Part shown: one piece after another, positions 1 through 64,000 of the stretch
Layout: each line of letters starts with the position of its first letter
How positions within the stretch are numbered: the first letter of the stretch is position 1
Assembly: GCA_029262515.1 (NCBI GenBank)
Contig: JAJCZH010000003.1
Location: forward strand, 1-64,000
Length of the DNA: 64,000 bases
Direction of reading: 5' to 3'
DNA from: Deltaproteobacteria bacterium
GTDB taxonomy: Bacteria > Desulfobacterota > GWC2-55-46 > JADFVP01
Program-made: the position numbers and the translations under genes
The notes under the pieces: model-generated
What the model saw: the letters and a program-made list of their open reading frames with translations, nothing else
Databases searched by the model: none
What the model was told of the DNA's origin: nothing

Positions 1-438
1 AAGTCCCTGCCGAGGACACTCGATATCGACGGCCGTTTCTTGATCTTTCACGGCTGGGTCAACGATACGGACAGTTATATCTTCGGTGCCAACGATGCGC
101 TTAAAAACTTCAAACGTCTTCAGGATATTCACCATAGTAACGTCTATTTCTTCGGCCACACCCACGTTGCTATTTCATATCTCGGTAGCGAGGGTACGGT
201 AAAGATTTCGGCCGACAGTTCGCTGCGTCTGACCAACAGGTACAACTATCTGATCAATCCGGGCTCGGTCGGGCAGCCCAGGGACAGGGACCCGAGAGCG
301 GCATTCGCCGTTTACGATGCTGTTGCCGGGACGATAGAGTTCCACAGGGTTGAGTACGATATTAAGAGAACAATAGAGAAGATAAGGAGTGCAGGCCTTT
401 CGAACCGGCTCGGAGAGCGGTTGAAGCTCGGCTGGTAG
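1..438 (+). CDS. Metallophosphoesterase, YfcE/MJ0936-like (5' truncated by window edge)
   Basis: The reading frame is open from base 1, so the true start lies before the window; about 145 C-terminal residues are visible. The metal-binding GHTH motif of calcineurin-like phosphoesterases is seen (FFGHTHVAI), followed by the family signature INPGSVGQPRD, where Asn and Ser sit near the active site. This places it in the YfcE/MJ0936 group of small phosphodiesterases that use two divalent metals; substrates in this group are mostly unknown. It ends just before a bidirectional hairpin terminator shared with the convergent moaA. The N-terminal DxH and GDxx metal motifs are outside the window, so catalytic completeness cannot be judged. 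Confidence 0.85.
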   Translation, partial: KSLPRTLDIDGRFLIFHGWVNDTDSYIFGANDALKNFKRLQDIHHSNVYFFGHTHVAISYLGSEGTVKISADSSLRLTNRYNYLINPGSVGQPRDRDPRAAFAVYDAVAGTIEFHRVEYDIKRTIEKIRSAGLSNRLGERLKLGW

Positions 439-473
439 AAGAGACCAGGGCAGGAATCTGTGAAAATGGTATT

Positions 474-513
474 AAAAAAAAAAGAGCAACGCATATTAGC
501 GTTGCTCTTTTTT
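474..513. terminator. Bidirectional intrinsic terminator between the phosphoesterase and moaA
   Basis: A perfect 12-bp stem (481-492 with 499-510, core AGAGCAACGC/GCGTTGCTCT) has a 6-base loop. It is preceded by a run of A and followed by a run of T, so it can terminate both the rightward phosphoesterase transcript and the leftward moaA transcript. Confidence 0.9.
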
Positions 514-544
514 CGGTTTGATCCGGTTTTATCTATTATTGTTA

Positions 545-1537
545 CTATCCGCCGATAAGGCTCATGGTCTTTGAGCATTTTTTGAAGAGCTCTTCATTTA
601 TATGGTGCTTCATCGGTTTTACCTTTACCGCATGAAAGAGTATATCTTCTATAACCTTGTCGTTAGAGCCATCCCTGAGCGCATCTCTTATGTCGATCTC
701 GGTGTCGGAGAAGAGGCAGGTCCGAAGCTTGCCGTCGGCGGTCAGCCTGAGCCTGTTGCACGAACCGCAGAAGTGCTCGGTTACGGGGCTGATAAAACCG
801 ACCTCTCCGAGGGCTCCTTCGAAACGGAACCTCCTTGCAGGCCCGGATGCGTTCCGTCTGCTCTCTACCGGGATGAGCTTTTCTCTGGCAACTATCCGCT
901 CCTGAATATCTTTGGCACTGATGCACTTCTCTTTCTGCCAGCCCTCTTCGGTATCGAACGGCATGTATTCTATAAAGCGTATATGGTACGGTTTTGTCTT
1001 GGAAATCTCCGCAAAGTCCATGATCTCATCGTCATTAAATCCCTTGATTACGACCATGTTCACCTTTACGGGTGTCAGTCCGGCCCTTTCTGCGGCCTCA
1101 AGGCCCTGAAGAACGGTATCGAGGCAATCTCCTCTCGTAAGCTTCTTCACCCGCTCGCGATTTAATGAGTCGAGGCTGACGTTTATACGGTTCAGTCCGG
1201 CCCTTTTCAACTCTTCGGCATACTCGCCAAGCAGTACGCCGTTGGTAGTGAGGCTGAGATCTTGAATACCCTCTATATTGGAAAGGTCGTGAATAAAACC
1301 GACGATACCTTTTCGTACAAGGGGCTCACCGCCTGTTATGCGCAGACGCGAGATTCCGTTCTTCGCCCCGATGCGGGCAATCCTCAGAAGCTCTTCATAC
1401 CTCAGTATTTTACCAGGCTCCGTCAGGTCTATGCCTTCGCTCGGCATGCAGTAGATGCACCGGAGGTTACACCTGTCGGTAACCGAGATACGCATGTAAT
1501 CTATCTTTCTCTTATATGAATCGACCAGTTTAGTCAT
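545..1537 (-). CDS. moaA: GTP 3',8-cyclase MoaA (molybdenum cofactor biosynthesis)
   Basis: Radical SAM enzyme catalysing the first step of molybdopterin synthesis, GTP to (8S)-3',8-cyclo-7,8-dihydro-GTP, in the cytoplasm. The 330-residue length is normal. The N-terminal SAM cluster motif is C23-x3-C27-x2-C30 (TDRCNLRCIYC), and the second 4Fe-4S cluster is bound by C257-x2-C260-x13-C274 near FCGSCNRLRL. The C-terminal Gly-Gly pair that is essential in MoaA is present (SLIGG). The stop of the upstream penicillin-binding protein gene lies 4 bases away, so the two genes are probably cotranscribed. No other moa gene is nearby. Confidence 0.97.
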   Translation of the reverse strand: MTKLVDSYKRKIDYMRISVTDRCNLRCIYCMPSEGIDLTEPGKILRYEELLRIARIGAKNGISRLRITGGEPLVRKGIVGFIHDLSNIEGIQDLSLTTNGVLLGEYAEELKRAGLNRINVSLDSLNRERVKKLTRGDCLDTVLQGLEAAERAGLTPVKVNMVVIKGFNDDEIMDFAEISKTKPYHIRFIEYMPFDTEEGWQKEKCISAKDIQERIVAREKLIPVESRRNASGPARRFRFEGALGEVGFISPVTEHFCGSCNRLRLTADGKLRTCLFSDTEIDIRDALRDGSNDKVIEDILFHAVKVKPMKHHINEELFKKCSKTMSLIGG

Positions 1538-1541
1538 CTAA

Positions 1542-3983
1542 TCACTCCACGATCTGCATCATCTCGGGGTTGTCCTCATACCCCGCGTCATCAATCGGAA
1601 TGTCGAACTCGTCAGTCTCTTCTGCTGCGGTATCGTCCCCTTCATCACTGTTAGAGACGTTTGAGGCACCCGGTTTTGGAGTTCTGTCGGCCCCTTCGGT
1701 CGGGTAGCTAATTTCCGTCGGTGCGGTGCCTGTTTTGAAGGCCTCGAATAACACGTCTTGAGCCTCTGGCGGTGCAAGAAGGCCTGTAACCGGGTCTATC
1801 TTCGCGAACTCTATGTCGTCCGGAACGTCGAAGTTCTTGATGGGCGTACCAACGGTAGCGCCCTGCATGTATTTGAGCCAAATAGGTATGGCGGCTCTTG
1901 AGCCGGTCTCAAACTTACCGAGCTCCTTTTCTGTATCGTAACCGACCCACACTGTTGCCGTAAGGTCCGGTATAAACCCGATAAACCATGCGTCGTTTAA
2001 GTTGTTGGTGGTGCCTGTCTTTCCGGCAGCAGGCCGTCCAAGCGCTTTGGCTCTGCGCCCGGTTCCGTCTTGAACAACCCCCTGAAGCAGGTTAGCCATA
2101 ATAAATGCGGTATCTTCTCCGATAACCTGTTCGGCGGTAGGTATGTTCTCTTCAAGGACGTTACCGTCTTTGTCGGTAATCTTGGTTATGAAGATCGGGT
2201 CCGGCCTGTAACCTTTGTTCGCAAAGGTAGAAAAGACGGTATTCATCTCCTGAAGCGTAAGGGCAGAGCTTCCGAGCGCCAAAGAGAGGTCATTTGCTAG
2301 CGGCGAGGTTATACCGAACTTCTTTGCGTAGTCGATCGCAGTAGAGACGCCGATATCCTGCAGTACCTTGATGGTCACTATATTACGCGACTTTGTCAGC
2401 CCCTTTCTAATGGTGGTCGGGCCGTGAAACTGCTCGTCGTAGTTGCGCGGGCGCCACTTCTCATCATTAATTTCATCTTCAAAGACGATAGGCGAGTCTA
2501 ATACAATTGTAGCCGGGGTATAGTCGTTGTCCAGCGCCGCTGCGTATATTATTGGTTTGAAACCCGAACCCGGCTGGCGTAATGCCTGTACGGCGCGGTT
2601 GAACTGGGTCTCCCTGAAGTCGGAACCGCCTACCATAGCGCGTACGTAACCGGTCTCAGGTTCTGAAGAGATGAGCGCGGCTTCGACAAGCGGAACCTGT
2701 TCGAGAGCGAGGCTCAGAAGAGCATCTTCGTCCTTCGGCTCCCTTCTTACCCGAACATGGATAACGTCTCCTGTTTTGAAGTTATTGAGAGGTTCGGCCA
2801 CGAGCGTGCCGTCCGAGAGGTTCTCAGGGTTGTAGACCCGCGCCCACCGGTACTGCCACTTGTTGATTATTCCGTGACGGTGGCCGATGTCGACATTTAT
2901 CAACTTCTTCTTAATGTCAACCGAGGTAATGAGACCCTTGTAGATACCGTTCTTCTCTATAGGTTTGCTTTCGAGCTCTTTGTCTATCTGCTCACGCAGT
3001 TCGTCCATCTCATCTACGGTCTCAAGGGCTGAAATCGGGCCCCTGTACCCCCTGCGCTTGTCAAAGGCGCGGCGGCCTGTATCTACGGCCTCGTTTGCGG
3101 CCTTCTGAAAATTGATGTTCATGGTCGTATAGATATTGAGCCCGCCCTTGTAGAGCAGGTTTTCACCATATTGCTCTTCCACGTATCTTCTTATATGTTC
3201 GGTAAAGTACGGACCGGCCCAGAGCGTCTTGATCGCCTTCGGTTTCAGCTTCAGTTCCTCGAAGAAGGCGGCGACGGCCTCGTTAGGGTTTATGAACTCC
3301 TCTTCGACCATCCTGTTGAGTACGAATTCCTGGCGCTCCTTGGCGCGATTTAGGTTGCTGTAAGGTGAATACTTGCTCGGGGCTTTCGGCAGGCCGGCCA
3401 GAAGGGCGGACTCGGATATGGTTAAATCTTCAACGTTTTTGCCGAAGTAGGTCTCTGCTGCGGCCTGAACGCCGTAAGCGCCGTTACCGAGGTATATCTG
3501 GTTGAGGTAGAGGTTGAGGATTTCGTCTTTGTTAAGCTCCCGCTCGATCCTGTAGGCCATTATAACCTCGCGAATCTTCCTCGATATCTTCTTTTCATTT
3601 GAGAGAAAGAAACTTCTGGCAACCTGTTGGGTTATAGTAGAGCCGCCCTGAACGAATTTACCAGCTTTCATATTCTTATAAAAGGCGCGTGCTATACTTA
3701 TGTAGCTGATTCCCTCATGCTCGTAGAAACCGGAGTCTTCAGCCGCCAGAAAGGCATCGATAAGGAACTTCGGCATGGTAGTCAGAGCCACCACTACCCT
3801 GCGCTCGATATAGAACTCGCCGATAACCTCACCTTCGGCAGAGTACGCCTTGGTTACCAGGTTCGGCTGGTAGTCCGTTATTCTAACGAGAGAGGGAAGG
3901 TCTTTGGTAAAGTGAAAATAAGTCCCAAATATGATCAGTGCTACAAAGGCGATGCACAGCCCGAGTATTTTTCGTCTATTCAT
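1542..3983 (-). CDS. mrcA: Penicillin-binding protein 1A (bifunctional transglycosylase/transpeptidase)
   Basis: Class A PBP that polymerises and cross-links peptidoglycan in the periplasm, about 813 residues. An N-terminal membrane anchor (KILGLCIAFVALIIFG) is followed by the GT51 glycosyltransferase domain with the catalytic-Glu motif EDSGFYEHEG. The transpeptidase domain has the active-site SxxK (GSGFKP), SRN in place of SxN, and KTG (GKTGTTNNLNDAW). A low-complexity acidic tail ends the protein. I chose the ATG at 3983 because it precedes the anchor directly. A GTG at 4055 would add 24 residues in frame, and neither start has a strong ribosome-binding site. Confidence 0.95.
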   Translation of the reverse strand: MNRRKILGLCIAFVALIIFGTYFHFTKDLPSLVRITDYQPNLVTKAYSAEGEVIGEFYIERRVVVALTTMPKFLIDAFLAAEDSGFYEHEGISYISIARAFYKNMKAGKFVQGGSTITQQVARSFFLSNEKKISRKIREVIMAYRIERELNKDEILNLYLNQIYLGNGAYGVQAAAETYFGKNVEDLTISESALLAGLPKAPSKYSPYSNLNRAKERQEFVLNRMVEEEFINPNEAVAAFFEELKLKPKAIKTLWAGPYFTEHIRRYVEEQYGENLLYKGGLNIYTTMNINFQKAANEAVDTGRRAFDKRRGYRGPISALETVDEMDELREQIDKELESKPIEKNGIYKGLITSVDIKKKLINVDIGHRHGIINKWQYRWARVYNPENLSDGTLVAEPLNNFKTGDVIHVRVRREPKDEDALLSLALEQVPLVEAALISSEPETGYVRAMVGGSDFRETQFNRAVQALRQPGSGFKPIIYAAALDNDYTPATIVLDSPIVFEDEINDEKWRPRNYDEQFHGPTTIRKGLTKSRNIVTIKVLQDIGVSTAIDYAKKFGITSPLANDLSLALGSSALTLQEMNTVFSTFANKGYRPDPIFITKITDKDGNVLEENIPTAEQVIGEDTAFIMANLLQGVVQDGTGRRAKALGRPAAGKTGTTNNLNDAWFIGFIPDLTATVWVGYDTEKELGKFETGSRAAIPIWLKYMQGATVGTPIKNFDVPDDIEFAKIDPVTGLLAPPEAQDVLFEAFKTGTAPTEISYPTEGADRTPKPGASNVSNSDEGDDTAAEETDEFDIPIDDAGYEDNPEMMQIVE

Positions 3984-4224
3984 CCTAAAACTATAACAAA
4001 AAGGAGTGGTTAAAGCAAGATAAAGGAGGTTCTCAAACAGGGTTCCCATGCTCACCCGGCTTTATGCGCTTTTGTGCAGCTTGGATGAGTTTCAACTTTG
4101 GTACGGTTCTATAAGTATTGATAAAAATTGTTTTATAGGCTAAATTATAGTGAAACTAATTAGGCACAACAGGCCGCATGCAGTCTGGGTGCGGCTTCTG
4201 TTCTTTAACTGGAAAAGAAATGAA

Positions 4225-6423
4225 ATGTTAAGGTTTGAAGATATTTTAGAGTCGGTCGCGGAGAACAACCCCTCTGCCGATCTCGATCTCTTGAAGAAGG
4301 CGTACGTCTTTTCGGGAATGGTTCATCAGGGGCAGACCCGCATGTCCGGAGAGCCGTACCTGATTCATCCTCTGGCGGTCTCGAATATACTCGCCGACCT
4401 GAAGATGGATGTTCAGTGCGTTGTTACCGGCCTGCTTCACGATACTGTCGAGGATACGCATACTACGCTTGAGAAGATAGATGAGCTTTTCGGCCCCGAG
4501 GTGGCCTCTTTGGTTGACGGCGTTACAAAGATCAGCCGCTTGACCTTTGACAAGCAGGAGGATAGGGAGGCGGAGAACTTCCGCAAGATGATCTTTGCCA
4601 TGAGCAAGGATATCAGGATAATACTGATAAAACTTGCCGACAGGCTCCATAATATGAGAACGCTCGATGCCCTCAAGCCGAACAGGCAGAAGGCGATAGC
4701 CAGGGAGACGATGGATATCTACGCTCCGATGGCTAACAGGCTCGGTATCGGCTGGATAAAGACGGAACTCGAAGACATCTCGTTTAAGTATATAGACCCA
4801 GAGAGGTACGCATTTCTTACCGAGCGCGTTGTTCAGGAGACGGATGCCTGGAGCAAGTATATTGAGAACGTCAAGTCGATCATAGAAGGCAAGCTTACTG
4901 AGAACGATTTTGATGGAGTAGTTGCAGGGCGCGTCAAGCATCTGTACTCTATTCATAAGAAGATGGAGGCCCAGGGAGTAGATTTCGAGAATATCTATGA
5001 TATTATCGCCTTCAGGATAGTGGTGGAGAATGATCAGGACTGTTATGCCGTCCTGGGCCTGATTCACTCTATCTGGAAGCCTGTGCCGGGCCGTTTTAAA
5101 GATTATATAGCCCTTCCGAAGCTCAACAGGTATCAATCTCTCCACACAACGGTCGTCGGGCCGTACGGCATACGGATGGAGGTACAGATACGGACATACG
5201 AGATGCACAGGATTGCCGAGTACGGAATCGCATCACACTGGAAGTATAAGGAAAACGGTGAGATAGATGCGGATGACGACAAGACATTCGCTTGGCTTCG
5301 CCAGCTTCTCGAGTGGCAAAGAGACTTAAAGGATTCCGACGAATTTATGGATTCGCTCAAGGTAGACCTCTTTCCGGAGGAGGTCTTCGTCTTTACCCCC
5401 AAAGGAGATATAAAACAGTTCTCTGTCGGGGCCACCCCTATAGATTTCGCCTATGCAATCCATACCGATGTAGGTAACAGGTGCGTTGGCGCCAAGATAA
5501 ACGGCAAACTCGTGCCTCTGGGCACAAAACTTCGCAGCGGTGACGTGGTCGAGGTCATTACGTCTAAAATTGACAGGCCGCGAAAGGACTGGCTCAATCA
5601 TGTTAAAAGCGCAAGGGCGAAGACCCGTATAAGGCAGTGGATAAAGAACGAAGAGAGAACAAAGAGTATCTCTTTAGGTAAAGAGATACTCGGCCATGAG
5701 CTTCAGAGACATAACCTGAATCTTGAGTCCCTGGTCGCTTCCAAAACGCTTGAAGAGGTTGCAAAGAGCAAATTCAGTCTCGGTTCCGTAGAGAGCCTTT
5801 TTGCGACTATAGGTTACGGAAAGGTCTCTGCCACTAACGTACTGCGCGGTATCCTGCCGGAAGAGAAGAGCTTTGAGGCGAGCAAGCATAAGTTCTCGTT
5901 CAAAAGGATGTTCGGACGCTTCAAGAGTAGTCCAAAGATTGCAAGAAGCCCGGTAATCGTTAGCGGTGACGACGATATCATGGTTCGGTACGCGCAGTGC
6001 TGTAATCCGCTGCCAGGAGAGAGCATAGAGGGGCTTACTACTCTGGGCCAGGGGCTTAGCATCCACTCGGAGAATTGCCCTAATCTGATGAACGTAGATG
6101 TCGAGAGGTTGATAGAGGTCGCCTGGGCTCCTGACATCAGTATTACGCGTCCCGTAAATATCGAAGTTCTGTGCAGAAATGAGAAGGGTGTTCTGGCAGA
6201 GATGACCAATGTAATCCAGAGCGCTGATGCGAATATCTCAAGTGCTGAAATAGGGACCAATCCGGAGAACAGGGCGGTCTGTACGCTTGTGGTCGATGTC
6301 AAGTCTGTCAAGCACCTCAATACTATCATGAGTTCACTTACTAGAATCAGCAAGGTTCTGAGGGTTAGACGGGTAAAGAAGAGTAGTTCTGTGGAAGATA
6401 ACACAGAGGGTGAGAGGGTATAG
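4225..6423 (+). CDS. relA: Bifunctional (p)ppGpp synthetase/hydrolase (Rel/SpoT family)
   Basis: Stringent-response enzyme making and degrading (p)ppGpp. The HD hydrolase motif HDTVED (residues 72-77) is intact. The synthetase domain has the RxKD form (GRFKDYIA) that marks bifunctional Rel/SpoT enzymes, plus the substrate-binding MEVQIRT. A TGS domain (DLFPEEVFVFTPKGD onwards) and a C-terminal zinc-finger/ACT regulatory part (YAQCCNPLPGE; ACT near the end) complete the usual architecture. I chose ATG 4225, which has GGAAAAG upstream and matches the family N-terminus; an in-frame start at 4150 is less likely. As the only RSH gene in the window it is probably the main ppGpp enzyme. ridA follows after 4 bases. 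Confidence 0.97.
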   Translation: MLRFEDILESVAENNPSADLDLLKKAYVFSGMVHQGQTRMSGEPYLIHPLAVSNILADLKMDVQCVVTGLLHDTVEDTHTTLEKIDELFGPEVASLVDGVTKISRLTFDKQEDREAENFRKMIFAMSKDIRIILIKLADRLHNMRTLDALKPNRQKAIARETMDIYAPMANRLGIGWIKTELEDISFKYIDPERYAFLTERVVQETDAWSKYIENVKSIIEGKLTENDFDGVVAGRVKHLYSIHKKMEAQGVDFENIYDIIAFRIVVENDQDCYAVLGLIHSIWKPVPGRFKDYIALPKLNRYQSLHTTVVGPYGIRMEVQIRTYEMHRIAEYGIASHWKYKENGEIDADDDKTFAWLRQLLEWQRDLKDSDEFMDSLKVDLFPEEVFVFTPKGDIKQFSVGATPIDFAYAIHTDVGNRCVGAKINGKLVPLGTKLRSGDVVEVITSKIDRPRKDWLNHVKSARAKTRIRQWIKNEERTKSISLGKEILGHELQRHNLNLESLVASKTLEEVAKSKFSLGSVESLFATIGYGKVSATNVLRGILPEEKSFEASKHKFSFKRMFGRFKSSPKIARSPVIVSGDDDIMVRYAQCCNPLPGESIEGLTTLGQGLSIHSENCPNLMNVDVERLIEVAWAPDISITRPVNIEVLCRNEKGVLAEMTNVIQSADANISSAEIGTNPENRAVCTLVVDVKSVKHLNTIMSSLTRISKVLRVRRVKKSSSVEDNTEGERV

Positions 6424-6427
6424 GTTT

Positions 6428-6808
6428 ATGGCTAAAGAGATAGAGACTGTTTCGGCGCCAAGCGCCATAGGGCCGTACTCTCAAGGAGTCAAGTCCGGCA
6501 ATATGCTCTTTCTTTCCGGTCAGATACCGATAGAGCCGGCTCTCGGAGAGGTGGTTCCGGGTGGCATAGAGGCGCAGACCCGTCAGGTGTTAAAGAATCT
6601 TGGCGAGGTCTTGAAAGAGGGTGGCGCCACATTTGGCCACGTGGTTAAAACCACCGTATATCTAAAGGATTTGAAAAAGTTTCCCGAAATGAACAGTTTA
6701 TACGCAGAGTACTTTACGCCCCCTTACCCGGCACGTGTTACCGTAGAGGTATCGGAATTACCCAAGGGTGTTGAAATCGAAATCGACGCTATTGCCGTTA
6801 TTGACTGA
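6428..6808 (+). CDS. ridA: RidA family reactive intermediate/imine deaminase
   Basis: Small (126 residues) YjgF/YER057c/UK114 protein that hydrolyses reactive enamine/imine intermediates released by PLP enzymes. Family motifs seen: GPYSQGV, LFLSGQIPI and the C-terminal PARVTVEVSELPKGVEIEID, containing the conserved Arg and Glu of the active cleft. Start ATG 6428 is preceded by GAGAGGG inside the end of rel, so translation is coupled to rel. The rel-ridA pairing is common in bacteria. Confidence 0.96.
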   Translation: MAKEIETVSAPSAIGPYSQGVKSGNMLFLSGQIPIEPALGEVVPGGIEAQTRQVLKNLGEVLKEGGATFGHVVKTTVYLKDLKKFPEMNSLYAEYFTPPYPARVTVEVSELPKGVEIEIDAIAVID

Positions 6809-7103
6809 AAAGCATACTTTTGTTGAAAGTCTGTTCCGTTGATACTGTGAATAGAACCGGTTGTTATGTCTGTAAAAACTCTGGTCTGCTTGTGGAACTA
6901 TCAAAACCCATGTATAATAAAGATCAGGTGCAGGAAGTCTCTGTCGATACAGTGCGATAGGTGAAAGACGGATAGCAGGGCCGAACCGGTTCAACTGGCG
7001 GGATTTCAACATAAAAAGGGGCTAAAGCTCTTAAAAATTTTTGAAACTGAAGGAGTCGGCGGAAAAGGACGGAGTGGTCAAGAAGTGCTCAAAATGTTAA
7101 AAC
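6809..7103 (+). other. Gene-free stretch downstream of ridA, possible small RNA
   Basis: No protein-coding gene is supported here. Several features suggest transcription: a good sigma-70 promoter at 6890-6918, short inverted repeats (CTGT-CGAT-ACAG near 6943; the palindrome AACCGGTT, which also occurs near 6855), and the strong hairpin at 7104-7133. I could not match it to 6S, tmRNA, RNase P, SRP RNA or a known riboswitch by eye. Confidence 0.35.
6890..6918 (+). promoter_or_regulatory. Candidate sigma-70 promoter in the ridA-rpmB gap
   Basis: TTGTGG (6890-6895) and a perfect TATAAT (6913-6918) are separated by 17 bases. Transcription would start near 6925 and run rightwards through a region without a gene, towards the hairpin at 7104-7133. 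Confidence 0.5.
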
Positions 7104-7133
7104 GCCCCGGTCTTTTATAACAAGTACCGGGGC
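7104..7133 (-). terminator. Probable rpmB terminator hairpin
   Basis: Stem GCCCCGGT/ACCGGGGC (7104-7111 with 7126-7133) and a 14-base loop. Read leftwards the hairpin is followed by GTTTTAACATTTT, a T-rich tail, which fits termination of rpmB. It could also end a rightward transcript from 6925, but the tail on that side is poor in T. Confidence 0.6.
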
Positions 7134-7233
7134 TTCCTGGGGCTTCTATTATTGCAGGGGGCTGTTCTTTTTTGAAACTTGCACTACGTTAGAGTGTGCA
7201 AGTGGTGCAGTACCAAGTGAGACAAGTAGAAAA

Positions 7234-7425
7234 CTAGGCTACTTTGGTAACGGCCCCGGAACGGATGCAGCGTGAGCAGACCCTGATCTTTTTGGTGTTG
7301 CCTTTATCGGCAGTGCGGACCGACTGAAGGTTCGGGTTCCATCTCCGTCTGGTTTTGTTATGGGCGTGGCTTACATTGTTGCCGCTTGCCGGCTTTTTAC
7401 CACATATTTCACAGATTGCTGCCAT
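7234..7425 (-). CDS. rpmB: 50S ribosomal protein L28
   Basis: 63-residue L28 of the large ribosomal subunit. [12 protein letters not shown] at the N-terminus and VCSRCIRSG near the C-terminus give two CxxC pairs, so this is the zinc-binding form. The central [16 protein letters not shown] is the L28 signature. The start is fixed by GGAGGAAAG 5 bases upstream of ATG at 7425. It is monocistronic here, not paired with rpmG. Confidence 0.97.
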
Positions 7426-7469
7426 CGATCTTTCCTCCATGTCGGTTTTTGTTAGCAATAGAATTTAGA

Positions 7470-7498
7470 AAAGTAACATCTTTTAGATGGTTTTGCAA
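7470..7498 (-). promoter_or_regulatory. Candidate rpmB promoter
   Basis: On the minus strand TTGCAA (7498-7493) and TACTTT (7475-7470) are 17 bases apart, with an extended -10 TG. The expected start is near 7463, about 38 bases before the rpmB ATG. Confidence 0.5.
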
Positions 7499-7534
7499 GT
7501 TTTTTTCAGTTTTTTTGCCAGATGAGATGATGAC

Positions 7535-8140
7535 ATGTTAAACCGTATCTACATATCCTCTGCAGCCCTGCTCTGTATCTATACGCTGTTTCTCTTTTAT
7601 ACCTTTGTCGGCAGTGTTGCGGATTTCAGGTCAGGTCAGGATTCTAACATCTCGGCTCTTAAGCACGCCAAGACGGACGCGATAGTGGTGCTGACCGGTG
7701 GACAGGGTAGAGTAGAGAAGGGACTAGCTCTACTGCGTGAAGGCAAGTCTTCAAAATTGATACTGAGTGGCGTAAACAGCGCATCTAACCACAATCAGAT
7801 TTTTAGCAACAAGCTTGTAAAGGGTGAGCAATACAGGATAATACTTGAAAAGAACTCGAAGAGCACCTATGAGAACGCCTTTGAGATGAAAAGGTTGGTT
7901 GAGGAACTACATATTGAGTCGATCACCCTAATAACCAGTTCATACCATATGAAGCGGGCGTATACCGCCTTCATGCGCATAATGCCGGACGGGGTTCGTA
8001 TTGAGCCGTACACTATCTCCACGCCTAACTTCGATGAAGAGAAGTGGTGGGCTCCGGATAACCTTGCGGTAGCCCTGCCTGAATTCCTGAAGTACTACTG
8101 GTACGAAATCCGTTACAATGTGGGTAGTACCATCGCCTGA
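7535..8140 (+). CDS. YdcF/ElyC/SanA family (DUF218) membrane-anchored protein
   Basis: 201 residues. An N-terminal hydrophobic anchor (SSAALLCIYTLFLFYTFVG) is followed by a DUF218 domain: DAIVVLTGGQGRVEKGLALL, KLILSGVN, NSKSTYENA and ITLITSSYHMKRA. The pattern of conserved Thr-Gly-Gly, Ser-x-x-Thr-x-x-Asn and Ser-x-x-His-x-x-Arg is typical. Family members such as ElyC and SanA affect envelope integrity, but the reaction is not established. It is divergent from rpmB. The downstream gene is convergent, with a 31-base gap. Confidence 0.85.
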   Translation: MLNRIYISSAALLCIYTLFLFYTFVGSVADFRSGQDSNISALKHAKTDAIVVLTGGQGRVEKGLALLREGKSSKLILSGVNSASNHNQIFSNKLVKGEQYRIILEKNSKSTYENAFEMKRLVEELHIESITLITSSYHMKRAYTAFMRIMPDGVRIEPYTISTPNFDEEKWWAPDNLAVALPEFLKYYWYEIRYNVGSTIA

Positions 8141-8171
8141 ACCTGTCTTGCTTCCATTTAGGCCTAGACGC

Positions 8172-8846
8172 CTAGATATCGATACTCTCTCCCGGAGCGA
8201 GTATCCGTACATGCGTCGCAGCACCTCTCAGCATCTCTTTAAACTCTTCAGGATCCTGCTCTATCACCTCGAAGGTATTGTAATGCATCGGTATCACAAC
8301 TTTCGGTTTTAGCATCTCTACGGCGCGTACGGCGTCGTCCATACCCATGGTAAAGTTATCGCCAATGGGCAGCATTGCTATGTCTATAGAGTTGGTATCG
8401 CCTATAAGGGCCATATCCGAGAAGAGTCCTGTATCTCCGGCGTGGTAGGCGGTTTTACCGTCCATTGTTACGAGAAAGCCGCACGGGTTGCCAACCGCGC
8501 CTTCGCCTTCTACGGTAGAGCCGTGGTGGGCTATGGTTAGCTTGATCCGCCCAAAATCGAAGTCGTAAGCTCCGCCTATATGCATATGGTGTCCCTCGGC
8601 GCCCTTTGCGATGCAGTAATTGACAAGCTCGAACGGGGCTATGATCTGCACTCTGTTTGCCGTAGCTATCTCTATGGCGTCCCCTATATGATCCGCATGG
8701 CCGTGGGTCACGAGTACCGCGTCGACCTCTACGTCAGATGGGTCTATGGTGGCTTGCGGGTTGCCGGTCAGGAAAGGGTCTATTATTATAGAACCTGAGT
8801 CGCTCTTGATGCTGAAGCATGAGTGCCCCTGAAATGTAATCTTCAT
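8172..8846 (-). CDS. UPF0173 metal-dependent hydrolase (metallo-beta-lactamase fold)
   Basis: 224-residue short MBL-fold hydrolase. The metal motif THGHADH (H48, H50, D52, H53) is intact. Further ligands fit AHHGSTVEG, YHAGDTG and IPMHYNTF. Length and the opening MKITFQGHSCFSI match the UPF0173/YtkL family, which is widespread but has no firmly known physiological substrate. It probably binds two zinc ions. It is a single gene, with a 70-base gap to the DUF523 gene on the same strand. Confidence 0.92.
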   Translation of the reverse strand: MKITFQGHSCFSIKSDSGSIIIDPFLTGNPQATIDPSDVEVDAVLVTHGHADHIGDAIEIATANRVQIIAPFELVNYCIAKGAEGHHMHIGGAYDFDFGRIKLTIAHHGSTVEGEGAVGNPCGFLVTMDGKTAYHAGDTGLFSDMALIGDTNSIDIAMLPIGDNFTMGMDDAVRAVEMLKPKVVIPMHYNTFEVIEQDPEEFKEMLRGAATHVRILAPGESIDI

Positions 8847-8916
8847 GCTCGCCTCCGTATATGGTTTTTTTAGATAAGTATAACAGCATCTTACAGGTAT
8901 TAGCTGATAATTTAGA

Positions 8917-9369
8917 TTAAAAGCCTTTTGTTGTATAACCCTCTCTCAGAAGAAGCGCCGTCGTAACACCGTTGCCGCTTACCGTCTCGTTACCCGAGCA
9001 GATACGGGTGACTCCGCACGCCGGGCTCTTCTCTTTGAGTATAATCTCTTTTGAGCCATTTAGTCTGGCAATTGCCAGAGTTTTGTTTGCACCGTCCAGA
9101 TAGAACTGGGTTACGTCCGTGCCATTTTCATCCATCACTTTGGCCTTGCCGTCGAGCACGTCCGCACCCGTACCGCCTACTATCTCTGCACGCGGCCTAG
9201 GCGTTGGAAGCCCTGATAACTGCTCAGGGCAGACCGGCAACAGGTATCTTCCGACGGCTGCCGCTTTTGCCTCTTCACTCAGTGCGGCTTCTCGGTTGTA
9301 ACGGGTCTTAAGCCCCAGCAGGCAGGCGCTTATCAGTATCGGTTCTCTGTTTTCATTATCATTCGGCAT
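8917..9369 (-). CDS. DUF523 family protein
   Basis: 150 residues matching DUF523 from end to end: ISACLLGLKTRYNR at the N-terminus, LPVCPEQLSGLPTPRP, and the C-terminal LKEKSPACGV. Conserved cysteines (SACLLG, PVCPEQ, SPACG) suggest metal or cofactor binding, but the function is unknown. It lies immediately downstream of purN on the same strand (33-base gap). Confidence 0.9.
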   Translation of the reverse strand: MPNDNENREPILISACLLGLKTRYNREAALSEEAKAAAVGRYLLPVCPEQLSGLPTPRPRAEIVGGTGADVLDGKAKVMDENGTDVTQFYLDGANKTLAIARLNGSKEIILKEKSPACGVTRICSGNETVSGNGVTTALLLREGYTTKGF

Positions 9370-9402
9370 AACAGTCTTTATTATGAGTTATCGGTCTACT
9401 GC

Positions 9403-10020
9403 TCAGCCTTTTTGCTCTGTTTTAATCGTTACCCTTCGCCCTTCTACTTCAACCATCTTCTCTGCGATAAGCCTGATCGCCTCCGGATATATGCGGTGCT
9501 CCTCTACCAGTATACGGGAAGCGAGAGCTTCTGGTGTGTCACCCTCTAAAAGAGGTACGGTTGCCTGAAGAAGGATAGGTCCCGAGTCGAGCCCCTCGTC
9601 AACAAAGTGAACCGTGCAGCCGGAGAATTTAACTCCGTACTCGATGGCCTGTTTCTGTACGTTCAGGCCCGGAAATGATGGTAAAAGGGAAGGGTGGATA
9701 TTGAGTATCTTCATAGGGAAGGCGTCTAGCATAACGCTGGAGAGCAGACGCATAAAACCGGCCAGAACCACGAGTTCGACCCCGTACCCTGAAAGAATGC
9801 GAACAAGCTCGGTATCGTATGCCTTGCGCGTCGGATAGGCGCTCTTTTCAACTACCGCAACGGGTATGGAGCGGTTCTTTGCGCGCGTCAGGGCATAGGC
9901 TGCGGGAGAGTCGCTTATAACAACCTCAACTGAGCAGTTGAGGTTGTTTGCCTCGATCTCGTCTAATATAGCTTGCAGGTTGGTGCCGCCTCCGGAGGCG
10001 AGTACCGCTATCTTGAGCAT
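9403..10020 (-). CDS. purN: Phosphoribosylglycinamide formyltransferase PurN
   Basis: Transfers formyl from 10-formyl-THF to GAR in de novo purine synthesis (step 3). The N-terminal phosphate loop LASGGGTNLQA and the catalytic triad N107, H109 (NIHPSLLP) and D145 (DEGLDSG) are all present and correspond to E. coli N106/H108/D144. The 205-residue length is normal. It lies 44 bases downstream of purM on the same strand, the usual purMN pairing. Confidence 0.97.
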   Translation of the reverse strand: MLKIAVLASGGGTNLQAILDEIEANNLNCSVEVVISDSPAAYALTRAKNRSIPVAVVEKSAYPTRKAYDTELVRILSGYGVELVVLAGFMRLLSSVMLDAFPMKILNIHPSLLPSFPGLNVQKQAIEYGVKFSGCTVHFVDEGLDSGPILLQATVPLLEGDTPEALASRILVEEHRIYPEAIRLIAEKMVEVEGRRVTIKTEQKG

Positions 10021-10064
10021 TTTTATACTTACCTGTAGGTAATACGGCCCTGTTTTTCAGAGCC

Positions 10065-11123
10065 TTAAAAGAGTTTTGTGCCTGTGAACCGCACTACAGA
10101 GTCGCCTCGACCGGCTTTTTCTATCTTTCCGATGTCAAAGGCGCGTACTTTCTCTGCTTTCAGGCTCTTTAACGTGCTATCTACGTCTTTTGGTTTAACG
10201 ATAATGATATAACCTATACCGCAGTTGAAGGTGCGGAGCATTTCGGACTCTTCAACCGGGCCGCCCTTTTGAATTATCTTGAAGATATTAGGCACAGGCC
10301 AGCTTCCTAGTTCAACCGACGCCTTCAAGCCCTTTGGCAGCACCCTAGATATATTCTCTTGAAAACCGCCTCCTGTTACGTGAACCATGGCGCTCGGGCG
10401 GATCTTTTTAAGCAGCTTGAGCACCGGTTTGACGTAGAGGCGCGTTGGGGCCAGGAGGACTTGACTGAGGTTTCTGGACCCGAGCCCTTTTACCTTATCG
10501 GTTACCTTGAGCCCCATACGGTCGAAGAGCACAGATCTTGCCAGAGAAAAACCGTTGCTGTGCAGCCCTGACGAGGCGAGCCCTATCAGGTGATCTCCTG
10601 CTTTAACCCGTTTATGGTCGATAATAGCCTTTTTATCGACGACGCCTACGGCAAAACCGGCCAGGTCGTACTCTCCTGAGCCGTACATGCCGGGCATCTC
10701 AGCTGTTTCGCCGCCCAAAAGCGCGCACCCCGACTCTTTGCAGCCCCGCGCCACGCCTTTTACGACCTCGGAATGTTTTTTTGCCGATAGCTTTCCTGTA
10801 GCGAGATAATCGAGGAAGAAGAGCGGCTCTGCGCCTGAAACGAGTATGTCGTTTACGCTCATTGCAACGAGATCGATTCCTACGGTATCGTGCCTGTCGG
10901 CCATAAAGGCAATCTTCAATTTCGTGCCGACCCCGTCCGTTGCCGAGACGAGCACAGGGTCGTTTAACCCCTTGAAGCGTGCGCTGAAGAGACCTCCGAA
11001 GCCGCCTATGCCGCCTATTACGCCGGTTCTTTGGGTCGAGCGTACAGCCGGTTTTATGAGGTCGACAAGTAGCGCTCCTTCGTCGATATCAACGCCGGCA
11101 TTTTTGTAGGAGATATTGCCCAT
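10065..11123 (-). CDS. purM: Phosphoribosylformylglycinamidine cyclo-ligase PurM
   Basis: AIR synthetase, step 5 of purine synthesis: ATP-dependent ring closure of FGAM. The start MGNISYKNAGVDID matches the family. The ATP-binding signature LVSATDGVGTKLK and the GGETAEMPGMY loop are intact, and HVTGGGFQENI marks the C-terminal domain. The 352-residue length is normal. It is the first gene of a purM-purN-DUF523 leftward unit, divergent from surE. Confidence 0.97.
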   Translation of the reverse strand: MGNISYKNAGVDIDEGALLVDLIKPAVRSTQRTGVIGGIGGFGGLFSARFKGLNDPVLVSATDGVGTKLKIAFMADRHDTVGIDLVAMSVNDILVSGAEPLFFLDYLATGKLSAKKHSEVVKGVARGCKESGCALLGGETAEMPGMYGSGEYDLAGFAVGVVDKKAIIDHKRVKAGDHLIGLASSGLHSNGFSLARSVLFDRMGLKVTDKVKGLGSRNLSQVLLAPTRLYVKPVLKLLKKIRPSAMVHVTGGGFQENISRVLPKGLKASVELGSWPVPNIFKIIQKGGPVEESEMLRTFNCGIGYIIIVKPKDVDSTLKSLKAEKVRAFDIGKIEKAGRGDSVVRFTGTKLF

Positions 11124-11260
11124 AGTTAGACAGAATAGTAGAAACGTACCTGATTGTCAACGGTACTGCGATACCACAGCTTTATTGTTGTATTTTGGGG
11201 CCTCATCCATTATATTGACATCTTTACATATAGTTGATCAACAGTACTGAAAGGAACCGG

Positions 11261-12025
11261 ATGCCGTCTACGAAGAGCAAAAAGAGACCCGTAATACTTG
11301 TATCGAATGACGACGGAATCCATTCCGAGGGTATCTGTAAGCTTGCATCAGCTCTCAGGCGGGTGGGTACGGTTTACGTTGTCGCCCCGGACAGGGAGCG
11401 AAGCGCGGCGAGCCATTCGCTTACGCTCCACCGGCCTCTTCGCGTTGTAGAGACCGCAAAACAGACCTTTGCTGTTGACGGCACTCCTACCGACTGTATC
11501 AATATTGCGGTGCACGGTATTTTGCCCGTACGTCCGGATCTCGTCGTCTCTGGTATAAACAGGGGCATCAATCTCGGCGAGGACGTTTCGTACTCCGGTA
11601 CCGTCTCTGCCGCCATGGAGGGTACCCTTCTCAATATTCCCTCGATAGCGATTTCATTAGAGGGGCGTGATACTTTCGAGTATAAAACCGCTGCCGCCTT
11701 TGCGGTGAAAATCTCGCGTCACGTGCTGAAGAGCGGCCTGCCGAAGGATACGCTTATCAATGTAAATATTCCGGCTGTAAAGAGTCTTAAAGGTTATAAG
11801 ATAACGCATCTCGGCAAGCGTTTTTTTAATGACGTAGTTGTCGAAAAGCTCGACCCGAGAGGAAAGAAGTACTACTGGATAGGCGGTGACGTTGACAGGT
11901 GGGAAGGTGGCAAGGAGTGTGATTTTTATGCAATGGAGAAGGGGTATATTTCCGTAACGCCTCTCCATCTCGATCTCACAAACTACTCGTCTATCGAAGA
12001 GATAAAAGGCTGGAAACTCCGTTAA
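11261..12025 (+). CDS. surE: 5'/3'-nucleotidase SurE
   Basis: Stationary-phase survival nucleotidase. The metal-binding SNDDGI near the N-terminus, HSLTLHRPLR, and DLVVSGINRGINLGEDVSYSGT are the diagnostic SurE blocks. Start ATG 11261 has AAGGA 6 bases upstream; an in-frame TTG at 11234 is less likely. It heads a surE-pcm-yqaA-TIGR00725-nlpD-rpoS series, the arrangement by which many proteobacteria link damage repair and stationary-phase regulation. Confidence 0.96.
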   Translation: MPSTKSKKRPVILVSNDDGIHSEGICKLASALRRVGTVYVVAPDRERSAASHSLTLHRPLRVVETAKQTFAVDGTPTDCINIAVHGILPVRPDLVVSGINRGINLGEDVSYSGTVSAAMEGTLLNIPSIAISLEGRDTFEYKTAAAFAVKISRHVLKSGLPKDTLINVNIPAVKSLKGYKITHLGKRFFNDVVVEKLDPRGKKYYWIGGDVDRWEGGKECDFYAMEKGYISVTPLHLDLTNYSSIEEIKGWKLR

Positions 12026-12059
12026 TTTTCTTACTTTTCTTTAAGTGGTTTTTATATAT

Positions 12060-12731
12060 ATGGTATCGAGTTTACGCTTTAAAAAAGATATTTACGAACG
12101 CGCCAGAAATCAGATGGTAGAGAGGCAGGTGATTGCCCGGGGTGTAAAGGACCCGGCGGTTATCGACGCAATGCGCAGGGTTCCGCGCCACCTCTTTGTC
12201 GAGGAGGCTCTCCGGGGGCAGGCCTATAGCGATTACCCGTTACCAATCGGCGACAAGCAGACCATTTCCCAGCCCTATATAGTCGCCTTCATGACAGAGG
12301 CGCTAGGGCTTACGGGCTCGGAGCGGGTTTTAGAAATAGGCACAGGCTCCGGTTACCAGGCATCTATTCTCTCACTGCTCTGTGAGAACGTCTACTCGGT
12401 TGAGCGTATATCTCGAATTGCCGACAGGGCGCGAAAGATCCTCGACTCGTTCTACTGCTCCAATGTCTTAATTCGCGTGGGTGACGGAACGCTCGGCTGG
12501 AGCGAGGAGGCCCCGTACGACGCAATTCTGGTGACGGCAGGGGCGCCGGACATCTCTACTTCTCTGTTACCGCAACTCAAAGTAGGGGGCAGGCTCGTAA
12601 TACCGGTAGGCAGTACCGACGTACAGGAACTTATAAAGATAACAAAACATAAAGAGCGTATCGTCACCGAAAAGCTTGGCGGGTGCCGGTTCGTCAGGCT
12701 TATCGGCAAGAAGGGCTGGCAGGAAGAGTGA
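12060..12731 (+). CDS. pcm: Protein-L-isoaspartate O-methyltransferase
   Basis: SAM-dependent repair of L-isoaspartyl residues in aged proteins. The N-terminal [20 protein letters not shown] and [13 protein letters not shown], the substrate loop [16 protein letters not shown], and motif [14 protein letters not shown] are canonical. ATG 12060 was chosen; an in-frame GTG at 12045 adds five residues, and neither start has a clear ribosome-binding site. It follows surE by 34 bases. Confidence 0.96.
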
Positions 12732-12748
12732 AAGGAGAACGGTAACAG

Positions 12749-13333
12749 ATGTTAAAGCGTACTTACGAATGGGTGCTGTCGTGGGCCCATACCCCATACG
12801 GAGCGCCGGTGCTTTTTTTGCTCGCTTTTGCCGAGAGCTCTTTTTTTCCGATTCCGCCTGACGTTCTGCTCATCGCTCTTGCGCTCTCGATACCGTCTCG
12901 CGCCTTTTACTTTGCGCTCTTGTGCTCCGTAGGCTCGGTCCTCGGCGGGGCTTTCGGTTATGCCATAGGCCTGTACCTGATGGAGTTTATCGGTAACAGC
13001 ATAATAGACTTTTACGGCCTTTCCGACAAGTACGAGTACATACAGGCGTTATACCGCAACTACGACGCATGGGCCGTAGCCATAGCCGGCTTTACGCCGA
13101 TTCCGTATAAGGTATTTACCATTACCGCCGGGGCCTTTAAGATAAACTTCTGGGTTTTTCTTGGCGCTTCGTTCGCAAGTAGAGCTTTGCGTTTCTTTAT
13201 AGTCGCTTATCTTATTTATAAGTACGGTAAACCGATTAAGGGTTTTATAGACAAATACTTCAACCTGCTCTCCATACTCTTCGTGATCGGAATAATCGGC
13301 GGGTTTATACTCTTGAAATATATAATTCATTAA
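12749..13333 (+). CDS. YqaA family (DedA/VTT-fold) membrane protein
   Basis: 194 residues, strongly hydrophobic with about four to five membrane segments. APVLFLLAFAESSFFPIPPD holds the conserved Glu-x-x-Phe-x-Pro-x-Pro loop of the VTT/DedA fold, GSVLGGAFGYAIG is the second glycine-rich loop, and GFTPIPYKVFTITAG is the second re-entrant signature. The relatives are YqaA-type proteins, part of the DedA superfamily implicated in lipid-carrier or phospholipid flipping. AAAGGAG sits upstream of the ATG. Its position between pcm and nlpD recurs in related genomes by my recollection. Confidence 0.88.
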   Translation: MLKRTYEWVLSWAHTPYGAPVLFLLAFAESSFFPIPPDVLLIALALSIPSRAFYFALLCSVGSVLGGAFGYAIGLYLMEFIGNSIIDFYGLSDKYEYIQALYRNYDAWAVAIAGFTPIPYKVFTITAGAFKINFWVFLGASFASRALRFFIVAYLIYKYGKPIKGFIDKYFNLLSILFVIGIIGGFILLKYIIH

Positions 13334-13384
13334 TCTTTCTTATGTGATAACTCTGTGTGAAAGTCTTTTACTTATCGGGTTGGA

Positions 13385-13855
13385 ATGGATATTAGTCGTA
13401 AAATGGTAGGCGTAGTCGGTAGCGGGTCTGAAGACCCGGCGCTCAATGCTCTGGCCGAAGAGGTCGGGCGTTTGATCGCAGAGGCCGGGGTTACGCTCGT
13501 TAACGGCGGCCTCTGTGGAGTTATGGCCGCTTCGGCAAAAGGTGCAAACCGGGCAGGCGGAACAGTAGTAGGCCTTCTGCCAGGAGACGATCCATTGGCA
13601 GCCAACCCGCATGTCAATGTCGTACTGCCTACGGGACTCGGTGAGGCGCGTAATCTTCTGATCGTTCGTGCGGCCTCTGTGGTAATCGCAATAGGTGGCG
13701 GTTACGGCACATTGAGTGAGGTCGCTCTCGCGCTCAAACTCGGCAGACCTGTTATTGGCCTCGGCACCTGGGAGGTCTCAGAAGATATTATTAAAGCAGC
13801 CTCGGCAATGGATGCCGTAAAGAGGGCTTTGGAGCTGCTGTCCGTACAGGAGTAA
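13385..13855 (+). CDS. TIGR00725 family Rossmann-fold protein (LOG-related)
   Basis: 156 residues. VGVVGSGSEDPALNALAEEV, NGGLCGVMAASAKGA and AIGGGYGTLSEVALAL correspond to the nucleotide-binding and GGxGT motifs of the TIGR00725/LOG (lysine decarboxylase-like) superfamily. True LOG proteins are cytokinin riboside 5'-monophosphate phosphoribohydrolases with a PGGxGTxxE motif. Here it reads IGGGYGTLSE, so the Glu is kept and Pro is replaced. The substrate is unknown. Its stop is 4 bases before nlpD, so it belongs to the operon. Confidence 0.85.
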   Translation: MDISRKMVGVVGSGSEDPALNALAEEVGRLIAEAGVTLVNGGLCGVMAASAKGANRAGGTVVGLLPGDDPLAANPHVNVVLPTGLGEARNLLIVRAASVVIAIGGGYGTLSEVALALKLGRPVIGLGTWEVSEDIIKAASAMDAVKRALELLSVQE

Positions 13856-13859
13856 TCGT

Positions 13860-14534
13860 ATGAAGAGCGTTCTTATAATCTTACTCTCCACTCTCCTGCT
13901 CTACGGGTGTACTATAAGCACCGGTGTGGTACACAGGGTAGGCCCCGGCGAGACGCTCTGGAGGATTTCCAAGACTTACGGCGTTGATATTGAAGATGTA
14001 GTAGATATAAACGATATTCAAGATCCTACGGAGATCAAGGCCGGGATGAAACTCTTTATTCCGGGTGTAAAGAAAGTCAAGAAAGTAACTCCTGCCGGTG
14101 TTATACAGAAGTCCAGGAAGGCTGGTGCGAAGAAGGGTACATATAAGAGCCGCGCAAAAGCGCAGCGGCTCTTCAGCTGGCCGGTAAAGGGTCAGGTATC
14201 TTCCCGCTTCGGCAACAGAAACGGCGAAAGGCACGATGGGCTCGATATACTGGCTCCCAGAGGTACGGTAATAAGAGCGGCCGAGAGCGGCAAGGTAGTC
14301 TTTGTAGACACGAGTTATGACAAGTACGGGCATATAATAATATTGGAACATGCCAAAAACTACTTTACGGTATATGCGCATAACAGCAAGAATCTGGTTA
14401 AACGGGGGCAGGTGGTCAGGAAAGGCGAGGGAATAGGCAGGGTAGGGAGAACAGGTAATGCAACCGGCTACCACCTCCACTTCGAGGTCCGCAAGGGCAA
14501 GCAGGTTTTGAATCCGCTTTTTTTCTTGCCATAA
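13860..14534 (+). CDS. nlpD: NlpD-like LysM/M23 lipoprotein
   Basis: 224-residue outer-membrane lipoprotein: signal peptide ending LLLYGC (lipobox, Cys about residue 17), one LysM peptidoglycan-binding repeat (HRVGPGETLWRISKTYGV to KLFIPG), a basic linker, then an M23/LytM domain. Unlike E. coli NlpD, whose LytM site is degenerate, this domain retains the zinc ligands: HDGLD (His and Asp), YAHN, and HLHFE. It may therefore be an active endopeptidase rather than only an amidase activator; that is inference. It lies between the TIGR00725 gene and the rpoS-like gene. Confidence 0.92.
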   Translation: MKSVLIILLSTLLLYGCTISTGVVHRVGPGETLWRISKTYGVDIEDVVDINDIQDPTEIKAGMKLFIPGVKKVKKVTPAGVIQKSRKAGAKKGTYKSRAKAQRLFSWPVKGQVSSRFGNRNGERHDGLDILAPRGTVIRAAESGKVVFVDTSYDKYGHIIILEHAKNYFTVYAHNSKNLVKRGQVVRKGEGIGRVGRTGNATGYHLHFEVRKGKQVLNPLFFLP

Positions 14535-14613
14535 ACGATACCTTCTGTTGTAATAGTAAAGTAAGTTCTCATCACGACATCGCTTCGAAACCTTAACGGT
14601 GGGAGCTTTGAGC

Positions 14614-15522
14614 ATGGCGAGTTTAAGTCTTTCTAAAAGTACCGAGCAAGAAAGAGCCGAAACCGGCGCTTCATCCGGAAAAGAGTTATACCCGAGCGAT
14701 ACCATCAGTATCTACTTTGACGGTATCAAAAAGTTTCCTCTTCTCAGCGTTGCCGAAGAGAAGAGGCTCGCTGCGCGAGTTACCGGTGGTGATAAGGAAG
14801 CCCGGCGCCTGATGATAGAGTCGAACCTGAGGCTCGTAGTCAGTATCTCAAAGAGGTACATTAACAGGGGGCTCTCTTTCCTGGACCTGATAGAGGAGGG
14901 CAATCTCGGGCTCATACGCTCTGTCGAGGGATTTAAGGTAGCCAAAGGGTGCAAGTTTTCAACTTATGCCACTTACTGGATACGCCAGTCGATTGAGCGG
15001 GCAATAGCCAACAAGTCGCGCACAATTCGTCTGCCTATACATGTCTCTGCCGACAGGGCTAAAGTGCTGAAGGCCAGGCGCGAGTACAGTCTGCTTTACC
15101 ACCGGTCGCCTATTTTAGAAGAGTTAAGCTCTCATACCGGGTTTTCCGTTAAATATATTGCAAAGCTCGACTCTATCGTAGCCAAAACGTTTGCAATAGA
15201 ATCGGTTAAACAAGAGGGCAGCGAACTCTCACTCATAGATTGTATAGCTGATGACTCTTTAGTGACACAGGTAGAGTCTATTGCCAAGGAGCGCCGTAGC
15301 AGTATGGTTACCGATTGGCTTGAACGGCTCGATGAGACATGCAGACTTGTAATAACAAGAAGGTTCGGACTGAATGGTAAAGAGCCGCATACGCTTGAGT
15401 TGATAGCTACCGACCTCGGTGTTACACGCGAACGGATCCGACAGATAGAGGTCAGGGCGCTTTCCAAGCTGAAGAAGATTATTAAAGAGGTAGACAATAT
15501 AGTTACATTCGACGCCGTATGA
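14614..15522 (+). CDS. rpoS: RpoS-like group 2 sigma-70 factor
   Basis: About 302 residues. Region 1.2 (TISIYFDGIKKFPLLSVAEE), region 2 (LRLVVSISKRYINRGLSFLDLIEEGNLGL and the core STYATYWIRQSIERAI), region 3, and region 4 with the helix-turn-helix LGVTRERIRQIEVRALSKL. The length, lack of a long region 1.1, and position directly after nlpD indicate an RpoS orthologue rather than the RpoD housekeeping factor. ATG 14614 has GGGAG 8 bases upstream; a GTG at 14599 is an alternative. Its regulon would be stationary-phase or stress genes. Confidence 0.92.
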   Translation: MASLSLSKSTEQERAETGASSGKELYPSDTISIYFDGIKKFPLLSVAEEKRLAARVTGGDKEARRLMIESNLRLVVSISKRYINRGLSFLDLIEEGNLGLIRSVEGFKVAKGCKFSTYATYWIRQSIERAIANKSRTIRLPIHVSADRAKVLKARREYSLLYHRSPILEELSSHTGFSVKYIAKLDSIVAKTFAIESVKQEGSELSLIDCIADDSLVTQVESIAKERRSSMVTDWLERLDETCRLVITRRFGLNGKEPHTLELIATDLGVTRERIRQIEVRALSKLKKIIKEVDNIVTFDAV

Positions 15523-15554
15523 ATATCATCTCAGAATAAGGAACAGGGGATAAA

Positions 15555-16073
15555 ATGGTAGAGAAGATTAAGAGCTCCATACGAGACGTACCCGATTTTC
15601 CCAAAGAGGGCATACTCTTTAAAGATATTACGACATTGTGCAAAGACCCTTCTATGTTCGTACGGACGGTTGATCTGATGGCGCACCGTTATATCGACAA
15701 GAAGATAGATATGGTCGTAGGTATTGAGGCCCGTGGTTTTGTTGTAGGTGCTGCGCTTGCCTATAAGCTCGGCGCAGGCATTGCGCTGGTAAGAAAACCG
15801 GGTAAGCTGCCGCATAAGACCCATAAAGAGAGTTATGAGCTTGAGTACGGCACTGATACCCTCGAGGTGCATCAGGATGCGGTTGAGCCGGGACAGAACG
15901 TTATCATAGCTGACGACCTGCTTGCCACCGGAGGCACTGCCGAGGCTGTCTGCAAGCTAGTAGAACAGATGGGCGGCAATATAGTGGAGTGCTCATTTAT
16001 AGTAGAGCTTCAGGAACTGAAGGGCAGGGATAAACTCACCCCGCACCCGGTCTACTCGCTCATTACCTACTAA
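15555..16073 (+). CDS. apt: Adenine phosphoribosyltransferase
   Basis: Salvages adenine with PRPP to [21 protein letters not shown] is the APT N-terminus, [14 protein letters not shown] the hood region, RKPGKLPH the flexible loop, and [13 protein letters not shown] the PRPP-binding motif. The 172-residue length is normal. GGAACAGGGG lies upstream of the start, 32 bases after rpoS. Confidence 0.97.
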
Positions 16074-16126
16074 AAGTACCTCGGTTTTTTCAACCCACAG
16101 CTTTGATAATTCATATGAGTTGTTCT

Positions 16127-16165
16127 GGGCCGTAAGGTCGGCACTGGCGGCCGACCTTGCGGCCC
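16127..16165. terminator. Strong hairpin after apt
   Basis: A 16-bp stem (16127-16142 with 16150-16165; GGGCCGTAAGGTCGGC against GCCGACCTTGCGGCCC, one wobble) and a 7-base loop, 54 bases after the apt stop. The T tail is short (TTTACG), so termination is likely but may be imperfect. Confidence 0.6.
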
Positions 16166-16216
16166 TTTACGTTCAACTCTATTCTCTTTTTATAATATAC
16201 AGGCCCAGATACTTAT

Positions 16217-17068
16217 ATGCTCAAACGTCTATTTATCATTTCTGTCTTTTTAGTGGCCGGGCTGCTGCTCTTTTGCGCTACCGTACTGGTTCTGCTTCCG
16301 GCTGATGTTGTAGGGTTTGTTCTTACTGAGAAGGCGAGTGAGTACGGCGGCATCAAGTTTAAGTACGACATGATAAACCGGGATTTTCCTTTCGGCATAG
16401 AGGCTACCGGTGTTGAGATTAAAAGACCGTCCGACAAAATAGATATTTACATCGACAGGGTAAGGTTAAGGTTTAACCTAGTCAAACTCTTTTACGGCAG
16501 GTTCGGCCTGCTCTTTGATGCCGATCTGCTCGGCGGCACGGTCGAGGGGATTGCACTGCTCGGCAGCAACGGGCTCGACTCCGAGGTCAGGGTGAAGAGC
16601 ATATCTCCCGATCTGCACCCTTTAGCTACAGTGTATGGAGTAAGAGTTCCATTGACCGTATCCGGCAGACTTGACTTCTTTATGCCGTACTCCGGTTGTG
16701 TTGCGGGCAGGGCGGTCTTCGATTCCGACGAAGCCGGTTCAGGACTCTTTTCGGCTCTCGGTTTCGGACTCGACTTCGGCGCCGGCACAGTGGCAGGGCT
16801 AAGGGCCGAGCTCGCAGATTGCAAGGTGAATATAAAGGGACTCTGGGTAGAGGGCGCAGACCTTGTTGCCAGACTCTCCGGCGGGATTTCTCAACCTCTC
16901 AATTCGGGCAGCAGTTTCGATCTGGTGGCCGAGTTGAACGAGAGGAGACCGAACAGAACCAACCGGTTGCCGCTCTCGTTTATCGGGCAGTACAGGGAGT
17001 CTGAGGGATATTATGGTTTCAAGATTACCGGAACGCCGCTTCGTCCGGCAGTTCGGCGATTGGAGTAA
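16217..17068 (+). CDS. gspN: Type II secretion system protein GspN
   Basis: 283 residues with one N-terminal membrane anchor (LFIISVFLVAGLLLFCATVLVLL) and a beta-rich periplasmic body. The repeated pattern of short amphipathic strands (KFKYDMINRDFPFGIEATGVEIKR; LLGGTVEGIALLGSNG; LSGGISQPLNSGSSF; FKITGTPLRP) matches GspN of the deltaproteobacterial type. The assignment is helped by the gsp genes about 0.8 kb away. It is separated from them by a convergent gene and lies on the same strand as apt. GspN is often accessory and its exact role is unsettled. Confidence 0.72.
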   Translation: MLKRLFIISVFLVAGLLLFCATVLVLLPADVVGFVLTEKASEYGGIKFKYDMINRDFPFGIEATGVEIKRPSDKIDIYIDRVRLRFNLVKLFYGRFGLLFDADLLGGTVEGIALLGSNGLDSEVRVKSISPDLHPLATVYGVRVPLTVSGRLDFFMPYSGCVAGRAVFDSDEAGSGLFSALGFGLDFGAGTVAGLRAELADCKVNIKGLWVEGADLVARLSGGISQPLNSGSSFDLVAELNERRPNRTNRLPLSFIGQYRESEGYYGFKITGTPLRPAVRRLE

Positions 17069-17117
17069 CGTTCCGGGGATGAAGAGTTACTGGTTATCTG
17101 TTTATGTATATAAAAAA

Positions 17118-17145
17118 AGCGGCAGAAGAGACCTCTTCTACCGCT
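17118..17145. terminator. Hairpin terminator between gspN and a secreted protein
   Basis: Stem AGCGGCAGAAGAG / CTCTTCTACCGCT (17118-17130 with 17133-17145), with one mismatch, flanked on the left by a run of seven A. It is best placed to terminate the leftward transcript of the convergent gene. Confidence 0.6.
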
Positions 17146-17184
17146 CGCCCTAACTAATTCGTTTTTGAATTGTTCCAATTAAAG

Positions 17185-17790
17185 CTACTTGACCGATACC
17201 CACTTGCCGCCGAGCAGCACGCATGTGTTCATAGGGTAATCCGAGAGTATGCTCTCTCCTGTAGCCACTAGCAGAACCCTGCCGCCTCTCGAAAAATCGT
17301 AACCTTGACCTATGTCGACACTGAAACCGACTTTACCGCCCTCGGCCTTGAGACTTCCGGCTCCTTTTATCTCTGTAGATTGAATATCGTAGACCTTGCC
17401 GTCCGGGCCGTAGAGTACCGCTTCCACATAGAGGAGATACGAGCCATCTTTTTTCTTCTTCTCTCTTGGCACCGCGTAAGGGGTTTTGACAGCCCCGATC
17501 TCGACCGTGCCTTTTATACTCATCGTAAGCAGGTTGTCTTTAGTCTTGAAACTTTTTGAAGCTTCGAACTTGGTAATGTCGTCTGTGTAGAGAGAGACTT
17601 TTTCGACCGGTGTCTCTGTGCTGCAGATGCGTATAAAGGTCTTGAAACTCTTGCGCAGCGGCGTTGCGTACCACTGAGGCGAGTTTTTGAGGCTGTTTGG
17701 ATTATTGATAATCTTCGTATCTGCGCTCGGCGCAGTTGATGTAATCGCTAAAGATAGAAGTACCGCCGCCATGACCAGATATTTCTTCAC
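17185..17790 (-). CDS. Conserved-type secreted protein of unknown function
   Basis: 201 residues, not recognised. A clear signal peptide (KKYLVMAAVLLSLAITSTAPSA) predicts export. The mature part is rich in beta-type alternation and contains two cysteines (RICST and MNTCVLL) that could form a disulfide. It has the appearance of a small beta-sandwich, without any motif I can name. It lies 81 bases downstream of gspF on the same strand and may be cotranscribed with gspC-D-E-F. It could be a secretion substrate or a periplasmic accessory protein; that is inference from position only. Confidence 0.7.
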   Translation of the reverse strand: MKKYLVMAAVLLSLAITSTAPSADTKIINNPNSLKNSPQWYATPLRKSFKTFIRICSTETPVEKVSLYTDDITKFEASKSFKTKDNLLTMSIKGTVEIGAVKTPYAVPREKKKKDGSYLLYVEAVLYGPDGKVYDIQSTEIKGAGSLKAEGGKVGFSVDIGQGYDFSRGGRVLLVATGESILSDYPMNTCVLLGGKWVSVK

Positions 17791-17871
17791 CGTTGACCTC
17801 CTTATATTATTTTAAAAGTATACCTAATACTGCCACAACGGAAAAAAATAGCAAGAATCAAAATATGAGAT

Positions 17872-19074
17872 TTATCGTATTATCTGGTTGAGTTCGAAGA
17901 TAGGCAGCAGTATCGCCAGTACTATCAGCCCGACGACAAGACCCATACCTAGAATCATCAGCGGTTCTATTAATGTTATACTTCTCTTTAGGCCGGCGGA
18001 AAATTGTTCTTCATAAGATGTAGCGGTACTCAGAAGCATCTTTTCCAGATTGCCGCTCTTCTCTCCGACGTTTACCATGTGCGTTACTAATGAAGGAACT
18101 CTGTGCTCGCTCTTTAAGCTTGCCGAAAGGGACGAGCCTTCGGCACACTCGGTTATTGCCTTGTCGATCACCTTTTTGAACTGTACGCTGTTCAATACGC
18201 CTTTTGTGATTTCAAGGGCGCCGAGAAGCTGTACGCCTCCGGAGAGCAGGCTTCCGAGCGTCCGGGTCATTGTCGCTATATAGAAAGAGGTAGCTAGCGG
18301 GCCTACCCATGGCAGGTTCAGTATAAACCGGTCTACAAAAGGCCGTAGAGCCGGATGGCGCCTGTACTTTACCCATACGGCTATGGATGCTGCGGTAGCT
18401 ATTAAGAGCAGAGGCCAGTACGTAAGTGCTGCGCCTGTAACCCATATCAATACTCTGGTAATCCACGGAAGCGCGGTTCCGGTCTCTTCGAATATTCTAG
18501 TGATTTTCGGTACGACAAATACGAATAGAAAGGCTAAGACGACTGTGCCGACCAGGAGCATGAGCGCGGGGTAGGTCAGTGCCGTTTTCAGTTCCCGTAT
18601 TGTGCGCGCGCGTGCTTCAAGATAATCGGCAAGTCCAGAAAGTACTGTATCCATATTGCCGGAAGCCTCGGCCGAAGAGACGAGGCCGCAGTAGAAGGGA
18701 GAGAATATATCGGGATGTCCCGCAATCGCCTTCGATAGCGTTGCACCGCCTACGACATCTTCTCTCAGTTTAAGCAGTACAATACTCAGGCGTTTATCAC
18801 TCGTGTTTTCAGAGAGTACGCCGAGCGCTTCGGTCATTGTAGAACCGGAGGCGAGAAGCGTTGAGAACTGGCGGGTCGTAAGCGCGAGCTTTTCGGATGA
18901 AAGTGGCGTAAGCCTCGACAAGAGCGTATCTGTAACTTCGGCCTCGTTGACGTCAGTCGGAAAGAGTCCGCTCTTCTTGATACCATCGACTGCGGACTTA
19001 TAACCGTCGGCTTCTATGCTCCCGGCAATACTCTTGCCCGAGGTGTCGTATGCTCTGTACCTGAAAGTTGTCAT
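17872..19074 (-). CDS. gspF: Type II secretion inner-membrane platform protein GspF
   Basis: 400 residues with two T2SF domains, each ending in membrane segments. FRYRAYDTSGKSIAGSIEA is the usual opening; LTTRQFSTLLASGSTMTEAL and MTRTLGSLLSGGVQLLGAL are the paired repeat signatures, and LIEPLMILGMGLVVGLIVLA is the final membrane helix. It anchors the GspE ATPase and the pseudopilus base in the inner membrane. It follows gspE by 27 bases. Confidence 0.96.
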   Translation of the reverse strand: MTTFRYRAYDTSGKSIAGSIEADGYKSAVDGIKKSGLFPTDVNEAEVTDTLLSRLTPLSSEKLALTTRQFSTLLASGSTMTEALGVLSENTSDKRLSIVLLKLREDVVGGATLSKAIAGHPDIFSPFYCGLVSSAEASGNMDTVLSGLADYLEARARTIRELKTALTYPALMLLVGTVVLAFLFVFVVPKITRIFEETGTALPWITRVLIWVTGAALTYWPLLLIATAASIAVWVKYRRHPALRPFVDRFILNLPWVGPLATSFYIATMTRTLGSLLSGGVQLLGALEITKGVLNSVQFKKVIDKAITECAEGSSLSASLKSEHRVPSLVTHMVNVGEKSGNLEKMLLSTATSYEEQFSAGLKRSITLIEPLMILGMGLVVGLIVLAILLPIFELNQIIR

Positions 19075-19101
19075 AACCGGTCTTCAATAAAAGCTCAACT
19101 C

Positions 19102-20658
19102 TTAAACGCCCCTGTCGCGTGTAACCCGTACAACTTCATTGAGAGAGGTCACCCCTGCCGCAGCTTTTTTAAGTCCGTCTTCAAATAGCGTGATCATGCC
19201 TTTCGATATAAACTCTTTTTTTATCTCTTTGGCATCATGGCACTCGACTACCAGTGTGTGCGTATCGGGTCCGGCCAACATGAACTCAAACAGCGAGGTC
19301 CTGCCGTGGTAGCCGGTATGAAAGCATTTTACGCAGCCCCCGGCTCCCCAGAGCTTTTCTGGTGGTTTCATCCTGCGGTACAGCTTCAACTCGTCAGGTG
19401 TAGGAACGTACTCGACCTTGCAGTCGTTGCAGAGCACGCGTACCAGCTTTTGGGCGATAATAGCGCCGACAGACGAGGCGACAAGGTACGGCTCTATTCC
19501 CATGTCGATCAACCGCGTAATGGCTGTAGCGGTATCTGTGGTGTGAAGAGTAGAGAGAACGAGGTGCCCGGTTAACGAGGCCTGTATCGCGATTTCAGCG
19601 GTCTCGCGGTCGCGTATCTCGCCTATCATTATGACGTCCGGGTCCTGTCTGAGGATGGAACGGAGTCCGGTTGCGAAGGTGAGGCCGATTTTAGGGTTGA
19701 CGTGCATCTGGCCGAGTCCTTTAATCTGGTACTCCACAGGGTCTTCTATGGTAATTATATTTCTGTTGTTAGCATTAATCTTGCTGAGCGCGGAGTAGAG
19801 GGTTGTCGATTTACCGGCTCCTGTCGGCCCTGTCACCAGCAGTATTCCGCTGCTTCTGTTAAGGAGAGTAACAAAGTTCCTCGTCTGGACAGGACTGAGG
19901 CCGAGAGATTCGAGCGCTATAATCCCGGCCTTTCTGTCGAGCAATCTCAATACTATTCTCTCTCCGAAGGTAGTGGGGATTATAGAGACCCTGACATAGA
20001 TATCTTTTCCTGCGACCAGAAGGCGAATCTTGCCGTCCTGCGGTAGCCGCTTCTCGGCGATATCAAGCCCGGACATTATCTTCACCCTGCTGACCAGCGC
20101 CTCCTGAAGAACCTTGGGAGGAGTCAGCACATGGTAGAGCACGCCGTCTATCCTGAAACGAACCTCAACTTCGCGCTCGTATGGTTCTATGTGAATATCG
20201 CTTGCGCGGTCCTTTACGGCCTGGAATAGAAGGGAGTTGAGAAGCCTGATAATAGGGGCTTCGTCAGTTAAATCGATAAGGTCTTTGGGTTCTTCCCATT
20301 CGGTGGTGAGAGATTCGAGCCCTTCTTCGCTTATATCATCGATGACTTCGGAAGCCGAACCGGAGAGACGGTCGTACAAGCGGTTTATCGCTCCGAGCAT
20401 TGCCTCTTTATCAGCGAGAACTGGTTCTACGTCCGTACCGGTTATGCGGCCGATCTCCTCAACCGCAAAGAGCCCGCGGTGGTCGGCCATAGCGACTTTT
20501 AAAACTCCATCACTCTTTTTAAGGGGCAGAACAAGATTTTTTTTAACGAAGTTCAAAGAGAGCAGCTCGAGAAGAGATGGCTCAACATCATCGTCACCTA
20601 TATGGGTGAGCCGTATTTGCGTATCTTTAGGGCTGCTTTTCAGCGCATCTTCGCTCAT
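19102..20658 (-). CDS. gspE: Type II secretion ATPase GspE
   Basis: 518-residue cytoplasmic ATPase powering pseudopilus assembly. An N-terminal T2SSE domain, then the ATPase core: Walker A GPTGAGKSTT (277-286), the Asp box ITIEDPVEY, Walker B DPDVIMIGEIRD, and the His box STLHTTDTA. The zinc-binding tetracysteine region is C410-x2-C413 and C442-x2-C445. It lies 14 bases downstream of gspD. Confidence 0.97.
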   Translation of the reverse strand: MSEDALKSSPKDTQIRLTHIGDDDVEPSLLELLSLNFVKKNLVLPLKKSDGVLKVAMADHRGLFAVEEIGRITGTDVEPVLADKEAMLGAINRLYDRLSGSASEVIDDISEEGLESLTTEWEEPKDLIDLTDEAPIIRLLNSLLFQAVKDRASDIHIEPYEREVEVRFRIDGVLYHVLTPPKVLQEALVSRVKIMSGLDIAEKRLPQDGKIRLLVAGKDIYVRVSIIPTTFGERIVLRLLDRKAGIIALESLGLSPVQTRNFVTLLNRSSGILLVTGPTGAGKSTTLYSALSKINANNRNIITIEDPVEYQIKGLGQMHVNPKIGLTFATGLRSILRQDPDVIMIGEIRDRETAEIAIQASLTGHLVLSTLHTTDTATAITRLIDMGIEPYLVASSVGAIIAQKLVRVLCNDCKVEYVPTPDELKLYRRMKPPEKLWGAGGCVKCFHTGYHGRTSLFEFMLAGPDTHTLVVECHDAKEIKKEFISKGMITLFEDGLKKAAAGVTSLNEVVRVTRDRGV

Positions 20659-20672
20659 GGTGACTACTCTTT

Positions 20673-23144
20673 TTACTTATCTTCAAGACGATAGACGTCT
20701 ACTATTATACGGTACGGGTCTGCCAGGGTAGAGTTCTTTACTCTGCTTCCTTTTTTGTGCGTGAGTACAAGTGTTGTTACCCTGTCTGTACCATTCTGCC
20801 CGCTCTTGGGATCTGAGATGGAGAAGAGCTCTGTTTTAAGATATTTTGTCTCTACCCGCCCGTGCGAAGCGCCAATTATTTCGACTGTTGCATTATGCGC
20901 ACGGCGTGTAACGGTATACTTTGCAGGTGAGTCGAGTTCGATTACCAGACGATTGAACTTCTTGTGCACGCCTGTACGTATGTTTGTAATTGTTGTGCCC
21001 GGTTGTGCGAGAAGTGTCGGAGCCGGTTTTGCCTCGGTTTTCCTTTTCTTAATCTTCTTTTTAACTGTTACAGTGATGGTCTCTTTTTCTGTCGCACTCT
21101 TTGCAAACGACATGCTCTTCGGCTTAACGGCCTTTGGTGTTGAGGCCGCTTCTTTATGTGTTGCTGTAACCCCATCGCCAGCCGGGTCCGAGAAAACTTC
21201 CATACTCATTTCTTCAGTCTCTTCTTTATTCTTTTTGTTCTTTACAGGTTCTACACCATACTCGCTCTCTTTCTTGAACCTCAACTCCTCAAGCTCGGCA
21301 AAGTCGTCGATTATGTACGGGGTAATAAAGATGAGCAGGTTGGTCTTCTCATCCTGCTCGCTCGAATGCTTGAAGAACCAGCTCAGTATAGGTATGTCGC
21401 CTAGTATCGGAACCTTGGTTATGTTTGTGACCTTCTGTGACTGTATCAACCCGCCGATAACAACGGTCTGTTTGTCTCTAACGACCACTGTTGTTCTTGC
21501 GGAGCGCTTGGTGGTAATTAGGTCTGACGCTCCGGAGACCGTAGTAGTGGCAAGCGCGGATATCTCCTGAAAGAGGTCGAGCTTGACGAAATTGCCTTCG
21601 CTGATCTTCGGTTTTATCCTTAGAGTTATGCCTACGTCTTTACGCTCAATCGACTGTAAAAGGGGCTGGCTCGTAGTCGTCGCCTCCCGTTCTATGCTGC
21701 TCAGGAAGGGCACGTTCTCACCGACGATGATCTCCGCTTCGGAGTTATCGCTTGTAAGTATATGCGGGGTAGAGAGTATGTTTACGACGTCGTTGAACTG
21801 GCTAAGAGAGAAGAGCGCAGCAAAACCGGGAGCCGAGAGACTGAAAGTAGTACCGTCCGACTTTGTGACCGGAACGGTAATATAGTTGCCGAGCCCGCCG
21901 ATAGAGAGCCCTGCCATGCCGTTAACCACCTTCTGTATCTCTGTCTGGTCTATGGTGCCGACCCCGCCTATGGCTATAGGCTCGCCGCCGCTTACGCCTG
22001 CCAGACGCCACTTGGTGCCGAGGTCGAGAGCCTTGCCTATTTTGACCTCTGTAATCATCGCCTCAACAAAGACCTGTTTGGGCCTCCTGTCCAGTTTCTG
22101 TATAACATGCAGAAGGCCCTGGTAGTCGGCAGGGGAGGCCATAACTATGAGCGCGTTGGTTGCTTTATCCGGCGTAATCGTTATTCTCGAAGAGAGTTCA
22201 TCAAGCCCGTTTCCTTTGTTCGATTGCATCAGTAGGCCGAGAACCCTGCTAAGTTCAACAGCCTCTGCATTCTCAAGATAGTAGACATTAATCCTGCTCG
22301 ATGACTCGGTGGTCGGGGTATCGAGTACCGCGACAAACCTTTTGAGGTTTTTCCGGGCCTTCATAGGCAGGGAAAGGATTATGGCGTTTAGCCGTAGATC
22401 GGCTGTTATGCCGCCGTTTGCGTCCTTCTCCCTTGAACTGCCTGTAGTGCCGAGTCCGCTTCTGCGCGCCTCAACCCTCAGGAGTTCGGCTATGGTCTCG
22501 GCTTTTGTGTGCTGTAAGTAGATGATCTCCGGTTTTTCCGTCATCGGTTCTGTATCGACTGACTTGATGATACTGAGAATCTTCTCTGAATTCTCCAAAG
22601 AGTCTACAATCAGAAGGGCGTTACGCGCTCCGAAGATAGATAGCTGTCCGTACCTTGAGATAAGGGGCTGAACAAGCGTGAAAGCATCCTGTGTTGCGAT
22701 ATAGTTGAGAGGAACGAGCCTTACGACGTAAGACTCTACGGCGTCTAGTCCGGCGGTATCGCCTTCTATTACCTGAGCTGCGCTCTGGCGCGCCTGGGCA
22801 AGCGGGATCACCTTATACGCCTTGCCGGACGGGATGATGGTGTACTTCTTAAGTTCAAGCGATGAGGTGAAGAGCTTTAGCGCCTCGTCTACCGTAAGCT
22901 TCATCGGGGCTACGATAGTTACTTTGCCTTTGAGCGCGTCGTCGAAGACGAAGTTTCTGCCGGTCAGCTCACTCATGATCTTTACGATAGAGGAGACTTC
23001 GACATCTACGAAGTTTATGCTTATTTTTTCGCTCTGGCCGCCCTCGTCCGACTGTTCCGCGGCAGCGGAGTTCAGTACGGGTAAACCGGCGCCGAGGCAC
23101 AGAACAAACAGCACCATCGTTATTTTTTTAATCAAAGCCTGCAT
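20673..23144 (-). CDS. gspD: Type II secretion secretin GspD with C-terminal AMIN-like domain
   Basis: 823 residues: signal peptide, N0 domain (ISINFVDVEVSSIVKIMSEL), N1-N3 repeats (SYVVRLVPLNYIATQDAF; IIYLQHTKAETIAELL; INVYYLENAEAVELSRVL), then the secretin barrel with VEAMITEVKIGKALDLG, the VPILGDIPILSWFF motif and the FITPYII strand (ends about residue 620). After a charged, low-complexity Lys/Glu/Thr linker, residues about 717-823 look like an AMIN domain (TNIRTGVHKKFNRLVIELDS; LADPYRIIVDVYR). AMIN domains bind peptidoglycan and normally sit N-terminally in PilQ or AmiC, so C-terminal placement on a GspD is unusual. No pilotin gene is seen. Confidence 0.93.
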   Translation of the reverse strand: MQALIKKITMVLFVLCLGAGLPVLNSAAAEQSDEGGQSEKISINFVDVEVSSIVKIMSELTGRNFVFDDALKGKVTIVAPMKLTVDEALKLFTSSLELKKYTIIPSGKAYKVIPLAQARQSAAQVIEGDTAGLDAVESYVVRLVPLNYIATQDAFTLVQPLISRYGQLSIFGARNALLIVDSLENSEKILSIIKSVDTEPMTEKPEIIYLQHTKAETIAELLRVEARRSGLGTTGSSREKDANGGITADLRLNAIILSLPMKARKNLKRFVAVLDTPTTESSSRINVYYLENAEAVELSRVLGLLMQSNKGNGLDELSSRITITPDKATNALIVMASPADYQGLLHVIQKLDRRPKQVFVEAMITEVKIGKALDLGTKWRLAGVSGGEPIAIGGVGTIDQTEIQKVVNGMAGLSIGGLGNYITVPVTKSDGTTFSLSAPGFAALFSLSQFNDVVNILSTPHILTSDNSEAEIIVGENVPFLSSIEREATTTSQPLLQSIERKDVGITLRIKPKISEGNFVKLDLFQEISALATTTVSGASDLITTKRSARTTVVVRDKQTVVIGGLIQSQKVTNITKVPILGDIPILSWFFKHSSEQDEKTNLLIFITPYIIDDFAELEELRFKKESEYGVEPVKNKKNKEETEEMSMEVFSDPAGDGVTATHKEAASTPKAVKPKSMSFAKSATEKETITVTVKKKIKKRKTEAKPAPTLLAQPGTTITNIRTGVHKKFNRLVIELDSPAKYTVTRRAHNATVEIIGASHGRVETKYLKTELFSISDPKSGQNGTDRVTTLVLTHKKGSRVKNSTLADPYRIIVDVYRLEDK

Positions 23145-23226
23145 ACTCTTCCGTTATAACGCGCAAGAAAAAGGAAAATAGAAGCTAATCTCATAAAGTA
23201 GTATAGAGGTTAGGCTATGTCCATGA

Positions 23227-24144
23227 TTATCTTACCTGATAGTTGAGGCTCATCTTCTTTCCGTCTCTTTCAATATCTATGGTGAAGTTACGTTCGCCTT
23301 TCAGGGCGGAGAGCACCTGAATAGCCCGTTCAGGAGAACTCATATCGTAGTTGTTTACGCGTTTGAGAACGTCGTTGTTCTTTAGTCCTATGGCATCGAA
23401 GACCCCTTGTGGTCTTATCTCCGTTACTCTAAAGCCCTCTACATGCCCTTTAGTGGAAACCGGGGTCATTCTTGCGTCGGATAGCAGGCTGCTCATGTCG
23501 TCCATGGCGCTCTGAACGGCCTCCTGATTGATAACCCACTCGGTTTCCGATATCTTTCTTGTGTATTCCGAATCTTTTCTCTGCCCCGGTATCGTACCTG
23601 CCGGGCTTCTACCGCTGCTTTGCCGAAGAACCGGTGTAAACTCCGTTGCCTTTTCCGTCGCCGGCATTTCAAAGAGATATTCTTTGGTACCGGCCTGAAT
23701 AGTGACGCGTTCTTTTGTCACCGAGCTTAAAGTACCGAGGCCGAAGACGTTGTCGCCCCGGCGAAAACTCTCCTGTCTCTGCTCTTCCGTATTGGTGAGG
23801 ACAGCAAAGCTTTGAGAGCGGTTCTGTGAAACGTAGGTGCCGGTAAGTTTAATCTTCTTCAGTATACCGCTGGTATCTGCCGGAGCCGTTGTTAGGTTTA
23901 CGATTTCCGAGGAGATCGAAGGTGTAAAGTGCTGGGCCTTGCCCGGAAAGACGGGCTCCTCTACAATAGCCGCATACTCTTTTACCGATACTTGTGGTGT
24001 ATCGGTTACAATCGATACCTGACTGACCTTAAAACCCTTAACCGCTCTTTTGTAGATGATTACGTCATTAACAACAAACGCGAGAACGATGAATATAATA
24101 AGCAGCAGGAACGAGTTTAGGATATTGAGCTTTTTAAGCGTCAT
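23227..24144 (-). CDS. gspC: Type II secretion protein GspC
   Basis: 305 residues. Short cytoplasmic tail, one membrane segment (ILNSFLLLIIFIVLAFVVNDVIIY), a periplasmic homology region (KIKLTGTYVSQNRSQSFAVL; RRGDNVFGLGTLSSV), and a C-terminal PDZ domain (GFRVTEIRPQGVFDAIGLKNNDVL to the end). GspC links the inner-membrane platform to the secretin. It is the first gene of the leftward gspC-D-E-F operon, divergent from gspG across 152 bases. Confidence 0.93.
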   Translation of the reverse strand: MTLKKLNILNSFLLLIIFIVLAFVVNDVIIYKRAVKGFKVSQVSIVTDTPQVSVKEYAAIVEEPVFPGKAQHFTPSISSEIVNLTTAPADTSGILKKIKLTGTYVSQNRSQSFAVLTNTEEQRQESFRRGDNVFGLGTLSSVTKERVTIQAGTKEYLFEMPATEKATEFTPVLRQSSGRSPAGTIPGQRKDSEYTRKISETEWVINQEAVQSAMDDMSSLLSDARMTPVSTKGHVEGFRVTEIRPQGVFDAIGLKNNDVLKRVNNYDMSSPERAIQVLSALKGERNFTIDIERDGKKMSLNYQVR

Positions 24145-24258
24145 TTATAGCTCTGTTTCAAGAGAATCAGATTGAGAAAAGAGTTGAAATTAGTAAAATA
24201 AACATCACTTGAATAGTATCAGATAAAGCTCTTTTTTCAAGGTAAAAATTTTTATATA

Positions 24259-24287
24259 TTGCTACCTTATCCGATTTTTGCTATAAA
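24259..24287 (+). promoter_or_regulatory. Candidate gspG promoter (near-leaderless)
   Basis: TTGCTA (24259-24264) and TATAAA (24282-24287), 17 bases apart, with an extended -10 TG at 24279-24280. The expected start at about 24294 is only about 3 bases before the gspG ATG at 24297. Confidence 0.5.
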
Positions 24288-24296
24288 ATTAAAATC

Positions 24297-24734
24297 ATGA
24301 AAATCGGAACCGACAAAGGTTTTACTCTAATTGAGTTGATGGTGGTTATCGTTATTCTCGGCATACTGGCCGCCGTAATAGCGCCTCGTGTTATGGGCAG
24401 GGCCGATGAGGCCAAGGTAACCGAAGCCAATGTGCAGATAAAGAACCTCGAGACCGCGCTCAAGCTTTACAAGCTAGATAACAACAGGTACCCGTCTACC
24501 GAACAGGGACTCGAAGCTCTGGTAGTAAAACCGACCACCGGTTTTATTCCCCCACGGTGGCGCAAAAATGGTTATCTTGAGAAAAGCAAGGTACCTGATG
24601 ATCCGTGGTTAAACCCATACCTCTATGTTTCACCCGGACTGCATGGTGATTTCGACATAATCTCTTACGGTGCCGACGGTATGAGGGGCGGAGTCGATTT
24701 TGACGCCGATATAGAATCGTGGGCAATCGATTAG
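24297..24734 (+). CDS. gspG: Type II secretion major pseudopilin GspG
   Basis: 145 residues. The prepilin peptidase site is KG^[18 protein letters not shown] with Glu at +5, followed by the major pseudopilin body: [28 protein letters not shown] and a C-terminal [11 protein letters not shown] calcium-binding loop. It forms the shaft of the pseudopilus. There is no ribosome-binding site upstream (AAAATTAAAATC), consistent with a leaderless message from the promoter just before it. First gene of the rightward gspG-M operon. Confidence 0.97.
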
Positions 24735-25381
24735 ACAGTCTCATTACAGCGTCAATCACTTCGGTGGCTCGAAAATTCTTTAACACTTCGAGACCCGTCA
24801 AGAGTAGTACTCTTTGCAGTAATTCAGCTGTGCATAAAAGACCGTATAGAAGTAGCGGCCCCGTACGCCCCATAACATCACCTGTTGCAATATTGAGATA
24901 CCGGCAAGGTTTTACGCTCATAGAGCTTGTTGTGGTAATGGCTCTTATATCTGTCGCACTGGTTATCATCCTTCCTCGTTTCTCGTCACTCTCAATGCAG
25001 AGCCTCAAGAGCGACGCCTCTAAAATGAGCTCGCTGGTAAGGTACCTGCATGAGGCCGCAGAGAGCAAAAGACTCTTTTACCGCCTTACGTTCGATCTTG
25101 ATAACGGGAGTTTAAACGTTGAGAGGTCGAGTGATTCGAAAAAATACATTCCGGAAACTGAAAGCAGATTGAGGACTCTAACGCTTTCAAACGGTGTTGA
25201 GATGCTCGATCTCACGGCGCCCGGACTCGGCAAAGTAGAGGCCGGGCTGGTCAATGTACTGTTGACGCCAACCGGGGCGTCTACGCCTTTCACACTGCAT
25301 CTGAGCGCCGGACAGGCCACGTTGACTATCAGCTTCAACCCGTATAGCGGTAAGGTCAAGATTGAACAGGGGTATCTATGA
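24719..25381 (+). CDS. gspH: Type II secretion minor pseudopilin GspH
   Basis: Prepilin motif RQG^[22 protein letters not shown], then a GspH-type body. The frame from GTG 24719 (overlapping gspG by 16 bases) would give a leader of about 64 residues, far longer than the usual 6-25. An in-frame TTG at 24893 (before RYRQG) would give a normal short leader but has no clear ribosome-binding site. No ATG is available in between. The end overlaps gspI by 4 bases. Confidence 0.88.
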
Positions 25382-25779
25382 TTACACCTTTCAGTTCTTC
25401 TCTGTACGGAGCACAAGGGCGAACTTTGACGATTTTAAGCGAAAAAAAAGGCTTTACGCTTCTCGAAGTTATGATCAGTCTCGCAATCTTTTCGAGCGTT
25501 GTCGTAGTTGTCGTAGGAAGTCTCAATTACCACCTGGGCCTGCTCGCTTACGATACCGATCTCGTAAACGGCACGATCATCGGTCGTGAGAAGGTCGAAG
25601 AGCACGCGATAACCGGACTGCCAAAGGTAAGAGAGGGGCAGGGCGAGAACGGTCATGAGCGCTTCAAATGGAGCGTTGAGACCTCGGGCACCGAGGTGAA
25701 GGGATTAGTAAGGATAGAGACCGGTGTTGAGTGGGGAGATTCTCCCGGGATCACGTTTGTTACTTTTAGCGCAGAGTAA
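25378..25779 (+). CDS. gspI: Type II secretion minor pseudopilin GspI
   Basis: 133 residues. Prepilin site KKG^FTLLEVMISLAIFSSVVVVVVG after a 25-residue leader. The short body ends in strands typical of GspI (FKWSVETS; LVRIETGVEW). It overlaps gspH by 4 bases (ATGA), so translation is coupled. With GspJ and GspK it forms the pseudopilus tip. Confidence 0.93.
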   Translation: MITPFSSSLYGAQGRTLTILSEKKGFTLLEVMISLAIFSSVVVVVVGSLNYHLGLLAYDTDLVNGTIIGREKVEEHAITGLPKVREGQGENGHERFKWSVETSGTEVKGLVRIETGVEWGDSPGITFVTFSAE

Positions 25780-25782
25780 TCG

Positions 25783-26406
25783 ATGTATAGTACTCGTTTC
25801 ATAACTGTTTCGACCCGCAGGCCCTTTGCGTCCGGCAGCCCCGGCTTTACGCTTATCGAACTTCTCGTTGCCGTAGCAATCGGCTCTGTCATCATATCCG
25901 CACTCTATGCAACCTTCTTCTCTGTGCTCGGTGTCGGTTCAGTAGCCGACGAGAGGCTCGACAGCAAGTTATCGGTAGGCAGGTTTCTCGACCGCTTTTC
26001 ACGTGATATAGAGGGAGCGTACTTCAACCCGGCAAGAGAGTATACCGGCCTGTACGGCGCCATCACCGGCCCTGGTTCAGAGATACGGTTAACAACATTT
26101 ACCTATCCGGTTATAACCGACAGAGGCCCTGTCAGCGACCTTGTTACGGTACGATACCATCTTAAAGAGAGCGGAAACGGATATACTCTCTATAGAGAGA
26201 GTTCCAATCCTTATATCGCTGAAAAATACGATATCGAGTTGATAGAGTCTGTGGAGACAATGAAGATAAAGTACCTTAGCAACGGTATCTGGACCGGCGT
26301 ATGGGACTCTGCCACTTACAAGGGGCTGCCGGACGGCGTACGCGTGGAAGTACTGCTACAGGGCGGGCAGAGGCAGTCGGGGGTCTACAGGAGCAGAATA
26401 GATTGA
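25783..26406 (+). CDS. gspJ: Type II secretion minor pseudopilin GspJ
   Basis: 207 residues. Prepilin site SPG^FTLIELLVAVAIGSVIISALYA after a 24-residue leader. The body contains SRDIEGAYFNPAR, and LIESVETMKIKYLSNGIW with GLPDGVRVEVLL is the GspJ/PulJ signature (a computed difference in bases followed by Pro-x-x-Val-x-Val). It follows gspI by 3 bases. Confidence 0.94.
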   Translation: MYSTRFITVSTRRPFASGSPGFTLIELLVAVAIGSVIISALYATFFSVLGVGSVADERLDSKLSVGRFLDRFSRDIEGAYFNPAREYTGLYGAITGPGSEIRLTTFTYPVITDRGPVSDLVTVRYHLKESGNGYTLYRESSNPYIAEKYDIELIESVETMKIKYLSNGIWTGVWDSATYKGLPDGVRVEVLLQGGQRQSGVYRSRID

Positions 26407-26408
26407 GT

Positions 26409-27320
26409 ATGCCAAGCTTAAAATCAGAGCGTGGTTTCGCACTCATCGTTACCATTGTGGTTACGGCGCTTCTTGTGGCGGTAATCGTAGAGTTCGTCTA
26501 CAGGGCGTACATCTCAACGGCGCGCGCAGACAACTTCTACGGTTCCCAGCGTGCCGCAGTTCTTGCCGCCAACGGAGTCGAGGTTGCCACCGGCGTCATG
26601 AAGCTGTTGCTCAAGAGTACGCCGTACTTGAGGATGGAGGAGGGTAACCTCTATTTTTCAAGGAGCGAGAGCGACTATAGAATAGATATTACTGTAGAAG
26701 ATGAACTCGCGCGTCTCTCAACCGATGTCGTATACACCAAGACCGGTGTTGTGGTTGAGAGCGCATGGGAGCCGTTTAAGGGGCTGGTAGAGCAGTTAGG
26801 GTTGACACCGGATATGGTAGATACTCTTGCGGACTGGATAGATGGCGATGATGAGCCGCGCAGTTACGGGGCCGAGAGTCTCGACTATTACATGAGTTTG
26901 CAGACGCCGTACAGAAGCGCGAATACCCCTTTAGTTTCGTCAGAGGAGTTGATGATGATAAAGGGGTATACTCCGGAGGTTTTTAATCTTTTAATGCCTC
27001 ATGTTACGGTATATAATCCGAAGCGCAGGGTCAATATAAATACGGCTTCCAAAACCGTGCTGAAGGCCCTCTCTGAAGATATGACCGACTATATGGCTGA
27101 CGGTGTCATAGAGTACCGTATGGCAGAGCCGTTCAGGTCCGTATCCGATATAATGAAGGTACCCGGTTTCGAGACAGTCGGCATAGATATGCAGGACAGG
27201 ATAAGAGTAGAGTCAGATACTTTCAGGGTGGTCTCGCGCGCAACCGCAGGAGGAGCAGTGCGTGAAGTCGAAGCGGTTGTAGTGACAGATGGGCGAGTTT
27301 TGTACTGGAGACAGAGATGA
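26409..27320 (+). CDS. gspK: Type II secretion minor pseudopilin GspK
   Basis: 303 residues. Prepilin-like N-terminus ERG^FALIVTIVVTALLVAVIVEFV, where position +5 is not Glu, as is usual for GspK, the tip pseudopilin. The body has LADWIDGDDEPR (calcium-binding acidic stretch) and NINTASKTVLKAL, a helix-hairpin-helix-type motif. The ATG at 26409 starts two bases after the gspJ stop; an upstream in-frame extension to 26301 lies inside gspJ and is not supported. It overlaps gspL by 4 bases. Confidence 0.95.
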   Translation: MPSLKSERGFALIVTIVVTALLVAVIVEFVYRAYISTARADNFYGSQRAAVLAANGVEVATGVMKLLLKSTPYLRMEEGNLYFSRSESDYRIDITVEDELARLSTDVVYTKTGVVVESAWEPFKGLVEQLGLTPDMVDTLADWIDGDDEPRSYGAESLDYYMSLQTPYRSANTPLVSSEELMMIKGYTPEVFNLLMPHVTVYNPKRRVNINTASKTVLKALSEDMTDYMADGVIEYRMAEPFRSVSDIMKVPGFETVGIDMQDRIRVESDTFRVVSRATAGGAVREVEAVVVTDGRVLYWRQR

Positions 27321-28690
27321 GCGGCGTTAGATTAATCATACAGATCGACGAGTTTGCAGTCAGCGGTGCGATTTACGGCGACAATACGTCTACTGTCGGA
27401 TCCGTTACAGAGGTCGCTTATAAAACAGTAGCCGAACGAGGCAGAGCTTTAGGTGATTTGATAGCCGCCATAGAGGAAGGTGTCAAAGAGACTGACTCTT
27501 CTATAGAAAAAATAAAAGATAAGCTCTACCTCAGTCTCGGACCGGCTTTGCTCAACTTCAGGGTACTCGACCTTCCTTTTACCGAAAAAGCGAAGGTGCT
27601 GGAGGTTCTGCCGATAGAGATGAGCGGTCGGCTCAGTTTCGATATTGATGAAGCCCAACTGGACGCCGTAAAACTCGGTACGGGCCGCGTACTGGCCGTG
27701 GCAGTTGAAAAGACGCTCTTGAACGGACTGCTCGGTCTCTTCAAAGAGGTGGGCATAGACCCTGTATGGATAGGTTCGTCGCTCTTTGCGACTCCTGTGC
27801 TTATGGGTGACAGCGCAGGGGGCTCTTTGCTGATTGGGCCCGATTTCATAACTGCAACAGAATCGTCTACCCCACAGTTCTTCAATTCCTATACTTCAAA
27901 AATGAGCCTGTCGGCAAGTCTAAAGTATCTCGACTCGGAGGGTATTCAATACGACCGGGTGCTCTGTTTAGGCGTAGACCCTGGTGAGATTACAGCAATA
28001 ACAGACAAAAAGATTGATGTTGAGGTATTGAGTGAACCTGCTTATGGAGGTAAGGAAGGAACTGTAGGTGAGGCTCCGGTTGCTGTAACACGGAGCCTAT
28101 CCGCGCTCTCTCAGCAGATAGAGACAGGCTCTATTGCCGATAACGTCGACTTCAGGCACGGGGAGTTCGAGTACAGTCTTGGCCGACAGAGGATACGTTC
28201 AAAGTTGAAGCTCACCATAGGGCTTTCGCTGCTGCTTCTCTCACTTATCGGTTTCGACCTTTATTTGAAGTACACACGGTACTCAGGCATTGTAACTTCC
28301 GTTAATAAGAGCTTGCATGCCTCTTACAGAGAGCTCTTTCCCGAGACCAGAAAGGGGAGCGTCATTGACGGCCTCTACCTGCTTGAGGCCAAGATGAAAG
28401 CGGTGGAGGAGGAGAGTCTCACAGTATCGGGTATAAGTCCGCTTACGATCATGCGCGCCCTCACTGTCGCCAATGCTGCAGACAAGGGTGCCGAGGAAAT
28501 CGGAGTAAAATTATACAGTACATCCATTGTGCCGGAGAGGATCTCCGCCGAAGGCACTGCCGCTACGTTCGATGCGGCAAACAGGTATAAAGAGGCCGTA
28601 GAAAAAATAGGGCTCGGGACCGTACGGATGTCGGAAGTGAAGAGCCTTGCAGGTGACGGCGTCGGTTTCAGTCTCGTTATTTTGAGATAA
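27317..28690 (+). CDS. gspL: Type II secretion assembly protein GspL
   Basis: 457 residues. The cytoplasmic actin-like (PilM/FtsA-fold) domain spans roughly 1-295, with VLEVLPIEMSGRLSFDIDEA and LAVAVEKTLLNGLL; one membrane segment (LTIGLSLLLLSLIGFDLYL) and a periplasmic ferredoxin-like domain follow. It docks GspE and binds GspM. The start overlaps gspK by 4 bases. Confidence 0.9.
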   Translation: MSGVRLIIQIDEFAVSGAIYGDNTSTVGSVTEVAYKTVAERGRALGDLIAAIEEGVKETDSSIEKIKDKLYLSLGPALLNFRVLDLPFTEKAKVLEVLPIEMSGRLSFDIDEAQLDAVKLGTGRVLAVAVEKTLLNGLLGLFKEVGIDPVWIGSSLFATPVLMGDSAGGSLLIGPDFITATESSTPQFFNSYTSKMSLSASLKYLDSEGIQYDRVLCLGVDPGEITAITDKKIDVEVLSEPAYGGKEGTVGEAPVAVTRSLSALSQQIETGSIADNVDFRHGEFEYSLGRQRIRSKLKLTIGLSLLLLSLIGFDLYLKYTRYSGIVTSVNKSLHASYRELFPETRKGSVIDGLYLLEAKMKAVEEESLTVSGISPLTIMRALTVANAADKGAEEIGVKLYSTSIVPERISAEGTAATFDAANRYKEAVEKIGLGTVRMSEVKSLAGDGVGFSLVILR

Positions 28691-28772
28691 TACAATGGAG
28701 CCTTATTGAAGATAAAGTGCCTTGTTGTGATAAATTCTGTTTCTTAGAATTGAGGGATTGAGGATATATAAA

Positions 28773-29315
28773 ATGTACGGATTTAAGGGAAAGGGTATCG
28801 TGTATAGTGGCAGGCCGCGAAGAACGGTCTTGTTTGTTATTGTCGCTCTTGTTCTCTCTGCCCTTCTTCTCGGTCTCTTTATCTTCTCGGCGAAGTATAC
28901 GAAGGTAAAGAGAATGGCCGGGGCCAAGGAGGCAGAGGCCGTTGCCTTTGAGAAGTTGCGTACCGAGTACCTTTTAAAGAAGAGCCTGCTTGAGAGGCTG
29001 CGAAGAAAGGCGTACGGCGCAGAGTCTCGCTCTATTGTTGCTATATGCGAGACTCTGGGAAAAGAGGCCGGGGTCGGGCAACGTATAGTCTCGCTCAAGC
29101 CTCTTGGGGAGAAGGTACAGAGTGGTTATGTAGAGAGCGCCGCCGAGTTACGTTTAGAGTCCGTAAAATTGGATGAGCTTGTGAACCTGCTCTACATGAT
29201 AGAGAATCATAGACTGATGCTTGTGATAAAAGACTTCAGGCTCAAGAGCCGTTTCGACAATCCCGACCTTATTGATGTAACGATGCAGTTGGCCCGCCTT
29301 AGAAAGAGTAGATAG
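28773..29315 (+). CDS. gspM: Type II secretion assembly protein GspM
   Basis: About 180 residues: short basic cytoplasmic tail, one membrane helix (VLFVIVALVLSALLLGLFIF), a coiled-coil-like stretch and a periplasmic ferredoxin-like domain (AAELRLESVKLDELVNLLYMIENHRLML) typical of GspM/PilO-like proteins. ATG 28773 has GAGG 9 bases upstream; a TTG at 28758 is less likely. Last gene of the rightward gsp operon, ending before a strong terminator. Confidence 0.85.
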   Translation: MYGFKGKGIVYSGRPRRTVLFVIVALVLSALLLGLFIFSAKYTKVKRMAGAKEAEAVAFEKLRTEYLLKKSLLERLRRKAYGAESRSIVAICETLGKEAGVGQRIVSLKPLGEKVQSGYVESAAELRLESVKLDELVNLLYMIENHRLMLVIKDFRLKSRFDNPDLIDVTMQLARLRKSR

Positions 29316-29320
29316 AAATT

Positions 29321-29377
29321 AAAAAAAAGAGACTGCCCCCTGTTAATGTTACAGCAGGTGGACGGTCTCTTTTTTTA
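29321..29377. terminator. Bidirectional terminator between gspM and the TPR lipoprotein gene
   Basis: A stem of AAAAAAGAGACTG against CGGTCTCTTTTTT, with an interrupted upper stem (CCCCTG...CAG-GTGG), is flanked by A-rich and T-rich tails. It can end both the gsp operon and the convergent prsT-like gene. Confidence 0.85.
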
Positions 29378-29399
29378 TATCCGCAGATACCGGAAGTTA

Positions 29400-31694
29400 T
29401 TACATTTTGTTCAGGGCTTTTAGCGTCTCTCGCGCCTCTTCATGGCCCGGGAAGTCTTTGCTTATCTTGATTGCCTGCTTCAACTCAGTCTTGGCCAAGT
29501 CGTTCATCTCCCGCTTAAAGTAGGTCATGCCGAGGTGATAATGGATGACGGCATTGTTAGGTAGCTTCTCAACGCTGTCTTTTAAGTGGGAGGTCGCTTT
29601 GAGCAGTGCGTTTTTCTTGTAATAGATCCAGCCGAGGGTGTCTGAGATATACGGGTCATCGGAACTGATCCTCATGGCGGTCTGCGCAAGATCGAGCGCC
29701 ACGTCTATACTGCCGTCGTTCTCGGCATAAAGCCAGGCGAGGTTGTTTGCCGCCGGCACGAACTCAGGGTTTATTTCGAGCGCCTTTTTGTAATTGGCAA
29801 TAGCCTCGTCCGTCTTGCCCTGTATCTCGCTTAAGGTGCCGAGCAGCATATACGGAGGCAGCAAGTTCGGATTCACCTTGATAACTTCTCTGTATTGTCT
29901 TTCTGCCTCCTCAAAAGCGCCGCTTCTGGCATATACGTTGCCGAGGTCTATGTATGCAGCAACATAGTCCTCTTTCAGCTCTATCGCTTTTTTGAAGCTG
30001 TTTTCGGCGTTCTTATAGTCCTTTCTCGTCAGGTATATCCGTCCGAGAAGCACATAGAACTGCGGATTTTCAGGAGAGAGTTCAAGTTGTTTCTTAACGC
30101 GCCTGAGCGCAGTGCCGGTTCTGCGTTTCTCGACATGGATTGCTGTTATCATCCCGAGCACTTCTGAGAGTTCCGGGTTAATCTTAAGCGCCTTTTCAAG
30201 AGTTCCGAGCGCGGCGACCTCCTTTTTTTGCAGACGGTAAGCGTTTCCTAGTTTTGCGTAGCCTCTGAAATCGTCCGGCGCCAGTTTTGTAACCTTTCTG
30301 TAATACGGTTCAGCATCGGCGGGCCTGTCCTGTCGCATTTTTATATCACCGGCCAGAAGATTGGCGCCAGGGTGTTTGTCATTGGATTTCAAGACCTGTT
30401 CAATCTCGGTCGTTGCAAGGTCGAGGTCGTTGGAGGCTGTATGCAGTGTCGCCAGGGCGAGCCGCGCATCCATGAGGGCAGGGGCCAACTCTATTGCTTT
30501 GCTAAGCTCGGACTTTGCCATCTGAAGACTTTTCTGCGCCATATAAGCGAGACCGAGATACTGGTGTGAACGCGCAAAATTTGGCTCTCCTTCTATTGAT
30601 GATTTTAAATTCTCTACCGCCGTATCAAGCTCCATTTCCGTAAGATCGAGCCGCCCTTTGAGGTAAAGCCCGTAAAAGTCCGAAGGCTGCTCGGTGAGTA
30701 TCGCCTCGACCTGCACCTTTGCATCCTCGTTCTTCTTAAGGTTTAGGCTGATTTCGGCTACACGGGCACGAAGCATATTTAATTTCGGGTTAATCTCTAT
30801 TCCACGCAGCAACGTCTTTATCGCATCTTCGGTATTATTGGAAGAGAGATAGAACTCGGCCTTCATAACATAAGCGCGTCCGAATTCCGGTTTGAGTTTT
30901 ATCGCTTCCTCATAAACCTCTTCAGCCATATCTGGTTGCTTGACCATAAGATAAATATTGGCGAGTCCGAGTAAAATATCCTGGTTGTCAGGGTTCTCCT
31001 CAACAGCTTCCTTTAAGATATTTACGGCATCTTCAGTTCTTTTCTCCGAAAGATAGAGGTTGGCCAGAGTTATACGCGCCTGGATACTGCCGCCTTCGAC
31101 CTTGCTCGCTCTTACGAGCAAGACTTCCGCCTTAGGACCGTTTTTGAGCGAAATATAAATTCCGGCAGCCGTCATCAGGGCGTTGAGGTCGTCAGGGTTA
31201 TCTTTAAGCACCTGCTCTATCAATGTGGCGGCAGTGGTAAACTCCTGCTTGCCGCCAAGGGCGGTCGCTTTCAGTATAGTAGCATCTTTGTTGTCAGGCT
31301 CTGCTTCGAGCATAATCTCCGCTCTTTCAAGAGCAGCGTCAAAGTCGCGCGCTAAAAGAAACATCTTCCCGAGTTTATGCTGGGCGTCGAGTATCGTTGG
31401 GTCTAGATCTACCGCAAACATCAACTCCTGGAAAGCGGCTTGTATATTGCTCTTTCCGCCGACATTCAGGTATGCGATAGCCAGCTTGTGGTGTGCCTGC
31501 GCATTATCGGGGGTCAGTTGCGTGACGTTCTTGTATTCTAGTACGGCCTCTTTGAACCTTGAGGCTTCAAAATGCTCGGTGGCCCTCTCCAAGTGCCGTT
31601 CTGCCCTTTTTGAAGGGTCATTACTGCACGATGGTAGTAGAGCGACAAAGAGGATTAGAGCAAAAAAGATAAACAGATTTCTTTGTTTGAACAT
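29400..31694 (-). CDS. prsT: PEP-CTERM system TPR-repeat lipoprotein (PrsT-like)
   Basis: 764 residues: lipoprotein signal (FIFFALILFVALLPSC) followed almost entirely by about 20 tetratricopeptide repeats (for example AHHKLAIAYLNVGG; YIDLGNVYARSGAFEEAERQY; LLGRIYLTRKDYKNAENSFK). ATG 31694 is preceded by AAAGGT; an upstream extension to 31760 lacks support. The architecture and the neighbourhood of prsR, prsK and a PEP-CTERM protein match PrsT, a predicted scaffold in exosortase-linked exopolysaccharide systems. It probably sits in the outer membrane facing the periplasm. Confidence 0.85.
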   Translation of the reverse strand: MFKQRNLFIFFALILFVALLPSCSNDPSKRAERHLERATEHFEASRFKEAVLEYKNVTQLTPDNAQAHHKLAIAYLNVGGKSNIQAAFQELMFAVDLDPTILDAQHKLGKMFLLARDFDAALERAEIMLEAEPDNKDATILKATALGGKQEFTTAATLIEQVLKDNPDDLNALMTAAGIYISLKNGPKAEVLLVRASKVEGGSIQARITLANLYLSEKRTEDAVNILKEAVEENPDNQDILLGLANIYLMVKQPDMAEEVYEEAIKLKPEFGRAYVMKAEFYLSSNNTEDAIKTLLRGIEINPKLNMLRARVAEISLNLKKNEDAKVQVEAILTEQPSDFYGLYLKGRLDLTEMELDTAVENLKSSIEGEPNFARSHQYLGLAYMAQKSLQMAKSELSKAIELAPALMDARLALATLHTASNDLDLATTEIEQVLKSNDKHPGANLLAGDIKMRQDRPADAEPYYRKVTKLAPDDFRGYAKLGNAYRLQKKEVAALGTLEKALKINPELSEVLGMITAIHVEKRRTGTALRRVKKQLELSPENPQFYVLLGRIYLTRKDYKNAENSFKKAIELKEDYVAAYIDLGNVYARSGAFEEAERQYREVIKVNPNLLPPYMLLGTLSEIQGKTDEAIANYKKALEINPEFVPAANNLAWLYAENDGSIDVALDLAQTAMRISSDDPYISDTLGWIYYKKNALLKATSHLKDSVEKLPNNAVIHYHLGMTYFKREMNDLAKTELKQAIKISKDFPGHEEARETLKALNKM

Positions 31695-32083
31695 AATGTA
31701 CCTTTCTAATAGGTTAGTGAAGTAAAGATTATAGTTAACGGACTCAAAGGTGTCAATCAAAATGAGAACCGCTGCAGTACTAATAACTTTGTCCTTAATT
31801 ATTAGCTTCTTAATGACGTTATACTGTACTGAACTATATACAGTTGCAGTGTGAATGTTTTCTTTACAATTACACTTCTTGGGTGAGTTTGCTAAGTGTC
31901 CGTAAACTCACGACAAATAGGAGCCAGGAGTCTTGTCCTGTTTTATTGCCCGAAAAGTGTTTGTTATTTTTACAGATTTTTGGCCTCGATTTACTCGTAT
32001 AAAAGTGAAAAATAAATTAAACTATGAATAAAGCATATTTAAATTAAGTACTTATCAGTATAGAACCTAGTTGCTGATGATGT
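31695..32083. other. Regulatory gap between prsT-like and PEP-CTERM genes
   Basis: No gene is supported between the two divergent starts. The stretch is AT-rich. It holds the inverted repeat at 31883-31911 and leads into the sigma-54 promoter at 32084-32099. The leftward prsT promoter must also lie here but I cannot place it confidently. Confidence 0.6.
31883..31911. promoter_or_regulatory. Inverted repeat, candidate activator site upstream of the sigma-54 promoter
   Basis: GTGAGTTT (31883-31890) and AAACTCAC (31904-31911) form a perfect 8-bp dyad with a 13-base spacer, about 175-200 bases upstream of the sigma-54 core. That is a typical distance for an enhancer site of an NtrC-family activator such as PrsR. 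The assignment to PrsR is inference. Confidence 0.4.
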
Positions 32084-32099
32084 TGGCACATACTTTGCA
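32084..32099 (+). promoter_or_regulatory. Sigma-54 (RpoN) promoter of the PEP-CTERM gene
   Basis: TGGCAC (32084-32089), 5-base spacer, TTGCA (32095-32099): an exact match to the -24/-12 consensus TGGCAC-N5-TTGCW. Transcription should start near 32111, about 60 bases before the ATG at 32172. Confidence 0.85.
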
Positions 32100-32171
32100 G
32101 TATCTATAAGTAAGCAAGTGTCTTAGATAAGTTAGCTGTGAAGTTATATGTACGATAAGGTAGAGGTGGTT

Positions 32172-32963
32172 ATGAAGAACTTAACTAAAAAGATAATTAT
32201 AGGTCTTACGCTTGGGGCAGCGCTACTGTTTGGCGCAGCGGACAGGGGTTACGCATATCCGACGCTACAGCTCGATATCGATGCCGTTACTGGTTATGAC
32301 TACGGTACCGATACTATCGTTACTTCAGACAGTATATATACTGTAAATGCATACCTTCTTGTTGATGCCTATAATTCTCTATCCGATACGTACTACGTCT
32401 CATTCTCCCTTACAGATACTGATGGCGCTAATGGTATTTCCGACTTGGGGGCCGTTGACCTCGGCGAGTTCTCTGTAAACGGAGCTACCCCTTATGCTGT
32501 TACAGCAGACATGAACTACGGTACTGCGCCGCTTGATGCAATTATAGCCGAAGAGGGGTGGGGAGATCCGAGTTTACCGGCACACGGCGTATGGCCATCT
32601 TACTATGTAGAGGTCGGCTTTCAATTCGACTCTACTCAATATATGACCCCGTATAACACGCAGGACAGGGCGATATCCGGTGCCGCTATAGACTACAGCT
32701 ACGCCGCAAATCCGCATGGCAAGATGTATTACATCTCCTTTGACGTTGATGTGAGTAATCTCAACGCTTACTACGGCATGCATAGCGACCTGTACAATGT
32801 CAATATCAACGATAAAAACAACAGGTACAAGACCCAGTTCGCGCCGTTTTCCCATGACGTCAACAAAATTCCCGAGCCCACTATCTTAGTATTACTTGGT
32901 TTTGGTTTACTAAGCGTATGGGGCGTAAAAAGTCGGTTAAATACTTGTAAAAGTTCTGTTTGA
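32172..32963 (+). CDS. PEP-CTERM sorting-domain protein (choice-of-anchor N type)
   Basis: 263 residues. The signal peptide (KKIIIGLTLGAALLFGAADRGYA) is followed by a beta-rich body starting YPTLQLDIDAVTGYDYGTDT, with ADMNYGTAPLD and LPAHGVWPSYYVEVGFQFD, resembling the choice-of-anchor N family. The C-terminal tripartite signal is IPEPTILVLLGFGLLSVWG then KSR: PEP motif, membrane helix, basic end, for recognition by an exosortase. AGAGGTGG precedes ATG 32172. It is driven by a sigma-54 promoter, so it is the likely target of the PrsK-PrsR pair encoded 0.6 kb away. No exosortase gene is in the window. Confidence 0.9.
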   Translation: MKNLTKKIIIGLTLGAALLFGAADRGYAYPTLQLDIDAVTGYDYGTDTIVTSDSIYTVNAYLLVDAYNSLSDTYYVSFSLTDTDGANGISDLGAVDLGEFSVNGATPYAVTADMNYGTAPLDAIIAEEGWGDPSLPAHGVWPSYYVEVGFQFDSTQYMTPYNTQDRAISGAAIDYSYAANPHGKMYYISFDVDVSNLNAYYGMHSDLYNVNINDKNNRYKTQFAPFSHDVNKIPEPTILVLLGFGLLSVWGVKSRLNTCKSSV

Positions 32964-33118
32964 GTAGTATATTAGATATAATTCAAATATAATTTTGTGA
33001 ATTTGATTATAATTATATCGTATACTAATATATCAAGGTAGAGTATTATCTACTTCTCGCTTTAATTTTCCGTTAATTCAGCAGCCTAAGTAAGAACTAA
33101 AGGGAGCATGTTGTTATT

Positions 33119-33478
33119 ATGAACTATAATATTTGCCCCAGGTGTCATAGTAAATTCTATGCTGCCCTTTCTGAGTCCGATGTCGGTTGCCCTTTTTGCG
33201 GTTACGTAAATACCGGTAACGAACGCAGGGGGCAACAGAGAGCGCAGATAATAAGAGACTGCGATATATTGGTAGACGGGGTTCTGTTTAAGGCAATGAC
33301 AATAGACGTCTCGGTTAACGGCATGGCGCTGGAACTGAAAGAGGAGTTACCATTAAATATAAACGACAAGCTGCAGATTCACGTACACGACTTTGATATA
33401 GAGACTGAATCGAGCGTGGTCTGGCTTCATAAGAATGACAAGGCGTATACCAGTCTCGGTGTCAGCTTCTCCGGTTGA
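33119..33478 (+). CDS. PilZ-domain protein with N-terminal zinc ribbon
   Basis: 119 residues. Two CxxC pairs (C6-x2-C9 and C24-x2-C27) form a short zinc-ribbon-like module. A PilZ domain follows, with the c-di-GMP signature RxxxR (R37-R41) and DVSVNG (D63-x-S65-x2-G68, the D/NxSxxG motif), so c-di-GMP binding is expected. It sits between the PEP-CTERM gene and prsR, which suggests a link of c-di-GMP to exopolysaccharide or surface proteins. The partner of the zinc module is unknown. It ends before a strong terminator. Confidence 0.88.
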   Translation: MNYNICPRCHSKFYAALSESDVGCPFCGYVNTGNERRGQQRAQIIRDCDILVDGVLFKAMTIDVSVNGMALELKEELPLNINDKLQIHVHDFDIETESSVVWLHKNDKAYTSLGVSFSG

Positions 33479-33493
33479 ATAAAATAAGTATGC

Positions 33494-33529
33494 AAAAAAA
33501 AGAGAAGGCAATTGCCTTCTCTTTTTTTA
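33494..33529. terminator. Bidirectional terminator between the PilZ gene and prsR
   Basis: Perfect palindromic stem AGAGAAGGCAA/TTGCCTTCTCT (33501-33522) with A-run before and T-run after. It serves both the rightward PilZ gene and leftward prsR. Confidence 0.9.
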
Positions 33530-33545
33530 ATTTCAGACTAAATAA

Positions 33546-34895
33546 TTACTGTTTTATGCTGTGCTTTTTCATAAGGCTGTACAGGGTAGGGCGTGTCAGC
33601 CCCAGCTCCTCGGCAGCTTTACTGATATTACCGTTATGTTTTTCCATGACAATCCCGATCAGGTCGATTTCAAGCTCTTCTTTAGCAGCTTTCAGGTTGA
33701 GCGTCTTCATACCCGGACCGGAGGTCTCGAACCCGAGGTCGGTCGGCGTAACGGTTGTACCGCTTGCAAACGTGACGGCGCGTCTAATACGATTTTCAAG
33801 CTCGCGAACGTTGCCCGGCCACTCATGTTCCATTATGGCGCTCTGCGCCTGTTTGCTAAAGACCATCGGGACTGAATCTTTATCTGAGAAGCGGCTGAGG
33901 AATACATTGGCCAGAAGAAGTACGTCGTCCCCACGTGCTTTCAGCGACGGAAGTTCCAGATGGACTACCGCAAGCCTGTAATAGAGGTCTTCTCTGAACT
34001 GTTCATTTGCGACCTGGTTTTTAATATCAGTATTTGTTGCGGCTATTATGCGTACATCGGTCTCAATTATCGTTCGCCCCCCGATTCGCTCAACCTTCTG
34101 ATCCTGTAAAAAACGGAGCAACTTAACCTGTAGCTGTAACGGCAGTTCACCGATCTCGTCGAAAAAGAGGGTACCTTTATGCGCCAGTTCCACTTTGCCG
34201 CGCCTCTGGACATGCGCACCAGTGAAAGAACCCTTTTCATGACCGAAGAGTTCGCTCTCCATCAGGGCCTCTGGAATCGCTCCGCAGTTGATCGGTATAA
34301 ACGGGTGGTCGCGCCTGGTGCTGTTGTTATGAATAGCTCTTGCTACAAGCTCCTTACCGGTACCGCTATCCCCGGTTATCAAAACCGGTACGTCGGTAGT
34401 GGCAACTTTGCGGACTATGTTAAAGACCTCCTGTATCTCCGGGCTCGCTCCGACCAGCTCACCGAACGAATCGCTCTCGACCTGGCTCTGTAGCGCCCTG
34501 TACTCGGTTTCGAGCGTATGGACGTAGTATGCACGTTTCAGTATGGCCTTCAGCTCGTCTATATCAACAGGTTTGGAGAAGTAGTCGTGCGCACCCTCGT
34601 TTACCGCCTCTAACGCCGAATTTCTCTCGGCATTGCCGCTTACCACGACAACCTTAGTCATGGGGTCGGTCTTTACTATCCGGTATAGCAGGTCGAGCCC
34701 GACCGATGTTCCCTCCGCATCGGGAGGTAACCCGAGGTCAAGCGTTACGAGCGCGGGGTGCGTAGTACCTATTATCTCCATAGCTTTTTCCGCATCCGCA
34801 GCTATGAAAACATTGTAGTCATGCACCAGCGCCCACTTCATCTGGGTTCTTATTGATTCGTCATCTTCTACTATAAGTATGTCCGGTTTTTCCAT
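33546..34895 (-). CDS. prsR: PEP-CTERM-box response regulator PrsR (sigma-54 activator)
   Basis: 449 residues in NtrC-family order: receiver domain with phosphoacceptor D53 (VTLDLGLP), AAA+ domain with Walker A GDSGTGKE, the sigma-54 loop as GSFTGA (a common variant of GAFTGA), Walker B LFFDEIGEL and R-finger region FREDLYYRL, and a C-terminal Fis-type helix-turn-helix (NISKAAEELGLTRPTLYSLMKK). The sequence and partner kinase match the PEP-CTERM-associated regulator. It should activate sigma-54 promoters such as the one at 32084. prsK lies 46 bases upstream on the same strand. Confidence 0.94.
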   Translation of the reverse strand: MEKPDILIVEDDESIRTQMKWALVHDYNVFIAADAEKAMEIIGTTHPALVTLDLGLPPDAEGTSVGLDLLYRIVKTDPMTKVVVVSGNAERNSALEAVNEGAHDYFSKPVDIDELKAILKRAYYVHTLETEYRALQSQVESDSFGELVGASPEIQEVFNIVRKVATTDVPVLITGDSGTGKELVARAIHNNSTRRDHPFIPINCGAIPEALMESELFGHEKGSFTGAHVQRRGKVELAHKGTLFFDEIGELPLQLQVKLLRFLQDQKVERIGGRTIIETDVRIIAATNTDIKNQVANEQFREDLYYRLAVVHLELPSLKARGDDVLLLANVFLSRFSDKDSVPMVFSKQAQSAIMEHEWPGNVRELENRIRRAVTFASGTTVTPTDLGFETSGPGMKTLNLKAAKEELEIDLIGIVMEKHNGNISKAAEELGLTRPTLYSLMKKHSIKQ

Positions 34896-34941
34896 AAATA
34901 GGTATCCGTATTGCGCGGTCTAAAAAACCGCATTGTAGTGT

Positions 34942-37044
34942 TCAGGACTGTTTTCCAGGTAAGGTAAGCGTAAAGGTCGTTCCGTCTCCTTCAGCCGTTA
35001 CAATATCAATTTTTCCTCCATGAGCCTCTACAACCGCCTTGCACTGGAATAGGCCGATACCGAAACCTTTTTTCTTGGTAGTGCTGAACGGCTTGAAGAG
35101 TTCGTTCTTAACAAATTGCCGCGTCATGCCTTTGCCGTTGTCTTTAACAGAGATCCGGACTTTCTGTTTGTCGGCTACGGCTGATATGTTAATCGTGCCA
35201 TCTTGCTCTATCGCCTCATAAGCATTCGAGATCAAGTTGTGTAGGACCATCTCCATTGCTTCAGGGTCGATATAGACAGGGCCGACAGGAGCAATTTCTT
35301 CGGTTATGATAACATCCTTGTCGCTGTCACACGGTATCTTTTTTATTGCTTTACCAACTACATATTTTATATCGACAGGCTGCCTGTTTATCTCAAGCCC
35401 TTTCGGTATATCGGATAGTTTTTCTATAAGGCCTTTCATTCGCCGTACTATACCGTCTATGCTCCTTATCGCATCCTTTTGAAACTCGGGATTCTCTATG
35501 TTGTGCTTTGCGTTCTGGCTTATAAGCGACAGTGAGTTCGTAAGGTTTTTGAGGTCGTGCATAATAAATGACGACATCCTTGAAAAGACCTCTACCTCTT
35601 TAATCTGCATCAGGTTCTCGCTGAGCCGAATGGTAATCATCTGAACAGCCGCCTGAGTTGTCATTGCTCTCAGTATCTCAAAGTCGTCCGTGCCGTACTG
35701 TTTACCGGTGGCGTCTTTGCTTATAAGTAGAAAGCCGATCACGGACTCACCGGCTATAATCGGTGCACAGAGCACTGCGTCGGTTGCAACGGCGAGTTCA
35801 TGCACTTCGCTATCGACCGGTATGGCCGGCATTCCGGCATCGGGATCAACAAAGAAAGGAGCCATGATTTCATTTATATGAACAGCTAGGGGATGGGTTA
35901 CGGATAGCTGCTCATATTGAGGCAACAGGTCGTTGCCCTCGCAAGAGAACGTACTTGAAGACTGGTCGAGCAGCCAGAGGTGAATCTTTTTTGCTCCGAG
36001 AGCTTCGGTAAGCATCCCGGTAAGTGTAGAACTGATCTCGTCAATAGAGCGTTTAGAGCTAATCCTTTCCGTTGTCTCCATCCATGAGTCTCTGAACTCA
36101 TGTTTATGTTTATAGAAATGGGTCGAGACGAATATCCGCAGGCGCCTGTTGAGGTCGCGCATGAAGATCAGTATAATTAGAAGAAGAATCGAGATAAAGG
36201 TGAAGATGGAGACGAAGAAGTTATCGTACGGCAGGTCAAAGTACCTGATTCCCTGTATTATGAGGCCGGTTGAGAGCAGGTAGATACCAACAATCAGTAC
36301 GGTAAGAGAGTTGTAGACGACGTAGCGCGATATGAAGACATCCACATCCATAAGGCGGTGACGTACGATAAAGACCGCCATTATAGAGGTAGCAATCAGA
36401 ATAACGGCTGAGGTAAGCGGAAGCGAAGAAAAACCATATGTCTGAAAGAGCAGACTCTGGCTTGAGAGGTAGATCTTGAAGGCGAGGATAGAGCCTATGC
36501 CGAAGATCACATATTTGATTTGCCACCGTTTAGCCCCGGTTGAAGAGCGTAGCGTATTTTCAAGGTGTATAAGAACGAGGACGAGACCTACTATCATGTA
36601 GATGTAGTAGAATCTTCCGATATCCCCTACCTCTACCAGCGTCTCGTTGCCCTCTCTTATGGTCTCGGACATTATCGTTACGACCCTGCCGGTCAGCGTC
36701 ATTGCGGCAAAAAAGAGGCCAGCAACGGATATAAGCAGAACCCAGAGGTTGCGCTTTAATTCATTCTTCTGTTCGGTTCTGGCAAAGACGAGCGAGAAGA
36801 TGAGCCACAGGGGAGGCAGGAGCGCAAAGACGGCGGTAGAGAGCCGTATACCGAACTCCATAACGGGCAGTGATGAGGAGAGTAAGACTATCGCGCTTCC
36901 GGTCTCCGCGACTACAAGCGAGGCCATGCCGACCGCAAAACTCTTGTTGGTCCGGTTATGCGGATTGCGGCTCAGGGTAAAGAGGCCGAGGGCGAAGCAA
37001 AGCAGCGCACTCAGAACCGGTAGAATTGTAAGGTAGGCTGGCAT
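34942..37044 (-). CDS. prsK: PEP-CTERM system sensor histidine kinase PrsK
   Basis: 700 residues. The N-terminal third has about eight to nine membrane helices (ILPVLSALLCFALGLFTL onwards). A GAF-like domain follows (SVIGFLLISKDATGKQYGTDDFE), then a dimerisation/phosphoacceptor segment with H496 (SFIMHDLKN) and an HATPase domain with N box HNLISNAYEA (about 602-611), G1 DNGKG (about 635-639) and G2 GFGIGL (about 660-665). The architecture matches PrsK. The stimulus is unknown. It is the partner of PrsR downstream. Confidence 0.93.
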   Translation of the reverse strand: MPAYLTILPVLSALLCFALGLFTLSRNPHNRTNKSFAVGMASLVVAETGSAIVLLSSSLPVMEFGIRLSTAVFALLPPLWLIFSLVFARTEQKNELKRNLWVLLISVAGLFFAAMTLTGRVVTIMSETIREGNETLVEVGDIGRFYYIYMIVGLVLVLIHLENTLRSSTGAKRWQIKYVIFGIGSILAFKIYLSSQSLLFQTYGFSSLPLTSAVILIATSIMAVFIVRHRLMDVDVFISRYVVYNSLTVLIVGIYLLSTGLIIQGIRYFDLPYDNFFVSIFTFISILLLIILIFMRDLNRRLRIFVSTHFYKHKHEFRDSWMETTERISSKRSIDEISSTLTGMLTEALGAKKIHLWLLDQSSSTFSCEGNDLLPQYEQLSVTHPLAVHINEIMAPFFVDPDAGMPAIPVDSEVHELAVATDAVLCAPIIAGESVIGFLLISKDATGKQYGTDDFEILRAMTTQAAVQMITIRLSENLMQIKEVEVFSRMSSFIMHDLKNLTNSLSLISQNAKHNIENPEFQKDAIRSIDGIVRRMKGLIEKLSDIPKGLEINRQPVDIKYVVGKAIKKIPCDSDKDVIITEEIAPVGPVYIDPEAMEMVLHNLISNAYEAIEQDGTINISAVADKQKVRISVKDNGKGMTRQFVKNELFKPFSTTKKKGFGIGLFQCKAVVEAHGGKIDIVTAEGDGTTFTLTLPGKQS

Positions 37045-37075
37045 CTAATACTTATTCCTCTTTAGACCACGATAA

Positions 37076-39175
37076 CTATTCATTGTAATTTACCCCATCC
37101 TGTTCATACTCTAGAATATTTTTTGCCGCTATATCGAAACGAATCCTCGGTTTCCAGTCCAGCACTCTTCGTAACTTAGAGCCGTCATATATTACTCCGG
37201 AGAGTGAAGACTCCAGAGAGTAGCGGTTATAGAAAGGAGACCTGCCTAAACCTTTGCAGATATAATCGAGCAAACGAATAACGTAACGGGTTAGAGGGTA
37301 CGGAACGTACAAGATCCTGGCATTGGGGTAGATGTTTTTTATAAGCCTGTTCATGTACTGACGGGTCGTAATATGCTCATTGTCTACTACGTTAAAGACC
37401 TCCCCATCTGCGTTGTTATTCTGTATTGAATCGAGTACGGCGTCTACTAGGTTATCGATATGAACGATCTGGGCCTCAAATTTTCCGTTATCGAAAGTTA
37501 TAAAAGTTTTACCGATTCTGAGGCACTGCTCCGGAGTATAAGATGCGGCCCCCGGGCCGTAGATCCTTGCCGGGCGCAGAACCACGGCTCTCAGGCCGTT
37601 CTCCATGGCGTCGAACAGTATCGACTCTGCCTTCTGTTTGGAGGCGTTCACCTCGCCCCGTTTCTCCGGTACAAGTTCGCATGCAGACTCCTCGGTTACT
37701 ATCTGCCCCGGTCTTTTGTCCGCGACGTCGTAGACAGAGCATGAACTGAGGTAGATGACCTTATCGACGTAAGAGGTATGGCACGCATCGACCACGTTTG
37801 CAGTGCCGATTATGTTAGATGTGTGGCACTCGTTGCCCTTTGTTGAGGCCGCGGCATGTATTACCAGGTCGATACCGTCCATAGCCGAGACGAGGGAGGT
37901 CGGGTCTGCAACGTCGCCGTAGAATATCTCTACATTATGCGACTTCAGCGCTGAGATGTCCGAGAGTTTTCGCGCTAGCACCCGTATTTCATACCCCTCC
38001 TTTACCAGCCTTTCAACAAGCCTGCTTCCGAAAAAGCCGGTAGCTCCCGTGACTAATAGCTTCTCTTTATGTCTCAAAGGAAAGTTGCACTGCGCCGGAA
38101 TAATATGGTCGAACCTCAGATCCCTTATTTTCAGTCGTTTATAGATACTCTCGGTTGAATCGAGCACCTCTAGCGCATATACCTTGGAGACAGGAGGATC
38201 GCCACCGGAGGCCAGAGCCGTGTAAAAGGAGTCTATCTGCAGACCGAGGCCGTAGAGCGGTACTCTTCTCTTTCTTATTGAGCTGTAAAGGCTCAATAAC
38301 GTGGTTCGGATCAGATCGTATGCGCTCTTTATATTATAAGTTCTTTTGCGCCTTGCAGGTAAAACGAGCCGCTCGGTGGTGAGCCTGTCCGAGAGCAGGT
38401 CTATCTCAGCCGTCATCCTGGTTCCGTAGATACGGAGTCTTCTTACAGGCACAATAGGCGCGAATGAGAGCGTGAGCGTGCCGAGTGCCTCTTCGCCTTT
38501 TATAAGCACGCTTACTTCATCTACCATGCCCTGTGGAAGCACACCGTTGGAACCGCTCATTACCTCCAGTTCAACCGGAGAGCCTATGTAACCTAGTAGA
38601 ATTGAGAGCGGAGCTGGTAAAAAATTCTGATAGATCGAGCCCGGCAGTTCAAACGGCCACGGAAGTCTGTTAGGCCCGGGGTACTCTTTAAACGAGTCAG
38701 TTCTTGTATCGATACCGTAGCGGACGTCTACACTGTGAATACGCCCCATGGCACCGTCACTCACAAGTTCTCTGAGCGTGGTCATCGGTTCAGTAAAAAG
38801 CGTCTGATGGGTAGGGCAGAGCAGCAGGCCGTTTTGCCCGGCAATTTCGTATAACTCTTCGGCGCCGGTACGATCAAGAGCCATGGGGCTTTCGACTATT
38901 ACGTTGACGCCTTTTTCGAGCGCCTCTTTACTTCTGTTGAGCCGCTCGGCTACGGGGGTAACTACATGGACGACGTCCGGTGATTTCTCCTCTATAAATT
39001 CCGAGATATCGGTATAGCAATCGGTTATTCGGAACCTGTTTGCAGTCTTTTGTAACGCCAGCTCATCGAAGTCTACGATGCCTACGACAGTCGCTCGACT
39101 GCTGTTACGCACGAAATTAATATGGACATCTGCACTGCGTCCCGTACCTATAATTCCGACCCGTATTTTTTTCAT
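37076..39175 (-). CDS. Fused Gfo/Idh/MocA-type oxidoreductase and NAD-dependent epimerase/dehydratase
   Basis: 699 residues with two Rossmann-fold enzymes in one chain. Residues 1 to about 350 form a Gfo/Idh/MocA oxidoreductase (VGIIGTGRSADVH). Residues about 370-699 form an extended SDR with GATGFFG (377-383), the SSCSVYD strand, and LRPARIYGPGA. The usual catalytic Lys of the EKP motif is Ser (ESP, 95-97), and the SDR YxxxK has Val at the Tyr position (V509NASK513). It may act as a modified or non-catalytic sugar-nucleotide enzyme. It lies downstream of the epimerase/dehydrogenase pair on the same strand. The substrate is unknown. Confidence 0.85.
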   Translation of the reverse strand: MKKIRVGIIGTGRSADVHINFVRNSSRATVVGIVDFDELALQKTANRFRITDCYTDISEFIEEKSPDVVHVVTPVAERLNRSKEALEKGVNVIVESPMALDRTGAEELYEIAGQNGLLLCPTHQTLFTEPMTTLRELVSDGAMGRIHSVDVRYGIDTRTDSFKEYPGPNRLPWPFELPGSIYQNFLPAPLSILLGYIGSPVELEVMSGSNGVLPQGMVDEVSVLIKGEEALGTLTLSFAPIVPVRRLRIYGTRMTAEIDLLSDRLTTERLVLPARRKRTYNIKSAYDLIRTTLLSLYSSIRKRRVPLYGLGLQIDSFYTALASGGDPPVSKVYALEVLDSTESIYKRLKIRDLRFDHIIPAQCNFPLRHKEKLLVTGATGFFGSRLVERLVKEGYEIRVLARKLSDISALKSHNVEIFYGDVADPTSLVSAMDGIDLVIHAAASTKGNECHTSNIIGTANVVDACHTSYVDKVIYLSSCSVYDVADKRPGQIVTEESACELVPEKRGEVNASKQKAESILFDAMENGLRAVVLRPARIYGPGAASYTPEQCLRIGKTFITFDNGKFEAQIVHIDNLVDAVLDSIQNNNADGEVFNVVDNEHITTRQYMNRLIKNIYPNARILYVPYPLTRYVIRLLDYICKGLGRSPFYNRYSLESSLSGVIYDGSKLRRVLDWKPRIRFDIAAKNILEYEQDGVNYNE

Positions 39176-39265
39176 CTCAGGAAGTACTCGGTTGGCAATT
39201 AGTGAAAAGATTTAACGTCCTTAGCACTATAAAAAGAACATTAGAAATGTATTGAAAATCTGTGG

Positions 39266-40204
39266 TTATTCCCGGTTATTCAGGTACCACTTGAGGGTGG
39301 CTTCTATGCCTGACTCGATATTGAACTGAGGGGCGTATCCTATGGTTGCGGTCGCCTTGGAGATATCGGCATGCGAGTGCTTTACGTCTCCTGCTCTTGG
39401 ATCCGAGTGTAGCGCAGAGATTTCGACATTGAGGCCGGCCCTGATCTTTTCATACAGCTCGTTGATGGATGTACGGCCACCGGCGCCGATATTCATGTAC
39501 GAACCTCCTGCTCCTTCGGTTATACAGGCCTTGTAGTTAGCCTGATTACAGTCATCTACATAGGTAAAGTCTCTGCTCTGCTCTCCGTCACCGTGAATGG
39601 TAGGGGCTTCGCCCTTTAAGAGCGCATCGATGAACTTGGGGATTACCGCAGAGTACTGAGAGTGAGGGTCCTGCCGTCTGCCATAGATGTTAAAGTACCG
39701 CATGGCGACCGTCTCAAGACCGTAGACCATATGAAATACCCTGCAATACTGTTCGGCGGTCAGCTTGGAGACAGCGTACGGAGACATGGGCGCTGTATTC
39801 ATAGACTCCTCTTTCGGCAGCACAGGCGTATCGCCGTAAACCGAAGAGGAAGAGGCGCAGACAACGCGTCGCACTCCAGCCTCTTTAGAAGCGATTAAGA
39901 CGTTCAGCGTTCCTGTGGCATTTACGTCGTGCGTGGTTGCAGGGTCTGCAACGGAGCGAGGCACGGAGCCGAGAGCGGCCAGGTGAATAACGTAGTCCAT
40001 GCCGGTCACGGCCCGTTTTACGGTATCGGTCACTCTTATATCACCGTCGATATATTCGATAGAGTCGATAACCTCACTGAGGTTTTCCTCTCTGCCGGTG
40101 GCCATGTTATCGAGAACGCGAACCGTGTGCCCGCCCTCGAGAAGAGTTTGGGTGAGATTGGAGCCGATAAAACCGGCGCCTCCGGTAACAAGAAATTTTT
40201 TCAT
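39266..40204 (-). CDS. NAD-dependent sugar-nucleotide 4-epimerase (WbpP/TviC-like SDR)
   Basis: 312 residues. The N-terminal NAD motif is GGAGFIG (8-14); CASSSSVYGD holds the catalytic Ser/Thr region, and the active YxxxK is intact (Y143AVSK147). MRYFNIYGRRQDPHSQYSAV is typical of UDP-GlcNAc(A)/UDP-Glc 4-epimerases of the WbpP/TviC type. The stop of the upstream dehydrogenase gene is one base away, so the pair probably converts UDP-GlcNAc to a UDP-HexNAc uronic acid. The exact substrate is inference. Confidence 0.9.
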   Translation of the reverse strand: MKKFLVTGGAGFIGSNLTQTLLEGGHTVRVLDNMATGREENLSEVIDSIEYIDGDIRVTDTVKRAVTGMDYVIHLAALGSVPRSVADPATTHDVNATGTLNVLIASKEAGVRRVVCASSSSVYGDTPVLPKEESMNTAPMSPYAVSKLTAEQYCRVFHMVYGLETVAMRYFNIYGRRQDPHSQYSAVIPKFIDALLKGEAPTIHGDGEQSRDFTYVDDCNQANYKACITEGAGGSYMNIGAGGRTSINELYEKIRAGLNVEISALHSDPRAGDVKHSHADISKATATIGYAPQFNIESGIEATLKWYLNNRE

Positions 40205-40205
40205 A

Positions 40206-41537
40206 TTATGCCTTTATTATCTTTTTACTCTTTATGCCAGAAGTAGCATTTCTGGTGTCCACGACCAGAGCGCTCTGTTTGACGATCCAGCGGTAGTCGT
40301 ATGCAGTATGGTCGGTTGCTATCAAAACACAGTCGTACCTCTTGAGGTTCTGTTCGGTCAGTTTAGTGGACGACATCTTGAATCCGCGCCTGTGGCTGAC
40401 GGCGACCGGAATATGGGGGTCGTTGAAGTCGACCTTTGCTCCTTTGCTCCTCAGTTCCTTGATCAACTCAAGGGAAGGGGACTCACGCAGGTCGTCAACA
40501 TCTTTTTTGTAGGCAATTCCGAGCACGAGTACCTTCGAGCCCTTGAGGCTCTTTCCCTTGTCGTTGAGAGCCTCCATTACCCTGGTTATTACATAATGCG
40601 GCATAGAGGAGTTTATTTCACCGGAAAGCTCTATGAAACGCGTAGCAAAATCGTACTCGCGCGCCTTCCATGTAAGGTAGAACGGGTCGATCGGTATGCA
40701 GTGACCGCCGAGACCGGGCCCAGGGTAGAAGGCCTGAAAGCCGAACGGTTTGGTTTTGGAGGCCTCTATAACCTCCCAGAGGTCAATATCCATTTTCTGG
40801 CAGAGCATCTTGAGTTCGTTTACAAGCGCAATATTGACGGCGCGGTAGATGTTCTCCAGTAACTTGGTAAGCTCGGCTGCCCTGGTGGAAGAGACCGGGA
40901 CTACGCGGTCAACGATAGAAGAGTACAGGGCGGTGCCTAGCTTCAGGCACTCTTTCGTTATTCCACCGACAACTTTCGGAGTTGTTTTAGTGGTAAAATC
41001 TATACGTCCCGGGTCTTCTCGCTCAGGCGAGTAGACTAGAAAAAAGTCTTTGCCTGTCTTTAGCCCTGTCTCTTCAAAGAGCGGCAGCAGGAGTTCGTCC
41101 GTAGTACCTGGGTAAGTCGTAGACTCTAAAGAGACGAGCTGCCCGGGGCGCAGATGTTTCTTTATCTCTTTTGCAGTCTGTTCAACATAGCTTAGGTCCG
41201 GCTCTCTTTTCGAAGAGAGCGGGGTAGGCACGCAGATTATTACGGCATCGGCCTTGGAGAGCAGCTTCAGGTTTGTGGTCGGGGTGAATACTGCGTCCCC
41301 TGAGGCGGATTTAGAGACAAGGGCTTTTATGCTCTTGGATGGAATATGCTTGATGTACGATTTGCCGTTGTTGAGCGCATCGACCTTCTTGATGTCAACA
41401 TCGAACCCAAGTACCTTGAACCCTTCGTCGCAGAAACGCATAACTATCGGTAAACCGACATAACCGAGTCCGATTATACCTATTGTAGCCTTCTTATCCT
41501 GCAAAAGACCGAGTAACTTCTTATTCTGTTCAGTCAT
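40206..41537 (-). CDS. UDP-N-acetylglucosamine/UDP-sugar 6-dehydrogenase (WbpA/TviB-like)
   Basis: 443 residues of the UDP-glucose/GDP-mannose dehydrogenase family. N-terminal NAD motif IIGLGYVGLP; VCVPTP-like ICVPTPLSS; central ENIYRAVNIALVNEL; catalytic C280 in GPGLGGHCIPIDPFYL. The sequence style is closer to WbpA/TviB than to Ugd. It oxidises a UDP-sugar to its 6-carboxylate in two NAD-dependent steps. First gene of the leftward unit dehydrogenase, epimerase, fusion oxidoreductase. Confidence 0.92.
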   Translation of the reverse strand: MTEQNKKLLGLLQDKKATIGIIGLGYVGLPIVMRFCDEGFKVLGFDVDIKKVDALNNGKSYIKHIPSKSIKALVSKSASGDAVFTPTTNLKLLSKADAVIICVPTPLSSKREPDLSYVEQTAKEIKKHLRPGQLVSLESTTYPGTTDELLLPLFEETGLKTGKDFFLVYSPEREDPGRIDFTTKTTPKVVGGITKECLKLGTALYSSIVDRVVPVSSTRAAELTKLLENIYRAVNIALVNELKMLCQKMDIDLWEVIEASKTKPFGFQAFYPGPGLGGHCIPIDPFYLTWKAREYDFATRFIELSGEINSSMPHYVITRVMEALNDKGKSLKGSKVLVLGIAYKKDVDDLRESPSLELIKELRSKGAKVDFNDPHIPVAVSHRRGFKMSSTKLTEQNLKRYDCVLIATDHTAYDYRWIVKQSALVVDTRNATSGIKSKKIIKA

Positions 41538-41891
41538 TTATCACTCTTTATATTTAGTTTTACTGTGCGGATTGCGTCGTTATGGTAGCCTGCTAAACGA
41601 AACTGTTTAGCGGCGATATCTCATAATAGCTTTTCGGCCCATTATTTATAAACTTAACAAAGTACTGCTTATGACCGATATAGAGATATATGATAGCTAC
41701 TTGTAAGAAGTATCATAATAGAACCGACATGGTCAATCATGCAGGCTGCAACCCGCCTCTGTTTCATGCCGGTTACTTCTATTCCCGGTTAATTTTCCGC
41801 ATAGTTCTACAAGTTTCTACTCTTTTGGCAAAGTAAGGCAAAATATCGGTATTTGGTGATTCCGGTCACGGAACCCTGTGTGGTTGAAGAA
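41538..41891. other. Gap upstream of the riboswitch
   Basis: About 350 bases between the dehydrogenase start and the riboswitch hold no supported gene. Leftward promoter signals for the dehydrogenase must lie here. A TATAAT at 41892-41897 may be the -10 for the riboswitch transcript, but I see no good -35. Apart from this, I see nothing definite. Confidence 0.4.
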
Positions 41892-41903
41892 TATAATATA
41901 GAT

Positions 41904-42032
41904 AATAACTACCTTTGCTCAGAGCAGCCAACGGGAAACCGTGGTACGCAGAGTGACGGGACTAAAGGAGACGGTTGGTCTGTTTTTCATGTTCGCCGAA
42001 CCGCCAAAGGAAAATTACTTTAGGTAGTTATT
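41904..42032 (+). ncRNA. GEMM-I-like cyclic-dinucleotide riboswitch, cGAMP-type specificity base
   Basis: Pattern match to the GEMM-I aptamer: P1 CCTTTG (41912-41917) with CAAAGG (42005-42010); CAGAGCAGCC; a hairpin CCAACGG-GAAA-CCGTGG with GNRA tetraloop (41928-41944); then GTACGCAGAGTGACGGGACTAAA against consensus GGACGCAAAGCxACGGGxCUAA; and GCCGAACCGCC at the 3' side against GCCGGGUUGCC. By V. cholerae Vc2 numbering, position 20 (41923) is A, as in 3',3'-cGAMP-selective GEMM-Ib RNAs, while C46 and A47 (41949, 41950) are kept. An 11-bp outer pairing AATAACTACCT (41904-41914) with AGGTAGTTATT (42022-42032) competes with P1 and may be the switch. The pairing was read by eye. Confidence 0.68.
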
Positions 42033-42065
42033 TATTTAGCTATATGGTGAGCTATATAGTGTAAA

Positions 42066-42096
42066 CCCTGATTGGATTATGATATATTTATCAGGG
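42066..42096 (+). promoter_or_regulatory. Hairpin overlapping the ribosome-binding site of the Fn3 lipoprotein
   Basis: CCCTGAT (42066-42072) pairs with ATCAGGG (42090-42096). The last three bases of the hairpin are the start of the ribosome-binding sequence GGGAGGA (42094-42100), which lies 5 bases before ATG 42106, so the stem can partly mask it. Confidence 0.5.
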
Positions 42097-42105
42097 AGGA
42101 TCAAA

Positions 42106-42504
42106 ATGTTATCACTGACCAAGATAAAGCATCGCACATCAGTTAAACTACTCATGCTTGCCTTACTGTTCATACTAATCGGTTGCGGTGGCGGAGGAGG
42201 AGATGCCGTTAGTGTTGACGGAGCAGCTGTTACCAATGCTTCACTTACATGGACACCTCCCACAACCAGGATGAATGGAAGCACACTATTCGATAGCGAT
42301 ATTGCCAGCTACAAAGTATACTACGGCACAACAATTTCCGGACCATATCCTAACATTGTACCGGTTGCCAAGTCGGCCTGCACACCTTCGTGCGTGGCTA
42401 CGATAACAGGCCTTTCATCCGGGACCTATTACTTTGTTGTAACCGTGATAGATACTGCTGCCTATGAGAGTGGATATTCTACAGAGGTAGTCAAGGTAAT
42501 TTAA
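42106..42504 (+). CDS. Fibronectin type III domain lipoprotein
   Basis: 132 residues. Lipobox LLFILIGC, then a Gly run, then one Fn3-like domain: ASLTWTPPTTRMNG, IASYKVYYGT, ATITGLSSGTYYFVVTVID, ESGYSTEVVKVI. Two cysteines in a short loop (SACTPSC) may form a disulfide. Predicted outer-membrane or surface-exposed. ATG 42106 follows GGGAGGA. It is the first gene after the GEMM-like riboswitch and so the likely regulated target. Confidence 0.85.
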   Translation: MLSLTKIKHRTSVKLLMLALLFILIGCGGGGGDAVSVDGAAVTNASLTWTPPTTRMNGSTLFDSDIASYKVYYGTTISGPYPNIVPVAKSACTPSCVATITGLSSGTYYFVVTVIDTAAYESGYSTEVVKVI

Positions 42505-42610
42505 GGCTATTTCAGAACAGGAAGTATCGAATAAATACTGATGGATAGACGATTATATCGGTAATGGTAAAATCCTTTACAATAACCCGGCTAGTGCCGA
42601 AGAGGTAAAT

Positions 42611-43753
42611 ATGTTTACAAGAAGAACGCGCTGGATTTCGATATTTTCTCTTTCAATTCTAATACTCTTGTTTGCCGGTATTCAAGTCTTCGCAGCGCCG
42701 AGTATTAGCAGCTTAAGCGGGTCACTGACTGATGGTAGCGCAATAACTGTTACTGGTACAAATTTTGGTGCCAATGGTCCGAATATTGTTATCTTCGATA
42801 ATTTTGATAGCGGTACGAACGGCAGCCTTATAAAAACCGGTAACGGTTCGGCTACTGTAGGAAAATGGGATAGGATACAGGCTGATGGTGGAGGGAACCA
42901 GCCAGTATATGATAATACTTATTCTGTTTCCGGTTCACTGGCAAACATGGGAAATGCAACTGTACAATTTCCTTCACCCGGAGATTCATCTTCGGCCATG
43001 GTTGTTACTAATATAAATACTACCGATGTTTTTTTAACGTACTGGTTCTATCTGCCGACAAGCTCAAATTTCCCCTGTACTAACGGTACATACAATTGTA
43101 ACTGGAAAGCCGCGTGGATATATGGATCTACTGCCGCTGATGACGACCAGGTTCTGCCAGTAGGGCTTCCAAGCTCCGGTACCGAGCCTTATACAAGCTG
43201 GGCAATTTCCTGTAACGACTGTTACGGTCCGTCGACCAGTTGGTTCTATTTTAACATGTATAAAGGGAACTGGTACAGGATCAGCGCATGGGTACATGCC
43301 ACAAGCGATAATACCAGTCATAGAGACTTATGGGTGATGAGCACTGATGCGTCTATTCCTGTTACTCAAGAAGTTAACTGGACCGGCAGAATATTCAACC
43401 TTGGCACCGATATGTTCGAGAACTTCTCCATAAATTCCTGGGCAAGAGAATGTACTAATTGTACAGAGTCTGCACCTCGATTCGATGATGTATATATGGC
43501 GACCGGCAGCAACGCGAGGGCCAGGGTGGAGGTAGGTAATGCATCTACGTATAACAGCAGTACCAATCTTGCAATTGCATCAGTAACGGCGTGGACGAAT
43601 ACTACGATTACTGCGACTATCCGACAGGGTTCGTTCAGCAGCCTGACAAACGCTTATCTCTATGTTGTAGATGCAAACGGCGTAGTTAACACAACAGGCT
43701 ATCCGCTCTGCCCGCTCTGTCCTAACCCGCCGTCAGGTGTCCAGGCCAATTAA
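42611..43753 (+). CDS. Large secreted protein with IPT/TIG-like ends and a lectin-like middle
   Basis: 380 residues, function unknown. Signal peptide (ISIFSLSILILLFAGIQVFAAP), an N-terminal IPT/TIG-like fold (SISSLSGSLTDGSAITVTGTNFG), a middle beta-rich region of concanavalin-like appearance (DVFLTYWFYLP; NWYRISAWVHATSD; PRFDDVYMATG), and a C-terminal segment (SVTAWTNTTITATI; AYLYVVDANGVVNTTGY). It ends in a Cys/Pro linker PLCPLCPNPPSGVQAN, a kind of linker that often precedes an Fn3 domain, but no domain follows. AGAGG precedes the ATG. It is probably cotranscribed with the Fn3 lipoprotein (106-base gap). There is no PEP-CTERM signal. Confidence 0.75.
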   Translation: MFTRRTRWISIFSLSILILLFAGIQVFAAPSISSLSGSLTDGSAITVTGTNFGANGPNIVIFDNFDSGTNGSLIKTGNGSATVGKWDRIQADGGGNQPVYDNTYSVSGSLANMGNATVQFPSPGDSSSAMVVTNINTTDVFLTYWFYLPTSSNFPCTNGTYNCNWKAAWIYGSTAADDDQVLPVGLPSSGTEPYTSWAISCNDCYGPSTSWFYFNMYKGNWYRISAWVHATSDNTSHRDLWVMSTDASIPVTQEVNWTGRIFNLGTDMFENFSINSWARECTNCTESAPRFDDVYMATGSNARARVEVGNASTYNSSTNLAIASVTAWTNTTITATIRQGSFSSLTNAYLYVVDANGVVNTTGYPLCPLCPNPPSGVQAN

Positions 43754-43774
43754 GGTATAGTAGACCGCATTGAC

Positions 43775-44698
43775 TTAGATTCTGACCTGTTTTTGAAATA
43801 GCCGTTTCTTGACCATGCTGATAAAGGCAGGCCTGTTTTTATCAATATCTTTGACGATAACCAATGTTCTCTCTGCCGGCCGGCTTCTTCCATGAAATGC
43901 GTGCCTCAAGCCTTTTATACCTCCGGCGACCCCCTTTAACCAATATAGAAAAAATCCGTCTCTGATCGAATAGATCAACATAGCCGTGAGGCCTATGGAG
44001 AGGGTTTTAACGGCATAAGGGAGAGGGTAGTTTCGTGCCGCGAGCCAGAACTGATTCCTTGTATCGTAATAGTATCTTCTCCAGTTCTTTCTTCCAATTG
44101 CCGAGTGGTAATGGGTGACTACGACTTCAGGGCTGTAGATAACATTGTAGCCGACATTCATTATTCGGTAAGCAAGGTCGGGACCCTCGTGACTGATAAA
44201 GAAGAAGTCAGGGTAGAGTCCTGACTTATTTAAGGTCTCTTTTCTGAAACAGACGGCTCCTTCCGTAATCTCATTTGTAATAAAAGTTTTCTCTGAAAAC
44301 GACTCCAATGGATAGTGATGGCACCAGTTGCTAATATTACCGTCGGGGTCGACCACTTTGAAACAGACAGCACCGATAACGGGGTCTGAAAATATATCGA
44401 TTATTTTTTTGACAGCCACATCATCTATTCCCATAATATCATCATCCAGCGTAATAATGAAATCCCCGGTTGCAACGGCAATACCGCTGTTGCGGCCGCC
44501 GACGCCGATGTTCTGTTCCATTTCAAGTACAGTGACGGCAGGGAATTCATCACCTATTATGCTTTTCACGGGTACGTCGGAGTGGTTGTCTACAACGATA
44601 ATTTCGAGTGGAGTATATTTAATCTGAGACAATGAGGATAAAAGTTTCTGTATAAGTTCTCCTCTATTGTATGTAAGGATTACTATCGATAACTTCAT
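43775..44698 (-). CDS. Glycosyltransferase family 2
   Basis: 307 residues. N-terminal SIVILTYNRGELIQKLLSSL, then IIVVDNHS and the metal/nucleotide motif TLDDDIMGID (DxD type), and SHEGPDLAYRIMNVG, like rhamnosyltransferase-type GT2 enzymes. A hydrophobic stretch near the C-terminus (VKTLSIGLTAMLIYSI) may associate with the membrane. Last gene of the leftward exopolysaccharide cluster, convergent with the secreted protein gene. The acceptor is unknown. Confidence 0.9.
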   Translation of the reverse strand: MKLSIVILTYNRGELIQKLLSSLSQIKYTPLEIIVVDNHSDVPVKSIIGDEFPAVTVLEMEQNIGVGGRNSGIAVATGDFIITLDDDIMGIDDVAVKKIIDIFSDPVIGAVCFKVVDPDGNISNWCHHYPLESFSEKTFITNEITEGAVCFRKETLNKSGLYPDFFFISHEGPDLAYRIMNVGYNVIYSPEVVVTHYHSAIGRKNWRRYYYDTRNQFWLAARNYPLPYAVKTLSIGLTAMLIYSIRDGFFLYWLKGVAGGIKGLRHAFHGRSRPAERTLVIVKDIDKNRPAFISMVKKRLFQKQVRI

Positions 44699-44717
44699 GA
44701 GGGCTTCCTGTGAATTA

Positions 44718-45881
44718 TCAAACGACTGACCAGTTCTTGTTAAGTTCGTTTAGGATTACGCGCTCCAGTTCAGTTGCTTGCTTTCGCACATCGAAACGAG
44801 AAGCAGCCTCTTCACGAAATGCTTCTGTCTGTGAGCACGAAGGGTTTTTTATCTCATTCTCCAGCGCTTCGGCCAGTGCCGAACTATTTCCAGCCGGAAG
44901 TATCACGTTCGGCGTATCCTTAAGTACCTCTCTCAAACCGAGACAATCGGTGCCGATAACCGGTACCCCTGCAACCATCGCTTCCATCGGCAACAACGGG
45001 CATGCCTCCCACAATGAAGGCATCGCTATTACATCAAGTCCTTTAAGAGTAGAGGCGACATTTGATGTAAAAGGCAGAAAATGAAAATACTCTTCAAGCC
45101 CCTTGTTTTTTAGATACTCCGTATCCTCTCTTACGAACCCGTCAAAACCGAAAGCCAAGACAACAGGTTTTCTGTTAATATTTTTGTTTTTACTTAATAT
45201 CTCCATTGCGTCAACAAGGTAGACAAAACCCTTTTGAGACATAAACCGCCCCAGGAAGCCTACCAGGAACGCCTCTTTGGACAGCTTAAGTTCTTTACGA
45301 AAATCTCTCTTTTCCGAGCTTTGAAAACGCTCGATATCGATGCCGTTTGAAATAGCGATGCATTTGCCACTCTTTTTCCTAAGTACCGGTATGAATTCGA
45401 GAAGGTTTTTATGTGCATCATTAGAGACGGAATGGATAATGTCGATCAGTGGCAAGAAGAAGGAAAGGGCTTTCTTTTTAAAAAACCCCTTTAAACCTAC
45501 AAACTGCTTTGACAAGAAGACATCATGTGAAGTCATAATATGTCTTGTTCCGCTAAGTCGAGCGGGCAGGGCGGAATAGAGCCCTGCCATAAAACCTTGT
45601 GAGTGAATAAGATCGAATTTTCCGAATAGTATTGTCTTCATCACAAACATTATAACTTTCCATGGAGCCATATCATTTCTAAAGGTTATACATGATATAT
45701 CCAGGTCTTTGAGGTCCTCAAGTAAAACGCTCAGTTCTGAATGGTCCGGTCCCAGGACTGTAAAGTGGTACTTTTCAGGATCGAAATTTCTGTATATGTA
45801 ACGAATAAAAGTCCTTATTCCACCAACAGGCCATCGTACGACAAGTAAAACGCGGTATTTTTTTTTCATATTCGACTTCAA
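44718..45881 (-). CDS. Glycosyltransferase family 4 (GT-B)
   Basis: 387 residues. N-terminal VLLVVRWPVGGIRTFIRYIY resembles the acceptor-domain start. The C-terminal GT4 donor site is seen in FLGRFMSQKGFVYLVDAM and MPSLWEACPLLPMEAMVAGVPVIGTD (E-x7-E type). An internal ATG five codons in is an alternative start. It follows the amidotransferase gene by 3 bases. Confidence 0.92.
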   Translation of the reverse strand: MKSNMKKKYRVLLVVRWPVGGIRTFIRYIYRNFDPEKYHFTVLGPDHSELSVLLEDLKDLDISCITFRNDMAPWKVIMFVMKTILFGKFDLIHSQGFMAGLYSALPARLSGTRHIMTSHDVFLSKQFVGLKGFFKKKALSFFLPLIDIIHSVSNDAHKNLLEFIPVLRKKSGKCIAISNGIDIERFQSSEKRDFRKELKLSKEAFLVGFLGRFMSQKGFVYLVDAMEILSKNKNINRKPVVLAFGFDGFVREDTEYLKNKGLEEYFHFLPFTSNVASTLKGLDVIAMPSLWEACPLLPMEAMVAGVPVIGTDCLGLREVLKDTPNVILPAGNSSALAEALENEIKNPSCSQTEAFREEAASRFDVRKQATELERVILNELNKNWSVV

Positions 45882-45884
45882 GGC

Positions 45885-47762
45885 TCACACTCCCGGTTGT
45901 TTGTCGATCATCTCTCTGTACCAGAGTTCCAGCATCATAAGTGTCCATATAATATAACTATGGTCCCTTCGACCCCACCGATGTTCACTCATAACAGTAT
46001 CGAGATATTTCGGATTAAAATTATTTCGCTCCACGGCCCTGTCGCCCAATACCAGCTCATGAGCCATCTCAGACCAATCTTTTTTAATCCAGGTACGCAT
46101 TGGAACGGCAAACCCTTGCTTCGGTCTATAAAGGACCTCTCTAGGCAATAGTCTTTCGGCCGCTTTTTTAAGAATATACTTTGTGTTCTTACCTTGAATT
46201 TTTAGCTCCGGCGGAATGGTTGCCGCAAACTCAACGAGATGGTGGTCGAGGATGGGGACCCTCGACTCAAGCGATACCATCATGCTTGTTCTGTCAACCT
46301 TGGTCAAAATATCGCATGGGAGATAAGTCTTCGTATCGAGGTATTGCATTTTTGAAAGGTTGTCTCTTCCGCTCATCTGCTTCGTATATTGTAAAATGGT
46401 ATCTGAGGGGTCGGTTGTTGCAACCTGTTCACATATTTCCAGACTAAAGATTTCATTATGGAGAGTGGAGAGCCCTTTTGAATATTTTCTGACAAACCTT
46501 TCGTTATCGTTGCATGCGATGGAGCGTAATGTATTAATTCCAGGAGACCATTCAGGAATAACCTTGGTAATATTGAGGAGAACGGCTTTTTTTATGCAAT
46601 CAGGGATTAAACTGGCATACCTGGTCAGGTTGCCTTCCAAGTAATGGTTATACCCGCCGAAAAGCTCATCGCCACCGTCTCCGCTAAGTACCACGGTAAC
46701 AAATTTTTTTGCCATCTTGGAAACGTAATATGTGGGAATAGCAGATGAGTCTGCAAAGGGTTCATCAAATTGTCGAACTAAATCAAGGATAATAGATTCA
46801 GCGTCAGGGTTAACAATCTCCTCGTGATGATCCGTGCCATATTTTTCGGCAACCATTCTTGCATATTTGAGTTCGTTGAACGACTGGTTCTCAAAGCCGA
46901 TTGAAAAAGTTTTTACAGGCTCTCCCATCTGTCTGGCCATGAGCGCCACTACAATGCTCGAGTCCACCCCTCCACTCAAAAAGGCTCCTAGTGGAACCTC
47001 GCTGATCAAGCGTATTTTTACGGCTTCGTTAAGTATCTCCAATAATCGTTCAATGTAAAATTCTTCTTTCTGGACTTTCTCTTGTTTGTATTCGACATTC
47101 CAATACTGTTTAATATCAATGTGCCCTCTCTTATATGTGAGGGAATGGCCTGGAGGAAGTTTACAAATGCCCTTGAACATGGTCTCGGGGTCGGGCACAT
47201 ACCCGAAGGGCAGGTACTTGATCAGTGCAGAAGGCTGCATCTCTCTCGGTACATCGGGAACCTGGAGGATAGATTTTATCTCAGAGCCGAAAATTAAGCG
47301 TTTCCCGTCTGCAAGGTAGTGTAACGGCTTTATTCCTAGCCTGTCACGGGCGATGAACAGCTCTTCTTTCACTTTATCCCAGATTGCAAAAGCGAACATC
47401 CCTCTCAAGTAATTAACGCAATCTTCTCCGTACTCTTCGTAGAGATGAACAATGGTCTCGGTATCTGATGATGTCTCGAACCGGTGGCCTTTTTTCAGAA
47501 GATCATCTCTCAAATCCTTGAAGTTATAGATCTCTCCATTAAAGACAATCCAAATAGATTTGTCCTCATTATGGATCGGTTGATGACCTCCTGCGACATC
47601 TATTATGCTCAGGCGTGTCATCCCTATGCCAACCCTGCCTTGAACCATCATACCCGTATCATCAGGGCCTCTGTGGCGAATAACAGTGCACATGTTTCTC
47701 ATAACATCGGGATCAACGTTACGGTACTTATCGCTGTTTACAAGCCCTGCTATTCCACACAT
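45885..47762 (-). CDS. asnB: Asparagine synthase-type amidotransferase, exosortase-locus type
   Basis: 625 residues. Class II glutamine amidotransferase domain with nucleophile C2 (MCGIAG), RLSIID and FNGEIYN, then the synthetase domain with the PP-loop SGGVDSS and later LSGDGGDELFGGYN. Such AsnB-like enzymes are regular members of exosortase A / exopolysaccharide loci, where they are presumed to amidate sugar uronic acids rather than to make asparagine. The prs genes and the uronate-making dehydrogenase here favour that reading (inference). Confidence 0.92.
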   Translation of the reverse strand: MCGIAGLVNSDKYRNVDPDVMRNMCTVIRHRGPDDTGMMVQGRVGIGMTRLSIIDVAGGHQPIHNEDKSIWIVFNGEIYNFKDLRDDLLKKGHRFETSSDTETIVHLYEEYGEDCVNYLRGMFAFAIWDKVKEELFIARDRLGIKPLHYLADGKRLIFGSEIKSILQVPDVPREMQPSALIKYLPFGYVPDPETMFKGICKLPPGHSLTYKRGHIDIKQYWNVEYKQEKVQKEEFYIERLLEILNEAVKIRLISEVPLGAFLSGGVDSSIVVALMARQMGEPVKTFSIGFENQSFNELKYARMVAEKYGTDHHEEIVNPDAESIILDLVRQFDEPFADSSAIPTYYVSKMAKKFVTVVLSGDGGDELFGGYNHYLEGNLTRYASLIPDCIKKAVLLNITKVIPEWSPGINTLRSIACNDNERFVRKYSKGLSTLHNEIFSLEICEQVATTDPSDTILQYTKQMSGRDNLSKMQYLDTKTYLPCDILTKVDRTSMMVSLESRVPILDHHLVEFAATIPPELKIQGKNTKYILKKAAERLLPREVLYRPKQGFAVPMRTWIKKDWSEMAHELVLGDRAVERNNFNPKYLDTVMSEHRWGRRDHSYIIWTLMMLELWYREMIDKQPGV

Positions 47763-47864
47763 ATTATAATCTTTCCTGTATCCATAACTTAATGAACCAA
47801 CTCTACGTTATTATTACACCGGTTAATTACAGTGACTTAAGTGGATTCGAGTTTTACCCTTTCT

Positions 47865-49145
47865 TTATGAGTAATTCGGAAGGTTAGTGCTTTGAGCAGC
47901 GACTTCATTTGCTGCGTACTCCTGTGCTAGCTTCAGGCAGACTGTTGCAACACCGCCAAAGAGGTACCACTCCCAGCTGCTCAGCCCAAAACATGAGAGA
48001 CTGTAAAACAGGTGCATCCCCATCCATACAAGTGTAGCTGTTATCAGGTTGATTAACCAAGAATTGTCCGAGGACAATTCTGTCAATATTTTTTTTGCCC
48101 TTATTAGGCTCATTACCACCGCTTTAATATACAAGAAAAAGATTATAAAACCGACGAGCCCGAGTTCTTGAAGTACCTCAATATAGAGATCGTGGGTCAG
48201 TAGAGCACGGCCTCCGCCTCCATAATTGGCGCTTATTTCCCTGGAGGTACCAAGACCGTGCCCAAAAAGCGGCTTGTTTGAAACGGTAGAAAGGTTCTTT
48301 GATAACGCTGTAATCCTGCCGGTGGCTGATTCGCCTCCGACGACACTCCTGTCAATGATTGAGAGGTAACGTTCGCTCAATTGAGGCGCCAGGTTTCCTG
48401 CAACAAAAAATACCAGAGGAATTATAATTATCGCGCCCACAAAAATTTTCCTAAATTTATGTTTGCCTACCAGCATTATAAGAGCCACTACAACAAATAA
48501 CGATAACAGGCCGCTCCTTGAACCTGTTAACAATAAAGCATATATAAATACTGAGGATAAGGCTAAAGATAGTAACTTGAGAATCTTTCCAGATTGCCAT
48601 AATAAGTAATAGATGAAGGGCAAGGTGGAGTTTATAACCCAGGCAAACTGGTTGGCGTTAACTACATCATGTGGAGCGCCACTTAACCTGTCCAGGCTCT
48701 GTTGTTCGTTATCTACACCGGAAAAAGCTATATCTCCCCAATAGCCGGTTGTGATATGCAGATAGACAGGCTCCAATATCCTGAACGTCTGAGAGATCAA
48801 AAAAACAGTAACAAATATTTTTAACCGTTCTCGCGTGTTGACTATTGCGATTATAGAAAAGAAGAAAAAGACCACCTTGGAATAATTTTCCAGTCCGAAA
48901 TAAATGACGGATCCAGGCCACTCCACAAATGGTATGGTTAATAATATAAATACAAGCAGGTAAAGCAGAAATTTTGTAGGTTCCAGCCTATTCTGGTTCT
49001 GATTGAAATCACCCTTAATCAATATCAGGATGAATAGTATAATCATTAGAATAAAATCAAATCTTAATGCTCCCAAGGCAGGAACTCTTGACGTGAGATG
49101 AAGAAAATAGCTGACTGTAAATATTAGAAAAACCGGGAACTCCAT
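47865..49145 (-). CDS. O-antigen ligase/polymerase family membrane protein (Wzy-like)
   Basis: 426 residues with about ten to eleven membrane segments and one large periplasmic loop. The Wzy_C signature region lies in KPLFGHGLGTSREISANYGG and LTHDLYIEVLQELGLVGFIIFFLY, where the His and Arg are the usual functional residues. It is likely the polymerase for the polysaccharide, although ligase function cannot be excluded. It directly abuts the flippase gene (1-base junction). Confidence 0.88.
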   Translation of the reverse strand: MEFPVFLIFTVSYFLHLTSRVPALGALRFDFILMIILFILILIKGDFNQNQNRLEPTKFLLYLLVFILLTIPFVEWPGSVIYFGLENYSKVVFFFFSIIAIVNTRERLKIFVTVFLISQTFRILEPVYLHITTGYWGDIAFSGVDNEQQSLDRLSGAPHDVVNANQFAWVINSTLPFIYYLLWQSGKILKLLSLALSSVFIYALLLTGSRSGLLSLFVVVALIMLVGKHKFRKIFVGAIIIIPLVFFVAGNLAPQLSERYLSIIDRSVVGGESATGRITALSKNLSTVSNKPLFGHGLGTSREISANYGGGGRALLTHDLYIEVLQELGLVGFIIFFLYIKAVVMSLIRAKKILTELSSDNSWLINLITATLVWMGMHLFYSLSCFGLSSWEWYLFGGVATVCLKLAQEYAANEVAAQSTNLPNYS

Positions 49146-50657
49146 CTACCGACCAACTCTCAATTTTAATTTAACCAGAATGGTATCCCTCTCTTTCGAG
49201 GTGAGAGAAAGAAAATAGAAGAGAACTAGATATATCGAACCACCTAGAGCGGCAACTGTAAGAATTTCCAGATAACTCTGAATTGTATATGTCATATTTA
49301 CAAACAAGAGAATTACTCCCATAATGGAGCAAGGAATTATCAGTGGCAAAAAAACTTTCCAAATATAATGAAGAACCGTGATTTTCAGATTCCTGCATGT
49401 ATACCATAACATGTAGGGTTCATACAAAACAGCTGTCAGCAAGAAGGCCAGTGCTACTCCTTCCTTTCCTAACGGATAAACAAGAATAAAGGATAATGCT
49501 AGAATTGTTATGGCCGCATAAACTCTTAATCTTGCCAGAAGGTTGATCTGGTTTATCGCAGTGAGGTACCTCTGGTGAAGGGGGTTCATAATCATGAGGA
49601 CATGACCCAATAGAAGGAGGTACATTACAGTGGTTCCGTTTATTATATACTCTTCACCTACCCAGCGAGCAATAAACGCTTTGCCGAGTATAGATACCCC
49701 TATCAACAACGGGTAAGTCATTCCAAGAATATACTTGGTTGATGAAAGATATAGATTCGTTATAACCTCATGCTCTTCCTGGCTATGAAGGTGACTGAAC
49801 ATTGGCAGAAATACATTGGTTGCATTCATTGACATGTCAGTAACATAAGTAATTAGACGACCCGGGATTGAATAGAAAGGCACTATGGCTGGACCCAAAA
49901 ATATTCCAACCGTAATAGCACATATGCTTCCAGCAACTACGCTGGCCAGTGACTGTATAAATGTCTTGGACCCAAAAGTGAGCAGCATTTTCACCATTAC
50001 CAGAGACATATCTTTCAGGTGAAGCCTGTAAGCACCAAACTTTGGGAAAGCCAGGAGCAGGGTGAAAATTGTATACTTCACGGTTATACTTATGGCACTG
50101 CCCAGTGCAAGAGTGAGCAAACCATAACCGTGAGTCAGCAAGTAGTATATGATTGATGAACCGATTATGGTGTTGATTATCGTAATATTATTTTTAAGAT
50201 AATGTCTCTGGTACCCCTCATGATAACATTCTGAAACATAACCCGGAAATTGAAAAAGAACTTGCACCCCGATAATGAGAAGGAAGAACATGTACCTGTT
50301 TGCATCCGTATCATCTGAGGCAAGGAGTTCGGGGTTTAGCAATGCCCAGGCCACCAAGGCACTACAGGAAATAACCCCGATGATCGCATTGAAAGCAAAT
50401 GCGGTACTGAAAAGCTTTTCGAGGGATTCACGGTCATTCTTAGCGTTGAATCTCGCTACATATCTCGTCACCGCAGGCCGCATGCCTATGTCCATGAGGC
50501 TCATATAACCTACAAAAGAAAAAACTAATACCCATAACCCATAGTCGTGATTACCGAGCGCCTTTATTATTGCAGGCGCCATAAGAAAGGAGACACACAT
50601 CTTTACTAGATTGACAGATATGTTTGATGTCGAGTTTTTAATTAATATTTTAAGCAT
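49146..50657 (-). CDS. Polysaccharide flippase (Wzx/MVF-type)
   Basis: 503 residues with about fourteen membrane segments. N-terminal VKMCVSFLMAPAIIKALGNHDYGLWVLVFSFVGYMSLMDIGM is the polysaccharide biosynthesis protein signature, with MFFLLIIGVQVLFQFP and ISLLLFVNMTY-type helices later. It is expected to flip lipid-linked repeat units across the inner membrane. It pairs with the Wzy-like gene immediately downstream. Confidence 0.9.
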   Translation of the reverse strand: MLKILIKNSTSNISVNLVKMCVSFLMAPAIIKALGNHDYGLWVLVFSFVGYMSLMDIGMRPAVTRYVARFNAKNDRESLEKLFSTAFAFNAIIGVISCSALVAWALLNPELLASDDTDANRYMFFLLIIGVQVLFQFPGYVSECYHEGYQRHYLKNNITIINTIIGSSIIYYLLTHGYGLLTLALGSAISITVKYTIFTLLLAFPKFGAYRLHLKDMSLVMVKMLLTFGSKTFIQSLASVVAGSICAITVGIFLGPAIVPFYSIPGRLITYVTDMSMNATNVFLPMFSHLHSQEEHEVITNLYLSSTKYILGMTYPLLIGVSILGKAFIARWVGEEYIINGTTVMYLLLLGHVLMIMNPLHQRYLTAINQINLLARLRVYAAITILALSFILVYPLGKEGVALAFLLTAVLYEPYMLWYTCRNLKITVLHYIWKVFLPLIIPCSIMGVILLFVNMTYTIQSYLEILTVAALGGSIYLVLFYFLSLTSKERDTILVKLKLRVGR

Positions 50658-50720
50658 GTTTTTTTTTGTATTACTTGTCGAGTTGTATAGTTCAAAAAAC
50701 GAACCGGTAGCTTGACGTAA

Positions 50721-51533
50721 TCATAACTTATGCACTGTACGTTCATATACGATAAACATGTCGATAAAATCCTGTTGAGAGGCATTTACAAACAAAGTGT
50801 CCAGGTACAGGTCATTGTCCAACCTTGTACGTTCCCCGTCTTTTCCTTCTCGATAAAGTATGTCATCTTCTAATAACAAATCATGCATATGTATCCCATC
50901 CCAGCCTTCTGAAGTTCCTTCTCTTTGTCTGCCCGATACAATTATATATGCACCCGGCTCGGCAATTTTTGTCATCTCTGCAAGAGAATTCTTGGGTGAA
51001 TCAGTATGATCTATGGCATTATTGCAATAAATAATATCGAATTTTCTGCCGGCAAAAGAACTTCCCAGAGTCTCAGCAATACTATTAACAACTTCTATAC
51101 CTTCCATAGCACTTGAATGGCCGTATACCTCCAACAAAGTTTTATACTCATTTGCCAAGATATCTGTAGCTGTTAATTCAATAAGTCCTTGTTTGTGACC
51201 ATGAGCAAGCAGGGATACCGGTCCCGACCCAACATCCAAAACGCGAGGCACTTTATTTAGATGCTCTCTTTGCATATCTATATAAGTAATCAATACATCA
51301 GGGAAACTGTTTTTTTGATTTTCCGGATCTACCTTTGCCAGATATTTTTCCGCAATACTGCCTATACCAATCGCCTGTTTTTCCCAAAATATCAATTCTT
51401 TAACATGACCGTCGATTGGCAATGAGAGTCGATTACCCGCTATGTCAAGAAATAGAAATTTGATCGTATAAAGCATCCCTCTTGCTTTTAACATACGACC
51501 TATTCCTTTGATCAGTTTTGATATTATAGTCAT
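50721..51533 (-). CDS. SAM-dependent methyltransferase (class I)
   Basis: 270 residues. The SAM motif I is VLDVGSGPVSLLAHG and the post-motif FDIIYCNNAIDHTDSPKNSL; the fold is class I. The long N-terminal part (about 90 residues) and a final VYERTVHKL strand are family-specific. It probably methylates a sugar residue of the polysaccharide, by context only. Surrounding sequence is AT-rich. Confidence 0.85.
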   Translation of the reverse strand: MTIISKLIKGIGRMLKARGMLYTIKFLFLDIAGNRLSLPIDGHVKELIFWEKQAIGIGSIAEKYLAKVDPENQKNSFPDVLITYIDMQREHLNKVPRVLDVGSGPVSLLAHGHKQGLIELTATDILANEYKTLLEVYGHSSAMEGIEVVNSIAETLGSSFAGRKFDIIYCNNAIDHTDSPKNSLAEMTKIAEPGAYIIVSGRQREGTSEGWDGIHMHDLLLEDDILYREGKDGERTRLDNDLYLDTLFVNASQQDFIDMFIVYERTVHKL

Positions 51534-51634
51534 ATTGACAGTCTTAAATATGCGGTGCTACATTTGCAAACAATCGGTTATTGAGAGAAGCATCGTAATA
51601 ATGGAGGAAGTACTAAATAGCTCCTATCCGAGTA

Positions 51635-52798
51635 TTAAATAAGAGACTGGTAAGCTTCTCTCCAGCGATTAACTATATCTTTGACATTAAGCTGTCCGAT
51701 CCACAATTTTCCGCTTTTCGAGCAACTTTCCCATAGCTCTTTGTCGGTCAAGAGTTTTTCTATGCCCTCTCTGATACCTTCAATATCACCAGGCTCATGC
51801 AGGATTCCTGCTTTACTTTGCTCGGCTATATCGGGAATTCCAGCGATATTACTTGCCACGAACGGTGTGCCGCAGGCAATTGCTTCGAGTAGGACAGTTG
51901 GAAATGCCTCTGAGTAGGAAGGCAAAAGGAGTAGTTTCGCGGTTTTCATTATTTCCCGGACTTCTTTTTCGCTGGTCCATGAATGAATAGAACAATTTTT
52001 AAAAGCGGCTCCTCGCGGGGCATCAGCATAAATATCACATCTTACATTTATTTTTACTCCATCCATTGCTTCTGTTAAGTCATTTACCCCTTTTTCCCAT
52101 GACCACCGGCCAAAAAAAACTATTTCATTAGTGCGTTGTGAAAAAGCAAGAGGTTCTATATCAATCCAGTCTCTATCAAGTGCATTGGGAATTACGATTG
52201 AACTAATCTGCTCAAAGAGATACTCTTTATGATTGTTGGCTAGCCTTTGACTAAGGAAACAGTGCAAGTTTACGTGTTTCCATGTTTTGCGGATCAGATA
52301 CAATGTGATCTTAGGCAAACCATTAAAAATGCCATCCGTGCTTTTATGGTATTGTATACACAACGGCAGACCTTTCAATTTGGCTGCCCAAATAAAAGGT
52401 AGGGTACGAACGGCATCACCGCTTGACCCGACAATAACGTGTATTGCTTTGTATGAATTATTTCGGAGAAAAAGCTTGTATAGATACTTTAAGAAACTGT
52501 TGGCAGTAGCGAGAATAGATTTAATTCTTGGTCTGCGACATAACAGTACAGGATGAAGCTCAAGTTCAGGCATATTTTCTAATAGAATACCGGTTACTTT
52601 AGAAACACCACCCGCCATAGAAGGATTATAACCTAACACAAGAACAGCTGAGTCTATTTCCTTCTGGATCGTCTTACCCTTAGACTTTTTACCGCTAGAC
52701 AAATTGAGATTTCCATTCTTGTATTTTTTGCGTCGGTAAAGAGATAGCTGTATCCATCTCATCACAGATACTCTTTTCCAGTTTTTCAACGGTCTCAT
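51635..52798 (-). CDS. Glycosyltransferase family 4 (GT-B)
   Basis: 387 residues from the first ATG, with the GT4 core VLVLGYNPSMAGGVSKVTG, GRWSWEKGVNDLTEAM and LLLPSYSEAFPTVLLEAIACGTPFVASN. The frame from 52798 overlaps the upstream pyruvyl transferase by 104 bases. The true start may be ATG 52762, with GGAAAAGAG upstream, or TTG 52702. The N-terminal 40 residues are basic and unusual, so a later start is likely. Confidence 0.88.
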   Translation of the reverse strand: MRPLKNWKRVSVMRWIQLSLYRRKKYKNGNLNLSSGKKSKGKTIQKEIDSAVLVLGYNPSMAGGVSKVTGILLENMPELELHPVLLCRRPRIKSILATANSFLKYLYKLFLRNNSYKAIHVIVGSSGDAVRTLPFIWAAKLKGLPLCIQYHKSTDGIFNGLPKITLYLIRKTWKHVNLHCFLSQRLANNHKEYLFEQISSIVIPNALDRDWIDIEPLAFSQRTNEIVFFGRWSWEKGVNDLTEAMDGVKINVRCDIYADAPRGAAFKNCSIHSWTSEKEVREIMKTAKLLLLPSYSEAFPTVLLEAIACGTPFVASNIAGIPDIAEQSKAGILHEPGDIEGIREGIEKLLTDKELWESCSKSGKLWIGQLNVKDIVNRWREAYQSLI

Positions 52799-53666
52799 AT
52801 CGGTGAATGACCGGTAAATTAAAGTCTTTACCTTTCATGTTCGCTCTATGGTCGACACCAATAATAATAGTTCGCCTTTTATGTTGAAGCGCCCTGATGC
52901 CTCCGTGAAGCCTGGTTCCTACAAAATCAAGAGATATACCACTGTCCGCAAGTAATGAGTTATAACCTGCAAGGCTCGGTGGTATAACTTCAACCTTCTT
53001 ATCAAATCCGAGATCAAGCAGGTATTGATAGTCATTGGTACCCTGGCACCAGAAGAAAACGTTTTTGTAATGAGTGAGCACCAGGTTCATCAATAAACGG
53101 TCAAGTTCGTGATTCTGACTGTAATCAGTTAAAGTAACAACTACGTTCTCGCCCTTTTCACGAGGAATCTCTTTGCAATGCTGTTCAGTAAGTGACCATA
53201 TTGTAGGACACCCGGTGTTAACAACATTATTAATACCGATTTGTTGTAACCGTTGTTCGGTAAACGAGTCGCGTACGGAGTGAAGGTGAGAACCGGATAA
53301 AACCTTCTTTAATAACCATCTGGTATAAAAATCGGTATTCCGTTTAGCTTGACTTCTCCAACCAACACCGAGCAGAATGACCGGTTTCATGAAGCAGGCC
53401 TCTTTAATACCTATGTTCCACTGCTTAATAAGTAACATGTGTGCATGCAGTAGATTTGTTCCGCACGCTACGTTGAATTCAACTTTCTTCTGAAGTTTAC
53501 GACTGACTCGGCTAATTTTTTCATGGGTTGGGAAATGAATAGTCTGGTAATTCTTTAGTATTATTGCAAGCTCTTGCTGTGCCGCCTCCATAATAATATG
53601 GTCACCGGTATTTTCTGTAGCTATGCTCGTATTTAATATGCCGGCTTGTAAGGAATGTTTGTCCAT
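52695..53666 (-). CDS. Polysaccharide pyruvyl transferase family protein
   Basis: About 323 residues from ATG 53666, which has AGGGG upstream and begins MDKHSLQAGILNTS; a longer frame to 53747 lacks support. IATENTGDHIIMEAA, SVRDSFTEQRLQQIG, and the C-terminal GTRLHGGIRALQHKRRTIIIGVDHRA are the CsaB/WcaK family marks, with the His of GTRLHGGI conserved. It transfers pyruvate from PEP to a sugar as a ketal, or is a related sulfur/amide variant, as the family is broad. The 3' end overlaps the next glycosyltransferase. Confidence 0.85.
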   Translation of the reverse strand: MDKHSLQAGILNTSIATENTGDHIIMEAAQQELAIILKNYQTIHFPTHEKISRVSRKLQKKVEFNVACGTNLLHAHMLLIKQWNIGIKEACFMKPVILLGVGWRSQAKRNTDFYTRWLLKKVLSGSHLHSVRDSFTEQRLQQIGINNVVNTGCPTIWSLTEQHCKEIPREKGENVVVTLTDYSQNHELDRLLMNLVLTHYKNVFFWCQGTNDYQYLLDLGFDKKVEVIPPSLAGYNSLLADSGISLDFVGTRLHGGIRALQHKRRTIIIGVDHRANMKGKDFNLPVIHRYETVEKLEKSICDEMDTAISLPTQKIQEWKSQFV

Positions 53667-53879
53667 TAATTTACCCCTGAAAATTGACAATGAACCACTC
53701 CATGACCTAAGCCAGGATGTACGGGCTTCTTGACATAAGTTGTCCATTGATACTCTTGCGGTTCTCTAATGTATTTCATACTCATTTCTTCACTCACTGA
53801 GGATATTATTTTAAGGATCATGACGGTTGGCATGAATTAATTTTATCCGGTTATCAGTTGCTACTGTCCAACTGACGAA

Positions 53880-54884
53880 TTAAGAAAATTTATTCTTAAT
53901 TCTTAGCGTGATCTGATGCATACCATATAACTTCCACAAAAAATCAATTTTACTGTTGGATACAGTCATTCGGTTTATTGTAAAAGGAGCGTTCTTGTTA
54001 TAAAGTCCATCATGGGCTACAACAGCACCGATAAATCCATTTTCTCTCACACAATCAACGACGGCCTGATCGTAATCTGCGATAAGCCCGTTTGGGTACG
54101 CAAAAGTTTTGACTTCGATATTAGCCTTTTCCCGGATAACTCTCTTAGAGGTTTCTATATCTCTTTTCAGATCTTCATGAACTTCTATTTGAGTCAATAT
54201 CTTATGATCGTTAGAGTGTGAACCAATCTCTATCGTGGAAGAAGAAACCTCTACAATCTCTTCCCAGCTTATTGTCTCATACTCTTTAGTAGGCTTTGGT
54301 GGAATTGCAATACCCATTGACTCAGTAAGGTGATCAACGAAACTTTCCTTCTCATTTGCTTTGAGCCTATGATAATGAGATAAAAGCTTTTCGCAGGCTC
54401 GGTACTTTTCATTCAGTGTTTTCAGGCTTAAGTGGAAGGCCGTTCCGGAATAAATAAAATCTAATTTTTCCTGAGGGGTGTTCATTATGACATACTTAAA
54501 CTTGTCCCACCAAAACCAGTTATTATTATCTAGATAAGCGGTCGCGATAAAAAACGTTGCTGCCATTTTCTCCTCTTTTAGCAGAGGGTAGGCCACAGTG
54601 TAAAAGTCTTTATAACCATCGTCTATAGTGATAATTACAACACTCTGAGGTTTTGTTCCCTTTTTACATTCCAGCAGGTATTCTGATAGAGACATAACTT
54701 GATGTGTTCTCTTTATCTGTTCAAGTTGCCATTTAAATGTATCCCTGTTTACACCTACTATCAGATTCAGATCCGTGAACCGGTGATATAAGAAAATTTT
54801 AGGGCAGTCTTGAGCCAGGTATAAAGAGATGTACTTCAAAAAAGGAAGCTTGAGTATCAGAGATTTTATAAAGTCATTAAGCAT
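53880..54884 (-). CDS. Polysaccharide deacetylase (NodB homology domain)
   Basis: 334 residues. NodB motifs: TIDDGY (Asp-Asp), the metal ligands in GSHSNDHKIL (His-x3-His), and FAYPNG. The metal and catalytic residues are therefore intact. The N-terminal segment is basic with no signal peptide visible, so the site of action is unclear. It may de-N-acetylate a sugar of the exopolysaccharide. Locally AT-rich; it follows the GT4 gene by 32 bases. Confidence 0.9.
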   Translation of the reverse strand: MLNDFIKSLILKLPFLKYISLYLAQDCPKIFLYHRFTDLNLIVGVNRDTFKWQLEQIKRTHQVMSLSEYLLECKKGTKPQSVVIITIDDGYKDFYTVAYPLLKEEKMAATFFIATAYLDNNNWFWWDKFKYVIMNTPQEKLDFIYSGTAFHLSLKTLNEKYRACEKLLSHYHRLKANEKESFVDHLTESMGIAIPPKPTKEYETISWEEIVEVSSSTIEIGSHSNDHKILTQIEVHEDLKRDIETSKRVIREKANIEVKTFAYPNGLIADYDQAVVDCVRENGFIGAVVAHDGLYNKNAPFTINRMTVSNSKIDFLWKLYGMHQITLRIKNKFS

Positions 54885-54916
54885 AGGTAGCAGTACTGTT
54901 TATTGGCATCTATCGT

Positions 54917-56047
54917 TCATTTGAGCGTTTTTAGCAACACATCATAGATTTCAGTATACCGGTTCGCCATTTTGTAACTTGAATACTCTTTTTGAACAAT
55001 CACCAAAGCCCTTCTGCTCATTTCATTTATACTGCTATTATCTTCGTAAACCGCAAGAATACCGTCAGACAACGCTTGACTATTCTTTGCCTCTACAATA
55101 ATTCCACCATCCCCGTCTTGGAGCATGTTAGGTATGCCACCAACCCTTGTTGCGACAATTGGTTTAGATGATTGCATTGCTTCCATCAATGTTATGGGAG
55201 CTCCTTCAGTTAATGACGGCATAATGAAAAGATCAAAGAGAGAAATATATTTATTTGCATTCTCTTGATACCCGGCTAAGAGGACTCTTTCCTTCAGGTT
55301 AAGTCTATCTATTAATATTTCCAGAGCTACACGTTCTCCACCTTCACCAAGAATAATTAATTTGATATCCTTAATCTGTTGAGTCAATAATTGAATTGCC
55401 TTACATAGATAATCAAAACCCTTCTCTTGAGACAGTCTGCCGATTGCTCCGACAATGAAGCCTTCTTTACAGAAATCAACAACAACTTGATCGAGGTCTT
55501 CAGGCTTTATGGCAGAGTAATCATAAGCCGGTATGCCGTTTTGAACAACCTGCAGGTTTGCAAGATTCAATTTTTTCAATCTTTGATTCGACAACATCGC
55601 CTCATTGACAACAACTACGGTATCGATACGCTTCAGGCTTTTTGAATCGAGCCACTCATACAATTTCATTCGCGTCATAGCCCCGGCATTGGTCCAACCG
55701 TGAAGAGTTGAGACCATTGGAAGCTTTCGCAGCCTCTTCGGTATAAATCCGAAAAGAATATTTCCTTTGTATCCATGGGAGTGGAGGACGTCAAAGTTCT
55801 CTTCTTTGGCATACTTAAGTATTTTTATTGCGCCAGGAATGTTCGGGCCGGGCCTCATTCTGAACGTTTTTAGATCAAACCTTCTTTTTACTGCTTCTGC
55901 TTCCAGCGGCTTTTTGTTTACTCCAGGGTTACCGATACTACAGATGGTCGGATTATGTCCTGCTCTGACCTGCTCAGCTACCAGATTAAGAAGCACGGTT
56001 TCGGCACCGTAGAGGCCGCCACTGTCTATAATATGAAGTATCTTCAG
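54917..56047 (-). CDS. Glycosyltransferase family 4, start codon unclear
   Basis: 360-377 residues. The C-terminal half is GT4: AIGRLSQEKGFDYLCKAIQLL, FIMPSLTEGAPITLMEAMQSSKPIVATRVGG. The first standard start is GTG 55996 (LLNLVAEQ), but family homology continues upstream as KILHIIDSGGLYGAE back to a CTG codon at 56047, just after which no ATG, GTG or TTG is available. Either CTG initiates translation or the 5' end is disturbed. No good ribosome-binding site is visible. Confidence 0.85.
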   Translation of the reverse strand: MKILHIIDSGGLYGAETVLLNLVAEQVRAGHNPTICSIGNPGVNKKPLEAEAVKRRFDLKTFRMRPGPNIPGAIKILKYAKEENFDVLHSHGYKGNILFGFIPKRLRKLPMVSTLHGWTNAGAMTRMKLYEWLDSKSLKRIDTVVVVNEAMLSNQRLKKLNLANLQVVQNGIPAYDYSAIKPEDLDQVVVDFCKEGFIVGAIGRLSQEKGFDYLCKAIQLLTQQIKDIKLIILGEGGERVALEILIDRLNLKERVLLAGYQENANKYISLFDLFIMPSLTEGAPITLMEAMQSSKPIVATRVGGIPNMLQDGDGGIIVEAKNSQALSDGILAVYEDNSSINEMSRRALVIVQKEYSSYKMANRYTEIYDVLLKTLK

Positions 56048-56172
56048 GTTGCTGACCGGTACGGTGTTGCTATTATCCTATATGCTTTCATTCTATAACC
56101 TGTATGGTCAACCTGTTTTCGGTATAAGAGGGGGCATTGCATTATTTGTCCCAGGTGAGAATAATGACCAGG

Positions 56173-56763
56173 CTATTTAGGAATTTTCTTTATGTACCTG
56201 GCCGGGTTGCCTCCGGCAATTATATTAGCCTCTAAATCCTTGACGACCACGGAACCAAAACCGATAACACTGTTATCACCTATTGTCACACCCTTCAATA
56301 CAGCAGCGTTAGCACCGACCCATACATTGGTGCCTATATTAACTGCGGCAGTCTCTACTGTTGCATCTTTAGCATGTCTATCTCTTTTCAGGCTATGGAA
56401 GTCAGTATCCATAATCCTGCAATCGGCCAGAATGCATTTGGATCCTATTGTAATCAGTTCAGCAGCGCCAAACCTTGTTCCGTTAAGGAATACATCATCT
56501 TTGACGATAATTTTTGCGTTAAAACTGTGTGTAAACGGTGTTACCGTACCGGCGCAGCTCACGTCATCCCCAAAAAAAACCTTACCGGGCCCTTTAATTA
56601 TAAGCTTGCCGTTGACCCGTAACCCTTTGCCGAATTTAGCTCTCTTAAGAAGAGTAGTGTATTTGAACTTGTACCAGTGACCTCTCAGCACTGTAACAAG
56701 AAAACGACATGTGTCAACCGGATGTCTGAAAGCTTTTCCAATTTTCACACGATCAATAACCAC
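56173..56763 (-). CDS. Hexapeptide-repeat (LbH) acyltransferase
   Basis: 196 residues. Repeated [LIV]-G-x4 hexapeptide pattern: KLIIKGPGKVFFGDDVSCAG, ILADCRIMDTDFHSL and [33 protein letters not shown], the signature of left-handed beta-helix acetyl/acyltransferases, with the catalytic-type His in DTDFHSL. It would acetylate a sugar hydroxyl or amine using acetyl-CoA. It is directly downstream of a similar gene, suggesting two acylation steps. Confidence 0.88.
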   Translation of the reverse strand: MVIDRVKIGKAFRHPVDTCRFLVTVLRGHWYKFKYTTLLKRAKFGKGLRVNGKLIIKGPGKVFFGDDVSCAGTVTPFTHSFNAKIIVKDDVFLNGTRFGAAELITIGSKCILADCRIMDTDFHSLKRDRHAKDATVETAAVNIGTNVWVGANAAVLKGVTIGDNSVIGFGSVVVKDLEANIIAGGNPARYIKKIPK

Positions 56764-56772
56764 GATTCGCCT

Positions 56773-57363
56773 TCAATGTAAGTCGGCAGCACTTTCACTA
56801 ACCTCTGCTCTTATTTTAATAACCTTTGCAGGGTTGCCTGCGACGATAGCATTTTCAGGGACATCTTTAGTGACGACGGAACCGGCACCTACGATTGAAT
56901 TGTCGCCAATCGTAACACCTTTTAATATGGTAACTCGACCACCGATCCATACATGGCTGCCGATTACGACATCTTTACTATAAGTACCGTCGTAGCCGAT
57001 TCCATCAACTTTATGGTCTTGTGTATATATTAGTGGAAACTCTCCCATCATTATATGGTCGCCGAGTATGAGTCTTCCGTTACCCCTTATCCATGCATGG
57101 TTGCCGATGTTGGCACACTCACCCATTGTAATAAGGTTACCGTGCATATGAAAGTCCACACCCTTGCCGATGCCGAATACCTTGCCTGTCTTATGAAATA
57201 GGCGTCTGCATACAAAGGTCCTGAACTGGTGTGACCAGCGGCCAATAAACATCCAGCGGTCACCGTAAGGAAGCCGTATTGCTACAATATAGTAGAGCAG
57301 GTAGAAAAGAGTCTGCTTGAGACTCTTTTCCCTTATCTTTTTAAGCAAGTTAAATAACGGCAT
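56773..57363 (-). CDS. Hexapeptide-repeat (LbH) acyltransferase, second copy
   Basis: 196 residues. Hexapeptide repeats: [24 protein letters not shown] (contains QDH, where His is the likely catalytic residue), then [33 protein letters not shown] paralogue-like neighbour of the same length lies immediately downstream. The start follows the fusion gene by 23 bases. Confidence 0.88.
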
Positions 57364-57386
57364 CTTAGTTCCTCATGTGAGGTTTC

Positions 57387-59570
57387 TTATGACCATAACC
57401 GAAGCAAGTCCGAGCTAAAGAGCGATTTGGAAAATCCGCCGGTTATGTCCGATGTCATTGTAGTGTCAACCATCTTCCTGCTTATAGTAAAAGAGTCAAG
57501 ACGACACTCAGGAGTTACGTTTAAAGAAAAAGCGCAGTCATAGCCAACCTCATTTGCAATACTCTCTACTGATTCATTGAACTCATCTTTACTTCCGAAA
57601 GGGTAGGCGAGTGCTGTCGGGGCCACACCGGTATGCTGCTCTATAATCGCCATTGAGGTTGCAAGTTCTTCTCTGCACTGCTCAACCGGTATAACGGCCA
57701 GGTTAGGGTGGTTTACCGTATGACTGCCGAACTCTATTCCGTTAGCGAGCATCTCTTTAATTTCATCCCAACTGAGATAGAGTCTCTTGCTCTCTTCACT
57801 TAGAGAGAGTCTACGGTAAACCTCACGCTTTAATTGTAGCCTCTTATCGTCATCGAGTCTCTTGCTGAATTGAGTTATCTCTTTAATTACCGTACTCAGC
57901 GTCTTATGATTTTCATGATCGAGTATGTATCTCTCAAGGCCCAATTCTCTTAAATCGAGCAAGTTAAACTTTGACTCGAAAATCGCAAAACGGATCGTAT
58001 CGAAAAAAAGCGATTCAGGTGTATCGATGACCGATGTTGTTATGAAAATAGTTGCCGGAAGGCCGAGTTCTTTTAGTACAGGGTACGCATACAGGTAATT
58101 GTCTCTATATCCGTCGTCGAATGTTATAAGAACCGAATTTTTTGGTAGCTCTTTACCTGTGTCTCTGTATTCGAGAAACTGCTTGAGTGAGAGAACGGTA
58201 AAGTTCTCTTTCAGGTATCGCATCTGTTCTTTGAAGTTTTCAGGGCTCTGTTCAATCTCCAGCTCCCTTAGCGTAACCTGGTTTATACTGTGGTAAGCGA
58301 GCACTATCGCTTTACTTGCTCTGCTCTTCTTGATTACATTAATCACACCAGCATGATAAAGAATACCACAAAGAAGCAACTTCAGCCTGTGTTTTAATGT
58401 CGTTTTTATCGAACCTCCTCTGTTTCCGCTTCCGGTTCTTCTAAGAGTCAACAGCTCGTAAATGCCTTCAAGCCTGTTCATCATTACTTCTATATTCAAG
58501 GTGTTGCTAACTGCCTTCTTACCGTTGCTGCCGCAACTTTTCTGAAGAGCGGGTTCTTTTAGGTACCTTAGAATCGCTACGGATAATTCTATGCTGTCAC
58601 CGGGTTCAACTATTAGACCGGATTTCCCGTTTTCGACTACTTCCGCATTACCGCCGACATCGGTTGCAACCACGGGTTTGCCTGCTGCCATCGCTTCAAT
58701 AAGAGCATTGGAGAAGCCTTCACTTAGAGAGGGAAGAATGAAGATATCGAAGAGCGCCATATATTTGAGCGTATCGGTCTTGTGGCCTGTAAAAATCAGA
58801 TAATCGGATAGCCCCAGTTGTTCAGCCTCTTCTTTAACTTCAGTAAAGTAATCCGAGTCGATGTACCCAACCAGAACAAGTTTGATATCCTGATGCACTT
58901 CGACTACTTTGCTCAACGCCCTGACTAGATATATATAACCCTTGATCGGCCGGAAAGAGCCGAGGCACCCGAGTATTATTGTAGAAGAACCTATTAAAAG
59001 TTCTTTTCTGAGAGCTTTTGCCTTACTGCGTACCGACTCTGAATCATACTTTGCAGCGTCAAGGCAGTTGTAAACAGTGAGCATCTTTTTTTCATCGGCG
59101 GCCTCCCGTGCAGCAACATGCTTGAGCACAGCATCGGAGACGCATACGATTCTGCTATAGAGCCTGTTGAGTATTTTGTACAGAAATATATGCTTCCTGG
59201 TGAGTTGATATCCGAGGTCACGCCTGCTTGAGATAACATCGGCGCGTGCGAGCCATGAAAAAAACCCGCCCCATATGTCGGCATCTTGATGGTATGTAAC
59301 AACGATACTGATTCGTTCTCTTTTTATAAACTTGTATAACCAGAACCCTTTTCTAATTCCTTTGAGACTGACAATTTTATCGAGTCCTATAACCTCGGAG
59401 TGTATACCTTTACTATTGAGGTCATCAATAAGATCCCCGCCTTTAAGGCATAAGACATAGGGTGTGAAGCGGGTTCTATCTAAATGCCCCACAATGTCGT
59501 ATATATTCTTCTCAGCTCCGCCCATCTTTCCCATCAACGAAGTAAGATACAGTATCCGTATCTTCTCCAT
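57387..59570 (-). CDS. Glycosyltransferase family 4 fused to a polysaccharide deacetylase
   Basis: 727 residues with two domains. Residues 1 to about 370 are GT4 (LYLTSLMGKMGGAEKNIYDIV; LGSFRPIKGYIYLVRALSKV; PSLSEGFSNALIEAMAAGKPVVATDVGG). Residues about 420-727 are a NodB-type deacetylase with TFDDGY (483-488) and the His-x3-His ligands in GSHTVNH (615-621). A Gly-rich linker (about 378-390) joins them. The same two activities occur as separate genes at 53880 and 54917, so this may be an independent fusion. It follows the GT2 gene by one base. Confidence 0.9.
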   Translation of the reverse strand: MEKIRILYLTSLMGKMGGAEKNIYDIVGHLDRTRFTPYVLCLKGGDLIDDLNSKGIHSEVIGLDKIVSLKGIRKGFWLYKFIKRERISIVVTYHQDADIWGGFFSWLARADVISSRRDLGYQLTRKHIFLYKILNRLYSRIVCVSDAVLKHVAAREAADEKKMLTVYNCLDAAKYDSESVRSKAKALRKELLIGSSTIILGCLGSFRPIKGYIYLVRALSKVVEVHQDIKLVLVGYIDSDYFTEVKEEAEQLGLSDYLIFTGHKTDTLKYMALFDIFILPSLSEGFSNALIEAMAAGKPVVATDVGGNAEVVENGKSGLIVEPGDSIELSVAILRYLKEPALQKSCGSNGKKAVSNTLNIEVMMNRLEGIYELLTLRRTGSGNRGGSIKTTLKHRLKLLLCGILYHAGVINVIKKSRASKAIVLAYHSINQVTLRELEIEQSPENFKEQMRYLKENFTVLSLKQFLEYRDTGKELPKNSVLITFDDGYRDNYLYAYPVLKELGLPATIFITTSVIDTPESLFFDTIRFAIFESKFNLLDLRELGLERYILDHENHKTLSTVIKEITQFSKRLDDDKRLQLKREVYRRLSLSEESKRLYLSWDEIKEMLANGIEFGSHTVNHPNLAVIPVEQCREELATSMAIIEQHTGVAPTALAYPFGSKDEFNESVESIANEVGYDCAFSLNVTPECRLDSFTISRKMVDTTMTSDITGGFSKSLFSSDLLRLWS

Positions 59571-59571
59571 A

Positions 59572-60714
59572 TCAGCCTTTTCTCGGTTCCCAGGTCACCT
59601 GCTTCTCACTTTTCAAGAAGCGTATAAAGGCGTGAGCCGAGGCGAGGTTCAGGAGGGTAAAGTAGAACGGTATGTAAAAGACAGTAGTGTGGATCTTGAT
59701 CTTTTCAAAGATAAAACCTACTCCGGCTGCAATATAGAAGAGGTTCTGGAGCAGGAACGTAATTTTATAAAATGTGCTCTCTTCTAATAGCAGGATGTTG
59801 GCCGCATAGATTAAGAGCAGGAAGATAAAGACCGCGTACCTCAGTATCTTGTGCGACATGAGTTGCCATGAGAAGAGTCCGTACTTTAACGGGTTTAGCA
59901 GGTGGCGCATGTCGCGCAGCGCGTTCATCGCTCTTAAAGAGACGCGTACTCTCATTCGGTACTCCTCACCGGACTTTGTGAGGCTCGATTCATTGAGCAT
60001 GGCGTCCGGCTCGTAAACCACCCTGTAACCTTGCTCTACAACTTTAAGTGGCAATATAAAGTCAGGCAACTGGTCCGCTCTCATCTCTACATAGAGCCGC
60101 TTTCTTACCGCGTCTACTCCTCCGTCCACACCAACCACAGAACCTATGTTGGTCTCTATCTCCCGCAGCTTGTTCTCGTACTTCATATAAGCCGAGCAGC
60201 CGTCTCCGACAGGTGTGCCGGCATCGTCGGTATAGATCATCTTGCCGGTAACATACCCTACGGTATAATCCGAAAAATTGGAGACGAGTCTTCTGATGGC
60301 ATCAGGCGAATAGATGGAGTTGGAGTCGGAGAAGATTATTATCTCGCCGTTGGTTTCGCCCATAGCAAGGTTTAGCGCAGAGGTCTTGCCGGCCCTCGGC
60401 TCCTGCCGTATGAGGCGCACTTTTTTATCCTCGTACTCGCGCACGATTTCATCGGTTCCGTCTGTTGAACCGTCAGAGACCACAATAATCTCGAGCAGTT
60501 CTTCGGGGTAGTCGAGCGAGAGTTTATTCTCTATCGTCTGACGAATATGTTTATGTTCGTTGTAGGCTGCGATGAGCACGGTAACCGACGGTGTGGCATC
60601 ACTCTTGTACAGACCTCGATTAAGAGTACGCGAGAGTATTGATGATAAGAGGGGATAGCCGAAGTAGGTGTAGAGTAGAACAAAAAGCGAGACCCAGAAA
60701 AATAGAGTTATCAT
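59572..60714 (-). CDS. Membrane-associated glycosyltransferase family 2
   Basis: 380 residues. One N-terminal membrane helix (FWVSLFVLLYTYFGYPLL), then GT2 motifs SVTVLIAAYNEHKHIRQTIE, IIVVSDGSTDGTDEIV, IIFSDSNSIY (DxD-like) and GGVDAVRK. Two to three C-terminal hydrophobic helices (YAVFIFLLLIYAANILL; FLLQNLFYIAAGVGFIF) suggest a processive or membrane-bound enzyme. It overlaps the DUF362 gene by 4 bases, so translation is coupled. Confidence 0.92.
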   Translation of the reverse strand: MITLFFWVSLFVLLYTYFGYPLLSSILSRTLNRGLYKSDATPSVTVLIAAYNEHKHIRQTIENKLSLDYPEELLEIIVVSDGSTDGTDEIVREYEDKKVRLIRQEPRAGKTSALNLAMGETNGEIIIFSDSNSIYSPDAIRRLVSNFSDYTVGYVTGKMIYTDDAGTPVGDGCSAYMKYENKLREIETNIGSVVGVDGGVDAVRKRLYVEMRADQLPDFILPLKVVEQGYRVVYEPDAMLNESSLTKSGEEYRMRVRVSLRAMNALRDMRHLLNPLKYGLFSWQLMSHKILRYAVFIFLLLIYAANILLLEESTFYKITFLLQNLFYIAAGVGFIFEKIKIHTTVFYIPFYFTLLNLASAHAFIRFLKSEKQVTWEPRKG

Positions 60715-61886
60715 GACTCTGCTTCGATCTCCTTAAAGTCAATTTTTTTGAAGTCGAGCCCACTCTCCGGATCTTCATGTATTCCAAGGCCCCTGTCAGA
60801 AGCCTTGTGCAGGTAGTCGTGCGGCATAACAAAGTCGTCTCTGGCGTCGAGTTCTCTTTTAATAATATTCATGGCAACGGTATCGAGCGCAACCGGATCT
60901 TGCGAGACGAGCAGGGTACTGGGATGGGAGTTGCCAAATGTATTCCACGTTACCGGTCCGCCGTCTTTTTTATGAAGCCTGCCGAAGAGCCCGTCCATAA
61001 CCACGAGGCGTGTTTTGTGTTTGATATGCTCATGCGCATTAATGTCGACGATAGAGTCGTGAATAATCGGCGGGTGAATGTACTCAGGCCCTGTATGGTG
61101 ATCGCTAAATCGGACCGTACCGTAGTGGTTCTTAAGGGCGCCGGAGTTAGAGACATACTGGTGGCTCTTTAGTACAGGTACGTTTATGATATGCGCAGCC
61201 TCGGTTATTACTTTAGGCAGATAACACTTTACCGGGTTGCCGGCCTTATCCCTTACGTCTGAAGACATCGTAATCTCATTGTCGAGGTCATTGGCCATGT
61301 ACGGGTTGCCTATGGTGTGGTACCAGACCTTTCTGAAGAAGTTGCTGCCGTACGGTTCGACATAATTGACCGGGTAGCTTATCCTCGACCGGAGTTCGTC
61401 ACCTATCTGGCGGGTACAGTCGTAGATAATTATATCTGAGGTCGGCACCTTCAGTACTTCTACAAGACCGTAGAGGATAGCGTTGAGAACAACAGGAGTG
61501 GTAACGATGCCATTGAACCCCATATAGAGGTCGTTAAAGTTAGGCTTGATGACGACAAGGTCGCCCTTCTTGTACGTACTGAAGAGGCTCTGCCACGCCT
61601 CCGGCTGCTTCTCTTTACCGGTGAGGGTGATCAGGGCGGTGCCGAGCATGTCCGTGACCTTTTGCTGGTTGGTATAATCGACATACGGATAGGCCTTACT
61701 ATCCCAGGAGGTTGCATGCTCTGAGTGTATAGAGACGACCCTGTTTGCGGTACCGGTAGGCTCTGAAAGCGAAGGTTTCTTCATGTTGGCTCTAGCCGTC
61801 CTGTCCGAAAGGCCGTATTTTACCATCATAAGAGCCCCGACGGCCGCAATCGAACTCCAGAGAAAATTTCTTCGTGAAATATTCAT
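60711..61886 (-). CDS. DUF362 domain protein with Tat signal
   Basis: 391 residues. Twin-arginine signal SRRNFLWSSIAAVGALMM, then a DUF362 body: KGDLVVIKPNFND, VPTSDIIIYDCTR, KCYLPKVITEAAHIINVPVLKSHQYV and the Lys/His-rich ALKNHYGTV. DUF362 proteins often carry ferredoxin-like cysteines, but here only a few scattered Cys are present, so no Fe-S cluster is evident. The enzymatic role is unknown. Export by Tat suggests it folds with a cofactor before translocation. It is tightly coupled to the formyltransferase (4-base overlap) and the GT2 gene. Confidence 0.85.
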   Translation of the reverse strand: MNISRRNFLWSSIAAVGALMMVKYGLSDRTARANMKKPSLSEPTGTANRVVSIHSEHATSWDSKAYPYVDYTNQQKVTDMLGTALITLTGKEKQPEAWQSLFSTYKKGDLVVIKPNFNDLYMGFNGIVTTPVVLNAILYGLVEVLKVPTSDIIIYDCTRQIGDELRSRISYPVNYVEPYGSNFFRKVWYHTIGNPYMANDLDNEITMSSDVRDKAGNPVKCYLPKVITEAAHIINVPVLKSHQYVSNSGALKNHYGTVRFSDHHTGPEYIHPPIIHDSIVDINAHEHIKHKTRLVVMDGLFGRLHKKDGGPVTWNTFGNSHPSTLLVSQDPVALDTVAMNIIKRELDARDDFVMPHDYLHKASDRGLGIHEDPESGLDFKKIDFKEIEAES

Positions 61887-62749
61887 TCGTAGAGCTTAAC
61901 CTTCTTATCACGTTCATTTCTATTATCGAGATACTCTGCAATAACGCCGGACTCGATATTCTCCCATGCTTTTTTAATTATATCCGGTGTAACGCGTTTA
62001 CTCAAGTAGAGGGCGCCTTTTTTCTTCAGTTTATGCCGTTTTACCGTGCCATCCTCTATACCTTTGATTGCATCGACCATTAAAGAGATCCCTATCTTAA
62101 CCACCTTTACGTACAGGCTCTCATGGTTGTCATCGGGTGATATCTCAGGGCGGCCCTGAAAGATAATATCACCTTCGTCGATATTTTTATTTATGTGGTG
62201 GACGGTAGCGCCTACATATTCTGGCTCGCTGTTATATATTGCCCACATGGTCGTCCAGACGCCTCTGTACTGTTGAGACAGGCCGCCGTGCAGGTTGAGT
62301 ATGCCGAGCCTCGGGATCTCTATTACGGGGTTTTTCAGTATGGAGGCACCGCAGACTGCGATAATGTCAGGATCCATCCTTCTAATGATCTCTACATTCC
62401 GGGGCGCATTTATATCCCTTACGCCTTCGGTATGAACGATTCTTACTCCGTCCTTCTCGGAAACAGCGAGCCCCTCGTCACCGAAACCATCATAATTGAT
62501 TTTTGCCGCCTTATCGAGATAAGCTTTAGAGGCTGACGAACTTCTAAGCTTCCTGACCAGTCCAACAGGGTTTTTTAATCTTCTTACAAGTTTATTGAAC
62601 TTTTCAAGAGTACTTGATGCTCTGTGTTGCGTCTCTACAACAACGCCCACGACATTGACAGCCTTCATCAACTGGTTTGCAAAATAGATGTCGGATATGT
62701 CGGAACTGACGATTACGACCACTTTTGCCCTGTCGTTCATATTAGTCAT
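61883..62749 (-). CDS. Formyltransferase family protein (Fmt-like, sugar-type candidate)
   Basis: 288 residues. VVVIVSSDISDIYFANQLMKAV begins a Rossmann-like formyltransferase fold. The catalytic Asn-His and Asp appear in ILNLHGGLSQQYRGVWTTM and NIDEGDIIFQ, so the N-H-D triad of 10-formyl-THF enzymes is present. The rest is shorter and different from tRNA formyltransferase. In a polysaccharide locus an N-formylated amino sugar is a reasonable product (inference). It overlaps the DUF362 gene by 4 bases and follows the radical SAM gene by 4 bases. Confidence 0.85.
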   Translation of the reverse strand: MTNMNDRAKVVVIVSSDISDIYFANQLMKAVNVVGVVVETQHRASSTLEKFNKLVRRLKNPVGLVRKLRSSSASKAYLDKAAKINYDGFGDEGLAVSEKDGVRIVHTEGVRDINAPRNVEIIRRMDPDIIAVCGASILKNPVIEIPRLGILNLHGGLSQQYRGVWTTMWAIYNSEPEYVGATVHHINKNIDEGDIIFQGRPEISPDDNHESLYVKVVKIGISLMVDAIKGIEDGTVKRHKLKKKGALYLSKRVTPDIIKKAWENIESGVIAEYLDNRNERDKKVKLYE

Positions 62750-62753
62750 CGAT

Positions 62754-63893
62754 TCACCATAACTTCGAAAGAGCCCTTTTAAAGTAGTAGCTCAGGACTT
62801 GCCCGACGCCTGAATAATAGAGGTTAAGGTTACAATTCTTGCAGATCATGATCTGCTTATTTCTCTGGCTCTTTATAAAGAGCTTGTGCCGATCGTTGTT
62901 CCATATCTCGGAGACCTTCTCCGTAAGCAGGTTACCAATATGGTAATTATTATACATTAGACACGGTGATACGTTACCTACGGGGTCGACCGTTATAACT
63001 GTAGTACACAACCTGCACTTGGGGATCGAGTGGCTTCCTTTTGTCAAGACTTCATTTGTGATGGTCAGCGGGGCCATATAGTTGACATAGACAGATTTAT
63101 CCGTGCTTTTCATATTTCGCTTGATAACTCTCCAGAACTCCTTTGCCTGTGCTTCCGACATCAGGTTGGAGACATCATCGGTTGGCGTAAAGTAAGGCTC
63201 CGGCAATACTCCGTCAACTGCCGAGGCGTCGATATTCGCCTGGCTGTACTCCTCCATAACGCGCGGGTAGACCGCGTCCACCGGGTAGTTACCCGAGAAG
63301 TCAATAATGTCATCCAGGCTGTCGAAGTTGTTCTTTGATATCGTATTGCAGATGACCACCTTGGTTCTTTTGTCACCGCTGTTCAGTTCTGAGATACTCT
63401 TTATGGCATCCTGCACAAGATTGAAGCCGCCATCTTTACCGCGTATCTCATCATGCTTTGACCCGACGTTGTCGAGTGAGAAGTAGATGGTATCGAGCCC
63501 CGAATCAACAAACCTCTTTACTGTTTCATGGTCTATAGAGATAGAGTTTGTCGGGAAATATGTGCCTATGCCGTTATCTGTACAGAACTGTATTATATCG
63601 AAGATAATATCTTTTCTGAGCAGGGCGTCACCGCCGAATATCTCAATGCTCTTTATTCCATAATCTCTTAGATTGGTCAGTATCTTCTTCCAGTCCTCCC
63701 ACTCAAGTTCAGCGGTCTTATCCGTAACCTCATTTCTCTTCCAGATATTACATGTTTTACACCGGCTCGTGCAGCGATAGGTGAGGTAGATAATAGCGTC
63801 TATTGCATGAACGTCACTTGAACAGGCATCTCTGTGCCTGGCATGAGACAAATTATTGTAAATCTCGGTTATTATACTCATACTCTTTTTCAC
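62754..63893 (-). CDS. Radical SAM protein with SPASM-like C-terminus
   Basis: 379 residues. The radical SAM motif is CTSRCKTC (C-x3-C-x2-C), followed by IEIFGGDALLRKDI, the GGE-like motif (GGD here). The C-terminal part has CRLCTTVITVDPVGNVSPC and ICKNCNL, cysteines of an auxiliary Fe-S cluster of the SPASM type. The substrate is unknown; the neighbours suggest a sugar or amino-sugar precursor. The start is GTG overlapping the upstream gene by 4 bases. Confidence 0.88.
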   Translation of the reverse strand: MKKSMSIITEIYNNLSHARHRDACSSDVHAIDAIIYLTYRCTSRCKTCNIWKRNEVTDKTAELEWEDWKKILTNLRDYGIKSIEIFGGDALLRKDIIFDIIQFCTDNGIGTYFPTNSISIDHETVKRFVDSGLDTIYFSLDNVGSKHDEIRGKDGGFNLVQDAIKSISELNSGDKRTKVVICNTISKNNFDSLDDIIDFSGNYPVDAVYPRVMEEYSQANIDASAVDGVLPEPYFTPTDDVSNLMSEAQAKEFWRVIKRNMKSTDKSVYVNYMAPLTITNEVLTKGSHSIPKCRLCTTVITVDPVGNVSPCLMYNNYHIGNLLTEKVSEIWNNDRHKLFIKSQRNKQIMICKNCNLNLYYSGVGQVLSYYFKRALSKLW

Positions 63894-64000
63894 TTCGCAG
63901 ATATTGCTTTATCTGTCCTCTTTATAAAGAGCCTCTTTACGGCAGGTGAGATCTTCGTGTCAATAAGATGCAAGAGCCTGCCGCAGAGGTTATTGTTGTA
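63890..64000 (-). CDS. C-terminal end of an unidentified protein (5' truncated by window edge)
   Basis: Thirty-six C-terminal residues are visible on the minus strand, ending in TGA that overlaps the GTG of the radical SAM gene. The fragment is basic (LIDTKISPAVKRLFIKR) and is too short to identify. It is probably the upstream member of the same operon. Confidence 0.7.
   Translation of the reverse strand, partial: YNNNLCGRLLHLIDTKISPAVKRLFIKRTDKAISAK

Follow-up and report, generated by a model that had tools for sequence, protein, structure and literature searches.

A GEMM-I riboswitch with A at the ligand-specificity position is found in the 5' leader of an Fn3-like lipoprotein gene in the window (the whole 64,000-nucleotide stretch of deltaproteobacterial DNA that was analysed). 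Given this base (A20 in Vc2 numbering), conserved synteny, a second A20 riboswitch in the genome, the presence of Hypr GGDEF genes and the co-occurrence of A20 with Hypr across the phylum, the element very probably belongs to GEMM-Ib, the known class that responds to 3',3'-cGAMP. It is followed by a weak terminator. That we are dealing with a GEMM-Ib aptamer at all is very probable; the fuller statement, namely a GEMM-Ib riboswitch that was ancestrally an ON switch and whose terminator has decayed, leaving the lipoprotein gene on by default, is one that we favour with a fair degree of confidence. Within it, the identity of the ligand, the ON direction and the default-ON state are what we infer, the last of these from predicted folding.

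The initial annotation, made from the sequence alone, had read the elements of a GEMM-I aptamer in this leader, and all were found at the positions claimed: the two strands of P1, a GAAA loop, ACGCAGAG, ACGGGACTAAA and GCCGAACCGCC. GEMM-I membership was also right according to the cmscan check it had proposed, as RF01051 matches the plus strand over its full length (model 1-87, 35.4 bits, E 0.0031), barely above the gathering score of 35 bits. No Rfam family other than RF01051 was matched by cmscan in the 64 kb. The features of the aptamer are as follows.

41912-41917, plus strand: P1 5' strand CCTTTG, read in the sequence; the P1 strands change in matched fashion among relatives
41913-42008, plus strand: GEMM-I aptamer (RF01051) of A20 type; 35.4 bits with RF01051, 74.3 bits with model R1
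41923, plus strand: A at the ligand-specificity position (Vc2 20), from the Rfam alignment
41926-41928, plus strand: junction AGC (AAA in relatives), where two nearly invariant columns depart in the alignment and the model alignment
41950-41951, plus strand: equivalents of A47 (41950) and G48 (41951); G48 accompanies A20 in relatives
42005-42010, plus strand: P1 3' strand CAAAGG, common to the 5' arm of the terminator, read in the sequence; relatives overlap likewise

Since the RF01051 score is marginal, a covariance model (R1) was built without the window copy, on 21 A20 riboswitches from its relatives. With this leave-one-out model the window aptamer scores 74.3 bits (E 4.6e-23), which rules out a chance match, and no other place in the window exceeds 10.5 bits. 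Among the 21 relatives, pairing is kept with both sides changed in 13 of the 19 predicted pairs. The window copy conserves all 27 columns that are invariant among them, and these comprise position 20, the equivalent of A47 and the strand GCC (by-eye comparison of alignments). It departs from the relatives in that the junction AAA has become AGC, P2 contains a mismatch and P3 is rich in wobble pairs; with two nearly invariant bases and both stems altered, affinity could be lost. Ligand binding is thus likely but not certain, because the invariant columns are kept but the junction, P2 and P3 depart.

At 41923 the base is A, as the initial annotation had claimed; this is model position 11 of RF01051 in the Rfam alignment, which we take to be Vc2 position 20. 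The copy of the sister species G002 (L053) shares A20 with the window copy, as does the genome's other riboswitch (L001). Across 61 GEMM-I riboswitches, drawn from this order and three Nitrospirota genomes, positions 20 and 48 covary, with 28 A20/G48 (as in the window copy), 22 G20/A48, five G20/G48 and two A20/A48, position 48 being unread in four riboswitches with G20. The use of G48 as a defining mark of GEMM-Ib was dropped, as A20 is combined with A48 in two Nitrospirota sequences and the pilM RNA, aligned from PMC6274999, apparently has A at the position where the window copy has G48. The A20G substitution turns the Gmet_0970 riboswitch from cGAMP to c-di-GMP selectivity (PMC6456294).

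When the whole genome is searched with the A20 model, two places stand out: the window copy and L001 (G000:C21:14883-14982, minus strand), which scores 81.3 bits, its sequence having been in the training set of the model. Neither RF01051 nor the A20 model detects further GEMM-I copies above noise in the genome beyond these two. L001 carries A20, P1 strands TCTG/CAGA and a good terminator, and precedes a gene for a 4Fe-4S/pyridine-nucleotide-disulphide oxidoreductase. A riboswitch and gene similar to these are present in both congeners (L042 and L043).

The signature of Hypr cGAMP cyclases is Ser348 with GGDE[F/Y] (PMC6456294). A search for proteins of this type, also proposed in the initial annotation, found two in the genome, where a motif scan identifies GHxxGS followed by GGDEF in two of 22 GGDEF domains.

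C6:34851-35318: putative Hypr GGDEF gene, GHxxGS and GGDEF motif
C8:245206-245724: putative Hypr GGDEF gene, GHxxGS and GGDEF motif

Both proteins are GAF-GGDEF proteins, L026 by Pfam and L023 by PDB matches across both halves, and they belong to the two orthologous groups into which Hypr proteins of this order fall, I (L026) and II (L023). The best PDB match of the L023 protein is 6d9m, with 158 bits over the GGDEF domain (119 bits for the next GGDEF structure). This entry is described as a response-receiver GAF/GGDEF cyclase in fusion with T4 endolysin, and is taken to be GmGacA, judging from the construct in PMC6456294. In the L023 protein a Ser is aligned with the cross-dimer Tyr304 of GacA, a position at which Tyr, Ser, Ala or Gln is found in enzymes that produce mainly cGAMP (PMC6456294). 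From these motifs the genome is expected to encode a putative cGAMP source, a Hypr GGDEF with Ser at the 348 position. The canonical aspartate is present in nearly all other GGDEF proteins (motif scan, one being unread by the scan), and so c-di-GMP is surely made too.

Hypr is nearly universal in the order, its DNA motif being found in 38 of 39 relatives, including genomes that lack an A20 riboswitch, and at this level co-occurrence is therefore uninformative. In a phylum sample of 297 genomes, by contrast, the motif is present in nine of nine A20/G48 genomes, which span six families, versus five of the 21 genomes with G20 only (Fisher 1.4e-4, kinship uncorrected) and 57 of the 288 others (8e-7, kinship uncorrected). 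A further weak A20/G48 match, in G313, occurs without Hypr and is not aptamer-like; if it is included, the latter value becomes 7e-6. The survey undercounts, because its strict DNA pattern misses the window copy itself, whose junction is altered. A dependence of A20 riboswitches on Hypr type I alone was considered and rejected, as G009 and G017 combine A20 with only the type II motif. As the ligand, cGAMP is well supported indirectly by the two Hypr GGDEFs, by A20 in the second riboswitch and the sister species, and by the way in which A20 tracks Hypr.

The genes that flank the riboswitch, with the ribosome-binding site, are the following.

40206-41537, minus strand: UDP-glucose/GDP-mannose dehydrogenase, divergent, used as a synteny marker (Pfam 4e-44; ortholog likewise divergent in L064)
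42094-42099, plus strand: ribosome-binding site GGGAGG, read in the sequence
42106-42504, plus strand: lipoprotein gene, 132 amino acids, lipobox LIGC, one Fn3-like domain (weak Pfam fn3 match)
42611-43753, plus strand: predicted secreted protein, 380 amino acids, no family found in the family search

The match of the lipoprotein to Pfam fn3 (E 0.0012, 19.4 bits) is under the family cut-off of 25. In G002, the sister species, the gene at the corresponding position encodes a protein 53% identical to it, for which no Pfam match was obtained on reading from an upstream start. The sister species shares the order of divergent UDP-sugar dehydrogenase, A20 riboswitch and Fn3 lipoprotein. Running a DNA pattern derived from the window riboswitch against the genome collection gave nine records, of which five are labelled Deltaproteobacteria, three are Nitrospirota, including Ca. 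Manganitrophus, and one is from the sister species. By eye, the downstream gene resembles a secreted Fn3-type protein in the seven records that cover it, and for both of the proteins submitted to Pfam the fn3 match is clear. The second gene downstream had been annotated as encoding a large secreted protein; it is indeed predicted to be secreted, but is not especially large. The neighbourhood was correctly recognised as a PEP-CTERM/exopolysaccharide locus; it is of the XrtA/PEP-CTERM kind, and includes PrsK, PrsR and PrsT. These regulators occupy positions 29400-37044 of the window, comprising the TPR protein PrsT (29400-31760), the response regulator PrsR (33546-34895) and the kinase PrsK (34942-37044), with a choice-of-anchor N protein at 32148-32963. 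The N-terminal part of a 727-amino-acid open reading frame at 57387-59570 matches a PEP-CTERM-type glycosyltransferase, and the C-terminal part a PgaB-type polysaccharide deacetylase; either the two are fused or a pair of genes has been run together.

The candidate -10 box and the elements of the expression platform are these.

41892-41897, plus strand: TATAAT, candidate -10 box, read in the sequence
41906-41913, plus strand: leader strand TAACTACC, exact complement of 42023-42030, overlapping the first P1 bases
41999-42039, plus strand: degenerate terminator, consisting of an imperfect hairpin (41999-42029) and an interrupted T-run, ATTTATTTAG (hairpin search)
42023-42030, plus strand: GGTAGTTA, former 3' arm of the terminator, complementary to the leader at 41906-41913 (sequence and predicted free-RNA fold)

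The TATAAT has no matching -35 element and is not among the sites of a consensus scan; if it is the -10 box, the transcript would start at about 41904 and would include the leader strand. In a hairpin search of 19 riboswitches, the best terminator hairpin of the window copy has -6.4 kcal/mol, compared with -12.9 to -27.8 kcal/mol for relatives possessing a terminator; the relative without one of its own is L048, the first of two riboswitches in tandem. Inclusion of the P1 3' strand in the terminator is clear in most relatives examined and degenerate in the window copy, the hairpin of which was not reported by a terminator scan. In predicted free-RNA ensembles, which leave out ligand, tertiary contacts and cotranscriptional order, the window copy has about 20 expected pairs between leader and 3' arm versus 2.4 terminator pairs; the terminator pairs in 11 other riboswitches number 8 to 12. 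One of these 11, L164 of Ca. Manganitrophus, likewise has leader pairing (12), its terminator being intact. P1 is without weight in every free-RNA ensemble computed, all of them ligand-free. On these predictions the lipoprotein gene may be on by default in this genome. Control of this gene by the riboswitch, as first proposed, is doubtful here because the terminator has decayed, a decay that may itself reflect an assembly error.

According to the mechanism that we propose, the A20 aptamer would select 3',3'-cGAMP over c-di-GMP. In the ancestral state, as long as no ligand was bound, the intrinsic terminator would draw in the 3' side of P1 (CCGCCAAAGG), and cGAMP made by the Hypr GAF-GGDEF enzymes would lock the aptamer and P1, block the terminator and allow the lipoprotein to be made, as in a transcriptional ON switch. 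In this genome the ligand pocket is kept, but decay has affected the terminator stem and the U-run, and what was the 3' arm is predicted to pair with the leader; transcription of the gene therefore probably needs little or no cGAMP, being leaky or constitutive. Tight control has thus probably been lost in this genome, as judged from the folding models.

Three other explanations were weighed, the foremost being that the riboswitch is a fully working cGAMP ON switch, in which the shortened hairpin and T-rich tail still terminate and the ligand still relieves termination. None of the 27 invariant aptamer columns has been lost, and a hairpin with AAC/GTT, GCC/GGT and AAAG/CTTT pairing can still be traced together with the T-rich tail. 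However, this hairpin falls outside the energy range of relatives with a terminator, it was missed by the terminator scan, and the helix of leader and 3' arm outcompetes it in the predicted free RNA, and we regard full function as unlikely. Ranking below it, and improbable in our view, is the idea of a dying relic, where the aptamer has lost binding and the leader is merely an untranslated region. That two junction bases are changed, P2 contains a mismatch, P3 is rich in wobble pairs and the terminator is degraded, all in one copy, would fit such a relic, but every invariant column, ligand pocket included, is kept while other parts vary, and the score of 74 bits is near that of the second riboswitch, 81 bits.

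The least probable explanation, and a very improbable one, is a c-di-GMP or promiscuous GEMM-I riboswitch, for which A20 alone would not set specificity and c-di-GMP would be the real ligand. The canonical aspartate of nearly all other GGDEFs means that c-di-GMP is surely made, and selectivity could be influenced by the altered junction; on the other side, both of the genome's riboswitches have A20, as does the sister species, A20 tracks Hypr across the phylum, and in the Geobacter riboswitch it was A20G that brought c-di-GMP selectivity (PMC6456294).

The Geobacter GEMM-Ib riboswitches, among them GSU1761 (pgcA), Gmet_0970 and pilM, are similar to the window copy in the GEMM-I fold, A20, a Hypr GGDEF in the genome and association with surface genes, and their terminator overlapping P1 is matched in the relatives of the window copy. 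The window copy differs in coming from another order, in its AGC junction and in its decayed terminator. The pilM riboswitch is an ON switch (PMC9262584), and the terminators of the relatives overlap the P1 3' strand as it does. With the c-di-GMP-I riboswitch (RF01051, Vc2 type), the aptamer architecture and Rfam family are shared, but the window copy has A20 and the Vc2 type G20. Changes that destabilise the terminator of the pgcA riboswitch in G. sulfurreducens are described as rendering expression insensitive to cGAMP (PMC6456294). The likeness to these variants is that terminator loss would bypass the need for cGAMP; they arose in laboratory cultures, whereas the window copy is from an environmental genome and adds leader complementarity. 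The pairing of a GEMM riboswitch with Fn3 is already known from Geobacter, G. bemidjiensis having a triplicated Fn3 gene under GEMM regulation (PMC2996986), and KN400_1971 also bears a GEMM riboswitch (PMC13194489). Likened by arrangement, the Geobacter genes (Gbem_1796/1798/1799, KN400_1971 and GSU1945) share a riboswitch before a secreted Fn3 protein (PMC2996986, PMC13194489, PMC10599522), but the window protein is a single-domain lipoprotein, adjoins a PEP-CTERM/exopolysaccharide locus and belongs to another order.

The riboswitch is of A20 type in the window genus and most other genera examined. In genus g11 (G012, G016, G022, G027 and G035) it is G20, yet still has two features of the A20 type, G48 and the CTTTGCTCA context (G20/G48 loci L035, L036, L037, L039 and L040, in G027, G035, G012, G016 and G022). 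An Fn3-like gene lies downstream in both g11 riboswitches read, and the type I Hypr protein is absent from four of the five genomes, being kept in G022. The simplest reading of these sequences would be a single change from A20 to G20 in the genus. We put forward tentatively, with somewhat less than even confidence, that the riboswitch-Fn3 unit switched naturally from cGAMP to c-di-GMP in g11, the window copy escaping control by its ligand by way of the helix between leader and terminator arm. If true, the reversal in g11 would be traceable base by base. The natural A20/G20 series of one riboswitch type before similar genes would lend itself to the study of ligand change in RNA sensors.

By their sequence signatures, cGAMP synthases and riboswitches can be placed in an uncultivated deltaproteobacterial order, and the same signatures would extend cGAMP signalling to Nitrospirota including Ca. 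Manganitrophus, beyond the Geobacter group where it was worked out. In the literature searched, we found no report of cGAMP signalling in Ca. Manganitrophus, a manganese oxidiser. It has 12 RF01051 matches, with A20 in seven of the ten examined, and two Hypr-motif GGDEF genes (loci L058 and L143-L167; G327, G328 and G329). Some of the matches are in close tandem. A tandem arrangement is also seen in G021, where two A20 aptamers (L030 and L048, G021:C31:1484-1676) are 15 bases apart, with the terminator on the downstream one.
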